From Palleronia pontilimi (GTDB taxonomy: Bacteria; Pseudomonadota; Alphaproteobacteria; Rhodobacterales; Rhodobacteraceae): a DNA stretch of 64,000 nucleotides. Every line of letters starts with the position of its first letter. Position 1 is the first letter of the stretch. Positions 1 through 64,000 of the stretch are shown here, in pieces. The stretch spans positions 1 through 64,000 of the forward strand of contig NZ_JAEKPD010000010.1 of assembly GCF_016412875.1 (NCBI RefSeq). Reading direction: 5' to 3'. The notes beneath the pieces are model-generated. The model searched no databases and was not told the DNA's origin. It saw only the letters and a program-made list of their open reading frames with translations. Position numbers and translations under genes: made by a program.

Positions 1-97
1 TCCAGTTCGCAATGGCCCGGATACCGGGGAGAAGGTCACCAGGATAGAAGCGAACGGTTGGGATCGGCGGCTCCATAAGCATCGTTTGTTCGTCCAT
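1..97 (-). CDS. Partial hypothetical protein (N-terminus; runs off left edge)
   Basis: An ATG at 97 opens a frame of 32 codons without a stop up to the left edge. The peptide starts MDEQTMLMEPPIPTVRFYPG and continues DLLPGIRAIANW. Later Met codons (residues 6 and 8) are alternative starts. A GGTGG lies just upstream of the ATG and could be a weak ribosome-binding site. No family is recognised and the fragment is too short to assign a role. In DNA this G+C-rich, a 32-codon open frame can arise by chance, so the call rests mainly on its protein-like composition and edge position. Confidence 0.33.
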   Translation of the reverse strand, partial: MDEQTMLMEPPIPTVRFYPGDLLPGIRAIANW

Positions 98-387
98 GAC
101 CACCGACGCCGCGGCCGCAATGAGCGATTTCGTAAGAACAGGTGATTGGTCCGCGCAACCGCTCGAATCAGACATGCACACGAAAACCAGACCTGATGCA
201 CCCGCTACGCTTTGGTCGATGGTCCCCCGTTTGCACCGTGCGTTGTGCAGGCCGCAGTCCCAATCCGATCCTACCCGACCCACCAAATCCCACCTCACCA
301 CCGAATCCGACTGATGGGATTTATGGTGGGACAGATCGGCGGCTCGTCCGTTTTTCTGTTTAAAATCAATATCTTATGGGGATTAAG
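98..387. other. Intergenic stretch without recognisable gene
   Basis: About 290 bases between the edge fragment and the tRNA gene. Short overlapping frames exist on both strands but none has a convincing start, composition or family. The only structure seen is the long imperfect inverted repeat at 279-330 and an A+T-rich tract at about 350-387, immediately beyond the 3' end of the tRNA. No integrase or attachment-site duplication is visible. Confidence 0.6.
279..330. repeat. Imperfect inverted repeat (long hairpin)
   Basis: The left arm CCCACCAAATCCCA (279-292) pairs with the right arm TGGGATTTATGGTGGG (315-330). There are single-base bulges at 320 and 323 and a 22-base loop. No T-run follows on either strand, so it is not a typical terminator. 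It lies between the tRNA gene and the left-edge fragment. Confidence 0.6.
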
Positions 388-462
388 TGGCAGCCCGTAG
401 GGGAATCGAACCCCTCTTTCCAGGTTGAAAACCTGGCGTCCTAACCGATAGACGAACGGGCC
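388..462 (-). tRNA. tRNA-Glu (anticodon UUC)
   Basis: The minus strand folds as a complete 75-nt tRNA. The 7-bp acceptor stem GGCCCGT/ACGGGCT has a G·U first pair. The anticodon stem CCAGG/CCTGG closes the loop TTTTCAA with anticodon TTC. The T arm AGGGG-TTCGATT-CCCCT is followed by discriminator G and an encoded CCA at 388-390. The anticodon reads GAA/GAG, so this is a glutamate tRNA. A stringent-type promoter lies just upstream. No clear terminator follows, only an A+T-rich tract. The adjacent recJ gene is read toward it on the same strand. Confidence 0.96.
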
Positions 463-473
463 ACTGGCGGCAG

Positions 474-502
474 TTCCTAAGCAAACTCCGGCAGGGCTGC
501 AA
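474..502 (-). promoter_or_regulatory. Candidate sigma-70 promoter of tRNA-Glu
   Basis: On the minus strand TTGCAG (497-502) is separated by exactly 17 bases from TAGGAA (474-479), 11 bases before the mature tRNA 5' end. The spacing and the very short leader fit a stable-RNA promoter. The -10 match is only partial. Confidence 0.5.
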
Positions 503-585
503 GGGGGTTTTCGGACTTTCGGCGGGCAAATTTGCACAAGGCCCACAGTGCCGTGTCCCGGGGGCCGATCACGGCCGGGCGGTGA

Positions 586-2346
586 TCATGACGGGGCCGC
601 ATCTTCCAGCCGCAATTGCGCCGAGCTGCGTCCCTGCCAGCGATTCAGCTCGAGCCGTCCTGCCAGGTGGAAGCGCTTGCCGCCGTGCCCTTCGAGCGCG
701 GCCCCGAGCGGGCCGTCGAAGGCGCCGAAGCAGATCCCTTGGAGCTGCGGCCCGCTGCCGTCGGTGAACGCGATCTTCAGGTGGCTGTCCCCCACCCGCC
801 GGGCGCTGGCGATGCGGCAATCGGCGAAGGCGAAGCGGGGGGCGGGGGCGCCCATGCCGAAGGGGCCTGCCATGTCGATCTGCTCGATCAGCTCGGGCGT
901 CGCGGCACCGGGCATCAGCAGCGCCGAGATGGGCAGGCCACGCGCCTCGCCCTCGGCCGCCCCCTGGCGGGCCAGCAGCGTGCCCAGCCGGTCCATGGCC
1001 GCATCGAGCCGGTCTTCGGCGACCGTCAGCCCCGCCGCCATCTTGTGCCCGCCGCCCTTCAGCAGCAGGCCTTCGGAGGCGACGCGCTGGATCGCGGCGC
1101 CCAGATCGACGCCCGCGATCGAGCGCCCCGATCCTTTCCCCACGCCGCCTTCGAGCCCGATGACGACCGCCGGGCGGCCCGTCGCTTCCTTCAGGCGCGC
1201 GGCCACGATGCCCACCACGCCCGGATGCCAGCCTTCGCCCGCCGCCCAGACCAGGGGGCCATCGACGCCGCGCTCTTCGGCTTGTGACAGGGCCGCCGCG
1301 CGCACCGCGTTTTCAACGTCGCGGCGCTCGGTGTTGAGCAGGTCCAGCCGTTCGGCCAGGGCTTGCGCCTCGTGCGGGTCGTCCGTCGACAAGAGCCGGG
1401 CGCCCAGGTCCGCCTGGCCGATCCGCCCGCCCGCGTTGATCCGCGGTCCCAGAACGAAGCCCAAATGATAGGCCGTGGGCGCGCAATCCAAACGTCCCAC
1501 GTCGCAGAGCGCCACGAGACCGGGCCGGGCGCGGCGCGCCATGACCGTCAGGCCCTGGCGCACGAAGGCGCGGTTGACGCCCACCAGCGGCGCCACGTCC
1601 GCCACCGTCGCGAGCGCCACCAGGTCCAGCAGGGCCATCAGGTCGGGCCCCTTGTCCCCGGCGTCGCGCAGCAAGCGGTTGACCTCGACCAGCAGCAGGA
1701 ACACCACGGCCGCCGCGCAGAGATGGCCAAGCGCACCGCTTTCGTCTTGGCGATTGGGGTTCACCACGGCCAACGCGTCGGGCAGCGTGGGGCCGCCCAG
1801 GTGGTGGTCCAGCACGACGACATCCGCGCCCGTGGCGGCCGCGATCGGGCCATGGCTGAGCGTGCCGCAATCGACGCAGACGATCAGGTCGTGATCGCGC
1901 GCCAGTGCCGCCATCGCGGCGTCGTTGGGGCCGTAGCCCTCGTCGATCCGGTCGGGAATATAAAGCGTCGCGTCCAGTCCCATGGACCGCAGCCAGACGA
2001 TCAGCAGTGCCGAGGAACCGGCCCCGTCCACGTCGTAATCGCCGAAGATCGCGATCTTCTGGCGTCGGCGGACGGCGTCCAGGAACCGTGTCGCCGCCCG
2101 GTCCATGTCCCGCAGCGACCGCGGGTCGGGCAGCAGATCGCGCAAGGACGGGGCCAGGTAGCCCTGGGCCGTCTCGGCGGTGACACCCGCGCGCGCCAGG
2201 ACCGCGGCAACGGGGAAGGGCAGGGCGGTTTGCTGGCTCAGGCCTTCGGCCCGCCGCTCGGCATCGGGATCGGGCCCGACCCAGGCGCGGCCGGTCAGCG
2301 AGGAGGAGACATCGAGGAAGGCGGGCGCACCCAGATCACGTGGCAT
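586..2346 (-). CDS. recJ: Single-stranded-DNA-specific exonuclease RecJ
   Basis: 586-residue 5'-3' exonuclease acting on single-stranded DNA in RecF-pathway recombination and mismatch repair. The DHH-family catalytic motifs are visible: FGDYDVDGAGSSALL (about residue 102) and LDHHLGG (about residue 160). The C-terminal DHHA1 region with KGSGRSI and GGGHKMAAG follows, and then the OB-like end, so the length is normal. ATG 2346 (MPRDLGAPAFL) is preferred; an in-frame Met 11 codons upstream is possible. The gene lies downstream of glpX on the same strand with a 174-base gap, which could hold its own promoter. The gap also carries an intergenic repeat copy at 2465-2481. Confidence 0.95.
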   Translation of the reverse strand: MPRDLGAPAFLDVSSSLTGRAWVGPDPDAERRAEGLSQQTALPFPVAAVLARAGVTAETAQGYLAPSLRDLLPDPRSLRDMDRAATRFLDAVRRRQKIAIFGDYDVDGAGSSALLIVWLRSMGLDATLYIPDRIDEGYGPNDAAMAALARDHDLIVCVDCGTLSHGPIAAATGADVVVLDHHLGGPTLPDALAVVNPNRQDESGALGHLCAAAVVFLLLVEVNRLLRDAGDKGPDLMALLDLVALATVADVAPLVGVNRAFVRQGLTVMARRARPGLVALCDVGRLDCAPTAYHLGFVLGPRINAGGRIGQADLGARLLSTDDPHEAQALAERLDLLNTERRDVENAVRAAALSQAEERGVDGPLVWAAGEGWHPGVVGIVAARLKEATGRPAVVIGLEGGVGKGSGRSIAGVDLGAAIQRVASEGLLLKGGGHKMAAGLTVAEDRLDAAMDRLGTLLARQGAAEGEARGLPISALLMPGAATPELIEQIDMAGPFGMGAPAPRFAFADCRIASARRVGDSHLKIAFTDGSGPQLQGICFGAFDGPLGAALEGHGGKRFHLAGRLELNRWQGRSSAQLRLEDAAPS

Positions 2347-2464
2347 GGCATCAACATGTGGATAACTGCGAAGGTGCAACCACTATATACGCGATTTTCA
2401 AATCACGAAAGTCGCAATGCGCGCGTCGATGCCCCCGGCGCGGCCCTGCTCCATCTTTGTTCTC

Positions 2465-2481
2465 GAAAAATATCCCGGCGC
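2465..2481 (+). repeat. Intergenic repeat copy GAAAAATATCCCGGCGC
   Basis: This short sequence recurs almost exactly at 50940-50955, and a diverged copy (GAAAATACCTCGG) is at 22532-22544. All copies are intergenic and close to a gene end. Here it sits between glpX and recJ. Its function is unknown. Confidence 0.5.
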
Positions 2482-2520
2482 ACCGCCGGACGCCAGCGCC
2501 GACGGCCGCAGCGGCGGGCC

Positions 2521-3489
2521 CTAGCTGCGGGCCACCGGGTTGCGGTAGATCATCCGCCGGACCGAGCCGGTCTTCGAGCGCATCAGGATCGTCTCGGTCG
2601 TCAGGTATCCGGGTTCGCGCTTGATGCCGTCCACCACCGAGCCGTCCGTCACCCCCGTCGCGGCGAAGATCACGTCGTCGTTCACCAGGTCGTCGCGGGT
2701 ATAGACCCGGTCGAAATTGGTGACACCGGCCTTCTTGGCGCGCGCGCGCTCGTCGTCGTTGCGGAACAGCAGCTTGCCGAACATCTGCCCGCCCATGCAT
2801 TTCAGCGCCGCGGCCGCCAGCACGCCCTCGGGCGCGCCGCCCGATCCCATATACATGTCGATGCCGGTCCGGTCGGCGTCCGCGGTGTGGATGATGCCCG
2901 CCACGTCGCCGTCGGTGATGAGCCGGATGGCGCAATCGGTGGTGCGCAGCTCGGCGATCATGTCCTCGTGGCGGGGCCGTTCCAGCACGCAGACGGTGAT
3001 GTCGTGGGTCGAACAGCCCTTGGCGGCGGCCAGGGCGCTGACGCGTTCGGCGGGGCTCATGTCCATGGTCACGACGCCCGTCCGGAAGCCCGGCCCGATG
3101 GCGAGCTTTTCCATGTAGACGTCCGGCGCGTGCAGCATCGAGCCGCGCGCGCCCATGGCGATCACGGTCAGCGCGTTGGGCATGTCCTTGGCGGTCAGCG
3201 TGGTGCCTTCCAGCGGGTCCAGCGCGATGTCGACCTCGGGGCCGCTGCCGGTGCCGACCTCTTCGCCGATATAGAGCATCGGCGCCTCGTCGCGCTCGCC
3301 CTCGCCGATCACGACGGTGCCCGCGATGTCCAGCTTGTTCAGCTGGTCGCGCATGGCGTTGACGGCGGCCTGGTCGGCGGCCTTTTCGTCGCCGCGTCCG
3401 ATCCAGCCCGCCGACGCCAGCGCCGCCGCCTCGCTCACGCGGGCCAGGCCCAGGGACAGCATGCGGTCGTTGAAATCATTGGTGGACAT
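2521..3489 (-). CDS. glpX: Class II fructose-1,6-bisphosphatase
   Basis: 322-residue GlpX-type phosphatase that hydrolyses fructose 1,6-bisphosphate to fructose 6-phosphate (gluconeogenesis; in some relatives also the Calvin cycle). Family signatures are present: GEGERDEAPMLYIG (about residue 60), the metal-binding LDPLEGTTLTAKD (about 92-104), and conserved YMGSGGAPEGVLAAAAL (about 200). Start ATG 3489. The recJ gene lies downstream on the same strand. The branched-chain aminotransferase lies 89 bases upstream on the same strand. Length and motif set are complete. Confidence 0.95.
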   Translation of the reverse strand: MSTNDFNDRMLSLGLARVSEAAALASAGWIGRGDEKAADQAAVNAMRDQLNKLDIAGTVVIGEGERDEAPMLYIGEEVGTGSGPEVDIALDPLEGTTLTAKDMPNALTVIAMGARGSMLHAPDVYMEKLAIGPGFRTGVVTMDMSPAERVSALAAAKGCSTHDITVCVLERPRHEDMIAELRTTDCAIRLITDGDVAGIIHTADADRTGIDMYMGSGGAPEGVLAAAALKCMGGQMFGKLLFRNDDERARAKKAGVTNFDRVYTRDDLVNDDVIFAATGVTDGSVVDGIKREPGYLTTETILMRSKTGSVRRMIYRNPVARS

Positions 3490-3578
3490 GGGGGCGCGCT
3501 CCGGGCGTTTGTGACTGCTCTGCCACGTGGTAGCCGGTCGGCGCGCCCGCGCACAAGCCTGTTACCGCCCGAAGGCCG

Positions 3579-4442
3579 TCAGCCGTTGCCCGACAGCGCC
3601 CAGTCCCAATACATCTCGCGCACGCGGCGCGTCACGGGGCCCACCTGGTAGTGGCGGTCGTCGAAGGCGGTCACCGCCTGCACCTTGGTCATGTTGCCGG
3701 ACAGGAAGACCTCGTCCGCGGTGCGCACGTCGTCGAAGCCGAGCACGCATTCGCGGACCGGCATGCCGTCGGCGGCCAGGTTCGCCATGTGCCGCGCCCG
3801 GGTGATGCCCGCCAGGAACGTGCCGTTGGGGATCGGGGTCATCACCTCGCCGTCCTTGACGATGAACACGTTCGAGGAGGCGGTTTCCGCCACGTTGCCC
3901 ACGGCGTCGGCGGCCAGCGCGTTGCCGAAGCCCTTGGCCTGCGCCTCGCGCAGCATGCGCGCGTTGTTGGGATAAAGGCAGCCGGCCTTCGCGTTGACGA
4001 CATCCGTTTCCAGCACCGGTCGGCGGAAGCGGGTGGTGGTCAGCGTCGTCTCGGCATCGGCGACCAGCGGGATCGTTTCGAGGCAGATCGAGAAGGCGGT
4101 GCTGCCTTCGGCCGGGGCGATGGCGCCCGGCGCGCCGTCGATGGCCCAGTACATGGGCCGGATATAGACTGCGTCCTGGGGACCGTAGGCCGCCAGGCCT
4201 TGCCACACGATCTCGGCCATCCGTTCGGGCGACACCGTGGGCGTCAGCATCATCGCGTGGGCCGAGCGGTTCAGACGCTCGCAATGCGCCAGCAGGTCCG
4301 GGGCCGCGCCGTGGACGTAGCGCGCGCCGTCGAAGACCGAGCTGCCCAGCCAGGTGCCGTGGTCGGCCGCGCGCAGGATCGGCAGATCGCTGTCATGCCA
4401 GCGTCCGTCGAAATAGGTGCGGATATCGGTGCCGAGCGCCAT
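3579..4442 (-). CDS. ilvE: Branched-chain amino acid aminotransferase (fold type IV)
   Basis: 287-residue PLP enzyme of the D-amino-acid/branched-chain aminotransferase fold. The probable reaction is reversible transamination of Leu, Ile and Val with 2-oxoglutarate. Visible features are the N-terminal WLGSSVFDGARYVHG, IRPMYWAIDG, the likely PLP-lysine segment DVVNAKAGCLYPNNARM, and the phosphate-binding-type AETASSNVFIV and FLAGITRARH. The start is ATG 4442 (MALGTDIRTYFDGRWHD). The longer upstream frame has no homology-like content and overlaps the histidine kinase. Substrate could instead be another amine; fold-IV assignment is firm, specificity is inferred. Confidence 0.88.
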   Translation of the reverse strand: MALGTDIRTYFDGRWHDSDLPILRAADHGTWLGSSVFDGARYVHGAAPDLLAHCERLNRSAHAMMLTPTVSPERMAEIVWQGLAAYGPQDAVYIRPMYWAIDGAPGAIAPAEGSTAFSICLETIPLVADAETTLTTTRFRRPVLETDVVNAKAGCLYPNNARMLREAQAKGFGNALAADAVGNVAETASSNVFIVKDGEVMTPIPNGTFLAGITRARHMANLAADGMPVRECVLGFDDVRTADEVFLSGNMTKVQAVTAFDDRHYQVGPVTRRVREMYWDWALSGNG

Positions 4443-4507
4443 GCGGGCCTCCTGGTTGCGCGTCCCGAGCCTTGCCGCACCCGGAGCCCGGAGTAAAGCC
4501 GCGGGAC

Positions 4508-5617
4508 TTACGACGGGCCTTGCGACAAATCCACGTCCAGCGTGACCACCGTGCCGATGGTGCCGCGCGACACGTCGATGGTGCCGCCGATCGAGCGCGC
4601 GAGCCCCAGCGCGATGCTGCCGCCGATGCCGGACGCGGTCTTGGCGTCCAGGATCCCGTCCTCGGCCTCGGCTTCGAGATCGGCGCGCGCTTCCTTCAGC
4701 GTCGGCGCGTTCTTCGGCCATTCGCTGTCCTCGGGCATGCCGACGCCGTCATCTTCGACCACCAGCCGCACCGCATCGCCGGTCAGCCGCTGGAAGCGCA
4801 CCCGCACGACGCCTTCGCGGTCGTTGGGGAAGGCGTGTTCCAGCGCGTTGGTCAGGAACTCGGTCAGCATCAGGCCCAGCCGCGCGCTCAGGTCGGTGGG
4901 CAGGTCGACCTCTTCGCAGTCCACGTTGACGCGGATCGACGAGCGACCGTCCAGGGCTGCGATCGTGGTCGCCACGCGGCTGAGATACGCACCCGCGGGC
5001 ACCGTCTGCTGGCCGTGGCTGGCCACGCCCGCGGGCGACAGCTCTTCGTAGAGCAACGCCAGGCTCTGGATCCGGTGGCTCAACGATTGCAGCGATTCGC
5101 GCGAGATCTCGCGCTTGGCTTGCATCCGGATCATGCCGACGATCATCGCCAGGTGGTTCTTCACCCGGTGCTGCAGCTCGCGCAGCATGTCGTCCTGCTC
5201 GCCGCGCCCTTCGGCCTTGGTCTCGAGCTCGGGGTGGATTTCCTTCTGGATGCCGATGAAGGCCTCGAGCTCGTCGTTGTCATCGAAGATCGGCGCGATC
5301 ACGAGGCGGTTCTGGAAGGGCGATCCATCGGCGCGGTGGTTCACCAGGTCCAGGCTCACGTCGCGGCCTGCGGCGATGGCGTCCCGCAGCTTGGCGACAT
5401 CGGCGGGGTCGGTATCAGGGCCTTGCAGGAAACGGCAATTCCGCCCGACCGCGAATTCGCTGGAGTAATACGTGACCTCTTCGAAGGCCCGGTTCACGTA
5501 GATGATCGGGTTGTCGGGCAGGTTGGGGTTGGTCAGGACCATCGCGACGGGAAGCTTCGAGACCGCTTCCTGCAACTCGTCCTGCCGCGACCAATATCCC
5601 GATTCTTCCGCGCTCAT
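4508..5617 (-). CDS. LOV-domain (blue-light) sensor histidine kinase
   Basis: 369-residue soluble kinase. Residues about 15-140 form a PAS/LOV domain with the flavin-adduct motif GRNCRFLQG (Cys that would bond FMN C4a). It also has the FMN-contacting NHRADGSPFQN and the signal-relay glutamine in FIGIQKEI. A HisKA_2-type dimerisation segment with ELQHRVKNHLAMIVGM follows (phospho-acceptor His). The HATPase domain shows an N box (TEFLTNALEHAFPN), EDDGVGMPED, and a C-terminal glycine-rich GIGGSIALGLARSIGG. No transmembrane segment. Start ATG 5617 (MSAEESGYW). It stands alone without an adjacent response regulator; ilvE follows 65 bases downstream. Residues needed for photochemistry are all present, so light sensing is a strong inference. 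Confidence 0.92.
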   Translation of the reverse strand: MSAEESGYWSRQDELQEAVSKLPVAMVLTNPNLPDNPIIYVNRAFEEVTYYSSEFAVGRNCRFLQGPDTDPADVAKLRDAIAAGRDVSLDLVNHRADGSPFQNRLVIAPIFDDNDELEAFIGIQKEIHPELETKAEGRGEQDDMLRELQHRVKNHLAMIVGMIRMQAKREISRESLQSLSHRIQSLALLYEELSPAGVASHGQQTVPAGAYLSRVATTIAALDGRSSIRVNVDCEEVDLPTDLSARLGLMLTEFLTNALEHAFPNDREGVVRVRFQRLTGDAVRLVVEDDGVGMPEDSEWPKNAPTLKEARADLEAEAEDGILDAKTASGIGGSIALGLARSIGGTIDVSRGTIGTVVTLDVDLSQGPS

Positions 5618-5833
5618 GTATGCGACCCCGTGTTGGTTCGGACCAGATATCCGCTTTTGACTACCGCGCCAGCTTAGCCAAGAAATTCGTGAACCCATAC
5701 CCCGATGGGATCCGGCCAAATTGCTGTCCGTTAAGGAGGATAGGGGCTAGTATGGCCGCGTCCAGCAGTCACGTGCTACGATGTCGCACCTGACATGGGT
5801 CGGTGGTATCGGCGGCGCGTTGCCGATCCGTCT

Positions 5834-6853
5834 TCACCGCACCATTCCGACAATGCGATAGGTCTGATCCAGGATCGGCGCGGCGATGGCGCGGGCGCGC
5901 TCGGCGCCGCGGGCCAGGATGCGGTCGATCTCGGCCGTGTCCTGCATCAGCCGGGCCATCTCGCCGCTGATCGGCGACAGCTTTTCCACCGCCAGGTCGG
6001 CCAGGGCGGGCTTGAACTGCCCGAATTGCTGGCCGCCCACCTGCGCCATCACGTCGTTGCGGCTCATGTCCGACAGGGCCGCGTAGATGTTGACCAGGTT
6101 GCGCGCATCGGGGCGATCCTTCAGGCCATCATAGGTTTCGGGCAGCGGCTCGGGGTCGGTCTTGGCCTTGCGGATCTTCTTGGCGATCGTGTCGGCGTCG
6201 TCGGTCATGTTGATCCGGCTGGCATCGGACGGATCGCTTTTCGACATCTTCTTGGACCCGTCGCGCAGGGACATGACCCGCGTGGCGGCACCTTCGATCA
6301 CGGGCTCGGTCATGGGAAAGAAATCCACGCCGTAATCGTGGTTGAACTTGGCCGCGATGTCCCGCGTAAGCTCCAGGTGCTGTTTCTGGTCCTCGCCCAC
6401 GGGCACGTGGGTCGCGTGGTAGATCAGGATATCGGCGGCCATGAGCGCCGGATAGGCGAAGAGGCCCAGCGACGCGTTCTCGGCGTTCTTGCCGGCCTTG
6501 TCCTTCCACTGGGTCATGCGGCCCATCCAGCCCATCCGGGCGACGCAGTTGAAGATCCAGGCCAGCTGGGCGTGTTCGGGCACCTGGCTTTGGTTGATGA
6601 GGATGGATTTTTCCGGGTCGATCCCGCTGGCGATGAAGCCTGCCGCAAGCTCGCGGGTGTTGCGCGCCAGGTCCGCGGGGTCCTGCCAGACCGTGATCGC
6701 GTGCAGGTCCACCATGCAATAGATCGTCTGGTAGGCGCCCGCATCCTGCATGTCGACGAAGCGCTTGATCGCGCCCAGGTAATTGCCCAGCGTCAGCCCG
6801 CCCGACGGCTGGATGCCGGAAAAGACGCGGGGGGTGAAATTCGTCTGCGCCAT
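5834..6853 (-). CDS. trpS: Tryptophanyl-tRNA synthetase
   Basis: 339-residue class I aminoacyl-tRNA synthetase charging tRNA-Trp in the cytoplasm. The HIGH-like motif is in [15 protein letters not shown] near the N-terminus. The KMSKS loop is seen as [11 protein letters not shown] at about residue 200. Conserved [19 protein letters not shown] lies between. The start is ATG 6853 ([11 protein letters not shown]); a 17-codon upstream extension without family character is rejected. The divergent rhomboid-like gene starts 72 bases away. Length is typical of bacterial TrpS. Confidence 0.96.
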
Positions 6854-6925
6854 GGGGATGCCTTGCTGGAAAATCGGGTCCGCCTCGCTTACCGATGGTG
6901 CCAAAGCCCGTCAAGGAAGGCAGCC

Positions 6926-7612
6926 ATGGCCAGCAGCGACATCAATCAGAACCCGTTCAACGCGATCCCCCTGGTGGTCGTGGCGCTGGTCGCGATCCTC
7001 CTGGGGATCGAGTTGATCTTCCAGGCGGGCGCGCGCGGATTCGCGGGGTCCGACGGCATCGGCTGGCGGCTCGAGGCGCTGAACGCCTTCGCGTTCTCGC
7101 CGCAATTGTGGGACAGGATGGTCGAAACGGGCCAATTCCCGCCCCGCGCGCTTCTGCGCTTCGTGACCTACAGCTTCGTGCATCTGAGCTTCGGTCACAT
7201 GCTGTTCGTGCTCGTGTTCCTGCTGGCGCTGGGCAAGATGGTGGCCGAGGCGTTTTCGGCGCTTGCGGTCCTTGCGGTGCTGGCCGTGTCGTCGATCGTC
7301 GGCGCGCTGGTCTATGCCGCCGCGCTGAGCCCGTCGATCGCGCTGGTCGGCGGCTACCCGGCGGTTTACGGGCTGATCGGGGCCTATACCTTCATCCTGT
7401 GGACGGGCCTTGGGACGCTGGGCGAGCAGCGGATGCGCGCCTTCACGCTGATCGCGCTGCTGATGGGCATCCAGCTTCTGTTCGGACTGATGTTCGGGGG
7501 TGGGCCGGAATGGGTGGCGGATCTGGGCGGCTTCTGCGCCGGGTTCGCGCTGTCCTTCGTGGTGTCGCCCGGCGGGTTCGGGCGCGTGCTGGACAAGCTG
7601 CGCCAGCGCTAG
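6926..7612 (+). CDS. Rhomboid-fold membrane protein lacking the catalytic dyad
   Basis: 228 residues with about six hydrophobic helices, the first at residues 10-30. The HLSFGHMLFVL segment matches the rhomboid TM2 region, so the fold assignment is reasonable. Active rhomboids have G-x-S-G in TM4 and His in TM6. Here the aligned positions read GGYPAVYGLIGAY (Ser and following Gly replaced by Tyr-Pro) and VADLGGFCAGF (Asp where HLGG is expected). It is therefore predicted to be a proteolytically inactive rhomboid homologue. Start ATG 6926 preceded by AAGGAAGG. Divergent from trpS and convergent with murJ. No partner is evident. Confidence 0.82.
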   Translation: MASSDINQNPFNAIPLVVVALVAILLGIELIFQAGARGFAGSDGIGWRLEALNAFAFSPQLWDRMVETGQFPPRALLRFVTYSFVHLSFGHMLFVLVFLLALGKMVAEAFSALAVLAVLAVSSIVGALVYAAALSPSIALVGGYPAVYGLIGAYTFILWTGLGTLGEQRMRAFTLIALLMGIQLLFGLMFGGGPEWVADLGGFCAGFALSFVVSPGGFGRVLDKLRQR

Positions 7613-7686
7613 GCGGGACAAACGCGTCTTGCCATCACCGTTCGCGAAATACTCATGGCTATCCCGGCGGTCCTGGGTGCCGCGTC

Positions 7687-9231
7687 TCAGCGGCGCAGTG
7701 ACTGCCGGATCTGGCGCAGCGAGACCGCGCCGATCAGGTTGCCGATGCCGAAATAGCTGACCGCGCCCACGGCCACCAGGATCGCCAGCGCCAGTCCCTT
7801 CCACGGTCCGGCGAAAAGCGGGCCCAGGAACAGGTTCGCGATCCACAGGCACGCCCCCATGAGAAGCGAGGCCACGATGATCCGCGGCATGCGGTGGCGG
7901 AACCGGTCGTCCACCCGCGCCGTGTCGCCCATGCCGCGCGCGCTGCGGATCAGCAGGATCGCCATGGCCCAGCCCGCCAGCGTCGTGCCGATCGCGGCCG
8001 CGATGAAGCCGATGAAGGGCGAAAGCCCGATGGCGACGACGGCGTTCACCACCAGCGCCACCAGGGCGAAGCGGAACGGCCGCACCGTGTCCTCGCGCGC
8101 GTAGAAGAGCGGCTGCCACACCTTCTGCAGCACGAAGGCGGGCAGGCCCAGCCCGTAGATGGCCAGCGCGAAGGCGGTGGCGGCCGCATCGTCGGACGTG
8201 AAGGCGCCGCGCTGGAAGAGCGTGTTGACCAGCGGCAGCGGCACCACCAGGAAGGCCACCGCTGACGGCACCGTCAGCATCAGCGCGAATTCGGCCGCGC
8301 GGCTCAGCGCGTCGCGCCCGCCCGCATCGTCCCCGGCACCCAGGCGGCGCGACAGGTCCGGCAGCAGCACCACGCCGATGGCGATGCCCACCACGCCCAG
8401 CGGCAGCTGGTACAGCCGGTCGGCATAGTTCAGCCACGCGATGGCGCCGTCGAAAAAGCTGGCGACCTGGCGGCCCACCAGCAGGTTCACCTGCACCACG
8501 CCGCCCGCCAGCGCGGCGGGTGCTGCGATCACGGCCAGGCGGCGCAGCTCGGGCGTCATGCGCGGCCAGCGGGGCACCAGGCGAAATCCCTCGCGCGCGG
8601 CGGCGATCCAGACCAGCGCCAATTGGGCGATGCCGCCCAGGGGAACGGTCCATGCCAGGGTCAGACCCGGCGGCCATCCCAGCGTGTCGCCCAGCCAGAG
8701 TATCCCGACCAGCGCCACGTTCAGAAGGACGGGGGCGGCGGCGGCGGCCGAGAAGCGCCCGAGGCCGTTCAGGACGCCCGACAGAAGGGCTGCGAGCGAT
8801 ATCAGCAGTATATAGGGAAAACAGATCCGCCCGAAGAGCACCGCCAGATCGAACCGTTCGTCCCCGACGAAGCCCGACGCCATCGCCAGCACCAGCACCG
8901 GCATGACCACCTGCGCCACCAGCGTCAGCACGATCAGGATCGCCGCCAGTCCCGAAAACGCGTCGCGCGCGAACTCGTGCGCGCCGTCGCCCGCTTCGGC
9001 CTTCTTGGAAAACATCGGGATGAAGGCCATGTTCATCGCGCCTTCGGCGAAGAAGCGGCGGAACATGTTGGGCAGGGAAAAGGCCACCAGGAACGCCTCG
9101 GCCACCGGGCCCGCCCCCAGGAAGGCCGCGATCATCACGTCGCGCACGAACCCCATGATGCGGCTGAGGAAGGTCCAGCCGCCGACGGTCACGAAGCCCT
9201 TGATCAGGCGCGGGGGGGCAATGGTGCTCAT
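7687..9231 (-). CDS. murJ: Lipid II flippase MurJ
   Basis: 514-residue MOP/MVF-superfamily membrane protein with about 14 hydrophobic segments. It moves the peptidoglycan precursor lipid II to the periplasmic leaflet. Recognisable segments are GGWTFLSRIMGFVRDVMIAA and FLVAFSLPNMFRRFFAEGA at the N-terminus and FFAEGAMNMAFIPMFSKK; the conserved TM1-2 arginines are present. The gene follows glnD on the same strand (87-base gap), an arrangement known in alphaproteobacteria. Start ATG 9231. Length typical. Confidence 0.94.
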   Translation of the reverse strand: MSTIAPPRLIKGFVTVGGWTFLSRIMGFVRDVMIAAFLGAGPVAEAFLVAFSLPNMFRRFFAEGAMNMAFIPMFSKKAEAGDGAHEFARDAFSGLAAILIVLTLVAQVVMPVLVLAMASGFVGDERFDLAVLFGRICFPYILLISLAALLSGVLNGLGRFSAAAAAPVLLNVALVGILWLGDTLGWPPGLTLAWTVPLGGIAQLALVWIAAAREGFRLVPRWPRMTPELRRLAVIAAPAALAGGVVQVNLLVGRQVASFFDGAIAWLNYADRLYQLPLGVVGIAIGVVLLPDLSRRLGAGDDAGGRDALSRAAEFALMLTVPSAVAFLVVPLPLVNTLFQRGAFTSDDAAATAFALAIYGLGLPAFVLQKVWQPLFYAREDTVRPFRFALVALVVNAVVAIGLSPFIGFIAAAIGTTLAGWAMAILLIRSARGMGDTARVDDRFRHRMPRIIVASLLMGACLWIANLFLGPLFAGPWKGLALAILVAVGAVSYFGIGNLIGAVSLRQIRQSLRR

Positions 9232-9318
9232 GGCGCATCCATGGGGCCGTTTCGGGCGGCAGGCAAGCCGTGGCTGCGGGTATTTCGGAACACGTGAACC
9301 GGCACGTGCGCCCGTGGC

Positions 9319-12135
9319 TCAGGTGCGCGCGCGCTCGGCGCCGGTATCGATGGCCTCGCGCAGCTTCTTTTCCAGCGCCTTTTGCTTCGCCTCGGAGTGG
9401 ATCTTCAGCCCGAACATGTCCTTGACGTAGAACGTGTCCACCACCTGCGCGCCGTAGGTGGCGATCACGGCGGACGCGATCGAGATGTTGGCATTGGCCA
9501 GCACCCGCGTCAGGTCGTGCAGCAGGCCCGCGCGGTCGCGGGTGTCGACTTCGATGATGGTGTAGATTTCCGATCCCTCGTTGTCGAAGGCGATGCTGGT
9601 GGGCACGCGGAAGTCGCGCTCGCGCTTCTTGATCTTGTCGCGGTCGTCCAGACCCTTGCGGGCGATGACCTCGCCCTTCAGGGTCTTGCCGATCATCGTC
9701 TTCAGGCGCGGGATGCGCGCGGTCTCGAAGGGGTGGCCTTCGTGGTCCTGCACCCAGAAAACGGCGGTGGCGTAGCCGTCCTTGGACGTATAGGTGCGCG
9801 CGTCCACCACGTTGGCGCCCACCAGCGCCAGCGCGCCCGCCAGCCGCGAGAAGATGCCGGGATGGTCGGCCATGGCGAAGCAGATACGCGTGGCATCGCG
9901 GTCCACGTCGTCGGTGATGTCGATGCGGATCTGGTCGTCCTTGATGTCGCGCAGCAGGGTGGCGAAGGCCACGTGGGACGCGATGCCCAGGCCTTGCCAG
10001 TAGGGCGGGTAGTGGCGCTGCGTCTCGGTGCGCAGGTCCTTCTTGTCCCAATCGGCCAGTGCATCGCGCAGCGCCGCCTTGGCCTCGTTGCCGCGACTTT
10101 CGCGGTTCAGCGCCTCGAGCCCGTTTTCCAGCGCGTGCGCGGTTTCGCGGTAGAGGTTGCGCAGCAGCTGCGCCTTCCAGTTGTTCCAGGTGCCGGGTCC
10201 GACGCCGCGGATGTCGCAGACCGTCAGCAGCAGCAGCAGGTCCAGCCGCTTCTTGGTGCGCACCGCCTTGGCGAAGTCGCGCACCGTGCGCGGGTCCGAA
10301 AGGTCGCGCTTCTGGGCCATGTCGCTCATCAGCAGGTGATAGCGCACCAGCCATTCCACGGTGTCCACGTCCTGTCGCGACAGGCCCAGCCGCGGCGCCA
10401 CCTTGCGCGCGATCCGCGCGCCCAGCACCGAATGATCCTCGGGGCGGCCCTTGCCGATATCGTGCAGCAGCAGCGCCACGTAGAGCACCTTGCGGGCGAA
10501 GCCCTCTTCGATGATCCGCGTCGCGACCGGCAGCTCGTCGACCAGCTTGTGTTCCTCGATCTCGGACATGTGGCGGATGCACTGGATGGTGTGCTCGTCC
10601 ACCGTGTAGTGGTGGTACATGTTGAACTGCATCATCGCGACGATGGGTTCGAATTCGGGGATGAAGGCGCCCAGCACGCCCAGCTCGTTCATGCGCCGCA
10701 GCCCGCGGTCGGGATTGCCGTGTTTCAGCAGCATGTCCATGAAGATACGCACCGCTTCGGGGTCGCGGCGCATGTCGTCGTCGATCAGGTGCAGGTTGGC
10801 CGCGATCAGGCGCATCGCGTCTGGATGCAGCAGGTAGCCGGTGCGCAGAGCCTCGTCGAAGATCCGCAGCAGGATGACCGGCTCATCCGCGAGCTTCACG
10901 TCGTCGGCGAAGGACAGGCGGTTCTGCACGATGGCGAAGCCCGGCTTTGCGCGTCTGCGGCGCCGGAAGAAGCCCACGAGGCTGGGGGGCTCTTTCTTGT
11001 AGTCGGCTTCGAGCGCGGTCAGCAGGATGCGCGTCAGCTCGCCCACCCGCGTCGCGTGGCGGAAATAGGCCTGCATGAAGTGCTCGACCGCGCGCCGGCC
11101 CGCCTTGTCGGTATAGCCCATCCGGTCGGCCACCTCGACCTGCAGGTCGAAGGTCAGCTGGTCCATGGCGCGACCCGCGATCAAATGCATGTGGCAGCGG
11201 ACCGCCAGCAGGAAGGTTTCGGCCCGCACGAAGCTGGCGAATTCGTCGGCGGTATAGGTGCCCTTGTCCACCAGGTCGGCCACGTCCTGCACGTGGTTCA
11301 CGTATTTGGCGATCCAGAACAGAGTCTGCAGGTCGCGCAGGCCGCCCTTGCCCTCTTTCACGTTCGGCTCGACCATGTAGCGCTGCCCGCCCTGGCGGCG
11401 GTGACGCTCGGTCCGCTCGTCGAGCTTGGCGCGCACGAAATCGCTGCCCGTGCCGTCGAAGAGCTGGGTCCAGAGCGCGGTCTGCAGCTCGTCGGCGATG
11501 GGGGCGTGGCCGGTCAGGAACCGATGTTCGAGCAGGGCGGTGCGGATGGTGTAATCCTCGCGGCCCAGGCGGATGCAATCGGCCACCGTCCGGCTGGAAT
11601 GGCCGACCTTCAGGCCCAAATCCCACAGGATGTAGAGCATGGATTCGATGGCGCTTTCCGCCCAGCCGGTCAGCTTGTAGGGGCTGAGGAACAGCAGATC
11701 GACGTCGGAATAGGGGCACATCTCGGCCCGGCCGTAGCCGCCCACGGCGAAGATCGCCAGGCGCTGGGCTTCGGTCGGGTTGGGCGCGCGGTGCAGGTGC
11801 TGCGTGGCCACGTGGTGCACGGCTTCGACCACGCAATCGGTCAGGTACGAATAGGCCAGCACCGTCTTGCGCGCCTCGAGGGGGGCCTGGGTGAAGCCGT
11901 CGGCGATCGTGTCGCGGCCCGACCGGAGCGCGGTCTTCAGCGTCCGGACGGTCTTGCGGCGGATCTCGGCCGCGTCCGAGAGATCGCCGATCGCGCGGTC
12001 CAGTTTGCGCAGTATCGCGGCCCGGTCGAAGATCTCTTCGGCCGGGCGGATCAGGTCTCCGGGATCGCGATGGGTGTCGTCTGGTCCTGCGGGATCAGAA
12101 CCCGGAGGCACCGAAACGTTTGGGTGCAGGGTCAA
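9319..12135 (-). CDS. glnD: [Protein-PII] uridylyltransferase / uridylyl-removing enzyme
   Basis: 938-residue bifunctional nitrogen sensor that uridylylates PII proteins when glutamine is low and deuridylylates them when it is high. Domains in order are a nucleotidyltransferase (FAVGGYGRAEMCPYSDVDLL, about residue 130), a GlnD helical region, an HD hydrolase (ALLLHDIGKGRPEDH, about residue 545), and two C-terminal ACT domains (ADHPGIFSRLAGALAL; DTRDRAGLLHDLTRVLA). The likely start is TTG 12135, with AGGTGG 7-8 bases upstream; GTG 12111 is an alternative. The TTG start places the first 41 bases inside the 3' end of the upstream lipoprotein gene. No ATG exists until deep inside the first domain. 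Confidence 0.94.
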   Translation of the reverse strand: MTLHPNVSVPPGSDPAGPDDTHRDPGDLIRPAEEIFDRAAILRKLDRAIGDLSDAAEIRRKTVRTLKTALRSGRDTIADGFTQAPLEARKTVLAYSYLTDCVVEAVHHVATQHLHRAPNPTEAQRLAIFAVGGYGRAEMCPYSDVDLLFLSPYKLTGWAESAIESMLYILWDLGLKVGHSSRTVADCIRLGREDYTIRTALLEHRFLTGHAPIADELQTALWTQLFDGTGSDFVRAKLDERTERHRRQGGQRYMVEPNVKEGKGGLRDLQTLFWIAKYVNHVQDVADLVDKGTYTADEFASFVRAETFLLAVRCHMHLIAGRAMDQLTFDLQVEVADRMGYTDKAGRRAVEHFMQAYFRHATRVGELTRILLTALEADYKKEPPSLVGFFRRRRRAKPGFAIVQNRLSFADDVKLADEPVILLRIFDEALRTGYLLHPDAMRLIAANLHLIDDDMRRDPEAVRIFMDMLLKHGNPDRGLRRMNELGVLGAFIPEFEPIVAMMQFNMYHHYTVDEHTIQCIRHMSEIEEHKLVDELPVATRIIEEGFARKVLYVALLLHDIGKGRPEDHSVLGARIARKVAPRLGLSRQDVDTVEWLVRYHLLMSDMAQKRDLSDPRTVRDFAKAVRTKKRLDLLLLLTVCDIRGVGPGTWNNWKAQLLRNLYRETAHALENGLEALNRESRGNEAKAALRDALADWDKKDLRTETQRHYPPYWQGLGIASHVAFATLLRDIKDDQIRIDITDDVDRDATRICFAMADHPGIFSRLAGALALVGANVVDARTYTSKDGYATAVFWVQDHEGHPFETARIPRLKTMIGKTLKGEVIARKGLDDRDKIKKRERDFRVPTSIAFDNEGSEIYTIIEVDTRDRAGLLHDLTRVLANANISIASAVIATYGAQVVDTFYVKDMFGLKIHSEAKQKALEKKLREAIDTGAERART

Positions 12136-13285
12136 GGACTACCACCTGGGAATTCTGGATTTGTGCGACCGCCAGGGCGCGCTGGTTGGTCCCGTCGGGC
12201 AGCAGCCGGAAGACGCCGTAGGCGCCCGCGAAGCCCGACCCCTGGGTCAGCGCCCGCTTGCTGAGCGCGTCGCCGCGGCCCTGCGCCAGAAGCGAGCCGA
12301 CGGCCTGGACCGCGTCATAGGCCAGCCCCGCCAAGGGGTGCGGTGCGCTGCCGTAGGCCGCGCTGTAGCGGGCTTCGAACGCCGATTGCACGGCCACGTC
12401 GGGCAGGGTGAACAGGCCGTTCTGCAGGCCGGGAAGCGACAGCACCTGCGGCAGCGCGTTCCAGCGCGTCAGGCCGAGATAGCGGAATTGCTCGGGGCTG
12501 ACGCCGTTCTCGGGCAGGGCGGTCGAGATCAGGGGCAGGTCGCTGTCCACATTGGCCGTCAGGAAGACCGTGTCCGCGCCGGTCTGCTGGATCGCCGTGG
12601 CGATGCGCGGACCGGCCGAGACGATGCCCTGCTGGGATAGGTCGTAGGATTGCACGGTCGCGACGCTCATCCCCGAGGATCGAGCCGCGCCCACGATGGC
12701 GTCGCGGCCCGCGATGCCCGCCACGTCGCCCGCGTGCACGACTGCGACGCTGGTGCGTCCCTGGCGGCGGGCGAACGAGATCAGGCGGTTGGCGACGTTC
12801 GAAAAGGTCTGGCCCAGCACGAAGACATTGCCCCCGGCCACGGCCGTATTGTTGGAAAAGGACAAGACGTTGATGTTGCGGCTGGCGACGATGGGCACGA
12901 CGGCACTGACCGACTGCGTGTAGAGCGGACCCAGCACGACCTGCGCGCCTGCCGCGACGGCGGATTCGGCTGCGCGGGCGGCGCCGCCGGGGGTGCCTTG
13001 CGTGTCATAGACCTGCAGGTCGATCTGCGCGCCTTGCAGGTCCGCGACGGCCAGCTTCGCCGCGTTCTCGAGCGAGCGGCCGACCAGGCCGCCGCCGCCG
13101 GACGCGCCCTTGGGCACCAGAAGCGCCACGCGCACCGCGGAAGACGGGTCGACCTGCGGCCCCGATCCGCCGCCGCCTCCGACCCCCAATGCCACCGGCC
13201 CGCAGGCCACCACGGACAGCGCCGTGACCAGCCCGATGGCCAGCCGCGCAAATGGTTTGCGCATGGTGCGCAGCGAAGCAAACAT
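12095..13285 (-). CDS. Penicillin-binding protein activator-type lipoprotein
   Basis: 396 residues. A lipoprotein signal peptide ends in the lipobox SVVAC (Cys about residue 28), followed by a Gly-rich linker and a type I periplasmic-binding-protein fold (VRVALLVPKGASGGGG, AGAQVVLGPLYTQSVSAV, RTSVAVVHAGDVAGIAGRDA). Family members in alphaproteobacteria are annotated as LpoA-like penicillin-binding protein activators or amino-acid-type binding proteins; the exact role is not shown here. Start ATG 13285 (a second Met at residue 8). It overlaps glnD by about 41 bases and is divergent from rsmI. Confidence 0.82.
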   Translation of the reverse strand: MFASLRTMRKPFARLAIGLVTALSVVACGPVALGVGGGGGSGPQVDPSSAVRVALLVPKGASGGGGLVGRSLENAAKLAVADLQGAQIDLQVYDTQGTPGGAARAAESAVAAGAQVVLGPLYTQSVSAVVPIVASRNINVLSFSNNTAVAGGNVFVLGQTFSNVANRLISFARRQGRTSVAVVHAGDVAGIAGRDAIVGAARSSGMSVATVQSYDLSQQGIVSAGPRIATAIQQTGADTVFLTANVDSDLPLISTALPENGVSPEQFRYLGLTRWNALPQVLSLPGLQNGLFTLPDVAVQSAFEARYSAAYGSAPHPLAGLAYDAVQAVGSLLAQGRGDALSKRALTQGSGFAGAYGVFRLLPDGTNQRALAVAQIQNSQVVVLDPAPKRFGASGF

Positions 13286-13376
13286 GTATGGATCCCCCCG
13301 AAGAACGCCGACGTCCGAAAAGCTGTGAAGGTCACGTTATGCGCAAGCGCCCTGGGTGTAAATCGGCAGACGGGTC

Positions 13377-14240
13377 ATGAGCGCCCCGTCGCGCGCATTG
13401 GGCCCGGGTCTTTACCTGGTCGCGACGCCGATCGGGAATGCCCGCGACATCACCTTGCGGGCGCTGGATGTTCTGAAAGGCGCCGATCTGCTTTTGGCGG
13501 AAGATACAAGAACGCTGCGCAAGCTGATGGAAATCCACGGGATTCCGCTTGGGGGCAGGCGGGTCTGGGCGTATCACGATCACAACGGGGCGGCCGTGCG
13601 GCCGAAAGTTCTTCAGCGGATTGCGGAAGGTGCCTCGGTCGCCTTCGCGTCGGATGCGGGGATGCCGCTGGTCGCCGATCCGGGATTCGACCTGGCCCGG
13701 GCGGTCGCGCAGGAGGGGTTCGCGATTACGTCGGTGCCGGGCGCATCGGCACCGCTGGCGGCCCTGAGCCTGGCGGGTCTGCCGAGCGACCGGTTCCTGT
13801 TCGCGGGGTTCCTGCCCGCGACGCAGATGGCGCGCGCCGCGGTGCTGCGCGACTTGGCCGACACCCCCGCGACGCTGATCTTTTTCGAGACGGCCAAGAG
13901 ATGTTTACCGATGCTTAAGGCTTGTCAGGAGATATTGGGGGACCGGCAGGCCGCGATCTGCCGGGAACTGACCAAGAAGTTCGAAGAGGTGCGCCGCGGA
14001 CGATTGAGCGAACTGGTGACAGGATGCGAGGTCGATCCACCGCGCGGCGAACTGGTCGTCGTGATCGACCGCGGCGAGGATCGCCCCAGTGAAGATGACA
14101 TGGAAGCCGCGCTGCGCCGCGCGCTGGGGTCGATGGGCGTGAAGGACGCGGCGGCGTTCGTGGCACAGGGATACGGCGTGAAGAAACGCGATGCCTACCA
14201 GATGGCGCTGCGGCTGTCGCAAGAGGATGAGGAACGGTAG
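13377..14240 (+). CDS. rsmI: 16S rRNA (cytidine-1402-2'-O)-methyltransferase
   Basis: 287-residue tetrapyrrole-methylase-fold enzyme that 2'-O-methylates C1402 of 16S rRNA using SAM. Motifs: LYLVATPIGNARDITLRAL (N-terminal), AEDTRTLRKLM, SDAGMPLVADPGFDL and VPGASAPLAALSLAGLPSDR. Start ATG 13377, 91 bases from the divergent lipoprotein gene. It is first of a tight plus-strand run with yraN (4 bases between) and gshB, a conserved alphaproteobacterial arrangement. Confidence 0.94.
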   Translation: MSAPSRALGPGLYLVATPIGNARDITLRALDVLKGADLLLAEDTRTLRKLMEIHGIPLGGRRVWAYHDHNGAAVRPKVLQRIAEGASVAFASDAGMPLVADPGFDLARAVAQEGFAITSVPGASAPLAALSLAGLPSDRFLFAGFLPATQMARAAVLRDLADTPATLIFFETAKRCLPMLKACQEILGDRQAAICRELTKKFEEVRRGRLSELVTGCEVDPPRGELVVVIDRGEDRPSEDDMEAALRRALGSMGVKDAAAFVAQGYGVKKRDAYQMALRLSQEDEER

Positions 14241-14244
14241 ATCC

Positions 14245-14595
14245 ATGTCGGGTGCTGTCAGCTATGCGTCGGGGCTTGCCGCCGAAGATCAGGTCGCGCG
14301 CCACTACGAACGCTCGGGCCACCGGATCGACCGGCGCCGCTGGCGCGGGCGCGCGGGCGAAATCGATCTGATCTGCCGCGATGGCGACACGGTCGTCTTC
14401 ATCGAAGTGAAGCGCGCCAGCTCCCACGCGCGCGCGGCCGAGCGGGTATCGCCCCGCCAGATCCGGCGTCTGATGACGGCTGCGGCGGAGTTCCTGGGGG
14501 GCGAGCCGCTTGGCGCGCGCACCGATGCGCGGTTCGACGTGGCGCTTGTCGACGGGACCGGGCGGATCGATGTCCTGACCAACGCTTTCATGTGA
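14245..14595 (+). CDS. YraN / UPF0102 family nuclease-like protein
   Basis: 116 residues of the UPF0102 (YraN) family, a restriction-endonuclease-like fold of unproven function. Seen: RHYERSGHRIDRRRWRGRAG followed by EIDLICRDGDTVVFIEVKRA, with the PD-(D/E)xK-like residues E, D and E-V-K. Start ATG 14245, four bases after the rsmI stop, indicating translational coupling. An 18-codon in-frame upstream extension lies inside rsmI and is rejected. gshB follows after 78 bases. Confidence 0.9.
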   Translation: MSGAVSYASGLAAEDQVARHYERSGHRIDRRRWRGRAGEIDLICRDGDTVVFIEVKRASSHARAAERVSPRQIRRLMTAAAEFLGGEPLGARTDARFDVALVDGTGRIDVLTNAFM

Positions 14596-14673
14596 GCGCA
14601 TCGTCGGCCATTGCCCTGACCCGCTGGCTGCCCCATGTAGTCGGCGCAAGTCAGCAGCGAAAGGCGACCCCCG

Positions 14674-15639
14674 ATGAGCTTGAAAATCGCGATCCAGATG
14701 GACCCGATCGCGCCGATTGATATCGATGCCGACAGCACCTTTCGGATTGCCGAAGAAGCCCAGGTCAGGGGTCATCGGCTGTTCTATTACACGCCCGACA
14801 AGCTGTCGTGGCAGAAGGGGCGGGTGATCGCCCACGCCCACGATCTGACCGTGCGCCGCGAGCGTGGCGACCATTTCACGCTGGGCGATGCGCGCGACCT
14901 GGACCTGTCGGAGATGGACGTCGTCTGGCTGCGCCAGGATCCGCCCTTCGACATGGGTTATATCACGACGACCCATCTTCTGGGTCTGCTCAGCCCGCAC
15001 GCCATGGTGGTCAACGATCCCTTCTGGGTGCGCAACTTCCCCGAAAAGCTGCTGGTGCTGCAATTCCCGGACCTGATTCCGCCCACGCTGATCGCGCGGG
15101 ATCTCGCCACGTTGCACGCCTTCAAGGCCGAGCATGGCGATATCGTCGTCAAGCCGCTGTACGGGGCGGGCGGCGCCGGCGTGTTCCGCCTGCGCACCGA
15201 CGACGGCAACCTGGATTCGCTGCACGAGATGTTTTCGGCCATGAATTCGGAGCCGCTGATCGCGCAGAAATTCCTGCCGGACGTCTCGGCGGGGGACAAG
15301 CGCGTCATCCTGATCGACGGCCATCCCGTGGGCGCTATCAATCGTGTCCCCGCCGAGGGCAAGACACGGTCGAACATGCATGTGGGGGGCCGTCCGGAAA
15401 AGGTCGATCTGACCGACCGCGACCGCGAGATCTGCGACGCCATCGGTCCGCTTCTGCGCGAGCGCGGCCAGGTTTTCGTGGGGATCGACGTGATCGGGCC
15501 ATACCTGACCGAGATCAACGTGACCTCGCCCACCGGCATCCAGGAACTCGAGCGGTTCGACGACGTGAACATCGCGGCGCAGATCTGGGAGGCGATCGAA
15601 CGTCGCGTGGCCGAGGACGATCACGCGCCGCGCGCCTAG
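14674..15639 (+). CDS. gshB: Glutathione synthetase
   Basis: 321-residue ATP-grasp ligase adding glycine to gamma-glutamylcysteine. The N-terminal domain starts [16 protein letters not shown]. Central [18 protein letters not shown] and [15 protein letters not shown] (ATP-grasp glycine loop) are present. The C-terminal [19 protein letters not shown] carries metal/ATP ligands. Full length. Its stop codon overlaps that of the convergent regulator gene (shared CTAG, 15636-15639). Glutathione use elsewhere in the window is shown by gloB and a gamma-glutamylcyclotransferase. Confidence 0.96.
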
Positions 15640-16259
15640 AAAAGTCCGGTTTCCTTGGCCATCATGGCCGCGTGGGTCCGGTTCGACGCGCCCATCTTGC
15701 GATACACCGTTTTCACGTGCAGCTTCACCGTGGGCTCGCGGATATCGAGGGCAAGCGCGATTTCCTTGTTGGTCCGGCCCTGGGTCAGCAGGCCAAGGAC
15801 CTGCATCTCGCGCGGGGACAAGCCGAAGCTGTCCCGCACCCCGCCGATCTGTGTGTCGCAGGGCAGATCGGCAAGTTCCGCCACGACCTCGCCGCCGACC
15901 ATGCGACGCACGGCATCTTCGAAAGCCTCGGCCGACAGGCTTTTGGGCACGAAGCCGACCGCGCCGAGCGCCAGGGCCTGTTCGGCCATGTCGCGTGTGC
16001 CCTGGCCGGACATCAGCGCGACGCGCAAGGCGTTTTCCATCTGCAGCATCGCGCCCAGCCCGCGCAATCCATCCATGCCCGGCATGAATACATCGAGCAG
16101 CACGAGATCGAATTTCGGGCGGGTCGCATGGGCCACCAGCGCGCGGGCCGCGTCGAAACTTGCGGCGGTGGAGATGCGCGTTTCGGGATCACGTCCCAGA
16201 TAGAGCACGAACATGTCGCGCAGAAGCTCGTGATCATCGGCAATTAGAATATGCATCAT
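15636..16259 (-). CDS. NarL/FixJ-type (LuxR HTH) response regulator
   Basis: 207 residues. The N-terminal receiver has acidic [14 protein letters not shown], phospho-acceptor Asp in [14 protein letters not shown] and Lys in GFVPKSL. The C-terminal LuxR-type helix-turn-helix reads [20 protein letters not shown] followed by [20 protein letters not shown]. Start ATG 16259 (or the adjacent ATG 16256) with AAGGA upstream. It faces away from the secreted molybdopterin-fold gene and the hybrid kinase, with 270 bases between, and is a plausible output of that phosphorelay. The stop overlaps the gshB stop. Confidence 0.92.
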
Positions 16260-16532
16260 CCACACTCGATCCTTGCTGTGCGGAACTGCAATCGGACCGC
16301 CTGCGCGGACCAACTGACGCTTGCTGGACCCAGCGCCGCACCGTGACCATCTGCGCTTTTTGTGAGCGATTTGTAAAGAAAACCCGGCTAGCACCGTTAA
16401 GGACACCGCGTGGGTGCAGGTCCAGGCCGCGGGGTATTCGGGTCGGGGCTGCATTGACGTAGCGTCGCGGAATCGCCCACACTGAAGGCCGTATCTTCTG
16501 CATCCTGCCAAGCCGAACGGGAGCTTTTGCCT

Positions 16533-17057
16533 GTGACCATGATCCGTTCCCTGATCTGCGCCGTGGCGCTGCTGCTCACCGTCGGCTCGGTTGCCCACGC
16601 GGACGACGATCCCCCGCCGCTGCCTGCCCCGACCGAGACGCCGCTGCTGACGGTGCGGGGCGATTTGGCGGTCACGAATGTGGGCGATGAAGCGGTCTTC
16701 GACACGCCGATGCTGCGCGACCTGGGGACCGTGACCTACGAGACGGAAACTGTGTGGACCTCGGGCCTTCAGACCTTCACCGGTGTTCCGCTGCACGCGA
16801 TCGCCGAACGGGTCGGGACGGACGCGGTTTCGCTGAAGGCCATCGCGATCAACGATTACGTCATCGAGATCCCGGACGAGGATTGGGGCGAAGGCCGCGC
16901 GATCCTTGCCTTCGAGCGCAACGGCAAGCCCATGTCGGTGCGCGAGATGGGGCCGCTCTGGATCGTCTATCCCTACGATCTGTCCCCGGAAATGCAGACC
17001 GAATCGATCTTCGCGCGCTCGGTCTGGCAGCTTGCGGCGATAGATTTCGGGTCCTGA
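16533..17057 (+). CDS. Secreted protein with oxidoreductase molybdopterin-binding-like domain
   Basis: 174 residues: a signal peptide (hydrophobic LICAVALLLTVGSVAHA, predicted cut after AHA) and a small domain resembling the sulfite-oxidase molybdopterin-binding fold, e.g. FTGVPLHAIAERVG, VIEIPDEDW, ILAFERNGKPMSVREMGPLW and IVYPYDLSPE. The conserved cofactor-ligating Cys of true sulfite oxidases is not seen, so catalysis is doubtful and a sensory role is possible. GGGAG at 16519-16523 favours GTG 16533; TTG 16527 and ATG 16539 are alternatives. The hybrid kinase follows 29 bases downstream, implying one transcript. Confidence 0.8.
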   Translation: MTMIRSLICAVALLLTVGSVAHADDDPPPLPAPTETPLLTVRGDLAVTNVGDEAVFDTPMLRDLGTVTYETETVWTSGLQTFTGVPLHAIAERVGTDAVSLKAIAINDYVIEIPDEDWGEGRAILAFERNGKPMSVREMGPLWIVYPYDLSPEMQTESIFARSVWQLAAIDFGS

Positions 17058-17086
17058 GCCGGGGCGGCTGAAGAAGGGGCGCAGAT

Positions 17087-19648
17087 ATGGCACTGAACAC
17101 CCAAAGCGCACCGGCCTCGGCCCCGCGGATGCCGCTGGTGCTGCTCAGTGTCGGGCTGCTGGCGGTGATCCTGCTGGTGGGGGGGCTTGCCTCGATCGCG
17201 TTGCGGCAGGTCGATGGGCTGACCCTGGCCTATAGCGACAACACCCAGTACTCGATCGCGCAGCTCGACGTCGATACCATGCGTTTCCAGCTGGCGATCG
17301 AGGCGCTGGAGGCCGGCGAGATGGAAGACCTCGAGGATCTGCGACTGAGGTTCGATATCCTTTACAGCCGGGTCGAGATGTTTCGCCGTCGCCACATGAA
17401 CGGCGAGGACTTCATCGCGCTCGATCCGATGACGGACCTGGCCACGCTGGAAGCCGAAGTTCGCGCCCTGGTGCCGCTGATCGACGGGCCGGGGGACGCG
17501 TTGCGCGCGGCCCTGCCGATGCTGTCGGAGCGGATGGAGCGCTTCGCCGAGACCGCGCGCGCGGTCTCGACCCGCGGTGCGCAGCGTCTGTCGGCGATCG
17601 CCGACACCCGGCGCGAGGCCCTGCGCGAGATGCTGTTGAACATGGCGGTGCTGGTCCTGGCGATGCTGCTCGGGATCTCGGTCCTGGCGTTCATCCTGAT
17701 GCGCTTGTGGCAACTCAGCCGCGCCCGCGCCGACGCGGTGTCGCGCGCCGAACAGCAGATGCGCACGGTGGTCGACACGGCGTTCGACGCGATTTTCGTG
17801 TGCGACAGCGATGGCGTCATCCGCGATTACAACAACACCGCCGCGCGGATGTTTCAGGGGGATGATGGTCCCGGTCTGACCGGTCAGCCCTTCATCGACA
17901 CCGTCTTCGATCCGGTGCAGACGGACGCGCCCAGCATCGATCCCGGCACGTTCCTGGCGGCTGCCACCGACGAATCCGGCGGGCCGCTTGCGGTTTCGGC
18001 ACGTGATGCGGAGGGCAGGATGTTCCCGGCCGAATTGTCGATCGACCAGGTCCATTCGAAGGCCGGGCGCATGACGGTGATCTTCCTGCGCGATGTTTCC
18101 GAGCGGCGCCAGGCCGAGGCTGATCTGACCCAGGCCCGCGACCAGGCGCTTGCGGGCGAGCGGACCAAGGCGCAGTTCCTGGCGGTCATGAGCCACGAGA
18201 TGCGAACGCCGCTGAACGGTCTTCTGGGCACCGTGCAATTGCTCGAGGACACACCGCTGGACACGGGCCAGCGATCGCTGGTCAAGACCATGCGGGGCTC
18301 GGGCGACCATCTTCTGAGCCTGGTCAACGACATCCTGGAGCTGACCGAATTCGAGGCGGGTGAAATCCGCCTGGAATCGACCGAGGTCGACCTGGCGCAA
18401 TTGCTCAACGGGATCGTCGCGAGCACCCGCGCGCTGGCAGAAGCGCAGCACGACAGCCTGGGCTGGCGGTTCATCGGGCCGCCGGTGATGCACATGGTCA
18501 GCGACCCACGACGGCTGCGCCAGATCCTGCTGAACCTCGTGGGTAACGCCATCAAGTTCACACGCGACGGCAGCATCGATATCGAGGTCGAGCGTCTGTC
18601 GGGTGTGACGCCCATGCTGGAGATCCGCGTCTGCGACACTGGCGTCGGCATCGTGCCGGACCAGCGGGAAAACGTGTTCATGGATTTCGCGCGGATCGAT
18701 TCGTCCTACGCGCGCCAGGTGGGCGGGACGGGCCTGGGACTGGGCATCGCGCGGCGGCTGGCGCGGCTGATGGGCGGGGATGTCGGGCTGGACCCCGCGC
18801 GCGAGACCGGCAGCGTCTTCTGGCTGCGCCTGCCGCTGGAAATCCCCGCGACGCTCCCTGTCAGAAGCGACACCCGCCCGTCGCGGAAGGCCCCGTCGGC
18901 GCCGACGGTGCCGCTGGATCTGCTGGTGGTCGAAGACAACCAAGTGAACGCGATGATCCTGTCGGAATTCCTGCGCCGCGACGGGCACACCGTCACCGTC
19001 GCCCGCTCGGGGCAGGAGGGGCTTGAACGCGCGCGCGCCACGCGCTTCGACGGCATCTTCATGGACATCTCGATGCCGGGCATGGACGGGATAACGGCGG
19101 CGCGCCTGATCCGCGGGTCGGGGGGCGGCTCGGCGGACACGCCCATCGTCGCGGTGACCGCCCATGCCTTGCCGTCCGAGCAGGCCGAGTTCCGCGCCGC
19201 GGGGATGAGCGAGACGCTGTCAAAGCCCGTCGACCGCGAAAGGCTGCGGGCCTGCGTGGCGGGGATGGCCCCGCCGGTCGAATTGGCGGGTCAGGATGCG
19301 CCGTTGCTCGACCCCGACCGGTTGAACCAACTTCGGCGCCTGAGCAATCCGGCGCTGCTGCGCGATCTGTGCCAGAAATTCCTGGCCGAGACGGACGCCG
19401 CCGTCGCGACACTCGGGGATCCGGAGTTGCCGTTGGATGCGACGCGCGAGATCACGCACAAGATCGCGTCGAGCGCCGCGGCCATGGGCCTGGCACGCCT
19501 ATCGGCCAGGCTGTCGGAAATCGAGCGTCAGGCAAAGCAGTCCGGCGACGCCGCGCAAACGCCGCGCGAGTCGTTGCCGGAGCTCTGGGCCGAAAGCCGG
19601 GCCGCGCTGGTGGACGCGATCGAGCAGATCGCCCGTCCCGCGGCCTGA
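17087..19648 (+). CDS. Hybrid sensor histidine kinase (TM-sensor-PAS-HK-REC-HPt)
   Basis: 853 residues. TM1 is at about 16-38, with a periplasmic helical region to about 185 and TM2 at about 186-208. A PAS domain follows (VVDTAFDAIFVCDSDGVIRD). HisKA has acceptor His in AVMSHEMRTPLNGLLG (about 366). HATPase has LLNLVGNAIKFTRDG, CDTGVGIVP and GGTGLGLGIARRLARL. The receiver Asp is in FDGIFMDISMPGMDG with a Lys in ETLSKPVD. The C-terminal HPt domain has the likely His in REITHKIASSAAAMG (about 788). AAGAAGGGG precedes ATG 17087. A complete internal phosphorelay ending at HPt suggests transfer to a separate regulator, for which the divergent LuxR-type regulator is the obvious candidate (inference). 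Confidence 0.95.
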   Translation: MALNTQSAPASAPRMPLVLLSVGLLAVILLVGGLASIALRQVDGLTLAYSDNTQYSIAQLDVDTMRFQLAIEALEAGEMEDLEDLRLRFDILYSRVEMFRRRHMNGEDFIALDPMTDLATLEAEVRALVPLIDGPGDALRAALPMLSERMERFAETARAVSTRGAQRLSAIADTRREALREMLLNMAVLVLAMLLGISVLAFILMRLWQLSRARADAVSRAEQQMRTVVDTAFDAIFVCDSDGVIRDYNNTAARMFQGDDGPGLTGQPFIDTVFDPVQTDAPSIDPGTFLAAATDESGGPLAVSARDAEGRMFPAELSIDQVHSKAGRMTVIFLRDVSERRQAEADLTQARDQALAGERTKAQFLAVMSHEMRTPLNGLLGTVQLLEDTPLDTGQRSLVKTMRGSGDHLLSLVNDILELTEFEAGEIRLESTEVDLAQLLNGIVASTRALAEAQHDSLGWRFIGPPVMHMVSDPRRLRQILLNLVGNAIKFTRDGSIDIEVERLSGVTPMLEIRVCDTGVGIVPDQRENVFMDFARIDSSYARQVGGTGLGLGIARRLARLMGGDVGLDPARETGSVFWLRLPLEIPATLPVRSDTRPSRKAPSAPTVPLDLLVVEDNQVNAMILSEFLRRDGHTVTVARSGQEGLERARATRFDGIFMDISMPGMDGITAARLIRGSGGGSADTPIVAVTAHALPSEQAEFRAAGMSETLSKPVDRERLRACVAGMAPPVELAGQDAPLLDPDRLNQLRRLSNPALLRDLCQKFLAETDAAVATLGDPELPLDATREITHKIASSAAAMGLARLSARLSEIERQAKQSGDAAQTPRESLPELWAESRAALVDAIEQIARPAA

Positions 19649-19655
19649 TCGCGGA

Positions 19656-20228
19656 TCAGCGCTTGCGGTCGCGCCGCGACGACATGGGCTGGAAGGCGAC
19701 GCTCACATGGGCCTCGCAATAAGGCTTTCCGGGCTGGACGTTCAGACCGCAGAACCAGAAATTCTCGGTCGCCGGGTCGCCGACGGGCCACTTGCAGGTC
19801 CGCTCGGTCAATTCCATCAGGCTGATCTTCTTGGCCGTCTTCTCGACCTTGCGCACGTTTTCCAACGCCTCGGGGCTGATCTCGTTGGCCGAAGGCTGCG
19901 GCGGCAGGGGCTGGCCCGCCGGGATGATGGCGCGCCGGTTCGAAGCGGGCGGACTTGCGGACTGGGTCGAGGGCTCTTCCACTTCCGGCACGGACGTGTC
20001 GGGCTCCGGCTCGGATTTCGGGGCGGGCGGAACATCGGCCACCTTCGCTTCTTCGGCGGCCACCTTCTCGGTCGCTGAGCCCGCGCGGTTCGACAGGCCC
20101 AAACGATGCACCTTGCCGATCACCGCGTTGCGGGTGACACCGCCGAGTTCCTTGGCGATCTGGCTTGCGGACTGGCCTTCGGTCCACATCCGTTTCAGCG
20201 TTTCCACCCGTTCGTCGGTCCAGGACAT
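19656..20228 (-). CDS. gcrA: Cell-cycle regulator GcrA
   Basis: 190-residue alphaproteobacterial transcription factor that binds sigma-70 RNA polymerase and CcrM-methylated GANTC sites. The N-terminal helix-turn-helix is MSWTDERVETLKRMW followed by ASQIAKELGGVTRNAVIGKV. A Pro/Glu-rich linker spans about 60-110. The C-terminal Cys-rich region has ERTCKWPVGDPATENFWFCG and GKPYCEAHVSVAFQP. Start ATG 20228. No GANTC was noticed between it and the divergent permease gene. It is convergent with the hybrid kinase, 7 bases apart. Confidence 0.95.
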   Translation of the reverse strand: MSWTDERVETLKRMWTEGQSASQIAKELGGVTRNAVIGKVHRLGLSNRAGSATEKVAAEEAKVADVPPAPKSEPEPDTSVPEVEEPSTQSASPPASNRRAIIPAGQPLPPQPSANEISPEALENVRKVEKTAKKISLMELTERTCKWPVGDPATENFWFCGLNVQPGKPYCEAHVSVAFQPMSSRRDRKR

Positions 20229-20355
20229 GCGCGATCCCCGTGAATTGCGAAGGCGAGGCGCCTGAAAGCAGCCCCGCCTTGAGATTTCGTGTTCCATCCT
20301 ATTCTAAGCACCAGCGCGCCAGTTACAAGCGACGCTGCAAGGGAACGGGACCAAT

Positions 20356-21162
20356 ATGGCACAAGACAGCACGGAAATGGGCGTCCGGCGCTTCGGCGCG
20401 TGGAACACGACGGGACTTTTCACCCTGGCCGAGCGGGAATGCCGCCGTTTCATGGCGATCTGGTCACAGACGATCATGGGCCCGCTGATCAACGCGGGGC
20501 TTTTGCTGGCGGTCTTCGCCATCGCCATCGGACCCGCCCGCGGCGACATCATGGGGGTCAGCTACGTCGAGTTCATCGCGCCGGGCATCCTGATGATGAC
20601 GGTGATCCAGAACAGCTTCGCCAACACGTCGTCGTCGCTGCTGGCCGCCAAGGTGCAGGGCAACATCGTCGACACGCTGATGCCGCCGCTGTCCCCGGCC
20701 GAACTGCTTCTGGGCTATCTTGCCGGCGGGATCGCGCGCGGGGCACTGGTCGCGGTGGTGATCGGCGCGGTCATGGTGACGGTGCTGGGCACCGGCATGG
20801 CCCATCCGCTGTTCTTCCTGGCCTTCGTGCTTCTGGGGGGGCTGATGATGGGCGCGCTGGGCATCCTGGCGGGCATCGTGGCCAACAAGTTCGACCAGAT
20901 GTCGGCCATCACGAATTTCATCATCACGCCGCTCAGCTTCCTGTCGGGCACCTTCTACTCGATCGAGGCGCTGCCCTCCGCACTGACCACGGCCGCCCAT
21001 TTCGATCCGTTCTTCTACCTGATCGACGGGGCGCGCTACGGTACCCTGGGCGTGTCGGACGCGTCGCCGTGGCTGGGGCTTGCGGTGGTCGCGGGCGTGA
21101 CGGCTGCTTTGTGCGCGCTGGCGCTCTACTGGTTCAGCAAGGGCTACCGCCTGAAATCCTAG
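20356..21162 (+). CDS. ABC-2 type transporter permease
   Basis: 268 residues with about six transmembrane helices and the ABC-2 membrane-domain layout: an amphipathic N-terminus (TLAERECRRFMAIWSQTIMG), AMVTVLGTG-type and GILAGIVANKFDQMSAITNF helices, and the family-typical late segment PLSFLSGTFYSIEALPSAL. It is the membrane half of an exporter. No ATPase gene is adjacent, so the partner must be encoded elsewhere. Substrate is unknown; NodJ/drug/polysaccharide exporters are the closest general types. Start ATG 20356, 127 bases from the divergent gcrA. Confidence 0.88.
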   Translation: MAQDSTEMGVRRFGAWNTTGLFTLAERECRRFMAIWSQTIMGPLINAGLLLAVFAIAIGPARGDIMGVSYVEFIAPGILMMTVIQNSFANTSSSLLAAKVQGNIVDTLMPPLSPAELLLGYLAGGIARGALVAVVIGAVMVTVLGTGMAHPLFFLAFVLLGGLMMGALGILAGIVANKFDQMSAITNFIITPLSFLSGTFYSIEALPSALTTAAHFDPFFYLIDGARYGTLGVSDASPWLGLAVVAGVTAALCALALYWFSKGYRLKS

Positions 21163-21348
21163 GCTCTACGCAGGGGCAGAAGGCCGCTAAAGCGTCGGGA
21201 ATGAGCATCGCGCCACAGAAACAACTTCGACGACGCCGCTAGGCCATACCGCCAGCGGCGCGTTTGCGCGCGCCATCCCCAAGATTGACAGCCCCCATGC
21301 CCTTTGGCATCTCTCGGGCTTCGCGTTTCGTCGTGAAGGACGCTTTCC

Positions 21349-22518
21349 ATGATCCCCTCGATCCTGCCCACCTACAACCGCGCGCCCATGGCGTTCACCC
21401 ATGGCGACGGCGCGTGGCTGACCGCCCAAGACGGTGCGCGCTATCTCGATTTCGGCGCGGGCATCGCGGTGAACGCGTTGGGCCACGCCCATCCGGCGCT
21501 GGTCGCGGCCCTGACCGAGCAGGCCAGCAAGCTCTGGCACGTCTCGAACCTCTACCAGGTTCCCCAGCAGCAGCGCCTGGCCGATCTGCTGGTGGACCAC
21601 ACCTTCGCGGACACCGTCTTCTTCACCAATTCGGGGACCGAAAGCTGCGAGCTGGCCGTCAAGATGGCCCGCAAGTACTGGTCCGGAAGGGATACGCCCC
21701 GCACCCAGATCGTGGCCTTCGAGGGCAGCTTTCACGGCCGCTCGTCCGCGGGCATCGCGGCCGCGGGGTCCGAGAAGATGACCAAGGGCTTCGGCCCGCT
21801 GCTGCCGGGCTTCACCCATCTGCGCTGGGGCGACCATGACGCGCTTCACGCCACGCTGGACGACAGCGTCGCCGCGGTACTGGTCGAGCCGGTGCAGGGC
21901 GAAGGCGGCATCCGTCCGATGCCGGACCATTGCCTGAGGGGGTTGCGGGACCTGTGCGATCGGCACGGCATCCTGCTGATCCTGGACGAAGTGCAATGCG
22001 GCATGGGGCGCACCGGAAAGCTTTTCGCCCACGAATGGCCGGGGATCACACCCGACATCATGATGGTGGCCAAGGGCATCGGCGGCGGATTTCCCCTGGG
22101 CGCCGTGCTGGCCACCGAAGACGCGGCCGCCGCCATGATTGCGGGCTCGCATGGCTCGACCTATGGCGGCAACCCGCTGGCCTGCGCGGTGGGCACGAAG
22201 GTGATGGAGGTCATGACCGCCCCCGATTTCCTGCCCGAGGTGAACCGCAAGGCCGCGCGCCTGCGCCAGGGGCTGGAAAGCCTGGTCGCCGACCACCCCG
22301 ACATCTTCGACCACGTGCGCGGGACCGGCCTGATGCTGGGCCTGAAATGCCGCATTCCCGCCGCCGACTTCGTGCAGGCGGGCTATGCCCAGCACCTGCT
22401 GACGGTGCCCGCCGCCGACAACGTGGTGCGCCTGCTGCCGCCCCTGACCCTGACCGACGACGACATGGATGCGGGCCTGGAGCGGCTCGATGCCGCCGCC
22501 GCGTCGCGCGTGGCCTGA
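21349..22518 (+). CDS. argD: Acetylornithine / aspartate-family class III aminotransferase
   Basis: 389-residue PLP enzyme of arginine biosynthesis converting N-acetylglutamate 5-semialdehyde to N-acetylornithine. Seen are TNSGTESCELAVKMARKYW (cofactor phosphate region), FEGSFHGRSSAGIAAAG, ILDEVQCGMGRTGKLFAHEW, and the PLP lysine in MMVAKGIGGGFPLGA (about residue 242). Full length. Start ATG 21349. argF follows after a 75-base gap that contains an intergenic repeat and a perfect 20-base palindrome. The family also has succinylornithine and 4-aminobutyrate enzymes; argF linkage supports ArgD. Confidence 0.94.
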   Translation: MIPSILPTYNRAPMAFTHGDGAWLTAQDGARYLDFGAGIAVNALGHAHPALVAALTEQASKLWHVSNLYQVPQQQRLADLLVDHTFADTVFFTNSGTESCELAVKMARKYWSGRDTPRTQIVAFEGSFHGRSSAGIAAAGSEKMTKGFGPLLPGFTHLRWGDHDALHATLDDSVAAVLVEPVQGEGGIRPMPDHCLRGLRDLCDRHGILLILDEVQCGMGRTGKLFAHEWPGITPDIMMVAKGIGGGFPLGAVLATEDAAAAMIAGSHGSTYGGNPLACAVGTKVMEVMTAPDFLPEVNRKAARLRQGLESLVADHPDIFDHVRGTGLMLGLKCRIPAADFVQAGYAQHLLTVPAADNVVRLLPPLTLTDDDMDAGLERLDAAAASRVA

Positions 22519-22531
22519 TCTTCATCTTTCC

Positions 22532-22544
22532 GAAAATACCTCGG
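22532..22544 (+). repeat. Diverged intergenic repeat copy GAAAATACCTCGG
   Basis: Lies 13 bases after the argD stop. It shares the GAAAATA core and CTTT-rich left context with the copy at 2465-2481, and the core with that at 50940-50955. Downstream it runs into a G-rich tract and the palindrome at 22550-22569. Confidence 0.4.
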
Positions 22545-22549
22545 GGGGC

Positions 22550-22569
22550 GCGGGGGGCCGGCCCCCCGC
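22550..22569. repeat. Perfect G/C palindrome between argD and argF
   Basis: GCGGGGGGCCGGCCCCCCGC is its own reverse complement. In RNA the ten-base arms could pair with a minimal loop. No T-run follows. It may act as an intercistronic mRNA-stability or processing element. Confidence 0.7.
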
Positions 22570-22593
22570 ACCGCTTGCCAAGGATCCTTCCCC

Positions 22594-23499
22594 ATGCCGC
22601 ATTTCCTCGACATCCACAAAACCGACAAGACCCAGCTACGGTCGATCATCGACCACGCAAGGGCCATGAAGCAGGGCCGCGACGGCCACCCCAAGGGCCA
22701 GCCCGACGCGGACCAGCCGCTGGCCAACCACATGGTCGCGCTGATCTTCGAGAAGCCGTCGACCCGCACGCGGGTCAGCTTCGACGTGGGCGTGCGCCAG
22801 ATGGGCGGCCAGACGATGGTGCTGTCGGGCGCCGACATGCAGCTGGGCCACGGCGAGACCATCGCCGACACCGCCCGCGTCATGTCGCGCTACGTGGACC
22901 TGATCATGATCCGCACCTTCGAAGAGGCGACGCTGCTGGAGATGGCCGAACACGCCTCGGTGCCGGTCATCAACGGGCTGACGAACCGGACGCATCCCTG
23001 CCAGATCATGGCCGACGTGATGACGTTCGAGGAACATCGCGGCCCCATCGCGGGCCGCAAGGTGGTCTGGTCGGGCGACGGCAACAACGTCTTCGCCAGC
23101 TTCGCCCACGCGGCCAAGCAATTCGACTTCGACCTGACCTTCACCGGCCCCGAGCCGCTGGATCCCGAACGCGCCTGGGACGGGCTCTACACCACCGAGC
23201 GCGATCCGCGGAAAGCCGTCGAAGGCGCGGACCTGGTCGTCACCGACACCTGGGTCAGCATGCACGATCCGCAATCGGCGCGCGAGCGGCGGCACAACCA
23301 GCTGCGCGGCTACCAGGTCAATGCCGAGTTGATGTCGAAGGCCAAGCCCGACGCGCTGTTCATGCATTGCTTGCCCGCCCACCGCGACGACGAGGCCACG
23401 TCCGAGGTCATGGACGGGCCCCATTCTGTGATCTTCGACGAGGCCGAGAACCGGCTGCACGCGCAGAAGGCCATCATGCGCCATTGCCTGGGCGTCTGA
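22594..23499 (+). CDS. argF: Ornithine carbamoyltransferase
   Basis: 301-residue enzyme making citrulline from ornithine and carbamoyl phosphate. The carbamoyl-phosphate motif is [15 protein letters not shown] (about residue 52). The HPCQ loop is [19 protein letters not shown]. The ornithine/SMG loop is [11 protein letters not shown], and the catalytic Cys loop is [17 protein letters not shown]. All active-site segments are intact. It is second in the argD-argF pair. The convergent transporter ends 28 bases away, with a hairpin filling the gap. Confidence 0.97.
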
Positions 23500-23506
23500 G
23501 GGGGGC

Positions 23507-23527
23507 CGATTTTTCGCCGAAAAATCG
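23507..23527. terminator. Bidirectional hairpin terminator between argF and BCCT gene
   Basis: CGATTTTTCG-C-CGAAAAATCG is a perfect 10-bp inverted repeat with a one-base centre. It fills almost the whole 28-base space between the convergent argF stop and the transporter stop. The A/T tracts lie in the stem rather than after it, so it would work on both strands, probably for both genes. Confidence 0.7.
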
Positions 23528-25177
23528 TTACTCGGCGGGGGCCGTCTCGCCGGATTTCGACGGATGCTGTCCCATGTCGTCCAGCGCGTTGGCGTGGGGC
23601 TGGTCGGGCATGTTGTGGTCGGCCTCGACGTCGCTCCGGTAGCGCTGGCGATGGCGATGCACCATCAGGGCGTCCCATCGCAGTGCCCGCCAAAGCCCCA
23701 CGGCCACGACCCCGATGACGATGGCGAACGGGAAGCCCGCGATCACCGCGGCGGCCTGCAACGCATCCAGCCCGCCCACCACCAGCAGCACGCAAGCCAC
23801 CACGCCTTCGCTCACGGCCCAGAACACGCGCTGGATGCGCGGCGGATCGGGATCGCCGCCCGCCGTCAGCATGTCGATCACGAAGGATCCCGAATCCGAC
23901 GAGGTCACGAACCAGAGCACGATCAGCACGATGGCGAAGATCGACGTGACGGACGAGAAGGGGAAGAACGTCAGCAGCTCGAACATCGTTTCGGCGTAGT
24001 TGTCCTGCGTCGCCGCGACCAAGGCCGTCTCGCCGTCCAGCGACATCTTGATCGCGGTGCCGCCGAAGGCTGTGAACCAGAAGAACATGATTGAGCTCGG
24101 GATCAGCATGATCCCCACCAGGAATTCGCGGATCGTCCGGCCGCGTGAGATTCGGGCGATGAAGACGCCCACGAACGGCGCCCAGCTGACCCACCACGCC
24201 CAGTAGAAGATGGTCCAGCTGTTCTGCCATGTGTCGCCGGTCCAGCCCTCGGACCAGGTGCCCAGGTCGATCAGCGACACGACGTAATTGCCGTAATTCT
24301 CGACGAAGCTGTCGAAGATGAACAGGGTCGGACCGACGACGACCATGAAGACCAGCAGCGCGAAGCTCAGCGCGATGTTCAGGTTCGACAGCCGCTTGAT
24401 CCCGCCATCCAGGCCCGCCAGCACCGATGCCGTCGCCGCCGCCGTGATTGCCGCGATGATCAGCACCTGCACGAAGGCGCTGTCGGGGACACCCAGCACG
24501 CGGCTCAGCCCCGCATTCACCTGGATCGCCCCGATCCCAAGCGAGGTGACGATGCCGAACATGGTGCCGAAGACCGCCAGCGTGTCCACCACGTCGCCCC
24601 AGCGCCCGTAGATACGGTCGCCCAAGAGCGGGTAAAGCGACGAGCGGATGGTCAGCGGAAGGCCCTGCCGATAATGGAAATAGGCCAGCGCCAGCGCGAT
24701 CACCGCGTAGATCGCCCAGGCGTGAAAGCCCCAGTGCATGAAGCTGATCGACATGGCCTGGCGCGCCGAGGCCAGCGTTTCGGCCTCTCCCATGGGGGGC
24801 GCGAAATAGTGGTACATGGGCTCGGCCACGCCCCAGTAGATCAGGCCGATCCCGATCCCCGCCGAGAACAGCATCGCCGTCCAGCTGACCAGCCCGTATT
24901 CCGGGGTTTCGTCCATCTTGCCCAGGCGGATGTCGCCGAAGGGCCCCAGCGCCACGAAGATCACGAAGAGCAGCAGCAGGTTCACCTCGATGATGAGCAG
25001 CCAGCCGAAGGTGCCCGCCAGGAAGTCCTGCGCGCCCGTGAAGAAGGTCTTGGCGGTTTCGTTGAAGAGCGCGCCGAACAGGATGAAGATCAGGATCAGC
25101 AGGGCCGAGCTTACGAAGACCGGCCGGTTGATCTTCGGCATCGGGCCCAGGGAAGTCTGTTTGATCTTGCTGTCCAT
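23528..25177 (-). CDS. BCCT-family betaine/choline/carnitine transporter
   Basis: 549-residue secondary transporter with about 12 helices, importing quaternary amines such as glycine betaine, choline or DMSP. Family signatures: SAGIGIGLIYWGVAEPMYHY (the glycine-rich TM and Trp box), MHWGFHAWAIYAV, and the loop after TM8, WWVSWAPFVGVFIARISRGR followed by TIREF. The C-terminal tail is charged and His-rich (HRHRQRYRSD), possibly regulatory. Start ATG 25177; the upstream in-frame extension lacks family features. Substrate cannot be decided from sequence alone. Marine relatives use such proteins for osmolyte and DMSP uptake. Confidence 0.92.
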   Translation of the reverse strand: MDSKIKQTSLGPMPKINRPVFVSSALLILIFILFGALFNETAKTFFTGAQDFLAGTFGWLLIIEVNLLLLFVIFVALGPFGDIRLGKMDETPEYGLVSWTAMLFSAGIGIGLIYWGVAEPMYHYFAPPMGEAETLASARQAMSISFMHWGFHAWAIYAVIALALAYFHYRQGLPLTIRSSLYPLLGDRIYGRWGDVVDTLAVFGTMFGIVTSLGIGAIQVNAGLSRVLGVPDSAFVQVLIIAAITAAATASVLAGLDGGIKRLSNLNIALSFALLVFMVVVGPTLFIFDSFVENYGNYVVSLIDLGTWSEGWTGDTWQNSWTIFYWAWWVSWAPFVGVFIARISRGRTIREFLVGIMLIPSSIMFFWFTAFGGTAIKMSLDGETALVAATQDNYAETMFELLTFFPFSSVTSIFAIVLIVLWFVTSSDSGSFVIDMLTAGGDPDPPRIQRVFWAVSEGVVACVLLVVGGLDALQAAAVIAGFPFAIVIGVVAVGLWRALRWDALMVHRHRQRYRSDVEADHNMPDQPHANALDDMGQHPSKSGETAPAE

Positions 25178-25278
25178 GGGCCACCTCCACGCGATCCAAA
25201 ACCGGCGCGGGGTAGGCTGCGCACGGAAAACCAACGGCCCGGTGCGCGAAATGGTTCAAATTTCGGGCGAGCCTGGGG

Positions 25279-25491
25279 TCAGCCGTCGGGGTCGAGCTCT
25301 TTCAAAAGCGCCAGCGCGCGGCCTTCCGCGCGGCGGATCCGGATGGCGGTAAGGTACGCTTCCTCCATGGTGGTCGAGGACGCGCCGATGACCTCGCCCA
25401 CGCGCTTCACCACCTCTTCGTCATCGGTCTTCTCGGCCAGGGCCAGCGCCTTTTGCGCGAGTTCGTCGGCCAGGGTGTCGAGCAGGCTCAT
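25279..25491 (-). CDS. Small conserved-type hypothetical protein (70 aa)
   Basis: 70 residues, soluble, rich in Ala, Glu and Leu and predicted all-helical (LADELAQKALALAEKTDDEE, EEAYLTAIRIRRAEGRALAL). A good ribosome-binding site (AAGGAG, 7-base spacing) precedes ATG 25491. It begins 12 bases after the hrpB stop on the same strand, so the two are likely cotranscribed. No family or function recognised. Confidence 0.75.
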   Translation of the reverse strand: MSLLDTLADELAQKALALAEKTDDEEVVKRVGEVIGASSTTMEEAYLTAIRIRRAEGRALALLKELDPDG

Positions 25492-25503
25492 CGGGTGTCT
25501 CCT

Positions 25504-27891
25504 TCAGGTGCCGCGCCGCTTGGCGCGCAAGGTTGGGTCGGCCGCGCGGGGATCCTCGGGCCAGGGGTGTCGCGGATAGCGCGCGCGCATGTCTTTCCTG
25601 ACATCGCCATAGCTGCCATCCCAGAAGCCCGGCAAGTCATCGGTCACCTGAACGGGCCGACCCGCGGGCGACAGCAGCGACAGGCGCAGGGGCTGGCCTG
25701 CCACGTGGGGATGCTCGGTCATGCCGAAGAGCTCTTGCACGCGCACGGCGATTTCGGGCTGGTCGCCGCCGTAATCGATGGCCAGCTTGCGGCCCAGCGG
25801 CGACAGGATGTGGGGCGGCGCCTGGGCGTCCAGACGCTGTTGCGCGTCCCAGTCCAGCCGTGCGCGCAGGGCGGGCAGGGGGTCGAAGCGCTTCCAATCC
25901 TCGGCGCTGCGCAGGCCGGTTAGGTACGGGAGCAGCCAGTCTTCGGCGCTGTCGAGCAGGGCCTGGTCGTCGGTGTCGAAGAGCCCGGCCAGCGCCACGC
26001 GCGCCAGGAACCGGCGCGTCGCCGGGCTGTGCTGGAACCCCAGTTGCCTGATGCCGTCGAGCATGGCGCGGGCCATGGCGTCTTCGGGTGCGTCGGTCCA
26101 GACCCGGTCATCCAGCACGATCTGGCCCAGCCGTTCTTGCCGCCGCGCCAGCACGCGGGCCTCGCGCCGCGACCATGCGCAGACATCGTGCCACGCGATG
26201 ATCGGGCCGTGGATGTCGCGCAGCTCGGACTCGGTCAGCGCGATGGCCTGCCGGACCTTGGCTTCGCGCGGGTGCCCGTCGGTGTCGGTGACGACCAGTA
26301 GCCGGGCGCCCGCCAGCGCATCGCCCGGGTCCATCTTCACGCCCTTGCCGCCGGACAGAAGCCAGCGCGGGTCGTCGCCCTTGCGCCTGAGCGCGATCCG
26401 GTCGGGATAGGCCAGCGCCGCCGCCTGCGCCGCGCTCAGATCCGCGCGGGACCCGGCGGCCCCCCGACGCAGGCGCTTCGCCTCGTCCCGGACGCGCGCC
26501 ACCGCGCCCTTGGGGATCCCGAAACGCTCTGGCGTCTGCAGCGCGCGCAGCCGCAGCGACAGGTCCACGCCGCGATCCCGCAGGATGTCGCGTTCGGACA
26601 GCAGGGCCGCAAGCTCGGCCGCGCCGGGACCGGCCACCTGCAGCATGTGGGCCAGGCGCGGATGCAGCGGCAGACCCGCAAGGGCGCGGCCGTGATCGGT
26701 GATGCGGGTGCCGTCGAGCGCGCCGAGGCCCTGCAACAGCGCCCGCGCTTCGGCCAGCGCGCCCTCGGGCGGCGCGGTCAGGAACGGCAGCGCCGCCGGA
26801 TCGTCAACGCCCCAGAGCGCCAGTTCCAGCGCGAGCGGGGCCAGGTCCGCCGTCTCGATCTCCGGCGGGGCGAAGGCCGCAAGGGCGCCATCCTCGCCCG
26901 CGGTCCACAGGCGGAACGCGACCCCCGGGGCGACCCGTCCCGCGCGGCCCGCCCGCTGGGTGGCTTCGGCGCGGCTGACCCGCTCGGTCACCAGGCGCGA
27001 CATGCCGCTGCCCGGATCGAACCGCGCCCGCCGCGCCAGACCGCCATCGACGACGACGCGCACGTCTTCGATGGTCAGCGACGTCTCGGCGATGGCGGTG
27101 GACAGCACGACCTTGCGGCCCGGAGACGGCGCGATCGCCGCGCGCTGCTGGGCGAAGGGCAGGGCGCCGTAGAGCGGGCGGATCTCGACCCCCGGCAGGT
27201 CCAGCATTCCCATCACCCGCCGGATTTCGCCTTCGCCGGGCAGAAAGCACAGCACGCCGCCGGTGGTTTGGGCCACCGCGTCGGCGATCAGCCGCGCCAT
27301 GCCGACCTCGAACCGCTCGCCCTTGGGGCGCGGCGCGTCGAGCCAGCGCGTGTCGACCGGGAAGGCGCGTCCGGCGCTGGTGACGATCGGCGCGTCCAGA
27401 AGGGCGGCCACCGGGTCCGCGTCGAGGGTGGCCGACATGACCACGACCTGCAGATCGTCGCGCAGGGCGTGGCGCACCTCCCAGACCAGCGCGAGGCCCA
27501 GATCGGCGTTGAGCGAGCGTTCGTGGAATTCGTCGAAGATCACGCAGCCTATGCCCCGAAGCTCGGGGTCGGTCTGCACCCGGCGGGTCAGGATGCCCTC
27601 GGTCACGACTTCGATCCGGGTGAATTGCGACACCTTGGCCTCGCCCCGGATGCGGTAGCCGACGGTCTGTCCGACCGGCTCGCCCATGGTCTGGGCCATG
27701 CGTTCGGCGGCGGCCCGCGCGGCCAGGCGGCGCGGCTCGAGCATGACGATCCGGCCGTCGATCCGGTCCAGCAGCGCCAGGGGCACGCGCGTCGTCTTGC
27801 CTGCGCCAGGCGGGGCTTGCAGAACGGCCCGACCCCGCGCGGCCAGGGCAGCGCGCAGGTCATCCAGAACGTCGTCGATGGGCAGGCGCAT
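25504..27891 (-). CDS. hrpB: ATP-dependent RNA helicase HrpB
   Basis: 795-residue DEAH-type helicase. Walker A is APPGAGKTTRVPL (about residue 27). The DEAH-like box is IFDEFHERS. SAT is VVMSATLDADP, the helicase C domain has VVLSTAIAETSLTIEDVRVV, and motif VI is EATQRAGRAGRVAPG. The HrpB C-terminal domain follows (MTEHPHVAGQPLRLSLLSPA). Length agrees with the family. The cellular role of HrpB is poorly defined (RNA remodelling). Divergent from meaB with 63 bases between starts; upstream of the 70-residue gene. Confidence 0.95.
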   Translation of the reverse strand: MRLPIDDVLDDLRAALAARGRAVLQAPPGAGKTTRVPLALLDRIDGRIVMLEPRRLAARAAAERMAQTMGEPVGQTVGYRIRGEAKVSQFTRIEVVTEGILTRRVQTDPELRGIGCVIFDEFHERSLNADLGLALVWEVRHALRDDLQVVVMSATLDADPVAALLDAPIVTSAGRAFPVDTRWLDAPRPKGERFEVGMARLIADAVAQTTGGVLCFLPGEGEIRRVMGMLDLPGVEIRPLYGALPFAQQRAAIAPSPGRKVVLSTAIAETSLTIEDVRVVVDGGLARRARFDPGSGMSRLVTERVSRAEATQRAGRAGRVAPGVAFRLWTAGEDGALAAFAPPEIETADLAPLALELALWGVDDPAALPFLTAPPEGALAEARALLQGLGALDGTRITDHGRALAGLPLHPRLAHMLQVAGPGAAELAALLSERDILRDRGVDLSLRLRALQTPERFGIPKGAVARVRDEAKRLRRGAAGSRADLSAAQAAALAYPDRIALRRKGDDPRWLLSGGKGVKMDPGDALAGARLLVVTDTDGHPREAKVRQAIALTESELRDIHGPIIAWHDVCAWSRREARVLARRQERLGQIVLDDRVWTDAPEDAMARAMLDGIRQLGFQHSPATRRFLARVALAGLFDTDDQALLDSAEDWLLPYLTGLRSAEDWKRFDPLPALRARLDWDAQQRLDAQAPPHILSPLGRKLAIDYGGDQPEIAVRVQELFGMTEHPHVAGQPLRLSLLSPAGRPVQVTDDLPGFWDGSYGDVRKDMRARYPRHPWPEDPRAADPTLRAKRRGT

Positions 27892-27954
27892 GGCCCCGGT
27901 CTAGCGGCGCGGCAACGGCTGGACAATCCCGACCGCCTTGGGCCACATCGCCCC

Positions 27955-28941
27955 ATGGATCTGGATGCGCTGATTGCAGGGGTGAAGGACGGCGACCGCC
28001 GGGCGCTGTCGCGCGCGATCACGCTGGTCGAAAGCGGCCGCGCCGACCACCGCGCGCAGGCCACCGCGCTGCTGGATGCCGTTAAGGATCCCGACCGGCA
28101 GGCGCTTCGGATCGGGTTGTCGGGCACGCCCGGGGTCGGCAAGTCCACCTTCATCGAACGGTTCGGGCTGATGCTGACCGGGCAGGGCAAGCGCGTGGCG
28201 GTGTTGGCCGTCGATCCAAGCTCGACCCGGTCGGGCGGCTCGATCCTGGGCGACAAGACCCGGATGGAGCAGTTGTCGCGCGATGCCAACGCCTTCATCC
28301 GCCCCAGCCCCAGCCAGACCGAGCTGGGCGGCGTCGCCCGCCGCACGCGCGAGGTCATCGCGCTGTGCGAAGCGGCGGGCTTCGACGTGGTGATCGTGGA
28401 AACCGTGGGGGTCGGCCAGTCTGAGACCATCGTGGCGCAGATGACCGACATCTTCACCCTGCTGCTGGCGCCCGCGGGGGGCGACGAGTTGCAGGGCGTC
28501 AAGCGCGGGATCATGGAGATCGCCGACCTGGTCCTGGTCAACAAGGCCGATGGCGAGCTGAAGGCGCAGGCCAACCGCACCTGCGCCGATTACGCGGGCG
28601 CGCTGCGGCTGCTGCGCAAACGCGACGGCGATCCCGAGGGCTTTCCGAAGGCGCTGACCGTGTCGGCCATGGACGGCACCGGGATCGAGACCGCGGGGTC
28701 CGAAATCCAGGAGCTTGCGCGATACCGCAAGGAGACCGGGCATTGGGACCGCACCCGCGCCGCGCAGAACCGCCACTGGTTCAACGATGCCGTGCGCCAG
28801 GGCATCCTGCGCCATCTGACCCGCGATGCGGCCACGCGCGATCAGATGGACGATCTGGGCGCGCAAGTGGCCGAAGGAGGGGTCGCGCCATCGGCGGCGG
28901 CGAAACAGGTGCTCGACCGGCTGTTCCCGCCCGGCGAATAA
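27955..28941 (+). CDS. meaB: Methylmalonyl-CoA mutase-associated GTPase MeaB
   Basis: 328-residue G3E-family GTPase that guards loading and repair of B12-dependent methylmalonyl-CoA (or ethylmalonyl-CoA) mutase. P-loop GLSGTPGVGKSTFIERFG (about residue 55). Further motifs are AVDPSSTRSGGSILGDKTRM, VIVETVGVGQSE and the GTP-base motif VLVNKADGE. Start ATG 27955. The mutase itself is not in this window. Methylmalonyl-CoA metabolism (propionyl-CoA route) is inferred. Confidence 0.95.
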   Translation: MDLDALIAGVKDGDRRALSRAITLVESGRADHRAQATALLDAVKDPDRQALRIGLSGTPGVGKSTFIERFGLMLTGQGKRVAVLAVDPSSTRSGGSILGDKTRMEQLSRDANAFIRPSPSQTELGGVARRTREVIALCEAAGFDVVIVETVGVGQSETIVAQMTDIFTLLLAPAGGDELQGVKRGIMEIADLVLVNKADGELKAQANRTCADYAGALRLLRKRDGDPEGFPKALTVSAMDGTGIETAGSEIQELARYRKETGHWDRTRAAQNRHWFNDAVRQGILRHLTRDAATRDQMDDLGAQVAEGGVAPSAAAKQVLDRLFPPGE

Positions 28942-29062
28942 GCCGCCATTGCGGCTTGACGCGCCCGGCACGATTGCCTATTGGCCGGGCTTCAAACCCA
29001 TTCCGTCCGCCAGGCCGATCACGCGGCCCGGACCCCGGACATGACCAGACGAGGATGAACCC

Positions 29063-29350
29063 ATGTCGCGCGTTTGCGAACTGACCGGCAAAGGCCCGAT
29101 GACTGGCAACAATGTCAGCCACGCCAACAACAAGACCCGTCGCCGTTTCCTGCCCAACCTGAACGACGTGTCGCTCATGTCCGAGACGCTGGGCCGTACC
29201 TTCAAGCTGCGCATCTCGGCCTCGGCCCTGCGCACCGTCGACCACCGCGGTGGTCTGGACGGCTTCATGGCTAAGGCGAAGCCCGCCGACCTGTCGGCAT
29301 CGGCGCTGAAGATCAAGAAAGACATCGAAAAGGCGCAGGCCGAGGCCTGA
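29063..29350 (+). CDS. rpmB: 50S ribosomal protein L28
   Basis: 95-residue L28: [54 protein letters not shown]. Length is as usual in alphaproteobacteria. Monocistronic by context; a strong terminator lies about 90 bases downstream at 29443-29470. Confidence 0.97.
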
Positions 29351-29442
29351 TCCCTTTCCGCCCGGACCGACAGGGTCCGGCACCGCCCGCCGATCCTTCG
29401 TCGAGCGCATTTGAGACCTAGGGGCACTTGGCCCGCGGAATG

Positions 29443-29470
29443 GGGCTTGCGCCGGGCGCAAGCCCTTTTT
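29443..29470 (+). terminator. Rho-independent terminator after rpmB
   Basis: GGGCTTGCGC (29443-29452), loop CGG, GCGCAAGCCC (29456-29465), then five T residues. Perfect 10-bp stem. A second hairpin without T-run, CCGGACC/GGTCCGG, precedes it at 29362-29380. Confidence 0.9.
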
Positions 29471-29496
29471 CTATGGCGCGATTCCGGCGTCGGGGG

Positions 29497-30036
29497 TCAT
29501 TCGACCGGGATCATCAGGTGGGCGTAGGGCGTATCGGGCCACATCACCCAAGGCAGCCCTGCCTCGTCCGGCACGGTCTGCGGATAGGTGTCGTAGAGAG
29601 GTCTGGCACCCGCCCCCACGATCATCACGTGCGGGCCGGTCTGCACCCACTGGTTGTCGGCCGTCTCGCCCGCGGCATATGGGTCGATATTGCTGGCCCC
29701 CTCGTCGCCCAGCAGCATGTAGATGAAACCGACGGTCTCGGGCGGCTCGGTCTGACCCATGAAGGCCTGCGCCCACGAAACGGCCTGGGCGTCGGCGCAC
29801 ATGGGATCGGTCCCGGGATACATGCAGGTCCAGCCATTGGTGCCTTCCTGCACCACCTGGGGGTCGCCTTCGGCGGGGATGTGCAGAAGGGTCGCGTATT
29901 CCAAGACGGCTTCGGGCGCGACGCCCTTCAGCCGGTCCATCAGCTCGTCGGCAGTGACGTCCGCGGCGCGCGCGATGCCCGCAAGGCCGGGCAGCAGGCA
30001 GGCCCCGGCTGTGGCAAGAAGTATGAAGCGTCTCAT
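29497..30036 (-). CDS. Secreted hypothetical protein
   Basis: 179 residues with a clear signal peptide (MRRFILLATAGACLLPGLAG, cut near ARA). The mature part contains DELMDRLKGVAPEAVLEYAT, GTNGWTCMYPGTDPMCAD (two Cys, likely disulfide in the periplasm), GFIYMLLGDEGASNIDPYA and GPHVMIVGAGARPLYDTYP. It resembles a conserved proteobacterial family of unknown function; no enzyme motif is recognised. Start ATG 30036. Convergent with rpmB; the porin gene ends 181 bases upstream on the same strand. Confidence 0.8.
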   Translation of the reverse strand: MRRFILLATAGACLLPGLAGIARAADVTADELMDRLKGVAPEAVLEYATLLHIPAEGDPQVVQEGTNGWTCMYPGTDPMCADAQAVSWAQAFMGQTEPPETVGFIYMLLGDEGASNIDPYAAGETADNQWVQTGPHVMIVGAGARPLYDTYPQTVPDEAGLPWVMWPDTPYAHLMIPVE

Positions 30037-30217
30037 GGCAGTGTTCTCCTTTTCAGAGTGACACTATCGCCATCGGCCAACCGCACGACGGCGGTAGAGA
30101 CGCCATACTACATCCGAAGCGCGATTCTACCAAAGCCATTCGGCCCGGGATCACGATCGGCCATACTGGGCGGCAACCGACGCATCGATTGCCGCCGCCC
30201 GTTGTGCGATATCCTAG

Positions 30218-31354
30218 TCAGAAATTGACCTGGAACGACGTCTGGATCCGGTCCACGTCGAAGCTCCCGCCGCCGAAAGTGTCGCGCTCGCCGTGGAAAT
30301 ACTCGATCCCGACCGTGGCGTTTTCGACGATCTGGTATTCGGCGTTCAGGTGGACCGATTGCAGCGTCTCGGTGTCGCCTGCGGCACCGCTGTCGTTTTC
30401 GCGCCAGCCGTAAATGCCGCGGACGGTCCAGTTCTCGCCGATCTCTTGCGCCAGCCCGACATAGGCCGACTGGACCTTGATCGCGTCGCCGTCGGAATCC
30501 ACGTCATCGCCAAGGAACACGAGGTAGGACGCGATGCCTTCGCCGTAGGTATAGGACGCGTCCAACGTGGCCCCCTGCCAGAGCGACGCGGTCGTGGACA
30601 GGTTGAAGCCGTGGACGCCTTCCGTTCCGCCCAGCCCGTCATTGACCTCGCCCACGATGGCCGAGGCGCGCAGCAGAAGCGGGTCGGTGTCGTAGGCCAG
30701 CGCGCCGATCAGCACCGGGCTGTCGCTGTCGCCGTTATGGTCTTCCAGCGCGATCTCGGCGGTGTAGCTTTCGCCGAAATCGAACCCGTAGCGGATCTGT
30801 TCCTGGCGCGCGAAGGGGATGCCCGCGACGCCCTGGAAATCCAGCGTGATCGGATAGGAGGACAGCGGCATGAAGGTCGTCCAGTACTTGCCGACGCGCA
30901 GCCCGCCCAGCGTGATGTTGGCGTGGCGCACCCGCGGCTCGGTGCTTCCGCCGGTGCCGAACGCGCCGCTGGCGCCGTAGAAGTCGATCTCGAGCTGGGT
31001 GCCCAGTTCGCCCAGCTGCGTGGGCGTTGTGGTGCGGAAGCCCAGCCGCGTCTGGTTGATGGTGGCATTGAAGAAATCGCCGTCGTCCTGCGTGCCGTCC
31101 AGCCCCACCAGACCGAAGGTGGTGTTGCCCAGCTCGGCCCCGAAATCGAAGATGAAATCGGCCTTCACGTAGCCGTAGAAGTCGACCGTCGTGGTCGAGT
31201 TGCCGAAACTGAGCCCGCCGCCGCTGGCTTCCAGTGTCGCGACGCGCGCTTCTAGTTGCGCGATGCGTTCCGCATCGGACTGGGCGTGGGCAGGGCCGAG
31301 GCCCGCAAGTCCAAGGGCCGGAAGTGCGAGGTAAAATTTCGTGGATTTCATCAT
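30218..31354 (-). CDS. DcaP-like outer-membrane porin
   Basis: 378 residues: a signal peptide (KFYLALPALGLAGLGPAHA), a short N-terminal coiled-coil segment (DAERIAQLEARVATLEA), then alternating beta-strand sequence, ending in a C-terminal aromatic (SFQVNF) typical of outer-membrane barrels. Segments such as VDFYGYVKADFIFDFG and RHANITLGGLRVGKYWTTFM match DcaP-type trimeric porins. The role is probably uptake of organic acids or small anions (inference). AGAAGGA lies 6-7 bases before ATG 31354. It is flanked by the sirtuin gene upstream on the same strand. Confidence 0.85.
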   Translation of the reverse strand: MMKSTKFYLALPALGLAGLGPAHAQSDAERIAQLEARVATLEASGGGLSFGNSTTTVDFYGYVKADFIFDFGAELGNTTFGLVGLDGTQDDGDFFNATINQTRLGFRTTTPTQLGELGTQLEIDFYGASGAFGTGGSTEPRVRHANITLGGLRVGKYWTTFMPLSSYPITLDFQGVAGIPFARQEQIRYGFDFGESYTAEIALEDHNGDSDSPVLIGALAYDTDPLLLRASAIVGEVNDGLGGTEGVHGFNLSTTASLWQGATLDASYTYGEGIASYLVFLGDDVDSDGDAIKVQSAYVGLAQEIGENWTVRGIYGWRENDSGAAGDTETLQSVHLNAEYQIVENATVGIEYFHGERDTFGGGSFDVDRIQTSFQVNF

Positions 31355-31492
31355 CAATATCCTTCTGCAAAGGCGCGTCGCCCGACCCGAACGGACCGGG
31401 CACCGCAGAACGCGGAGCTGCCGAAAAGCCGACATCCGGGTAAACACCTAATTCAACTGAAACGGGTGGCCAGAAATCAGGGCGTCCGGCCT

Positions 31493-32188
31493 TCAGACCT
31501 TTGCCGTGCCATCGCCAAGCGTGTCGGCCACCCAGGCGGGCACGATTTCGCTGGCGGGGCCGTAAATGCCGCGGTCGAAGACGCTGCCCGAGGCTTCGAG
31601 GTTCAGCTCAAGCGTGGCGACCCCGCAGGCCCGCGCCATGTCGACGAACCCCGCGGCCGGATAGACCGTGCCGCTGGTGCCGATTGCCACGAACAGATCG
31701 GCCGCGGCGATGCGCGCCTCGATGATGTCGAGCTCTTTCGGCATCTCGCCGAACCAGACGATATCGGGGCGTGTCGCGCGCGCGGCGCAGGCGGGGCAGG
31801 GATCTTCGGCCTGCATGGCCAGCGGCGCGTCCCAATCGTGCCCGCAGGCCGCGCATTTGGCCCGGTCCAGCCGTCCGTGCATGTGCAGGACATCGTTCGC
31901 GCCCGCCTGCTCGAGCAAGGTATCCACGTTCTGCGTCACCAGCGTGGCACCGCGCGCCGCCTGCAGTCGCGCCAGCGCGGCGTGGGCCGCGTTGGGCCGG
32001 GCGCCCGCCAGGTTGGCCCGCCGCGCGTTGTAGAAGGCGTGAACCTGGCTTGGGTCGCGGGCGAAGCCTTCGGGCGTGGCCACGTCGTTCAGGTCATAGC
32101 GGCTCCAGATCCCGCCTGCGTCGCGGAAGGTGCCCAGCCCGCTTTCCGCCGACAGGCCCGCTCCGCTCAGAACCACGATTTTGCCCAT
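31493..32188 (-). CDS. cobB: NAD-dependent protein deacylase (sirtuin)
   Basis: 231-residue class III sirtuin removing acyl groups from lysines with NAD. The NAD motif is GAGLSAESGLGTFRD. The catalytic QNVDTLLEQAG and HMHGRLD (His) are present. A four-Cys zinc site is CAACGHDW...CPAC. The Tyr-x-x-Arg of FYNARRANLAG is the desuccinylase/demalonylase signature seen in SIRT5-type enzymes. IGTSGTVYPAAGFV completes the pocket. Start ATG 32188; divergent from the phosphatase gene. Confidence 0.95.
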   Translation of the reverse strand: MGKIVVLSGAGLSAESGLGTFRDAGGIWSRYDLNDVATPEGFARDPSQVHAFYNARRANLAGARPNAAHAALARLQAARGATLVTQNVDTLLEQAGANDVLHMHGRLDRAKCAACGHDWDAPLAMQAEDPCPACAARATRPDIVWFGEMPKELDIIEARIAAADLFVAIGTSGTVYPAAGFVDMARACGVATLELNLEASGSVFDRGIYGPASEIVPAWVADTLGDGTAKV

Positions 32189-32237
32189 GCCACTTTTTCC
32201 CCGCTATAAGGGGGACGATACGACGCGAGGGCGGACG

Positions 32238-32387
32238 ATGAAAACACCGTGGGATCAGTGGGTGGGGGGCAGGGCGACCCGGGCACCCGGCAGTATCGCC
32301 GGACCGGGTGTGGTCTGGTTCTGCGCGCTGGCGGTCGTGCATGGGATCCGTCGCCGCGCCGTGGAAGGAAGGGGGGTGCTGACATGA
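32238..32387 (+). CDS. Possible 49-residue protein overlapping the phosphatase start
   Basis: ATG 32238 opens a 49-codon frame (MKTPWDQWVGGRATRAPGSI...) that ends TGA at 32385-32387, overlapping the ATG of the phosphatase gene as ATGA. That 4-base overlap, a GAGGGCGG tract upstream and one modest hydrophobic stretch (VVWFCALAVVHGI) argue for a real translationally coupled gene. No family recognised; a chance frame remains possible. Confidence 0.4.
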   Translation: MKTPWDQWVGGRATRAPGSIAGPGVVWFCALAVVHGIRRRAVEGRGVLT

Positions 32388-32830
32388 CCCGGATCCTGAT
32401 CGTCTGCCTCGGCAACATCTGCCGCTCGCCCACGGCCGAAGCGGTGCTGCGCGCCAAGCTGGCCGCGGCGGGCATCGACGCGCGGGTGGACAGCGCGGGC
32501 ACCGGGTCCTGGCATGTGGGCGATCCGCCGCATGCCGACATGCAGCGGGCGGCCGAACGGTCAGGCTACGCGATGGGAGATTTGCGCGCGCGGCAGGTCA
32601 CGCCCGACGATTTCGAGCGCTTCGACCTGATCCTGGCCGCCGATCCCACGAACATGCGCGATCTCGAGGCGATCCGCCCCGACGGGAACGCAACGCCGGT
32701 CAGGCTGCTGGCCCCCTATGCCGGAACGGACCAGGACACGGTGCCCGACCCGTATTACACGGGCGGGTTCGACACCACGCTGGAGCTGATCGAGAAAGCC
32801 GCGGACGGGCTGATCGCTCAGCTGCAGTAA
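32384..32830 (+). CDS. Low-molecular-weight protein tyrosine phosphatase
   Basis: 148-residue cysteine phosphatase. The C-x5-R loop is VCLGNICRSPTAEAVL at the N-terminus and the general-acid Asp is in VPDPYYTGGFD near the C-terminus. Complete family length. Start ATG 32384; the same frame is open further upstream but without family similarity. Roles of relatives include dephosphorylating tyrosine kinases of polysaccharide export and arsenate reduction; neither context is seen here. Its 3' end overlaps the convergent 99-residue gene by 13 bases. Confidence 0.93.
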   Translation: MTRILIVCLGNICRSPTAEAVLRAKLAAAGIDARVDSAGTGSWHVGDPPHADMQRAAERSGYAMGDLRARQVTPDDFERFDLILAADPTNMRDLEAIRPDGNATPVRLLAPYAGTDQDTVPDPYYTGGFDTTLELIEKAADGLIAQLQ

Positions 32831-33117
32831 TTCTCGGCGGTCGAGCCGAAGCTGCGGTATTTCTTCCAGAACGTCTCGTGCCGGGGGTTGTCGGATTGGC
32901 GCACTTCCTGTGCGCGGTGCGGCTCGCGGAAGAAGGTCGCGGCCAGCTTCTGGTCACGCCGTGTCAGCGTCACGTCCGCCACTTGCTGGATGCAGCCGCA
33001 GAGCGACCGGTTGGCCGCCTGGCGGTCGGATTTCAGACACGCCCGTTCGATCACGCCCGCCTGCGCGGTGCCTGCGCCGCACAAAACCAGCGCCGCGATC
33101 ATCGCAAATCTTTTCAT
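32818..33117 (-). CDS. Small secreted hypothetical protein with Cys pairs
   Basis: 99 residues: a signal peptide (MKRFAMIAALVLCGAGTAQA) and a mature domain with four Cys, in ERACLKSDR, SLCGCIQQVA and the C-terminal ENYCS, suggesting disulfides in the periplasm. The central segment LTRRDQKLAATFFREPHRAQ is basic. Close relatives in Rhodobacteraceae are sometimes labelled arginine transporter, which nothing in this sequence supports. Start ATG 33117. Overlaps the phosphatase 3' end by 13 bases (convergent). Confidence 0.8.
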   Translation of the reverse strand: MKRFAMIAALVLCGAGTAQAGVIERACLKSDRQAANRSLCGCIQQVADVTLTRRDQKLAATFFREPHRAQEVRQSDNPRHETFWKKYRSFGSTAENYCS

Positions 33118-33241
33118 CGATACTGCCTTTCGATAGGGACCGTCGCCCGGGTTTGTCCCGGATCCTGCGGTCTTTGCCACGCGGTTACGCTATCACGAAA
33201 TCCGGGGCAGCCAAATCACGAATTGGCCGGGCCGCAAGATT

Positions 33242-33508
33242 TCAGCGCCGGATCTCGAAATCTGCCACACCGGTGTCGGCCACCTCGGCGCGCTCGATGC
33301 CGTCCACCCGCCCGAAGCGCGGCCCCGTCTGCAGCGCGGTAATCACGCGGGCGCAGGCTGGGCCGTCGCCTTCCAGATGCGCCTCGACCCGGCCGTCGGC
33401 CAGGTTGCGCACCCAGCCCCGCACGCCCGTATCGCGCGCGACCCCTTGCGTGAAGGCGCGGAAGCCCACGCCCTGCACCCGGCCCGATATCAGCAATCTT
33501 TCGGCCAT
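33242..33508 (-). CDS. acyP: Acylphosphatase
   Basis: 88-residue enzyme hydrolysing acyl phosphates. The catalytic Arg is in ISGRVQGVGFRAFTQG and the Asn in GWVRNLADGRVEAHLEG. Length is typical. Start ATG 33508 (MAERLLISG); a Met six codons upstream is possible but lacks support. It is divergent from lepA, whose start lies 226 bases away. Confidence 0.95.
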   Translation of the reverse strand: MAERLLISGRVQGVGFRAFTQGVARDTGVRGWVRNLADGRVEAHLEGDGPACARVITALQTGPRFGRVDGIERAEVADTGVADFEIRR

Positions 33509-33734
33509 GATTTGTTTCCCCGCCAATGCCGTAACCGAACGCGGATCGCGTTTGGCGTCAACACACCAGATATGTGTGCCCGGTGTCCATGTCGTCTAGC
33601 GACGCAATTGCGTCGATCGCGTGTCATCGGCTCGGTGCGGCCCGACCTGCGGGGTGACCGGCGCGTTTCCGGGGCGGCGCGGCGTCCGATCCGCCCCATG
33701 GACAAGCGTCGAAAACCGCCCCATATCCTGCCCC

Positions 33735-35537
33735 ATGACCGACCTCAAATACATCCGCAATTTCTCGATCGTGGCGCATATCGATCACGGGAAATCCACG
33801 TTGGCCGACCGGCTGATCCAGCTTACCGGCACCGTGGCCGAGCGGGACATGAAAGAGCAGCTGCTCGACGCCATGGATATCGAGCGCGAGCGCGGCATCA
33901 CCATCAAGGCCAACACGGTGCGGATCGAATACCCCGCGCGTGACGGCCACACCTACGTGCTGAACCTGATCGACACGCCGGGCCACGTGGACTTCGCCTA
34001 TGAAGTGTCGCGATCCATGAAGGCGGTCGAAGGCTCGCTGCTGGTGGTGGACGCGAGCCAAGGGGTCGAGGCGCAGACGCTGGCCAATGTCTATACCGCG
34101 ATCGAGGCGGACCACGAGATCGTGCCGGTCCTGAACAAGGTGGACCTTCCGGCGGCCGAGCCCGACCGCGTCCGCACCCAGATCGAGGACGTGATCGGCA
34201 TCGAGGCGCACGACGCCGTGGAGATCAGCGCCAAGACCGGCCTGGGCATTCCGGAGGTGCTGGAAGCCATCGTCACGCGCCTGCCGCCGCCCCATGGCGG
34301 GGATCGGGACGCGCCGCTGAAGGCGATGCTGGTGGACAGCAAGTACGACCAGTACCTGGGCGTCATCGTCATCGTCCGCATCATCGACGGCGTTCTGAAG
34401 AAGGGCGACCGCATCCGCATGATGAAGACGGGCGGGACCTATGACGTGGACGATGTGGGCGTCTATCGCCCCGCCATGACGCCGGTGAAGGAGCTGGGCC
34501 CGGGCGAGATCGGCTACCTGAACGCGTCGATCAAGCAGGTCCGCGACACCCGCGTGGGCGATACGATCACCCACGAAAAACGCCCCTGCGCCGCGCCGCT
34601 TCCGGGCTTCAAGCCCTCCGTCCCCGTCGTCTTCTGCGGCCTCTTCCCCGTCGACACCAACGACTTCGAGGACATGCGCGATGCCATCGAAAAGCTCGCC
34701 CTCAACGACGCGTCCTTCACCTCGGAAATGGAAACCTCCGCCGCGCTCGGCTTCGGGTTCCGCTGCGGCTTTCTGGGCCTGCTGCACCTCGAGGTGATCC
34801 GCGACCGGCTGGAGCGGGAATACGACATCGACCTGATCACCACCGCGCCGTCGGTGATCTATCACATCTACCAGCGCGACGGCACCATGACCGAGCTGCA
34901 CAACCCCGCCGACTTCCCCGATCCGTCGACCATCGACCACGTGGAAGAGCCGCGCATCAAGGCGACGATCCTGGTGCCCGACGAATACCTGGGCGACGTG
35001 CTGAAGCTGTGTCAGGACCGGCGCGGCATCCAGATGGACCTGACCTATGCCGGGACGCGGGCGATGGTCGTCTATGACCTGCCGCTGAACGAGGTGGTGT
35101 TCGACTTCTACGACCGGCTGAAATCGGTGACCAAGGGTTACGCGTCGTTCGACTACCAGATGATCGGCTACCGGCCCGACAAGCTGGTGAAGATGCAGAT
35201 CCTGGTCAACGACGAGCCGGTGGACGCGCTGTCGATGATGGTCCACGCCGACCGGGCCGAGGGGCGGGGCCGTGCGATGTGCGAGAAGCTGAAGGACCTG
35301 ATCCCGCGCCACATGTTCAAGATCCCGATCCAGGCCGCCATCGGAGGCCGCGTCATCGCCCGCGAGACCCTGTCGGCCATGCGCAAGGACGTGACTGCGA
35401 AATGCTACGGCGGCGACGCCACCCGGAAGAAGAAGCTGCTGGAGAAGCAAAAGGCCGGCAAAAAGAAGATGCGCCAGTTCGGGAAGGTCGAGATCCCGCA
35501 GGAGGCGTTTATTAACGCGTTGAAGATGGATGGGTAG
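33735..35537 (+). CDS. lepA: Elongation factor 4 (LepA)
   Basis: 600-residue translational GTPase acting on the ribosome (back-translocation or biogenesis factor). G1 is [15 protein letters not shown], the switch region has [16 protein letters not shown]3 is [17 protein letters not shown] and G4 is VLNKVDLP. The LepA-specific C-terminal domain is intact (QRRGIQMDL-like region, then [20 protein letters not shown] and the Lys-rich [18 protein letters not shown]). Start ATG 33735; the frame upstream is a chance extension. The sharp fall in G+C begins right after its stop. Confidence 0.97.
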
Positions 35538-35590
35538 TAATCAGCATTAACCGTATCAACATACAGTCTTAGAAGCAGTCGACTTCGTAA

Positions 35591-36007
35591 TTATTCCCGA
35601 GGGTTCTGTCTACATATGTCTTCATACGTAAGCTCACGCTCACCATCTGTATCGCATATTCGAAGCTCTTCGATCTTGAGAGTCTTAACAAACCTACTGT
35701 CGAACTTTCTCGGGAGTCCATTCGTCAGATAGTGGCACTTGTCACCTTCCGATTCATCACGCACGAACGTTGCCCCGTAGAACCGGGCAAGTTCAATCCG
35801 CGCGAAGACTGCTGGCTCTCCGGATATTCTAGGGGAATAGCACTTTCGACAGTGCTCGCATACGGAACTGCTTTCGCGGTGCGCGCAGGTTTCATCGATA
35901 ACCGATAATCCATCGCGGGAGGTGGAGATTGCTGTGCTATTAAATCTGCCACGCGCATGACTGAAGTGGTCTGGATGAAATAGCCTGATAATCCACTCTC
36001 CTTCCAT
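35591..36007 (-). CDS. Hypothetical protein in A+T-rich island (138 aa, Cys cluster)
   Basis: 138 residues starting MEGEWIIRLFHPDHFSHARG. It has a Ser/Arg-rich STSRDGLSVIDETC segment, a Cys cluster CAHRESSSVCEHCRKC that could bind a metal, and a charged C-terminus (KIEELRICDTDGERELTYED). A strong Shine-Dalgarno (GAGG/AGGA, 6-7 bases) precedes ATG 36007. The reading frame looks more protein-like here than the overlapping frame of the 219-residue gene, with which it shares 283 bases. No family name recognised. Its base composition is unlike lepA and the downstream genes, suggesting transfer. Confidence 0.65.
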   Translation of the reverse strand: MEGEWIIRLFHPDHFSHARGRFNSTAISTSRDGLSVIDETCAHRESSSVCEHCRKCYSPRISGEPAVFARIELARFYGATFVRDESEGDKCHYLTNGLPRKFDSRFVKTLKIEELRICDTDGERELTYEDICRQNPRE

Positions 36008-36384
36008 CCTAGGTCCTCAAGATACCTTCTGACGAAGGCATAATCTGCATTCTCTCGGATGAGGAGGTCCTCGTCATCACGTTCCTCATAAACATCAATA
36101 ATTCCATCGGCGGAAACTGCAAAATCGACGACCTGTTCGCCGCGAATACCGCTTACGACAATTCCACCATCAGTTCTCGGAAAGACCTCAATCGTATCGA
36201 GTTCCATGGAGTTCATTGTGCTTACGACACGCAGTGCTGAGTTAACAGACGCAATCGTGGCGGCGTGCCCTTTACCATAATGCCAGCCATCAGGTCTGTT
36301 ATAGAAAGAAAGAACCCTATCAACGGCTTTTTGGACCTTTGAGGGTGAGTTCGATTCTAATGATGCAAAGACTGCTTTGTTCAT
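35725..36384 (-). CDS. Hypothetical protein in A+T-rich island (219 aa; C-terminus doubtful)
   Basis: Residues 1 to about 130 look like a genuine folded domain (DRVLSFYNRPDGWHYGKGHA, IEVFPRTDGGIVVSG, VVDFAVSADGIIDVYEERDD, FVRRYLEDLGW). The remaining 90 residues are Ser/Pro/Arg-rich and overlap the 138-residue gene in another frame, so they look like read-through of a lost stop or the result of an indel. ATG 36384 overlaps the preceding gene's stop as ATGA, so the pair is coupled. No function recognised; no catalytic motif seen. Confidence 0.65.
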   Translation of the reverse strand: MNKAVFASLESNSPSKVQKAVDRVLSFYNRPDGWHYGKGHAATIASVNSALRVVSTMNSMELDTIEVFPRTDGGIVVSGIRGEQVVDFAVSADGIIDVYEERDDEDLLIRENADYAFVRRYLEDLGWKESGLSGYFIQTTSVMRVADLIAQQSPPPAMDYRLSMKPARTAKAVPYASTVESAIPLEYPESQQSSRGLNLPGSTGQRSCVMNRKVTSATI

Positions 36385-36659
36385 TTCTTCGTGCCATCGT
36401 ATGCATCGCGAAGAGTTTCCATCGGCATGATCCTATTTCCCGTGAGCTGTTCGATCTGGGTTAAGGCTGCAGTAATTTCGACCATCAATGTCTTGGCTGT
36501 CGTGAACGACATGTGGATCTGAGTGTGAGGAACCCCATCAACCATAAGAAGAAGGTTCATATCCGAAAGCGAACCAGCGAGGTTGAAGCCATTTGTGTAG
36601 ACTTGCTGCACTTCAACGTGCCGAGGCCCCATGCCCTCTGCTAAGTCTTTATCGGACAA
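36381..36659 (-). CDS. Small DUF3467-like hypothetical protein
   Basis: 92 residues. The pattern VQQVYTNGFNLAGSLSDMNL, a beta segment (LLLMVDGVPHTQIHMSF) and a C-terminal helix TTAKTLMVEITAALTQIEQL resembles the small DUF3467 family, although this is a judgement by eye. It is the first gene of the three-gene A+T-rich island, and its TGA overlaps the next gene's ATG by 4 bases. Start ATG 36659. The function of DUF3467 proteins is unknown. Confidence 0.7.
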   Translation of the reverse strand: MSDKDLAEGMGPRHVEVQQVYTNGFNLAGSLSDMNLLLMVDGVPHTQIHMSFTTAKTLMVEITAALTQIEQLTGNRIMPMETLRDAYDGTKK

Positions 36660-36826
36660 CTAATAATCCCCACATGCGCGATTTCCTGAGATTGTGATAC
36701 ATCACGCTACCAGTTTCAAGCGCATAAGCTAACTTAGGATGAACTGCACGGACACATATAGTTCAAACAGCAAGCGTAGGGTGAGAATTCACGGCGAACC
36801 GCCCGCTGACCGCAGCCGCTTACCAC

Positions 36827-36846
36827 GGTGCGCATGAATGCGCACC
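36827..36846. repeat. Perfect hairpin at right border of A+T-rich island
   Basis: GGTGCGCAT-GA-ATGCGCACC: a perfect 9-bp inverted repeat with a 2-base loop. It lies 8 bases beyond the stop of the small membrane protein gene (minus strand), where it could end that transcript, though no T-run follows. It marks the return to high G+C after the island. Confidence 0.7.
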
Positions 36847-36854
36847 CTGCTGCG

Positions 36855-37211
36855 TTAGCGGACCGCCTTCTCCCGCCCCACCGCATACACCGCCACCGCC
36901 ACGATCGCGTAGGCTCCGTTCACCGTCAGCACGAAGCTCCACGGTGCGCCTGCGCCCCAGATGAGTTTCGCGGACAGCGACGCCAGCGCGTTCAGGACCA
37001 CGAAGCCGGTGATCCAGGCGGCTGCTCCGCTCATCCGGGCGAAGATGGGGATCAGGGCCAGGGCGAAGACCACCGACCAGAACTCGCGCCCCGCCGACAG
37101 GATCAGGGGCATGAGCTCGGCCCCCGCCATGACCGTGATGGCGATGGAATTGGCGATGCATCCCAGGATACCGGCGATGGCGGCCACGATGACGTTGCGT
37201 GCAGTGAACAT
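36855..37211 (-). CDS. Small integral membrane protein
   Basis: 118 residues with four hydrophobic helices (VIVAAIAGILGCIANSIAIT, FWSVVFALALIPIFARM, ITGFVVLNALASLSA, AYAIVAVAVYAVG). No family recognised. Start ATG 37211 preceded by GGAAGA. It follows the entericidin-like gene on the same strand with a 50-base gap and ends next to the island-border hairpin. Confidence 0.75.
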   Translation of the reverse strand: MFTARNVIVAAIAGILGCIANSIAITVMAGAELMPLILSAGREFWSVVFALALIPIFARMSGAAAWITGFVVLNALASLSAKLIWGAGAPWSFVLTVNGAYAIVAVAVYAVGREKAVR

Positions 37212-37261
37212 GGGTCTTCCTTTACTGTGGCGCAGGTCCGAACGGCCCGCGCCCTATGAAC

Positions 37262-37405
37262 TTACAGGTCTTCCTGCACGTCTTGTGCCGCGCCCTGGAC
37301 GACGCGGCCCGCGCTTTGCAGGTCCTGTCCCGCGCCGCCTACGGTTTCGCAGCCGGTCAGGGCCAGCAGGGCGATCAGGACGATGGTGTGGTGAAGCGGG
37401 GTCAT
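37262..37405 (-). CDS. Entericidin A/B family lipoprotein
   Basis: 47 residues: signal segment TIVLIALLALTGC with lipobox Cys at about residue 19, followed by ETVGGAGQDLQSAGRVVQGA and a short acidic end. This matches the entericidin EcnA/EcnB family of tiny cell-envelope lipoproteins linked in enterobacteria to stress-induced lysis. Start ATG 37405 with GGAGAGTCCC upstream. An upstream Arg-rich extension of the same frame is rejected. Confidence 0.88.
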   Translation of the reverse strand: MTPLHHTIVLIALLALTGCETVGGAGQDLQSAGRVVQGAAQDVQEDL

Positions 37406-37585
37406 GGGACTCTCCGAAGGTGGTGTTGCGTGACCCAGCCCAACCGCGCGCCATGGCGTTGGGTTCCGGCGGCGCGGCATCCGCGCCGGTTTCCGCCTGC
37501 GACACAATTTGGGCCCCGGCGTGAAACTTCATCTGCATCGGCGCCGTGACTGTCACACGAAACGTAAACATCACGGGAGACGACC

Positions 37586-37813
37586 ATGACTTCGATGACC
37601 AAAGCCGCCCTGGCCCTGACTGCCAGCCTTGCGCTGACCGGCACCGCCTTCGCCAAGGGCCACGACCAGGCGCAGGGCGCCGACGGCACCCCCGGCGCCA
37701 ATGCCGGATCCGAGACCGCCGCGGCGGCCCAGACGTTGGGCGGCACGCGTGGCAAGGGCAAGGGCCCGAGCCCGAAGCCCGGAAAGTCCAACGACGCGAA
37801 CGCTCAGAAATAA
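37586..37813 (+). CDS. Small secreted Gly/Lys-rich protein
   Basis: 75 residues: a signal peptide (KAALALTASLALTGTAFA) and a low-complexity mature tail rich in Gly, Ala, Lys and Pro (GTRGKGKGPSPKPGKSND). GGGAGA lies 7 bases before ATG 37586. No known domain; probably a periplasmic or exported basic peptide of unknown role. The entericidin gene lies on the other strand 180 bases away. Confidence 0.75.
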   Translation: MTSMTKAALALTASLALTGTAFAKGHDQAQGADGTPGANAGSETAAAAQTLGGTRGKGKGPSPKPGKSNDANAQK

Positions 37814-37856
37814 CGAGCAGGGGGGATCGGGCCGGTGGTCCGGTCCCTTGTGCGGC

Positions 37857-38600
37857 TCAGGCGTCCAGGAAGGCGCGGATCGAATCCTCGACCGCGCGGG
37901 GCTTTTCGGCGTGCAGCCAGTGGCCCGCACCGGGAATGCGCGCGAAGCGGGCCTTGGGGAACAGGTCGCGGATGCGGTCGTGGTGGTCCTTGCGCACGTA
38001 GTCGCTGTCTTCGCCGCTGAGAAACAGGGCCGGGCGGTCGAAGCGTCCGTCGATCTCGTCCCAGCCCACGATGCTGTCCATCTGCGCGTCCAGCGCGTCC
38101 AGGTTCAGGCGCCACTCTTTCTTCTGGGTATCGAGCGATTGCAGCAGGAACGCCCGGACGCCGTCATCGGGCACCAGCTCGGCGAAGCGCGCGTCGGCCT
38201 CCTTGCGGCTTTCGATCCCGTCGAGATCCAGTCGCCGCATGGCGTCGATGAATTGCTGCTGCGAATGCTCGTAGGCAACCGGCGCGATATCGGCCACCAC
38301 CAGCCGCCGCACCTTGTCGGGGTGCCTGAGCGCCAGCGCCATGGACGCCTTGCCGCCCATGGAATGGCCCAGCACGTCCCACTGGTCTTCGACCACGTCG
38401 GCCAGGTCGTCGGCCAGCGCCGCGTAGGAATGGTCGTCGTCCCAGAACGACGCGCCGTGGTTGCGCATGTCCACGGCCGTGACCTGGCCCCGGTCCGACA
38501 GGCGCTTGGCGATCACCCCCCAGTTGCGCGCCGAGCCGAACAGCCCGTGCGCGATCAGCAGCGGCGTGCCGCCCGTCCCTTCGGTCCGGCGCTCCAGCAT
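37857..38600 (-). CDS. Alpha/beta hydrolase (YbfF-like esterase)
   Basis: 247 residues. The nucleophile elbow is DVLGHSMGGKASMALAL (Ser about residue 95), the oxyanion region is LIAHGLFGSARNWG, and the catalytic His is in PGAGHWLHAEKP near the C-terminus with Asp in FLSGEDSDYV. The fold matches the esterase YbfF group acting on short or medium acyl esters. ATG 38600 shares a base with the glyA stop (TGATG); GTG 38603 is an alternative. It is therefore translationally coupled behind glyA. Confidence 0.9.
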   Translation of the reverse strand: MLERRTEGTGGTPLLIAHGLFGSARNWGVIAKRLSDRGQVTAVDMRNHGASFWDDDHSYAALADDLADVVEDQWDVLGHSMGGKASMALALRHPDKVRRLVVADIAPVAYEHSQQQFIDAMRRLDLDGIESRKEADARFAELVPDDGVRAFLLQSLDTQKKEWRLNLDALDAQMDSIVGWDEIDGRFDRPALFLSGEDSDYVRKDHHDRIRDLFPKARFARIPGAGHWLHAEKPRAVEDSIRAFLDA

Positions 38601-39895
38601 CACAGGTCGGGGTAGATCGGGAAACGCTCGCAGAGTTCGGTCACCTCGGCCCTGACGCGCGCCTCGGTCTCGGAATTGTCGTCTTCGCCGTGGGCGGCCA
38701 GCCCGTCGACGACCTGGCAGATCCAGTCGCCGATCTGGCGGAACTCGGGCTCGCCGAAGCCGCGTGTCGTCCCGGCGGGCGAGCCCAGCCGGATGCCGCT
38801 GGTGATCGTCGGCTTCTCGTCGTCGAAGGGGATGCCGTTCTTGTTGCAGGTGATGTGCGCGCGGCCAAGGGCGGTTTCGGTCGCGTTGCCCTTCACGCCC
38901 TTGGGACGCAGGTCCACCAGCATCAGGTGCGTGTCGGTGCCGCCGGTCACGATGTCGAGGCCCCCCTTCATCAGCTGGTCGGCCAGCGCCTGGGCGTTCT
39001 TGATGACCTGCTGCTGGTAGGTCTTGAAGCCGGGATGAAGCGCTTCGCCGAAGGCGACGGCCTTGCCTGCGATCACGTGCATCAGCGGGCCGCCCTGGAT
39101 ACCGGGGAAGATGGCCGAGTTGAACTTCTTGGCCAGCGCTTCGTCATTGGTCAGGATCATGCCGCCGCGGGGGCCGCGCAGGGTCTTGTGGGTCGTGGTG
39201 GTCGCCGCGTGGGCGTGGGGGAAGGGCGAGGGGTAGTCGCCCGACGCCACCAGCCCCGCGAAATGGGCCATGTCGACCAGCAGGTAGGCGCCCACGCTGT
39301 CGGCGATTTCGCGCATCCGGGCGAAGTCGATGATCCGCGGAATGGCCGAGCCGCCCGCGATGATCAGCTTGGGCTGGTGTTCGGTCGCCAGCGCCTGCAC
39401 CGCATCGTAATCAAGCAGCAGGTCGCTTTCGCGAACGCCGTATTGAATGGCGTTGAACCACTTGCCCGACTGGTTGGGCTTGGCCCCGTGGGTCAGGTGG
39501 CCGCCGGCATCGAGGCTCATCCCGAGGATCGTGTCGCCGGGTTGCAGCAGGGCGGTGAACACGCCCTGGTTGGCCTGCGAGCCCGAGTTGGGCTGCACGT
39601 TCGCGAAGCCGCAGCCGAATAGCTGCTTGGCGCGCTGGATCGCCAGGTTCTCGGCGATATCGACATATTGACAGCCGCCGTAATAGCGACGGCCGGGGTA
39701 TCCTTCGGCGTACTTGTTGGTCAGCACGCTGCCCTGCGCTTCCATCACGGCCCGGCTGACGATGTTTTCGGACGCGATCAGTTCGATCTCGTGGCGCTGA
39801 CGGCCGAGCTCCTGCTCCATGGCGGAAAACAGCTCGGGGTCAGTGTCGCGGATGGACTTGGTGAAGAACCCTTCGTCGCGGTGGGGGGCGTTCAT
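38600..39895 (-). CDS. glyA: Serine hydroxymethyltransferase
   Basis: 431-residue PLP enzyme interconverting serine and glycine with tetrahydrofolate. Landmarks are [60 protein letters not shown], the PLP-lysine motif [17 protein letters not shown] (about residue 235), and [20 protein letters not shown]. Full length. Start ATG 39895; a 14-codon upstream extension is rejected. It is divergent from nadK (169 bases) and first of a two-gene operon with the hydrolase. Confidence 0.97.
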
Positions 39896-40064
39896 GGCGG
39901 AATTCCTTCCTGTGCTGGCAGCATTTGCGGGCGGCATACCGTATCATCCGACCCTCGGGAAGGGTCATAAGCGACGCATGTCCGGCGGGCCTCCGACACA
40001 CGCTTGTCAAGCCGTGCCGATCCGGTCACGTTGGGCGCGGCACGCAGGGGGCAGAAGGTCTTCA

Positions 40065-40826
40065 ATGTACGACAAGATCGCTTTCGTGGCCAGCCGTACC
40101 GAAATCGCGCAGGCCGCCATGGAAAGGCTGACCAAGCGGTATGGCCAGGTGCCGCAGGCCAAGGCCGACGTGATCGTGGCGCTCGGCGGTGACGGGCACA
40201 TGCTGCGGACCCTGCACGACACCCAGGATCTGCCCGCGCCGGTCTATGGCATGAATTGCGGCACGATCGGCTTCCTGATGAACGAGTTCCACGAGGAAGA
40301 TTTGCGCGCCCGGCTGGACGCGGCCGAAACCGCGACCATCAACCCGCTGTCGATGCACGCCACGACCACGGGCGGCGAAAGTTTCGATGCGCTGGCCATC
40401 AACGAAGTGTCGCTGCTGCGCGCGGGTCCCCAGGCCGCGAAGCTGAGGATCAGCGTGGACGGCAAGGTGCGCATGGACGAGCTGGTCTGCGACGGGGCGA
40501 TGGTGGCGACGCCCGCGGGCTCGACCGCGTATAACTACAGCGCCAACGGGCCCATCCTGCCCATCGGCGCGGATGTCCTGGCGCTGACGGCGATGGCCGC
40601 CTTCCGGCCCCGCCGCTGGCGCGGCGCGCTGTTGCCCAAGTCGGCGCGGGTGCGCTTCGACGTGCTGGAAAGCGGCAAGCGGCCGGTGATGGCCGATGCC
40701 GATGGCCTGTCGGTGCGCGAGGTGGCATCGGTGACGGTGCAGATCGAGCCGTCCATCACCCACACCATCCTGTTCGATCCCGGGCACGGGCTGGAAGAGC
40801 GGCTGCTGCAGGAGCAGTTCACCTGA
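40065..40826 (+). CDS. nadK: NAD kinase
   Basis: 253-residue enzyme phosphorylating NAD to NADP. The GGDG motif is VIVALGGDGHMLRTLHD. MNCGTIGFLMNEF and the NAD-binding NEVSLLRAGPQ are present, and the conserved TPAGSTAYNYSANGPILPIG completes the active site. Start ATG 40065; an 82-codon upstream extension overlapping the glyA start is rejected. Convergent with the DUF2125 gene. Confidence 0.96.
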   Translation: MYDKIAFVASRTEIAQAAMERLTKRYGQVPQAKADVIVALGGDGHMLRTLHDTQDLPAPVYGMNCGTIGFLMNEFHEEDLRARLDAAETATINPLSMHATTTGGESFDALAINEVSLLRAGPQAAKLRISVDGKVRMDELVCDGAMVATPAGSTAYNYSANGPILPIGADVLALTAMAAFRPRRWRGALLPKSARVRFDVLESGKRPVMADADGLSVREVASVTVQIEPSITHTILFDPGHGLEERLLQEQFT

Positions 40827-40841
40827 TCCGCGCGCCGTACG

Positions 40842-41816
40842 TCAGCGCAGGCGGGGGGCGGGGCCGATCGGAAGCGGTCCGAGCATGGTCAGGCCGTTCC
40901 TGAAGTCCAAGGACACCTCCAGGTCGTCGCCATCGCCGAAGAAACTCAGGACCCGCTCGATCTGGCTCTGGCGGTCCTCGGCGAACAAGCCGATGCTGAC
41001 GGCGATATCGAGCGCGGTGCGCCAGTTCTCGATCAGCAGGTCGATCGTGCCTTGCGGCCGTCCGTCGGCGCCGACCTCGAGCAGGCCGTTGCCCGAAAGC
41101 TCGATCCCGCCCCACAGGAACGACAGGTCATGCAGGTCGATCCGGTCCACCACCGGCAGGCTTTCCAGCGCGGTCCGGTCGATGGGGGCGGCGAAATCCA
41201 GCGTGGTGTCCAGGCGGATCTGCTCGACCTCGCCCAGGCCCTTGGCGCTCAGCCGTTCCTGCATGGGGCGGGGCAGGGCCACGTTCGCGGCGATGACGCC
41301 GACATTCTGATGCCGCGCGTCGGGCGCCCCTTCGGGAATGCGGGTGGCCACGCGAAGCTGGTCCATTGACAGGCTTTCGCTTTCGGTGTCCACGCGTAGC
41401 TTGTCGATGACGAAGGTCGCGTGGTCCAGCGGCAGCGACGGCGCCGTTTGCAGCGTGACCGATCCGCGCGCCTTTTCGTTGGTGAATGTCACCTCGCCCG
41501 CCGGGCCCTGCATCGTGATCCGCGGCGGCAGCGCCGCGATGATCTGGTTCGGCTTGTAGCTCAGGGCCAGGATCTGGAAGAAGGCCGCCTGGATCGCGGT
41601 GCCGTCGGGGCTGACCACGTCGACATCGCTGAAGGTCGTGTCGAATCGGTTGGGAAAGCCGCGCACGCTGTAATCCGGCTCGTTCAGCGTCCAGCCGGCC
41701 CGTCGCAGGTCGTCCAGCCCCCGGGCCAGACCGTTGTTCAGGAAATGGGCCCCCACGAACCAGTAGCCCGACCACACGATGGCGGCGGCGATGACGACGA
41801 TGATCAGCTTCTTCAT
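40842..41816 (-). CDS. DUF2125 domain protein
   Basis: 324 residues with an N-terminal membrane anchor or signal (KKLIIVVIAAAIVWSGYWFV), then an extended beta-rich region typical of DUF2125 (GWTLNEPDYSVRGFPNRFDT, PNQIIAALPPRITM, DLHDLSFLWGGIELSGNGLL, GTIDLLIENWRTALD). The family occurs mainly in alphaproteobacteria; envelope location, function unknown. Start ATG 41816 (MKKLI). Divergent from the cyclotransferase gene. Confidence 0.88.
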   Translation of the reverse strand: MKKLIIVVIAAAIVWSGYWFVGAHFLNNGLARGLDDLRRAGWTLNEPDYSVRGFPNRFDTTFSDVDVVSPDGTAIQAAFFQILALSYKPNQIIAALPPRITMQGPAGEVTFTNEKARGSVTLQTAPSLPLDHATFVIDKLRVDTESESLSMDQLRVATRIPEGAPDARHQNVGVIAANVALPRPMQERLSAKGLGEVEQIRLDTTLDFAAPIDRTALESLPVVDRIDLHDLSFLWGGIELSGNGLLEVGADGRPQGTIDLLIENWRTALDIAVSIGLFAEDRQSQIERVLSFFGDGDDLEVSLDFRNGLTMLGPLPIGPAPRLR

Positions 41817-41874
41817 GGGGTATCTTTCGGTTGCGGGCCTTTTCCTCGGGCCTGTCATCGTGTCTACAGCGCCC

Positions 41875-42426
41875 ATGAACAGCATACCAGATATGGACGT
41901 CAGCGAGATGTGGGTGTTCGGCTACGGCTCGCTTGTCTGGAATCCGGAATTCCCGGTGGCCGAACGGGCCGTGGCGCACCTGGCGGGCTTCCGCCGGTCG
42001 TTCTGCATGCGCTCGATCCACCATCGCGGCTCGGTCGACGATCCGGGACTGGTCCTGGCGCTGGACCCGGCGGACGGGCACAGCTGCAAGGGCCTGGGAC
42101 TGCGGGTCGAGGCGGGCCACGAGGACGCGACCTTGCAGGCCTTGCGCGCGCGCGAGCTGATCTCGTCCGCGTATCTCGAGCGGTTGGTGGACCTGTCGCT
42201 CGAGGATGGGCGGCAGGTTCGTGCGCTGGCCTACGTGATCGATCCCGCGCACGAGCAATATTGCCACCTGGATCTCGAAGAACAGGCGCAGGTCATCGCT
42301 CAGGCCGTGGGCGGGCGCGGTCCGAACCACGAATACCTGTCGAAAACCGCGGCGCATCTGAACGAGCTGGGCATCGGCGACAGCGATCTGGACTGGCTGT
42401 GCCAGCGGGTCGCGGCGTTGCGCTAG
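41875..42426 (+). CDS. Gamma-glutamylcyclotransferase (ChaC type)
   Basis: 183 residues from ATG 41875. The family N-terminus is WVFGYGSLVWNPEFPVAERA, followed by GFRRSFCMRSIHHRGSVDDP. The putative catalytic acidic residue lies in the region LRARELISSAYLERL, and the C-terminal HEQYCHLDLEEQAQVIAQ matches ChaC proteins that degrade glutathione to 5-oxoproline and Cys-Gly. No Shine-Dalgarno marks the start; ATG 41893 and ATG 41908 are equally possible. Stands 66 bases before the ExbB-like gene. Confidence 0.88.
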   Translation: MNSIPDMDVSEMWVFGYGSLVWNPEFPVAERAVAHLAGFRRSFCMRSIHHRGSVDDPGLVLALDPADGHSCKGLGLRVEAGHEDATLQALRARELISSAYLERLVDLSLEDGRQVRALAYVIDPAHEQYCHLDLEEQAQVIAQAVGGRGPNHEYLSKTAAHLNELGIGDSDLDWLCQRVAALR

Positions 42427-42492
42427 GGCGCTTTTCACCCAACCGCCACTGTCTTATGCTGCGCTGCGACGCACAAGAACTGGATCCCGTCG

Positions 42493-43674
42493 ATGAGAGA
42501 CCAAGCGGACCTTTCGGCCGAGCCGGTATTCTCGCAGCCCGTGCGCCAGATCACGACCATGATCGTCGTCCTGATCTTGGTGGCGATCGGCACCTATGTC
42601 GCCTATCCGAACGTGGCGCCCGTCTTCCTGGCCAACCCGCTTCTGAATGGCTTCATCCTGTTCGTCTTCTTCGTGGGCGTGCTGGCCTGCTTCTGGCAGG
42701 AATACCAGCTGATCCAGTCGGTGACCTGGATCGAGGATTTCGCCGAAGCAACGCCCGGCCATGAATTGACCCGTGCGCCGCGTCTGCTGGCGCCCCTGGC
42801 CGCACTGCTGCGCACGCGGCGCAACCTGCAGATATCGCCGACATCGGCCCGGTCCATCCTCGACTCGGTCGCCACGCGGATCGACGAGGCGCGCGACATC
42901 ACGCGATATATCGTCAACCTGCTGATTTTCCTTGGCCTTCTGGGCACGTTCTACGGTCTTGCGACCACGGTCCCGGCCATCGTCGAGACCATCCGCGCGC
43001 TGGCCCCCACCGAGGGCGAGGACGGGATGGCGGTCTTCGGACGGCTGATGAACGGTCTGGAATCGCAGCTGGGCGGCATGGGCGTCGCCTTCGCGTCGTC
43101 GCTTCTTGGGCTGGCCGGATCGCTGGTCGTCGGTCTTCTGGAGCTATTTGCCAGCCACGGGCAAAACCGCTTCTACCGCGAGCTGGAAGAATGGCTAAGC
43201 TCGATCACGCGGCTGGGATTCGCGGGCTCGGACACGGACACGCATGCGGGCGAGCAGGGCATGGTGGCGTCGGCCATGGAGCACCTGGTGGGCCAGATGG
43301 ACCGGCTGGAAGCCGTGCTGGCGGGCAGCCGCGACCAGCGCGCGCGCAGCGACGACGCGATGGAAAGCCTGGCCGAACATATCGACCGGCTTGCCACCCG
43401 GCTGGAACGCGACGACACCCTGCTGCCGGTGCTTGAGCGGATGATCGCCGGACAGGACAACCTGGCTTCGGCGTTCCAGGACGCCGGCGAGCATGGCGGC
43501 ATCGATGCCGAAAGCCGGATGCGTCTGCGCTCGATCGACGTGCAGCTTCTGCGCATCTCGGAAGAGCTGGCCGCGGGCCGCGCCGAGGCGACCGCCGAAT
43601 TGCGCCAGGAGTTGCGCCAGATGGGCCGGGCGATGGCGCGCGGCCCGCGAACCGAGCTGACCGGACGGGAGTGA
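42493..43674 (+). CDS. MotA/TolQ/ExbB proton-channel family protein
   Basis: 393 residues. Four hydrophobic helices are at about 18-41, 52-73, 137-160 and 190-217. The TM3 and TM4 segments (YIVNLLIFLGLLGTFYGLAT and LGGMGVAFASSLLGLAGSLV) match the ExbB/TolQ channel core. A cytoplasmic loop follows TM2, and a 170-residue C-terminal coiled-coil tail begins near EQGMVASAMEHLVGQMDRLE. It would form the stator ring around the MotB-like protein encoded four bases downstream and use proton motive force. No flagellar, Ton or Tol genes are nearby. Confidence 0.88.
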   Translation: MRDQADLSAEPVFSQPVRQITTMIVVLILVAIGTYVAYPNVAPVFLANPLLNGFILFVFFVGVLACFWQEYQLIQSVTWIEDFAEATPGHELTRAPRLLAPLAALLRTRRNLQISPTSARSILDSVATRIDEARDITRYIVNLLIFLGLLGTFYGLATTVPAIVETIRALAPTEGEDGMAVFGRLMNGLESQLGGMGVAFASSLLGLAGSLVVGLLELFASHGQNRFYRELEEWLSSITRLGFAGSDTDTHAGEQGMVASAMEHLVGQMDRLEAVLAGSRDQRARSDDAMESLAEHIDRLATRLERDDTLLPVLERMIAGQDNLASAFQDAGEHGGIDAESRMRLRSIDVQLLRISEELAAGRAEATAELRQELRQMGRAMARGPRTELTGRE

Positions 43675-43678
43675 CGCG

Positions 43679-45739
43679 ATGGCACTGACCCGCCGCTCGA
43701 CCCGCGCCGTCAATGCCTCGATCTGGCCGGGTTTCGTGGACGCGATGACGGCACTGTTGCTGGTGATGATGTTCGTGCTGACCATCTTCATGGTCGTGCA
43801 ATTCGTGCTGCGCGAAGAAATCTCGGGCCAGGAATCCCAGCTCAACGACCTGACATCACAGGTCGCGGGTTTGACCCAGGCGCTGGGACTGGCCGAGAGC
43901 CGGGCGTTCGAGGCCGAGACCGCCCGCGATGCGTTGCAGGCCACGACGGACGAGCAAGCCGACCTGATCGCCAGCCTGCAAGCCCGCACCGACGCCCAAT
44001 CCGAGCGCATCGCCAGCTTCGAAGAGCGCGTGGCGTCGCTTCTGACCCAGCGCGACACGGCCCGCGCGCGGGTGGCCGAATTGCAGGACGCCGAAGACCG
44101 GCTCATATCGCAGCAGGAGGCGCTGAACCTGGCGTTGGCCCAGGCGCGCGACGAGATCGACGCCGCCGCGGAAGAGGCGCGCCTGGCCGCCGCCCGGCGC
44201 GAGGCGCTGGAGGCGCTGACCGAGCAGCTGCGCGCCGATGTCGAAGCGGGGGCCCGGACGCAGGCCAGCCTGTCGGCCGAAAGGGAGGCGCTGGAGGCCG
44301 CGCTGTCCGAGGAAGAGGCCCGGCGCCTGACCGAGGCCGCCGCGGCACAGGCGCTGCGCGACCGACTGGCCGATGCGGATGCCGAGCTTTCGGCCATGAC
44401 GCTGGCGCTGGAAGAGCAGCGTGCCAGCGCGGAGGAAACGCTGACCTTGTTAGCAGCGGCCGAGGCGGCCCAGTCGGATCTGGATGAGCAATTGCTGGCG
44501 GCGCTGACCACGCGCGACGACCTGGCGCAGCGGTTGAGCGCCGCGCTGGCCGAGAACGAAGAGCTGGCCACGGCAGACGCCGAGTTGCAGCAGGCGCTGG
44601 ACGCGCAGGGCGAGGCCGAGGCCCAGGCCGATCGCACGCAGGCGCTGTTGCAGGCGGCCCTTGCGCGCGAAAGCGACAACGCCGCCGAACTGGCCGCCAT
44701 AGCGGATGCGCTGGAACAGGCGAAAGCCGCGCGCCTGGCGTTCCAGGGCGACCTGGAAGACGCGCGCGCCCGGCTGGCCGAAGCGCAGGCCGAACTGGAA
44801 GATCTGCGCGCGCAGGCCGGGCGCGAGGCGACCGAGCGCGACCGGCTGGCAGCCGCGCTTGCCGCCGCCCGGGCCGAAGCGGGCGCGTTGGCTAGCGCCA
44901 CGGACGCGCAGACCGCGCTGCGCGAGCAATTGTCCGAGGCGCTGGCGCTGAAGCTCGCGGCCGAAAATCGCGCCGCCGAACAGCTGTCCGAGGCGGAACG
45001 ACAGGCCGCTTTGCTGAGCACGGCCCGCGCCCAGTTGTCGGATGCCGAGGACAGCAACGCCGCGGCGCAGCGCCGGATGGCGGCACTGACCCAGCAGGTC
45101 GCCCGGCTGCGCCAGGAAATCGCCAACCTCCAGGGATTGCTGGACCTGGCCGCGGCCGAGGATGTGGCGCGCGACGTGCAGATCACCAACCTGGGCGCAC
45201 AGCTCAACGCCGCGCTGGCGCGTGAAGCGGTCGAGCAGAAGCGCCGCGCCGAGTTGGAGGCGGCGGAACGCGAACGGCTCGAGCGCTACCAGTCGGAATT
45301 CTTCGGACGCCTGCGCGACCTGCTGGGCGACCGGGAAGGCGTGCGGATCGTGGGCGACCGGTTCGTCTTCGACAGCGAGGTGCTGTTCCCGTCGGGCTCG
45401 GCCGATCTTTCGCCGGAAGGCCGCGCGCAGGTGGCACAGGTCGCCACCCTGTTGCAGGACGTGGCGGCCGATATCCCCGAAGGCATCGACTGGGTCATCC
45501 GCGTGGATGGCCATACGGACAATGTGCCGCTGAGCGGGCAGGGCGCCTTCGCGGACAATTGGGAACTGAGCCAGGCCCGCGCCCTGTCGGTGGTGCGGTT
45601 CATGTCCGACACGCTGGGCTTTCCGGCAGATCGCCTGGCGCCGACGGGGTTCGGGGAATACCAGCCGGTGACCTCGGGCGACAGCGAGGCGGCGCGCGCC
45701 CAGAACAGGCGGATCGAGTTGAAGCTGACCGAGCGTTAG
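43679..45739 (+). CDS. MotB-like OmpA-domain protein with very long coiled coil
   Basis: 686 residues. An N-terminal single transmembrane helix carries the proton-relay Asp in SIWPGFVDAMTALLLVMMFV (about residue 22), as in MotB. Residues about 50-535 are almost continuous Ala/Glu/Arg/Leu heptad sequence (e.g. LAEAQAELEDLRAQAGREAT). The C-terminal OmpA-like peptidoglycan-binding domain has FDSEVLFPSGSADLSPEG, VDGHTDNVPLSG and AQNRRIELKL. It pairs with the ExbB-like gene immediately upstream. The coil is far longer than needed to cross a periplasm if straight, so it must fold back or bundle. Cellular role unknown; a core envelope motor is inferred. Confidence 0.9.
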   Translation: MALTRRSTRAVNASIWPGFVDAMTALLLVMMFVLTIFMVVQFVLREEISGQESQLNDLTSQVAGLTQALGLAESRAFEAETARDALQATTDEQADLIASLQARTDAQSERIASFEERVASLLTQRDTARARVAELQDAEDRLISQQEALNLALAQARDEIDAAAEEARLAAARREALEALTEQLRADVEAGARTQASLSAEREALEAALSEEEARRLTEAAAAQALRDRLADADAELSAMTLALEEQRASAEETLTLLAAAEAAQSDLDEQLLAALTTRDDLAQRLSAALAENEELATADAELQQALDAQGEAEAQADRTQALLQAALARESDNAAELAAIADALEQAKAARLAFQGDLEDARARLAEAQAELEDLRAQAGREATERDRLAAALAAARAEAGALASATDAQTALREQLSEALALKLAAENRAAEQLSEAERQAALLSTARAQLSDAEDSNAAAQRRMAALTQQVARLRQEIANLQGLLDLAAAEDVARDVQITNLGAQLNAALAREAVEQKRRAELEAAERERLERYQSEFFGRLRDLLGDREGVRIVGDRFVFDSEVLFPSGSADLSPEGRAQVAQVATLLQDVAADIPEGIDWVIRVDGHTDNVPLSGQGAFADNWELSQARALSVVRFMSDTLGFPADRLAPTGFGEYQPVTSGDSEAARAQNRRIELKLTER

Positions 45740-45769
45740 GGCCCGGGATGTTTCGGAATGCCGGGTCGC

Positions 45770-46741
45770 TCACTCGACGCGCAACGTGACCGAGATCTCG
45801 TCGAGCACCCGATCCTTGCGCAGCATGGTGGCCGTTCCGCGGTAGCTGCCCGTCGGCCAGCCCCCCGCGTCCTGCCGTTTCCCGATGGCCCGAAAGAGCT
45901 GCGCCTGCGCCTTTTCCAGGTCGATCGCTTGCGAGATCACGGTGCCATCCGGCCCATCCAGCTCAAGGCGCAGGATGTCGCCCGGTCGCGCGCCGAACGC
46001 GTAAGCCCAGACGACCAGCGCATCGGCGTCGGGTCCCAGAGTATCCGCGCCCGCCGTGCCTGCCTTGATGGCATCGTAGTCCGGCACCGCGTCCGAAAAG
46101 CCCGCGGCGATCAGGCCACCGGGCTGGTAGGTCAGCGGGTTGCCCCAAAGCGTCTGGGGATCGGGCTCGCCGCAGGATACGATCCCGTCCGGGTTGAACG
46201 GGTCGATCACGCGACCATCCTGGCGCACGGATAAATGGACATGCGGGAAAACGGTCCGCCCGCTCAATCCCACCTGGCCCAGCACCGTGCCGGTGCCGAC
46301 GCGCTGGCCTTCTGACACGGCGATCGAGCCTTGGCGCAGGTGGCAATATTGTGTTTCCCAGCCGCCGCCGTGGCTGATCGCGACGCCATTTCCGCAATCC
46401 CGACCCTCGATCGTATCCGCATCGGCCGCATCCGCGCTCACGTCCGCCATGCCATCGCGCAAAGCGCGGACGGTGCCGGGCGCGGCGGCCAGGACGTCGA
46501 CGCCCGCCTCGAGCATGGCCCGCGACGGAAGTGCGAAATCGGTGCCCTTGTGACCGTCATAGGTGAGCGGGCCGCAGGTGAAGTCAGCGGCACCCGCGCC
46601 GGGGTCGGCATCGACATATTGCTGGATGAAACAGGGTCCGGTCAGGTCGCAATCGATCGGTGGCGACAGGATCGGGTCGCGCGCCCAGGCGGGCGAGGCA
46701 AGGGCGAGCGCGGCCAGAGTGAACCCCCGGCCGCGCCGCAT
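45770..46741 (-). CDS. M23 family metallopeptidase (LytM domain)
   Basis: 323 residues with a signal peptide (GFTLAALALASPAWA) and a lysostaphin-type zinc endopeptidase domain. Zinc ligands are in YDGHKGTDFAL (HxxxD) and VFPHVHLSVRQDG (HxH). NGVAISHGGGWETQYCHLRQ lies between. Several Cys (DCDLTGPCF, FTCGPL) suggest disulfides. The predicted role is cleavage of peptidoglycan cross-links in the periplasm. ATG 46741 lies one base after the clpA stop, so the two are translationally coupled, an unexpected pairing of cytosolic protease unfoldase and cell-wall enzyme. Confidence 0.93.
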   Translation of the reverse strand: MRRGRGFTLAALALASPAWARDPILSPPIDCDLTGPCFIQQYVDADPGAGAADFTCGPLTYDGHKGTDFALPSRAMLEAGVDVLAAAPGTVRALRDGMADVSADAADADTIEGRDCGNGVAISHGGGWETQYCHLRQGSIAVSEGQRVGTGTVLGQVGLSGRTVFPHVHLSVRQDGRVIDPFNPDGIVSCGEPDPQTLWGNPLTYQPGGLIAAGFSDAVPDYDAIKAGTAGADTLGPDADALVVWAYAFGARPGDILRLELDGPDGTVISQAIDLEKAQAQLFRAIGKRQDAGGWPTGSYRGTATMLRKDRVLDEISVTLRVE

Positions 46742-46742
46742 G

Positions 46743-49067
<2,325 letters not shown>

Positions 49068-49242
49068 GAGGGGTGCTCCTTTTATTGGGCGGGACGCTGA
49101 GGGGTCTGGGCCAGCATCGTCACCGTGGCCTTATATGGTTAAAGTCTGGTTGTTTATGGCCAGCCTTCAAGGGTTTTCTTTGCCGCATCCATCACAAATT
49201 AGGATAAGTTGCGTGAGAGGCAGTTGCGCCAGCGCAAACGTC

Positions 49243-50007
49243 TTAAAATCGATCTTTGCGGGACCGGATTTCGGCGAACACGTCGGCATCTTCGGCTTTT
49301 TGCATAGATAGGGCGTCTTTCACCGGTTGTAAGTGGGCCCGCAGGAACGGGTTTGTCGCACGCTCGTCGCGCAGGGTTGACGGCACGGTCGCCTCGCCGC
49401 GGGCGCGCTTGTCGCGGACCTCGTCGACGCGGGCTTGAAGTGCTTGGTTGTCGGGTTCGATGGTCAGGGCGAAATCGGCGTTATTTGAGGTATATTCGTG
49501 GCCGGAATAGACGATTGTATCGTCCGGCAGGTCGCGCAGCTTGCACAGGCTTTGCCACATCTGCGGCATCGTGCCCTCGAACACCCGGCCGCATCCCAGC
49601 GCCATCAGGCTGTCGGCGGTGAAGACGGCCTGCTGGGACGGCATGTGGAACGCGATGTGATTGATCGTGTGGCCCGAGACATCCATCACGTGCACGTCCG
49701 CGCCGCCGAACTGGAAGGTGTCGCCATCCGACACCGCCCGGTCGAGCGGGGGAAGGCGGTCGGCATCCGCCTTGCACCCCGTGACCTGCAGATCGGGGAA
49801 TGCGGAGCGGAGCGCGGGCAAGCCGTCCACGTGGTCGAAATGGTGGTGGGTCAGCCAGACCTCGTCCAGGGTCCAGCCCTTTTGCTCGAGCGCGGCAAGG
49901 ATCGGCGCGGCTTCCGGTGCGTCGACCAGCGCCGTGCGGCTGCCATCGTGGATCAGGAAGGCGTAATTATCCTCGCGGCAGGGGATCGTAAGGATGTCGA
50001 AGGGCAT
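49243..50007 (-). CDS. gloB: Hydroxyacylglutathione hydrolase (glyoxalase II)
   Basis: 254-residue metallo-beta-lactamase-fold enzyme releasing D-lactate from S-lactoylglutathione. The metal motif is [16 protein letters not shown] (THxHxDH). Further ligands are [30 protein letters not shown] and [16 protein letters not shown]. The C-terminal HAGH domain has [19 protein letters not shown] is ideally spaced (9 bases) from ATG 50007; ATG 50013 would leave only 3 bases. Divergent from the methyltransferase, a common alphaproteobacterial pairing. Confidence 0.95.
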
Positions 50008-50070
50008 GGGCATCCGCTCCTGAATGGGGCTAGGTTATGCAGAAAGGTAACGCGCGAAGAAGGCCCGGCA

Positions 50071-50844
50071 ATGCATCTGGACGTGCGCGATCTGCGCAGC
50101 TTCTACTATCGCACGGCGCTGGGGCGCGCGGCGCAAAAGGCGGTGCGCGACCAGGTGGTGAATGTCTGGCCCGCGGCCAAGGGCGAGACAGTGGTCGGTT
50201 TCGGATTCGCGGTGCCGGTCCTGCGGCCTTTCCTGGCCGATGCGCGCCGGGTCATCGCGCTGATGCCGGGACCGCAGGGGGTGATGCCCTGGCCCGCGGG
50301 CCAGCCCAACGTGTCGGTGCTGTCGGAAGAAACGCTCTGGCCGATCCAGACCGGGCAGGCCGACAAGCTGATCCTTTTGCACGGGCTCGAGACATCCGAG
50401 AACGCGAACGCCGTGCTGCGCGAAAGCTACCGGGTGCTGGGGCCGGGGGGCAGGGCGCTTTTCATCGTGCCGAACCGCGCGGGGCTGTGGTCGAGCAACG
50501 AGAACACGCCCTTCGGCTTCGGGCGGCCCTATTCGCTGGGCCAGCTCGAAGCGCAGTTGAAGGATTTCGACTTCATCCCCCAGCGGCACGTCGCCGCATT
50601 GTTCCAGCCCCCGACCGAACAGCGCTTCTGGATGCGCACGGGCAATCTGCTGGAACGGGCGGGCCGGTCGATCACGGGGCGCTTCGCGGGCGGGGTGCTG
50701 ATGGTCGAGGCGAAAAAGCAGGTGCCCGCGAAGGCGGGCGGCTCAGGGGTCGCGGTGCGCAGGCGCAGCCGGGTGCTGGAAGGATTGGGCGCACCCGCCC
50801 CCGAGCCCGCCCGCCGCGTGCCCCGGGACGCGGCCAAGGTCTGA
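50071..50844 (+). CDS. Class I SAM-dependent methyltransferase
   Basis: 257 residues with a SAM-binding fold: motif I region [14 protein letters not shown] (atypical, with Phe and Ala replacing later glycines), motif II-like [20 protein letters not shown], and a post-motif [20 protein letters not shown]. The basic C-terminal tail ([11 protein letters not shown]) could contact nucleic acid or membrane. GAAGAAGG 7 bases before ATG 50071 sets the start. Substrate unknown. The gene is divergent from gloB. Confidence 0.87.
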
Positions 50845-50939
50845 GCGGCGCCGCCACGGGCCGTCCGCGGCCTTTGTCTTGCGGCCGCGCGCCGCGGCGC
50901 TAGATTTCGCGGGGAGGGGCGACTGCCTTCCCCGATTCT

Positions 50940-50955
50940 GAAAATATCCCGGCGC
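50940..50955 (+). repeat. Intergenic repeat copy GAAAATATCCCGGCGC
   Basis: Identical to the copy at 2465-2481 except for one A in the A-run. Located about 95 bases after the methyltransferase stop, followed by a small GC-rich inverted repeat (CGCTTCGCGG). Confidence 0.5.
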
Positions 50956-50984
50956 CCGCTTCGCGGCTGCGCGCGGCGGCTGGA

Positions 50985-51014
50985 TTGCCAAAGCCCGGTT
51001 GCGGGGGGCATAAC
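50985..51014 (+). promoter_or_regulatory. Candidate promoter of atpHAGDC
   Basis: TTGCCA (50985-50990), 18-base spacer, CATAAC (51009-51014). It sits about 120 bases before the atpH start and is the best sigma-70-like pair in the gap. The -10 match is moderate. Confidence 0.35.
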
Positions 51015-51139
51015 GCTCTGCTAGAGCAAGCCCGATTTCGTCGATCACGACACCGTGCGCGACGAGCAGACAGAACAACCTGCCCTGTCCGGCCCCGGTG
51101 GCCCGTGTCGGGGTGGGACGCATCATCGAAAGGGTGGAC

Positions 51140-51699
51140 GTGTCCGAACCGGCTTCGATCTCAACTGGCATCGCCTCGCGCTATGCAACCGCCATCTTCG
51201 AACTGGCCCGCGACGAAGGTGCGCTCGACCAGGTCCGCCGCGACAGCGACACGCTGGCCTCGGCCCTGAACGACAGCGAGGATTTCCGCGACCTGATCCA
51301 TTCGCCGCTTTATTCCCGCGATCAGCAGCAGCAGGCCATCGGCGCGATCGCCGACAAGATGGGCTTGCACAAGATCACCGCCAACACGCTGCGACTGATG
51401 GCGTCCAAGCGCCGTCTGTTCGTGCTGAGCGGCCTGATTTCCGAGCTGCGCGACATGATCGCGCGCGAGAAGGGCGAGATCACCGCCGACGTGTCCGCCG
51501 CGACCGAGCTGTCGGACGCGCAGAAGAAGAAGCTGGCCGAGACGCTGAAGGCGTCCGTCGGCCGCGACGTGAACATCAATCTGAGCGTCGATGAATCCCT
51601 CATCGGCGGTCTTGTCGTCAAGGTAGGCTCGAAGATGATCGACACGTCGATCAAGTCGAAGCTGGCCGCACTCCAGAACACCATGAAAGAGGTCGGGTA

Positions 51700-51700
<1 letters not shown>
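51140..51700 (+). CDS. atpH: F1 ATP synthase subunit delta
   Basis: 186-residue stator subunit linking F1 to the peripheral stalk. Seen: [20 protein letters not shown] at the N-terminus and the family C-terminal [20 protein letters not shown] followed by [16 protein letters not shown] 51140 is chosen because GAAAGGG lies 5 bases upstream and the length then matches other alphaproteobacterial delta subunits. The upstream in-frame extension is not family-like. TAATG junction: its stop overlaps the atpA ATG by one base. Confidence 0.95.
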
Positions 51701-53238
<1,538 letters not shown>

Positions 53239-53260
53239 ATGTCCTTGAAGGGAAAGCACG

Positions 53261-55586
<2,326 letters not shown>

Positions 55587-55596
55587 CCGCCCTGAT

Positions 55597-55618
55597 GGGT
55601 CGGGCCCGTGCCCGACCC
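55597..55618 (+). repeat. Intercistronic hairpin between atpD and atpC
   Basis: GGGTCGGGC (55597-55605), loop CCGT, GCCCGACCC (55610-55618): a perfect 9-bp stem, 10 bases after the atpD stop and 22 bases before atpC. No T-run follows, so it is more likely an mRNA-stability or processing element than a terminator. Confidence 0.75.
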
Positions 55619-55640
55619 ACCCTTGAGACGAGGACCAGAA

Positions 55641-56078
55641 ATGGCCGAGAACATGAAATTCGAACTGGTCAGCCCGGAAAAGCGCGTCGCGTCAATGCGC
55701 GTGACCTCGGTGCGCATTCCCGGGACCGAGGGCGACCTGACCGCGATGCCGGACCACGCGCCGGTCATCACGACGCTGCGCCCGGGCGTGCTGCACGCCG
55801 AGGGCCCTGACGGCACCCATGAATACGTCGTCACCGGTGGGTTTGCCGAGATCGGGATCGACGGCGTTTCGGTGCTGGCCGAGGAAAGCCACCACCGCGA
55901 TGACATGACCCAGGAAAAGATCGACCGCATGGTCGAAGAAGCCGCGCGCAAGCACAACAAGGCCAAGCAGAACTTCGAAAACGAGCCCGGCCCGGTAGAC
56001 GATGCCGCGAAACTTCTGGCCGACATGATTGCCATGGGCGATCACATCGGGTTGTCACCAAAGCAACCGTCGCTTTAA
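55641..56078 (+). CDS. atpC: F1 ATP synthase subunit epsilon
   Basis: 145-residue regulatory subunit. N-terminal beta domain: [40 protein letters not shown] and [20 protein letters not shown]. The C-terminal helix ([20 protein letters not shown]) can engage F1 to limit ATP hydrolysis. ATG 55641 with GACGAGGA upstream; the preceding in-frame codons are not family-like. Last gene of the operon, closed by the terminator at 56087-56113. Confidence 0.97.
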
Positions 56079-56086
56079 GGTTGCAG

Positions 56087-56113
56087 GGCGGACCAGATCG
56101 GTCCGCCTTTTTT
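56087..56113 (+). terminator. Rho-independent terminator of the atp operon
   Basis: GGCGGACC (56087-56094), loop AGATC, GGTCCGCC (56100-56107), then six T residues. Perfect 8-bp stem, 8 bases after the atpC stop. Confidence 0.93.
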
Positions 56114-56132
56114 ACGGGCGACACCTTTCCCG

Positions 56133-56483
56133 ATGAAGCGGATTTCCACGACGAGTCTCGGGATCCAGTCCGGCAGGCACATGCTGTTTTCGGACTTCTC
56201 GGATAATGGTCCGATGTGGGCGGGATCGGGGCCGCGCGAGGTGCGCAAACAGGTCGCTTTTCCGCAGCCCTTCACGTCGGAGCCGCACGTTCAGGTGGCG
56301 ATTTCGCTGTGGGACATGGACAGCAAGACCAACGTGCGCATGGATCTTTCGGCTGAATCGATCACAGAGACGCATTTCACCATCGTTTTCAGGACCTGGG
56401 GTGACACCAGGCTGGCCCGGATCCGTGTCGAATGGACCGCCATCGGCGAAGTGTCGGATGACGACGCCTGGGATGTCGGCTGA
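56133..56483 (+). CDS. H-type lectin domain protein
   Basis: 116 residues forming a single H-type lectin domain: SGRHMLFSDFSDNGPMWAGS, REVRKQVAFPQPFTSEPHVQ, VAISLWDMDSKTNVRMDLSA, and FTIVFRTWGDTRLARIRVEW with a final acidic DDDAWDVG. H-type lectins bind sugars, notably N-acetylgalactosamine. No signal peptide, so a cytoplasmic location or an unusual export route must be assumed. It starts 20 bases after the atp terminator; similar placement behind atpC appears common in Rhodobacteraceae. Function unknown. Confidence 0.88.
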   Translation: MKRISTTSLGIQSGRHMLFSDFSDNGPMWAGSGPREVRKQVAFPQPFTSEPHVQVAISLWDMDSKTNVRMDLSAESITETHFTIVFRTWGDTRLARIRVEWTAIGEVSDDDAWDVG

Positions 56484-56575
56484 ACCCATCGCTTCAGTCA
56501 TTAATTCTGGCTCCGCCATATCTTGGACAATTTGCGTAGTTATGAAGGTATTCTGATCGAACGGATGCCTGGTCC

Positions 56576-57445
56576 ATGCTCAAACTTCCTTCACTTCGGC
56601 CGACCCTTCCGCAGGTGTTCATTCTGGCCACGTGCCTGGCGTTCTTCGCCTACATGGTCGCGGGCTATTACGCGGCACAGGATACCGCGTCGCGCCGCTT
56701 GGCCCTGCGCAACCTGCCGCCCGCGACCGTGTCGATCATCGAATTCGAACCCGCGCGGGATGTGGGACTGGCGCGCGAGGTCTCGGTTCGGGCCCAGATC
56801 GATCCCGCCTTCGCGATGCGTCGGTCGCTCTTGCTGGACGGCCAGTCCCGCATCGCGCTGATTGTCCCGATCCTGGCCCCCGAGCCGATGGAGTTCGTGG
56901 ATCCCGACATGATCTTCGGCTACATCGTCGTGCCGCTGCAGCGCGGGGAATCCGATGCCGAAGCCCTGCGGCGCACCTTGCCGGATCCGGATGAAAACGG
57001 CCTTTACGGCCAGATCCACACCATCGCCGGGCAGAGACTGAACCAGACCCGTCTTGCGGGCGGGATTTCCGAGACGATCGCCGGTTGGGGGCGGGTGACC
57101 AGCCGCTCTCCGGTCTTGATCCAGCCCTATGACGGGCCGCGCGAGGTCGCGCTGAGCCGCCAGCTTCGCGGTGGCTATCTGCGGATCTTCCTTTGGGCGA
57201 CGATCGCCCTTGCCGCTGCGTCGGTCACGCTGCTCGTGGCGCAGCATCGATTGCGGCTGGAACGTCGTCTCAGCCACGTTGCCAGGCACCGGCGGCCGGG
57301 GTCGGGCAAGCCGAACGGGGCAAAGGCGATGGCGCGTTTCGCCCCCCTGCGCGAACAGGAGCTGCTGGAAGATGCGGGTGATCCGCAGGGGCCGGTCAGC
57401 CTGATCGAGCGGATGCGGGCGCGGATCGGTCGGCAAATGTCCTAG
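56576..57445 (+). CDS. Two-helix membrane protein of unknown function
   Basis: 289 residues. An N-terminal helix (VFILATCLAFFAYMVAGYYA) and a second helix at about 203-222 (IFLWATIALAAASVTLLVAQ) bracket a periplasmic domain with PATVSIIEFEPARDVGLARE, LIVPILAPEPMEFVDPDMIF and GWGRVTSRSPVLIQPYDGPR. A basic, Pro/Gly-rich cytoplasmic tail follows (RRPGSGKPNGAKAM). No known domain recognised. ATG 56576. Its stop overlaps that of the convergent mipZ (CTAG). Confidence 0.78.
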   Translation: MLKLPSLRPTLPQVFILATCLAFFAYMVAGYYAAQDTASRRLALRNLPPATVSIIEFEPARDVGLAREVSVRAQIDPAFAMRRSLLLDGQSRIALIVPILAPEPMEFVDPDMIFGYIVVPLQRGESDAEALRRTLPDPDENGLYGQIHTIAGQRLNQTRLAGGISETIAGWGRVTSRSPVLIQPYDGPREVALSRQLRGGYLRIFLWATIALAAASVTLLVAQHRLRLERRLSHVARHRRPGSGKPNGAKAMARFAPLREQELLEDAGDPQGPVSLIERMRARIGRQMS

Positions 57446-58251
57446 AAATCGACCGTCACACCTGGCAGGTTCAGCGCCTTGATCAGGTCGCGCAATTCCT
57501 GCCGCGCGGCCACGTTCGACAGGTTCAATCCGCCGACACCGATGTCCTTCAGATCGAGCAGCGTCAGGCCGCGGGGGAACAGCTCGCGGAAGATGACGCG
57601 CTCGGAAAAGCCGGGTGCGGTGCGAAAGCCGATGCGCTTCGACAGCACATCCAGCGCCTCGCCCATCTTCTTCTTGTTGATCATGTTCTGCGCGCCAAGG
57701 CGGTTGCGGACCACGACCCAGTCGATCGGCTGCAGCCCCGCGCGGGCCCGCAATTGCCGCGCGTTCCACACCATTTCGGAATAGACCGACGGGCCCAGGA
57801 TCTTGTTGGATTCGGCATCCACCTTGGCCAGCAGGTCGAAATCCACGAAACTGTCGTTGAGCGGGGTGATCAGCGTGTCGGCCAGCGAATGGGCGACTTG
57901 GCTCAGGCGGGTGTGCGATCCGGGGCAGTCGATCAGGATGAAGTCGACCGTCGCTTCCATCCCCGCAACCGCTTCGGACAGGCGGCGGTCGTGGATGTTT
58001 TCGCCCGGCGCCAGCGCTTCCTGGGCGATTTCGGGCAATTGGCGGAACTCGGGGCTGGGCAGGTCCAGACCGGCCCTGTTGAGATAGCCCAGGCGGTTTT
58101 CCACGTAGCGCCCGAAGCTTTGCTGGCGCAAATCCAGGTCGAGACCGCCGACGCGGTGCCCCATGCGGACAAGGGCCGTGGCAATGTGCATCGAGGTGGT
58201 TGATTTGCCCGATCCACCCTTTTCGTTGCCCACAACGATGATATGCGCCAT
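57442..58251 (-). CDS. mipZ: Division-plane positioning ATPase MipZ
   Basis: 269-residue ParA/MinD-superfamily ATPase. In alphaproteobacteria it forms a polar gradient with ParB and blocks FtsZ assembly away from midcell. Deviant Walker A is VGNEKGGSGKSTTSMHIATA. GGLDLDLRQQSFGRYVENR and FILIDCPGSHTRLSQVAHS (switch/Walker B) are present. The MipZ-type WVVVRNRLGAQNMINKKKM and a C-terminal VGGLNLSNVAARQELRDLI distinguish it from ParA. Start ATG 58251. Upstream 180 bases hold a TATAGT-like -10 but no clear -35. Confidence 0.95.
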   Translation of the reverse strand: MAHIIVVGNEKGGSGKSTTSMHIATALVRMGHRVGGLDLDLRQQSFGRYVENRLGYLNRAGLDLPSPEFRQLPEIAQEALAPGENIHDRRLSEAVAGMEATVDFILIDCPGSHTRLSQVAHSLADTLITPLNDSFVDFDLLAKVDAESNKILGPSVYSEMVWNARQLRARAGLQPIDWVVVRNRLGAQNMINKKKMGEALDVLSKRIGFRTAPGFSERVIFRELFPRGLTLLDLKDIGVGGLNLSNVAARQELRDLIKALNLPGVTVDF

Positions 58252-58434
58252 GCCGCTCTCTGCCCCTTGCCGACCGATTTGTTCGGTTTTGCGGGACTAT
58301 ATGGGCGGGTCTTTGCCAAGGGAACCCGTCGCGCGGCGAAAGCGTCGGCGCGTGTCGGGCGGCAACAGTAGGGACCGCACGGCATCGCCCGGCACGAAGC
58401 CGATTGCCCGCGCGACGCGGACCGGCCCCAACGC

Positions 58435-58462
58435 AAAACGCCGCCCCCTTTCGGAAGCGGCG
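58435..58462 (-). terminator. Rho-independent terminator of rplS-rpmE
   Basis: Read on the minus strand: CGCCGCTTCC, loop GAAAG-type, GGGGCGGCG, then TTTT (58435-58438). The stem has six strong pairs plus G·T pairs. It lies 25 bases after the rpmE stop. Confidence 0.85.
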
Positions 58463-58487
58463 CTTGGGATCAGCGATGGCGGCAGGC

Positions 58488-58709
58488 TCAGAAGCCGAGG
58501 CCCTCGTACTTCTTCTTGAACTTCGACACGCGGCCGCCGGTGTCCATCAGGCGGGTCGAGCCGCCGGTCCAGGCCGGGTGCACCGAAGGGTCGATGTCCA
58601 GGGACAGCTGCTCGCCTTCCTTGCCCCAGGTGGATTTCATCTGGACGACGTCGCCATTGGTCATCTTGACGTCGATGACATGGTATTCGGGATGGATATC
58701 TTTTCTCAT
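58488..58709 (-). CDS. rpmE: 50S ribosomal protein L31
   Basis: 73-residue L31 of the zinc-independent form (no CxxC): [20 protein letters not shown], then [20 protein letters not shown] and [18 protein letters not shown]. It follows rplS with a 12-base gap and is closed by a terminator. Confidence 0.97.
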
Positions 58710-58721
58710 GACGTCAGATCC

Positions 58722-59111
58722 TTACGCTTCGGCGCCCGAAGATTTCGGGGCGCGGTAATTGGTGACCTCGGCGATACGGGCCGATTTGCCGCGACGGGCG
58801 CGCAGGTAATACAGCTTCGAGCGACGCACCTTACCGCGACGCACCACGGTGATGCTGTCGATATTGGTGGAATGCAGGGGGAAGACCCGCTCGACGCCTT
58901 CGCCGAAGCTGATCTTGCGAACGGTGAAGCTGCCCGCGATGCCGTGGCCGTTGTTGCGGCTGATGCAGACGCCTTCGTAGGCCTGTACGCGGGTGCGCGT
59001 GCCTTCGGTCACCTTGTAGCCGACGCGGATGGTGTCACCCGCCTTGAAATCGGGAATGTCCTTGGCAAGTTCGGCGACTTGCTCGGCTTCCAACTGTGCG
59101 ATCAGGTTCAT
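58722..59111 (-). CDS. rplS: 50S ribosomal protein L19
   Basis: 129-residue L19: [60 protein letters not shown] and [35 protein letters not shown] before ATG 59111 provides a good ribosome-binding site. A 247-base leader with a candidate promoter and a perfect inverted repeat separates it from trmD. Confidence 0.97.
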
Positions 59112-59295
59112 CTGACCCGCTCCTTTTTTGTCATGTGCCCGCGGTTTGCCCCGCGAAGATATGCGCCGCCTCAGAGCTCTGGTCTTCGGTACCGGGTTCG
59201 GCCAGGGCCGCCCGCCAGAGAGTTCAGGTTGCTTTCCTTCATTTCGTCTGCGCGGATCGGGGTGGTCCGGTCGAAGCTGGTGGACCCAATGCGCG

Positions 59296-59331
59296 GCAGG
59301 TCCGGGCGACTCGATCAGCCCCCGGACCTGC
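59296..59331 (-). promoter_or_regulatory. Leader hairpin upstream of rplS
   Basis: GCAGGTCCGGG (59296-59306) and CCCGGACCTGC (59321-59331) form a perfect 11-bp inverted repeat with a 14-base loop. It lies right at the expected 5' end of the transcript from the promoter at 59334-59362. It may stabilise the mRNA 5' end or serve as a regulatory leader; no known leader family is recognised. Confidence 0.6.
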
Positions 59332-59333
59332 GC

Positions 59334-59362
59334 GGTATAGGCAGAAGGGGGCGGGCGATCAA
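59334..59362 (-). promoter_or_regulatory. Candidate sigma-70 promoter of rplS-rpmE
   Basis: On the minus strand TTGATC (59357-59362) is 17 bases from TATACC (59334-59339). The -35 lies within the last codons of trmD. Spacing is ideal and both boxes match 4 or more consensus positions, so rplS can be transcribed independently of trmD. Confidence 0.5.
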
Positions 59363-60177
59363 GCGGGCGATCGGCCTTTTTTCGCTAGGTACGCGGCCCA
59401 GAGATCGGGGCGGCGCGCCGCGGTCAGCGCCTCGGCCTGGTCCTGGCGCCAGGCGGCGATGCGCCCGTGGTGGCCCGAGGTCAGAACCTCGGGGATGTCG
59501 CGCCCGCGCCAGGTGGCGGGGCGGGTGTAATGCGGCGCTTCGAGCAGCCCGTCCGAAAAGCTTTCCTCGTCGGCGCTGGCGTCGTTGCCCAGCACGCCGG
59601 GCAACAGGCGCACGGTGGCGTCCAGCATGGCTTGGGCCGCGATTTCACCGCCGGTCAGGACGAAATCGCCAAGGCTGATTTCCTGGATGGCATGTTCGTC
59701 CAGGACGCGCTGGTCGATGCCTTCGAACCGGCCGCAGAGCAGCGTGACCCCCTGGGCCCCCGCCCACGCCCGCGCGGTGGCCTGGGTAAAGGGTGTGCCG
59801 CGGGGCGACAGGTAGACGACCGGCCAGGCGGTTCGATCCTCGGGCGCGCCCCGCTGGGCCTGCCGCAGCGCTTGGTCCACGATATCGGCGCGCAGAACCA
59901 TGCCCGCACCGCCGCCCGCGGGCGTGTCGTCCACCTGGCGGTGGCGCCCTTCGCCGAAGGTCCGCAGGTCTATCGTGTCGAGCTGCCACAGTCCGTCCTT
60001 CAGCGCGCGACCCGTCAGAGACGCGCCCAGCACGCCGGGAAACGCTTCGGGGAACAGGGTGATGATCCGCGCGGCCCACGCGCCTTTCAGCGCGGGCGGT
60101 TTGGCCATCAGGTCCGACGGTTGGCGCGACAGCGACACCGACAGGCGTCCGTGGGATTTGGACGGGCCGTCAGTCAT
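59359..60177 (-). CDS. trmD: tRNA (guanine-37-N1)-methyltransferase
   Basis: 272-residue SPOUT-fold enzyme methylating G37 of tRNAs with SAM. Seen: [52 protein letters not shown] and the knot region [17 protein letters not shown] with [19 protein letters not shown] 60177 gives an N-terminal extension ahead of the core; internal ATG 60108 is an alternative. The longer form overlaps the rimM 3' end by 8 bases, which suggests coupling. Extended N-termini are usual in this family group. Confidence 0.95.
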
Positions 60178-60682
60178 CGGGCAGAAGACCGTCGGGCGGA
60201 TCGGCGACGATGCGCCCCGCGCCCAGGTCGACCGTGGGCACCGCCGCTTGCGTGAACGGCAAAAGCACCGTGTCCGAGCGTCCCTTCAGCGCAATTTCCA
60301 GCAGGTCCGCCGCGCCGTGGTTCAGCACCGACTTGACGCGCCCGATGGGCGTGCCGCCGGTATCGACCACGTCCAGGTTGATCAGGTCGGCGTGGTAATA
60401 TTCGTCGTCCTCGGGCGCAGGCAGGCGGTCGCGCGGCACGTAAAGCCGCGTGCCTTTCAACGCCTCGGCGGCGTCCTTGCTGGTGACGCCGGACAGCCGC
60501 GCGGCAAAGCCGTTCTTCACCGGACGGTCCAGGGTGATGTCGAAGCTGCGCGCGCCGTCTTCGGTCGCAAGCGGTCCGTAATCCGCGATGGCTTCCGGAT
60601 CGGCGCAGAAGCTTTTCAGGCGCACTTCGCCGCGCACCCCGAAGGCGCCCGCGATGGCGCCGACGCAGACCCGCGCGCTCAC
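60170..60682 (-). CDS. rimM: 16S rRNA processing protein RimM
   Basis: 170-residue ribosome maturation factor binding S19 and the 30S head. N-terminal RimM domain: [20 protein letters not shown] and [20 protein letters not shown]. The C-terminal PRC-barrel has [20 protein letters not shown] and [20 protein letters not shown]. Start is GTG 60682. Lies 92 bases after rpsP and overlaps trmD, the classic rpsP-rimM-trmD order. Confidence 0.95.
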
Positions 60683-60774
60683 GGCCGGGCCCGGATCGAG
60701 CCGACGAAGCCGCCCGGAAGGGTCCGGGCGACGCGGGTGGCAGGGGCGAGCAGCGGCACGCGCGTGCTCCGCCC

Positions 60775-61173
60775 TTACTCGGCGGTTTCTTCCGCCGATG
60801 CCTCTTCGGCGGGGGCGGCGGCGGCTTCCGACGCGGCGGCGGCCTTGTCGGCCTTCTGCTTCGCGCGCTCTTCGGCCTTCTTGCCGGGCGTGCCCTTGTT
60901 GGGGTTGGCGCGCTCTTTCTTGTCGCGCAGGCCCGCGGCCTCCAGGAAGCGCTGGATCCGGTCGGTGGGCTGGGCGCCCTGGTCCAGCCAGTACTGCACG
61001 CGCTCGGCGTCCATCTTCACGCGATCTTCGCTGTCCTTGGGCAGAAGCGGGTTGTAGGTTCCCAGCTTTTCCACGAAGCGGCCGTCGCGGGCCATGCGGC
61101 TGTCGGCGGCGACGATGGAATAGTGGGGACGCTTCTTGCTGCCGCCACGGGCGAGACGGATTTTCATAGCCAT
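60775..61173 (-). CDS. rpsP: 30S ribosomal protein S16
   Basis: 132 residues. S16 core: [40 protein letters not shown] and [21 protein letters not shown] 40-residue Ala/Glu/Lys tail follows, longer than in gammaproteobacteria but usual in alphaproteobacteria. ATG 61173 lies one base after the chorismate mutase stop, and its ribosome-binding site AGGAG is inside that gene's last codons; ATG 61167 is an alternative. Confidence 0.97.
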
Positions 61174-61174
61174 T

Positions 61175-61477
61175 TCAGTGATCTCCTGAGATTTTCTTGT
61201 GGTGTTGGATGACTTCCGCGATGACGAAAGCCAGAAGTTTCTTGGCGAAGGCGGGGTCGAGATCGGCCTCTTTCGCCAAAGATTCCAGCCGGGCGATTTG
61301 CTGGGCCTCGCGGTCCGGGTCGCTCGGGGGAAGGTCGTGAAGGGCCTTCAGATGGCCCACGTCCTGGGTGTGCTTGAACCGCTCGCCCAGGGTGTAGATA
61401 AGGATCGCGTCCAGCCGGTCGATGCTGGCGCGGTGTGCCTTGAGCAAATCGGCGGCGCGGGTGGTGGCGTCGGTCAT
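61175..61477 (-). CDS. Chorismate mutase (AroQ type)
   Basis: 100 residues, all-helical AroQ fold. The N-terminal helix is [20 protein letters not shown] with active-site Arg and Asp positions, followed by [20 protein letters not shown] and the third helix [34 protein letters not shown]. It converts chorismate to prephenate for Phe and Tyr. The start ATG 61477 overlaps the preceding gene's stop (ATGA) and its stop is one base before rpsP. A biosynthetic gene inside the S16 operon is recurrent in alphaproteobacteria. Confidence 0.9.
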
Positions 61478-61899
61478 GCGGGCGCCCCCCGGCGGCTGTC
61501 AACCCATTGGAAGCCGATCATGCCCAGCACCATGGCGGCCAGGAAGACCAGCCCGGGCCAGCCCCCGAAGGTCAGCGACGCGATGGCGGGACCGGGGCAG
61601 AGGCCCACCAGCGCCCAGCCGGTGCCGAAGAGCGCGGCTCCACCCAGCAGGCGCGCGTCGATGAGTGCTGCGGGTCGTGCGGGCAGCGGCTCGCCGGTCA
61701 GCGAAAGATGGCGCTTCTGCGCGATGATCCACGCCGCCGCCATGGGCAGGATCGCACCGCCCATGACGAAAGCCAGCGTCGGGTCCCACGCGCCGAACAG
61801 GTCCAGGAAGCCCTGCACCTTGGTGGTGTCGGTCATGCCCGATACCAGCAGGCCAAGGCCGAAGAGACCGCCCGACAGAAGGGAAATCAGCGCGCGCAT
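61474..61899 (-). CDS. YeeE/YedE-type sulfur transporter half (DUF6691)
   Basis: 141 residues, four transmembrane helices (LLSGGLFGLGLLVSGMTDTT, PTLAFVMGGAILPMAAAWII, GAALFGTGWALVGLCPGPAI, GLVFLAAMVLGMIGFQW). The Cys in VGLCPGPAIASLTFGG corresponds to one of the conserved cysteines of YeeE/YedE (TsuA) thiosulfate importers. It is the C-terminal half of the fused protein. ATG 61899 shares a base with the stop of the partner (TGATG). Substrate probably thiosulfate or persulfide sulfur (inference from the family). Confidence 0.9.
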   Translation of the reverse strand: MRALISLLSGGLFGLGLLVSGMTDTTKVQGFLDLFGAWDPTLAFVMGGAILPMAAAWIIAQKRHLSLTGEPLPARPAALIDARLLGGAALFGTGWALVGLCPGPAIASLTFGGWPGLVFLAAMVLGMIGFQWVDSRRGAPA

Positions 61900-62327
61900 C
61901 AGATCACCCCCAGGACGTGGCGGGCGATGAACATGACGATCACGCCGGTGCCCACGAAGGTGGCGGTGGCCGCGATGCCGCGCGGGCTGAGCCGCGACAT
62001 GCCGCAGACGCCGTGACCCGACGTGCAGCCATTGCCCAGCCGCGTGCCGTAGCCCACCAGCAGGCCCGCGACGATCAGGAGCAGCGGGTTGATGGTGGCA
62101 TGGGTGTCCGCGCCGCCCGCCAGGTACGCGGCAAGGCCCGGCACAACGACGACGCCCGCGATGAACAGGGCGCGGCCCTGCCAGACGACCGAGCCCACGC
62201 TTTGCCACAGACCCGCGATGACGCCCGAGGCGCCCATGATCCGGCCGTCGCCCAGCAGGTAGATCGCGGCGGCGGTGCCGATCATCAGACCGCCCAGCAG
62301 GCCGCATATCCAGTCCATCGGGATCAT
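61899..62327 (-). CDS. YeeE/YedE family sulfur transporter half
   Basis: 142 residues, about four helices, with the family signature LGNGCTSGHGVCGMSRLSPR holding two conserved Cys. It is the N-terminal half of a YeeE/YedE transporter, and with the gene just downstream makes one complete importer (PmpA/PmpB-like split pair). ATG 62327 overlaps the GNAT stop (ATGA); ATG 62318 is an alternative. Confidence 0.92.
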   Translation of the reverse strand: MIPMDWICGLLGGLMIGTAAAIYLLGDGRIMGASGVIAGLWQSVGSVVWQGRALFIAGVVVVPGLAAYLAGGADTHATINPLLLIVAGLLVGYGTRLGNGCTSGHGVCGMSRLSPRGIAATATFVGTGVIVMFIARHVLGVI

Positions 62328-62851
62328 GCGGCCCCCACGGGATGCATCCAGACCTCGCAGCCGGGATCATGGGCGGCGCGGGTGCCGTCGGTCGCCGCGC
62401 CCAGCTTCGCGGCCAGCGCCCGGGACGGCGCGTTCTTCGGGTCGATGTAGCTGACCAGCCGGGCGGGGGTCAGCGTGGCCAGGGTCCAGTCGCGCGCTGC
62501 CATCGCGGCCTCGAATCCGAAGCCCCGGCGCTGCGCGCCCGGATAGGTCACCCAGCCGATTTCCAAGTCCGCGTGATGCGGCGGGAAATGGGGGCCGACG
62601 AACCCGACCGTTTGGGCCGTGTCGCGCGTGTCGGCCCAGAACCAGCCATAGCCCTTGAGCACCCAGTGCCCGACCATCGACGCGAACCAGCGATAGGCGG
62701 TGGGCCGATCCAGCGGTCCGCCCACGAAGGCGGCGTCGGCCGAGCCGTAGAAGGCGGCAAAAGCCCCGAAATCCGACTCGACCGGGGGGCGCAGGGCCAA
62801 CCGTTCGGTCGTCAGCACGGGGCCGGGGATATGGTGCGGGGCAGTGGTCAC
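62324..62851 (-). CDS. GNAT family N-acetyltransferase (RimJ/RimL-like)
   Basis: 175 residues. N-terminal LTTERLALRPPVESDFGAFA is typical of RimJ/RimL-type GNATs. The acetyl-CoA loop is present in altered form (YPGAQRRGFGFEAAMAARDW), and SYIDPKNAPSRALAAKLGAA is the conserved motif B region. GTG 62851 overlaps the ffh stop (GTGA). Substrate unknown, possibly a protein N-terminus. Confidence 0.92.
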   Translation of the reverse strand: MTTAPHHIPGPVLTTERLALRPPVESDFGAFAAFYGSADAAFVGGPLDRPTAYRWFASMVGHWVLKGYGWFWADTRDTAQTVGFVGPHFPPHHADLEIGWVTYPGAQRRGFGFEAAMAARDWTLATLTPARLVSYIDPKNAPSRALAAKLGAATDGTRAAHDPGCEVWMHPVGAA

Positions 62852-63999
62852 TTCTTCTTCCCGAAGCCGGACAGGCCGGGGGGCAGGCCGCCCGCGCCAC
62901 CGCCGAAGGGGTTGCCGCCCATACCGGGCATGCCGCCGACGCCGCCGAGTTTGCCCATCTGGGCCTGCGCCTGCTTCATCTGCTCTTCGGACGGGCCGCC
63001 CTTGCCGAACATTCCGGCCATGGCCTTTTTCAGCATGCCGCCCTTGCCCATTTTCTTCATCATATCGGCCATTTGCCGGTGCATCTTCAGAAGCTTGTTG
63101 AGGTCGGAAACCTCCAGCCCCGCGCCCCTGGCGATGCGCTTCTTGCGGCTCGCCTGCAGGATCTGGGGGTTGGCGCGTTCCTTCTTGGTCATGGACTGGA
63201 TCAGGGCGATCTGGCGCGTCAGCACCTTGTCGTCGAGGCCCGCGTCCTGCACCTGCTTGGCCATCTTGCCCATGCCGGGCAGCATGCCCATCATCCCTTC
63301 CATGCCGCCCATCTTGATCATCTGCTCAAGCTGCTGGCGCAGGTCGTTCATGTTGAACTGACCCTTCTGGAAGCGCTTCATCATGCGCTCGGCCTGTTCG
63401 GCCTCGATCGTGGCCTGGGCCTTTTCGACCAGCGCCACGATGTCGCCCATGCCGAGGATGCGGCCCGCGATGCGCTCGGGCTCGAAGGTCTCGAGTGCGT
63501 CCATCTTCTCGCCGAGGCCCACGAACTTGATGGGCTTGCCGGTCACGGCGCGCATGGACAGGGCCGCACCGCCGCGCCCGTCGCCGTCCATCCGCGTGAG
63601 CACGACGCCGGTGACGCCGATCTTGTCGTCGAACTCGGTGGCGACGTTCACCGCGTCCTGGCCGGTCAGACCGTCCACGACCAGAAGCGTCTCGCGCGGG
63701 TTGGCGACGTCGCGTACCTCGGCGGCCTGGGCGATCAGCTCTTCGTCGATGTGAAGGCGGCCCGCGGTGTCGAGCATGTAGACATCGTAACCGCCCAGCG
63801 TGGCCTGCTGCTTGGCGCGTTTGGCGATCTGGACGGGCGTTTCGCCCTTCACGATGGGCAGCGTGTCGACGCCGATCTGCGTGCCCAGCAGTTGCAGCTG
63901 TTCCATGGCGGCGGGGCGGTTGGTGTCGAGCGACGCCATCAGCACGCGCTTGCCGTCGCGATCCTTCAGCCGCTTGGCCAGCTTCGCGGTCGTCGTCGT
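62848..63999 (-). CDS. ffh: Signal recognition particle protein Ffh (5' end outside window)
   Basis: C-terminal 383 codons of the SRP54 GTPase, which runs off the right edge before the P-loop. The G domain part begins TTTAKLAKRLKDRDGKRVLM (just after the P-loop Lys-Thr). It contains YMLDTAGRLHIDEELIAQAA (G3), LLVVDGLTGQDAVNVATEF, GVVLTRMDGDGRGGAALS (G4) and KFVGLGEKMDALETFEPERI. The Met-rich M domain follows (KMGGMEGMMGMLPGMGKMAK) with the RNA-binding helix SRKKRIARGAGLEVSDLNKL, and a Gly/Pro-rich tail. Its stop overlaps the GNAT start. Confidence 0.97.
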   Translation of the reverse strand, partial: TTTTAKLAKRLKDRDGKRVLMASLDTNRPAAMEQLQLLGTQIGVDTLPIVKGETPVQIAKRAKQQATLGGYDVYMLDTAGRLHIDEELIAQAAEVRDVANPRETLLVVDGLTGQDAVNVATEFDDKIGVTGVVLTRMDGDGRGGAALSMRAVTGKPIKFVGLGEKMDALETFEPERIAGRILGMGDIVALVEKAQATIEAEQAERMMKRFQKGQFNMNDLRQQLEQMIKMGGMEGMMGMLPGMGKMAKQVQDAGLDDKVLTRQIALIQSMTKKERANPQILQASRKKRIARGAGLEVSDLNKLLKMHRQMADMMKKMGKGGMLKKAMAGMFGKGGPSEEQMKQAQAQMGKLGGVGGMPGMGGNPFGGGAGGLPPGLSGFGKKK

Positions 64000-64000
64000 C

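Follow-up and report, generated by a model that had tools for sequence, protein, structure and literature searches.

The closest described relative of the island examined here is PDC-M32, a pair of genes (M32A and M32B) that PADLOC lists only as a phage-defence candidate. When 200 genomes of the phylum were searched with the PADLOC M32A model, five M32A genes were found. By eye, an M32B-like gene followed M32A in four of the five, whereas the fifth (L025) showed no such gene of 90 codons or more. In three of the loci (L022-L024) inspection by eye also places hsdM-like genes on one side of the pair and hsdS-like genes on the other, and PADLOC named both genes of L022, the one pair that was scanned. 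Seven M32 pairs were compared in all, including three added from plasmids and one that lies behind lepA in another genus (G933). Six of these pairs have M32A-M32B overlaps of 4 nt (three pairs, each with an RTGA stop/start junction), 8 nt (one pair) and 11 nt (two pairs), and the seventh pair, that of G933, has an ATGA junction. Thus, a 4-nt RTGA junction was found in four of the seven pairs examined.

Junctions of this kind are familiar from gene overlaps at large. In the gene set of PMC3887535, an overlap of 4 nt is the most frequent kind, and 87% of the overlaps in the phase that concerns us here, phase 2, are short. Fully established long overlapping genes in bacteria are few, according to PMC9927249. 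The locus that we describe resembles PDC-M32 in its gene order and strand and departs from it in the length over which two of its genes overlap.

An AT-rich gene trio behind lepA

The window is the whole stretch of DNA that was analysed, 64 kb in length. Directly past the lepA stop codon (position 35,537) the G+C content falls from 0.63 to 0.47-0.50, and it recovers by about 36,800, as an earlier note on this DNA had described. The island (35,538-36,800) is about 48% G+C against 67% in its flanks, and the lowest 500-nt value anywhere in the window outside the island is 0.568. Three small ORFs, g1, g2 and g3 (92, 219 and 138 residues), occupy the island. All are encoded on the minus strand and converge on lepA, 3' end to 3' end (Table 1). 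The earlier note had called three same-strand genes of these sizes and an ATGA overlap between g1 and g2, and both are present. It missed that g2 and g3 do not lie side by side: they share 283 nt, each reading them in its own frame. Its DUF3467-like label for the 92-residue protein did not hold, as Pfam gave no family at an E value of 1 or below for g1, or for g2 or g3, and searches of NCBIfam and PHROGs with the three proteins gave nothing convincing. Around the island, repeats amounted to two short direct-repeat families and a single weak inverted pair. Two promoter-like sites stood there against 1.5 expected, and no terminator-like site was found.

Table 1. Features of the lepA-flanking island, in window coordinates
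Feature	Coordinates	Strand	Basis or remark
lepA ORF	33621..35537	+	Pfam LepA_C and GTP_EFTU; its 3' end bounds the apparent hotspot on the left
AT-rich insert at the apparent lepA hotspot	35538..36800	.	composition; G+C drop after lepA in relatives
g1, 92 aa, TTG start, no DUF3467 match	36381..36659	-	ORF
g2, 219 aa, folded domain and predicted disordered tail	35725..36384	-	ORF; start in ATGA junction with g1
g2 predicted folded domain, residues 14-132	35989..36345	-	AlphaFold2: blocks of residues 21-130, mean pLDDT 86-95
g2 tail, residues 133-219 and stop, wholly within g3	35725..35988	-	pLDDT <50 throughout; open in 9/9 loci
g3, 138 aa, M32B-like, Cys/His set, tentative ADP-ribosyltransferase-like fold	35591..36007	-	ORF; hhalign; model
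g2/g3 overlap, 283 nt, g3 in -1 frame of g2	35725..36007	-	kept in 9/9 loci
ATGG: g3 start ATG on the TGG codon of g2 Trp127	36004..36007	-	M32 pairs often have RTGA there
SD-like GAGG before g3, within g2	36015..36018	-	predicted pairing energy -5.9 kcal/mol

The genes of the trio recur together. We count nine distinct g2-g3 loci in at least two classes: the window, L002, L003, L007, L008, L009, L014, L016 and L032 (L005 and L008 are the same contig, as are L004 and L009, and each contig was counted once). In all nine, the G+C content of the trio lies below that of its own flanks. A g2 search of 60 relatives returned a single positive, the source genome itself, and a search of 385 genomes of the class returned six rows, five of them true with the source genome included. 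The sixth, L006, was dropped as a false PAS-kinase match. With a g3 profile, the source genome and one genome of another class (G477) were found among 398 genomes of the phylum, and one further genome (G804) among 389 of the class; profile searches with g3 also brought L007 out of a genome contig collection and L014 out of viral contigs. Five weak rows of the g3 profile (E 0.003-0.01) were discarded, four of them with stops inside the match.

Other searches added no loci. Around the positive genomes the g3 profile found only those already known (2 of 16, 2 of 11 and 1 of 48 genomes). By tblastn, plasmids gave no match for g1, g2, g3 or the g3 of L007, and phages gave none for g2, the g3 of L014 or M32B. 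A single-protein scan of the genome contig collection yielded no relative, viral contigs yielded none with the g1 profile or the L016 protein, and the L014 protein found itself only. The earlier note had named two observations that would speak against its reading, namely, conservation of the genes in all close relatives and failure of the genes to co-occur elsewhere. Neither is what we see: the nine loci hold the genes together, and the 13 congeners searched yielded no match to g2, so the trio is not conserved throughout the genus.

An alignment of g1 with three relatives (four members) contains a conserved HMSFTTAKT stretch, and its sole Pfam match is to DUF7801, in one member and at an E value of 0.047. 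Two further g1 proteins match BssS below the BssS cut-off. Judged by eye, a g1-like ORF is clear upstream of g2 in seven of the nine loci, plausible in L016 and absent from L009. The small ORF that precedes g2 in L009 (5320-5574, G100) differs and looks unrelated to g1, and thus the first gene may be exchangeable.

Relation to PDC-M32 and predicted folds

How the trio relates to PDC-M32 was judged by profile comparison. The folded domain of g2 aligned with the C-terminal domain of M32A by hhalign at 95.9% (E 6.2e-9), and g3 aligned with M32B at 54.8% (E 1.2e-4), a match that covers the first half only and is weak taken alone. Three mismatched control pairs reached at most 0.8%, with E values of 0.066 or worse. 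The PADLOC PDC-M32A model matched g2 of the window weakly (E 0.0014, profile positions 264-348 of 384) and g2 of L016 at 2.3e-6; the PADLOC M32B models did not match g3 of the window, L007, L014 or L016. Gene order and strand are common to the two systems, g2 corresponds to the C-terminal domain of M32A and g3 resembles M32B. The N-terminal 250 or so residues of full-length M32A are missing from g2, in which about 20 residues precede the domain. Moreover, the invariant Cys/His set of g3 is not seen in aligned M32B sequences, g1 is an extra gene beyond the A and B genes, and overlaps of 4-11 nt in the M32 pairs stand against 220-298 nt in the trio. We conclude from these alignments that the trio is probably related to PDC-M32, yet it fails one of the defining features of that system.

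The folded domain of g2 ends where g3 begins, as AlphaFold2 assigns high confidence to residues 21-130 and low confidence to residues 133-219, and the tail is predicted to be disordered. The best Foldseek row for the domain was the integron cassette protein VCH_CASS14 (3imo; probability 0.89, E 0.089, Z 5.5). There is no match in sequence, and any likeness in fold may reflect only a common arrangement, with Mediator, frataxin and other rows standing at like Z. PDB sequence searches with g1, g2 and g3 profiles gave nothing convincing.

For g3, the predicted model has a pLDDT of 86 and a pTM of 0.82, and the best Foldseek row was CC0527 (E 0.095, probability 0.63). The best of the realigned Foldseek rows, to which the Z values of both g3 and g2 refer and outside which other families are possible, reached a Z of 4.2 over 94 residues with an rmsd of 3.9. 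The better realigned rows were mostly tRNA 2'-phosphotransferases (Tpt1/KptA) or other proteins of the ADP-ribosyltransferase fold, a fold that Tpt1/KptA, CC0527 and similar rows presumably share. The model is thus suggestive of an ADP-ribosyltransferase-like fold for g3. Compared with known proteins of that fold, however, g3 reaches a Z of 4.2 at most, the catalytic signature was not identified in it, and it carries an invariant Cys/His set. That set consists of Cys41, Cys50, His52, Cys91, His92 and Cys118, each invariant in nine of nine g3 proteins, and may bind a metal; Arg8 is likewise invariant in all nine.

The long overlap of g2 and g3

The overlap of g2 and g3 is long, out of frame and conserved. 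In all nine loci both frames are open, the overlap spans 220-298 nt and g3 lies in the -1 frame of g2; long overlapping pairs were recognized by both frames being open and kept across relatives, and that is what the nine loci display. The g1-g2 junction is of the RTGA kind (ATGA), like that of coupled genes elsewhere. The phase of g2-g3 is the same as at such junctions, where RTG lies over the TG of TGA, but coupled genes share 4 nt there, whereas g2 and g3 share hundreds of nucleotides in each of nine loci. At the corresponding spot the trios have RTGG in eight loci and ATGT in one. Because the trio has a sense codon where M32 pairs often have TGA, we infer that a stop was lost at an RTGA junction, and the overlap most likely arose by a change of RTGA stop/start to RTGG.

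Such a change would have altered how the two genes are translated. Once the stop was gone, g2 would read on through g3 and gain, in the window, a disordered tail of 87 residues, and ribosomes translating g2 would pass the start of g3 without terminating there. If they do so, there would be no termination-reinitiation of g3, and g3 would be expected in smaller amount than g2. Most likely, g3 would then be translated from its own SD-like site and RTG start inside g2, which are present in nine of nine loci. The strength of the SD-like site was compared with synonymous shuffles and gave P values of 0.02-0.51 per locus (0.51 in the window) and a combined P of 0.0032 for the nine loci. The overlap recurs in nine divergent loci, and its likely mutational origin, RTGA to RTGG, can be seen; because that origin is visible, one can test directly how losing the stop affects translational coupling.

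Alternatively, the two frames might be joined in one product. Programmed -1 frameshifting would fuse the g2 domain to g3, with separate g3 as a minor product, and it would account for g3 lying in the -1 frame in all nine loci and starting at the end of the g2 domain. A heptamer of the form X XXY YYZ occurs in the g2 frame in only one of the nine loci (L009), however, and frameshifting was rejected as the main reading for that reason. Moreover, every locus offers g3 a start and SD-like site of its own, and M32A and M32B are separate genes in all seven pairs examined. We consider frameshifting very improbable, and separate initiation of g3 is the reading that we carry forward.

Why the overlap has been retained can be answered in two ways. 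It may be a neutral relic: after a single loss of the stop, the g2 frame would have stayed open by chance, since the codons of g3 leave few stops there. This explanation concerns the overlap only, is compatible with a defence role for the trio, and in our judgement has close to an even chance of being correct. The g2 frame is open for 65-93 codons beyond the first conserved g3 motif in the nine loci, at P values of 0.01-0.51 for single loci, and openness in a single locus means little because the third frame of L032 is likewise open (82 codons, P 0.004). The low pLDDT of the tail also fits a relic. The similarity of tail amino acids was reached by none of 1,000 shuffles, but that of a control frame was reached by none of 300. 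A similar excess in the control frame leaves no clear sign of selection on the tail residues, and we rejected tail conservation as proof of function. Finally, PMC3887535 explains abundant long overlaps without selection, albeit in phase 1, whereas g2-g3 is in phase 2.

Against a relic, the openness of the g2 frame across loci gave a combined P of 0.004 by within-gene synonymous permutation and of 0.044 by codon-usage draws, whereas seven M32B genes taken as controls gave 0.95. Moreover, none of the nine loci has a stop at the junction, even though a single G-to-A change gives TGA and residue 2 of g3 varies, and PMC3887535 also invokes selection against overlaps of more than 60 bp. Perhaps read-through of the overlap is kept by selection. 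Either the tail itself or its translation might set the ratio of g2 to g3, either by hindering g3 initiation or as a degradation signal, and the trio would be a defence module with dosage control by a conserved long overlap. We think this possible but rather doubtful.

The lepA 3' end and the role of the trio

The island is one of many AT-rich inserts at this address. In 13 congeners, lepA homology stops at the stop codon or up to 7 bases before it; in one of the genomes (G012) lepA is followed by an ordinary 479-nt gap. Across 14 genomes, 22 of 40 of the 500-nt windows within 1.5 kb after lepA fell below 50% G+C, against none of 195 at 1.5-9 kb. With a criterion of 8 points, a drop in G+C after lepA was found in 10 of 14 congeners and in 17 of 29 genera, the window being in both counts; the family loci were taken one per genus, with 58 genomes matched, 30 loci taken and one too short. 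Across the family, the lepA 3' end thus looks like a hotspot for AT-rich cargo of very small size, and in a limited literature search we met no earlier published description of it. The comparison of intervals downstream of lepA that the earlier note had proposed supports horizontal acquisition, with AT-rich, partly defence-annotated and differing cargo in many relatives.

Some of the cargo resembles defence genes. For 10 congeners, a single cargo protein per genome was scanned with PADLOC, and four matched at an E value of 0.01 or below: PDC-S31 (1.4e-16), RT-Protease_XI (5e-10, protease part only), PDC-S59 (1e-6) and, weakly, a SIR2-type protein (3.5e-4). The other six had no match. Ten proteins from nine of the 16 other AT-rich family loci gave matches in four loci, namely, RT_UG13a (5e-103), M32A with M32B (2.4e-41 and 9e-27), PDC-S59 (1e-12) and RmrA (6e-6, N-terminal part only), and none in five. 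Given the M32A and M32B match, one genus carries an ordinary M32 pair behind lepA, at the site where the overlapped variant lies here. The hotspot may be a simple address for compact defence-type genes, several of them without a family match, and it is, with the conserved overlap, the part of this work that most merits following.

What the trio does is approached through its anatomy and its neighbours. Computation supports the three-gene layout, the conservation of the out-of-frame overlap, the similarity of g2 to the M32A C-terminal domain and the hotspot. From them we lean, by a modest degree, towards a compact module of the defence type that was acquired laterally, is a distant relative of PDC-M32 and sits in the cargo hotspot at the lepA 3' end. 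In such a module g3 would be the active component, given its tentative fold and Cys/His set, g2 would be its partner or inhibitor, restraining or directing it, and g1 would be accessory. The earlier note had proposed a horizontally acquired small system. Acquisition of a compact, defence-type system agrees with congeners that lack g2, genes that recur together and cargo that differs and is partly defence annotated; that the trio protects against phage is something we infer.

Several observations favour defence: the M32A/B pair at the lepA site, the PADLOC matches in cargo, one copy of the trio beside prophage-type genes and one beside a type I restriction-modification locus. The first of these copies, L014, has terminase, HNH and IS1595 transposase genes in its vicinity. 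The second, L002 (L033 3931-6029, G069), lies between the 5' end of hsdM and a 272-nt, 90% identical copy of that region. Counting against defence are the six of 10 and five of nine cargo sets without a PADLOC match and the at least four of nine trios (L003, L007, L008 and L009) with ordinary-looking genes nearby by eye, such as ferredoxin reductase, DNA glycosylase, trpS and pucC. The relation to M32 is weakened as an argument because PDC-M32 is itself a candidate, because the PADLOC M32B models miss g3 and because g2 lacks the N-terminal part of M32A. The argument from fold is weakened in turn by rows that reach only a Z of 4.2 and a Foldseek E value of 0.095.

Alternatively, the trio might be a cassette of the toxin-antitoxin or addiction kind that persists for its own benefit, with g3 as toxin, g2 as antitoxin and no dedicated anti-phage role. 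Small coupled genes of foreign composition would suit such a cassette, as would the ADP-ribosyltransferase-like fold rows for g3, and one plasmid M32 pair sits among genes annotated as RelE/ParE and VapBC. The M32 genes that we found, however, often lie inside type I restriction-modification operons, by eye, and the lepA site also houses a DRT reverse transcriptase and PDC-S31/S59. We regard a self-serving cassette as unlikely and keep to the defence-type module.

The AT-rich cargo behind lepA is about 1-1.7 kb and looks different in each genome. Membrane-type cargo without a family match occurs in L061 (G006) and L076, and G009 carries an 8xMP octameric membrane protein (L056 376-1152; Pfam E 1.6e-25). 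The weak SIR2-type match is to a SIR2-like protein of G008 that starts 14 nt behind lepA (L062 237-1265). The M32A/M32B pair of G933, joined at its ATGA junction, lies at L097 2046-3544, and the RT_UG13a match after lepA in G914 is a DRT-type reverse transcriptase (L087 162-1529).
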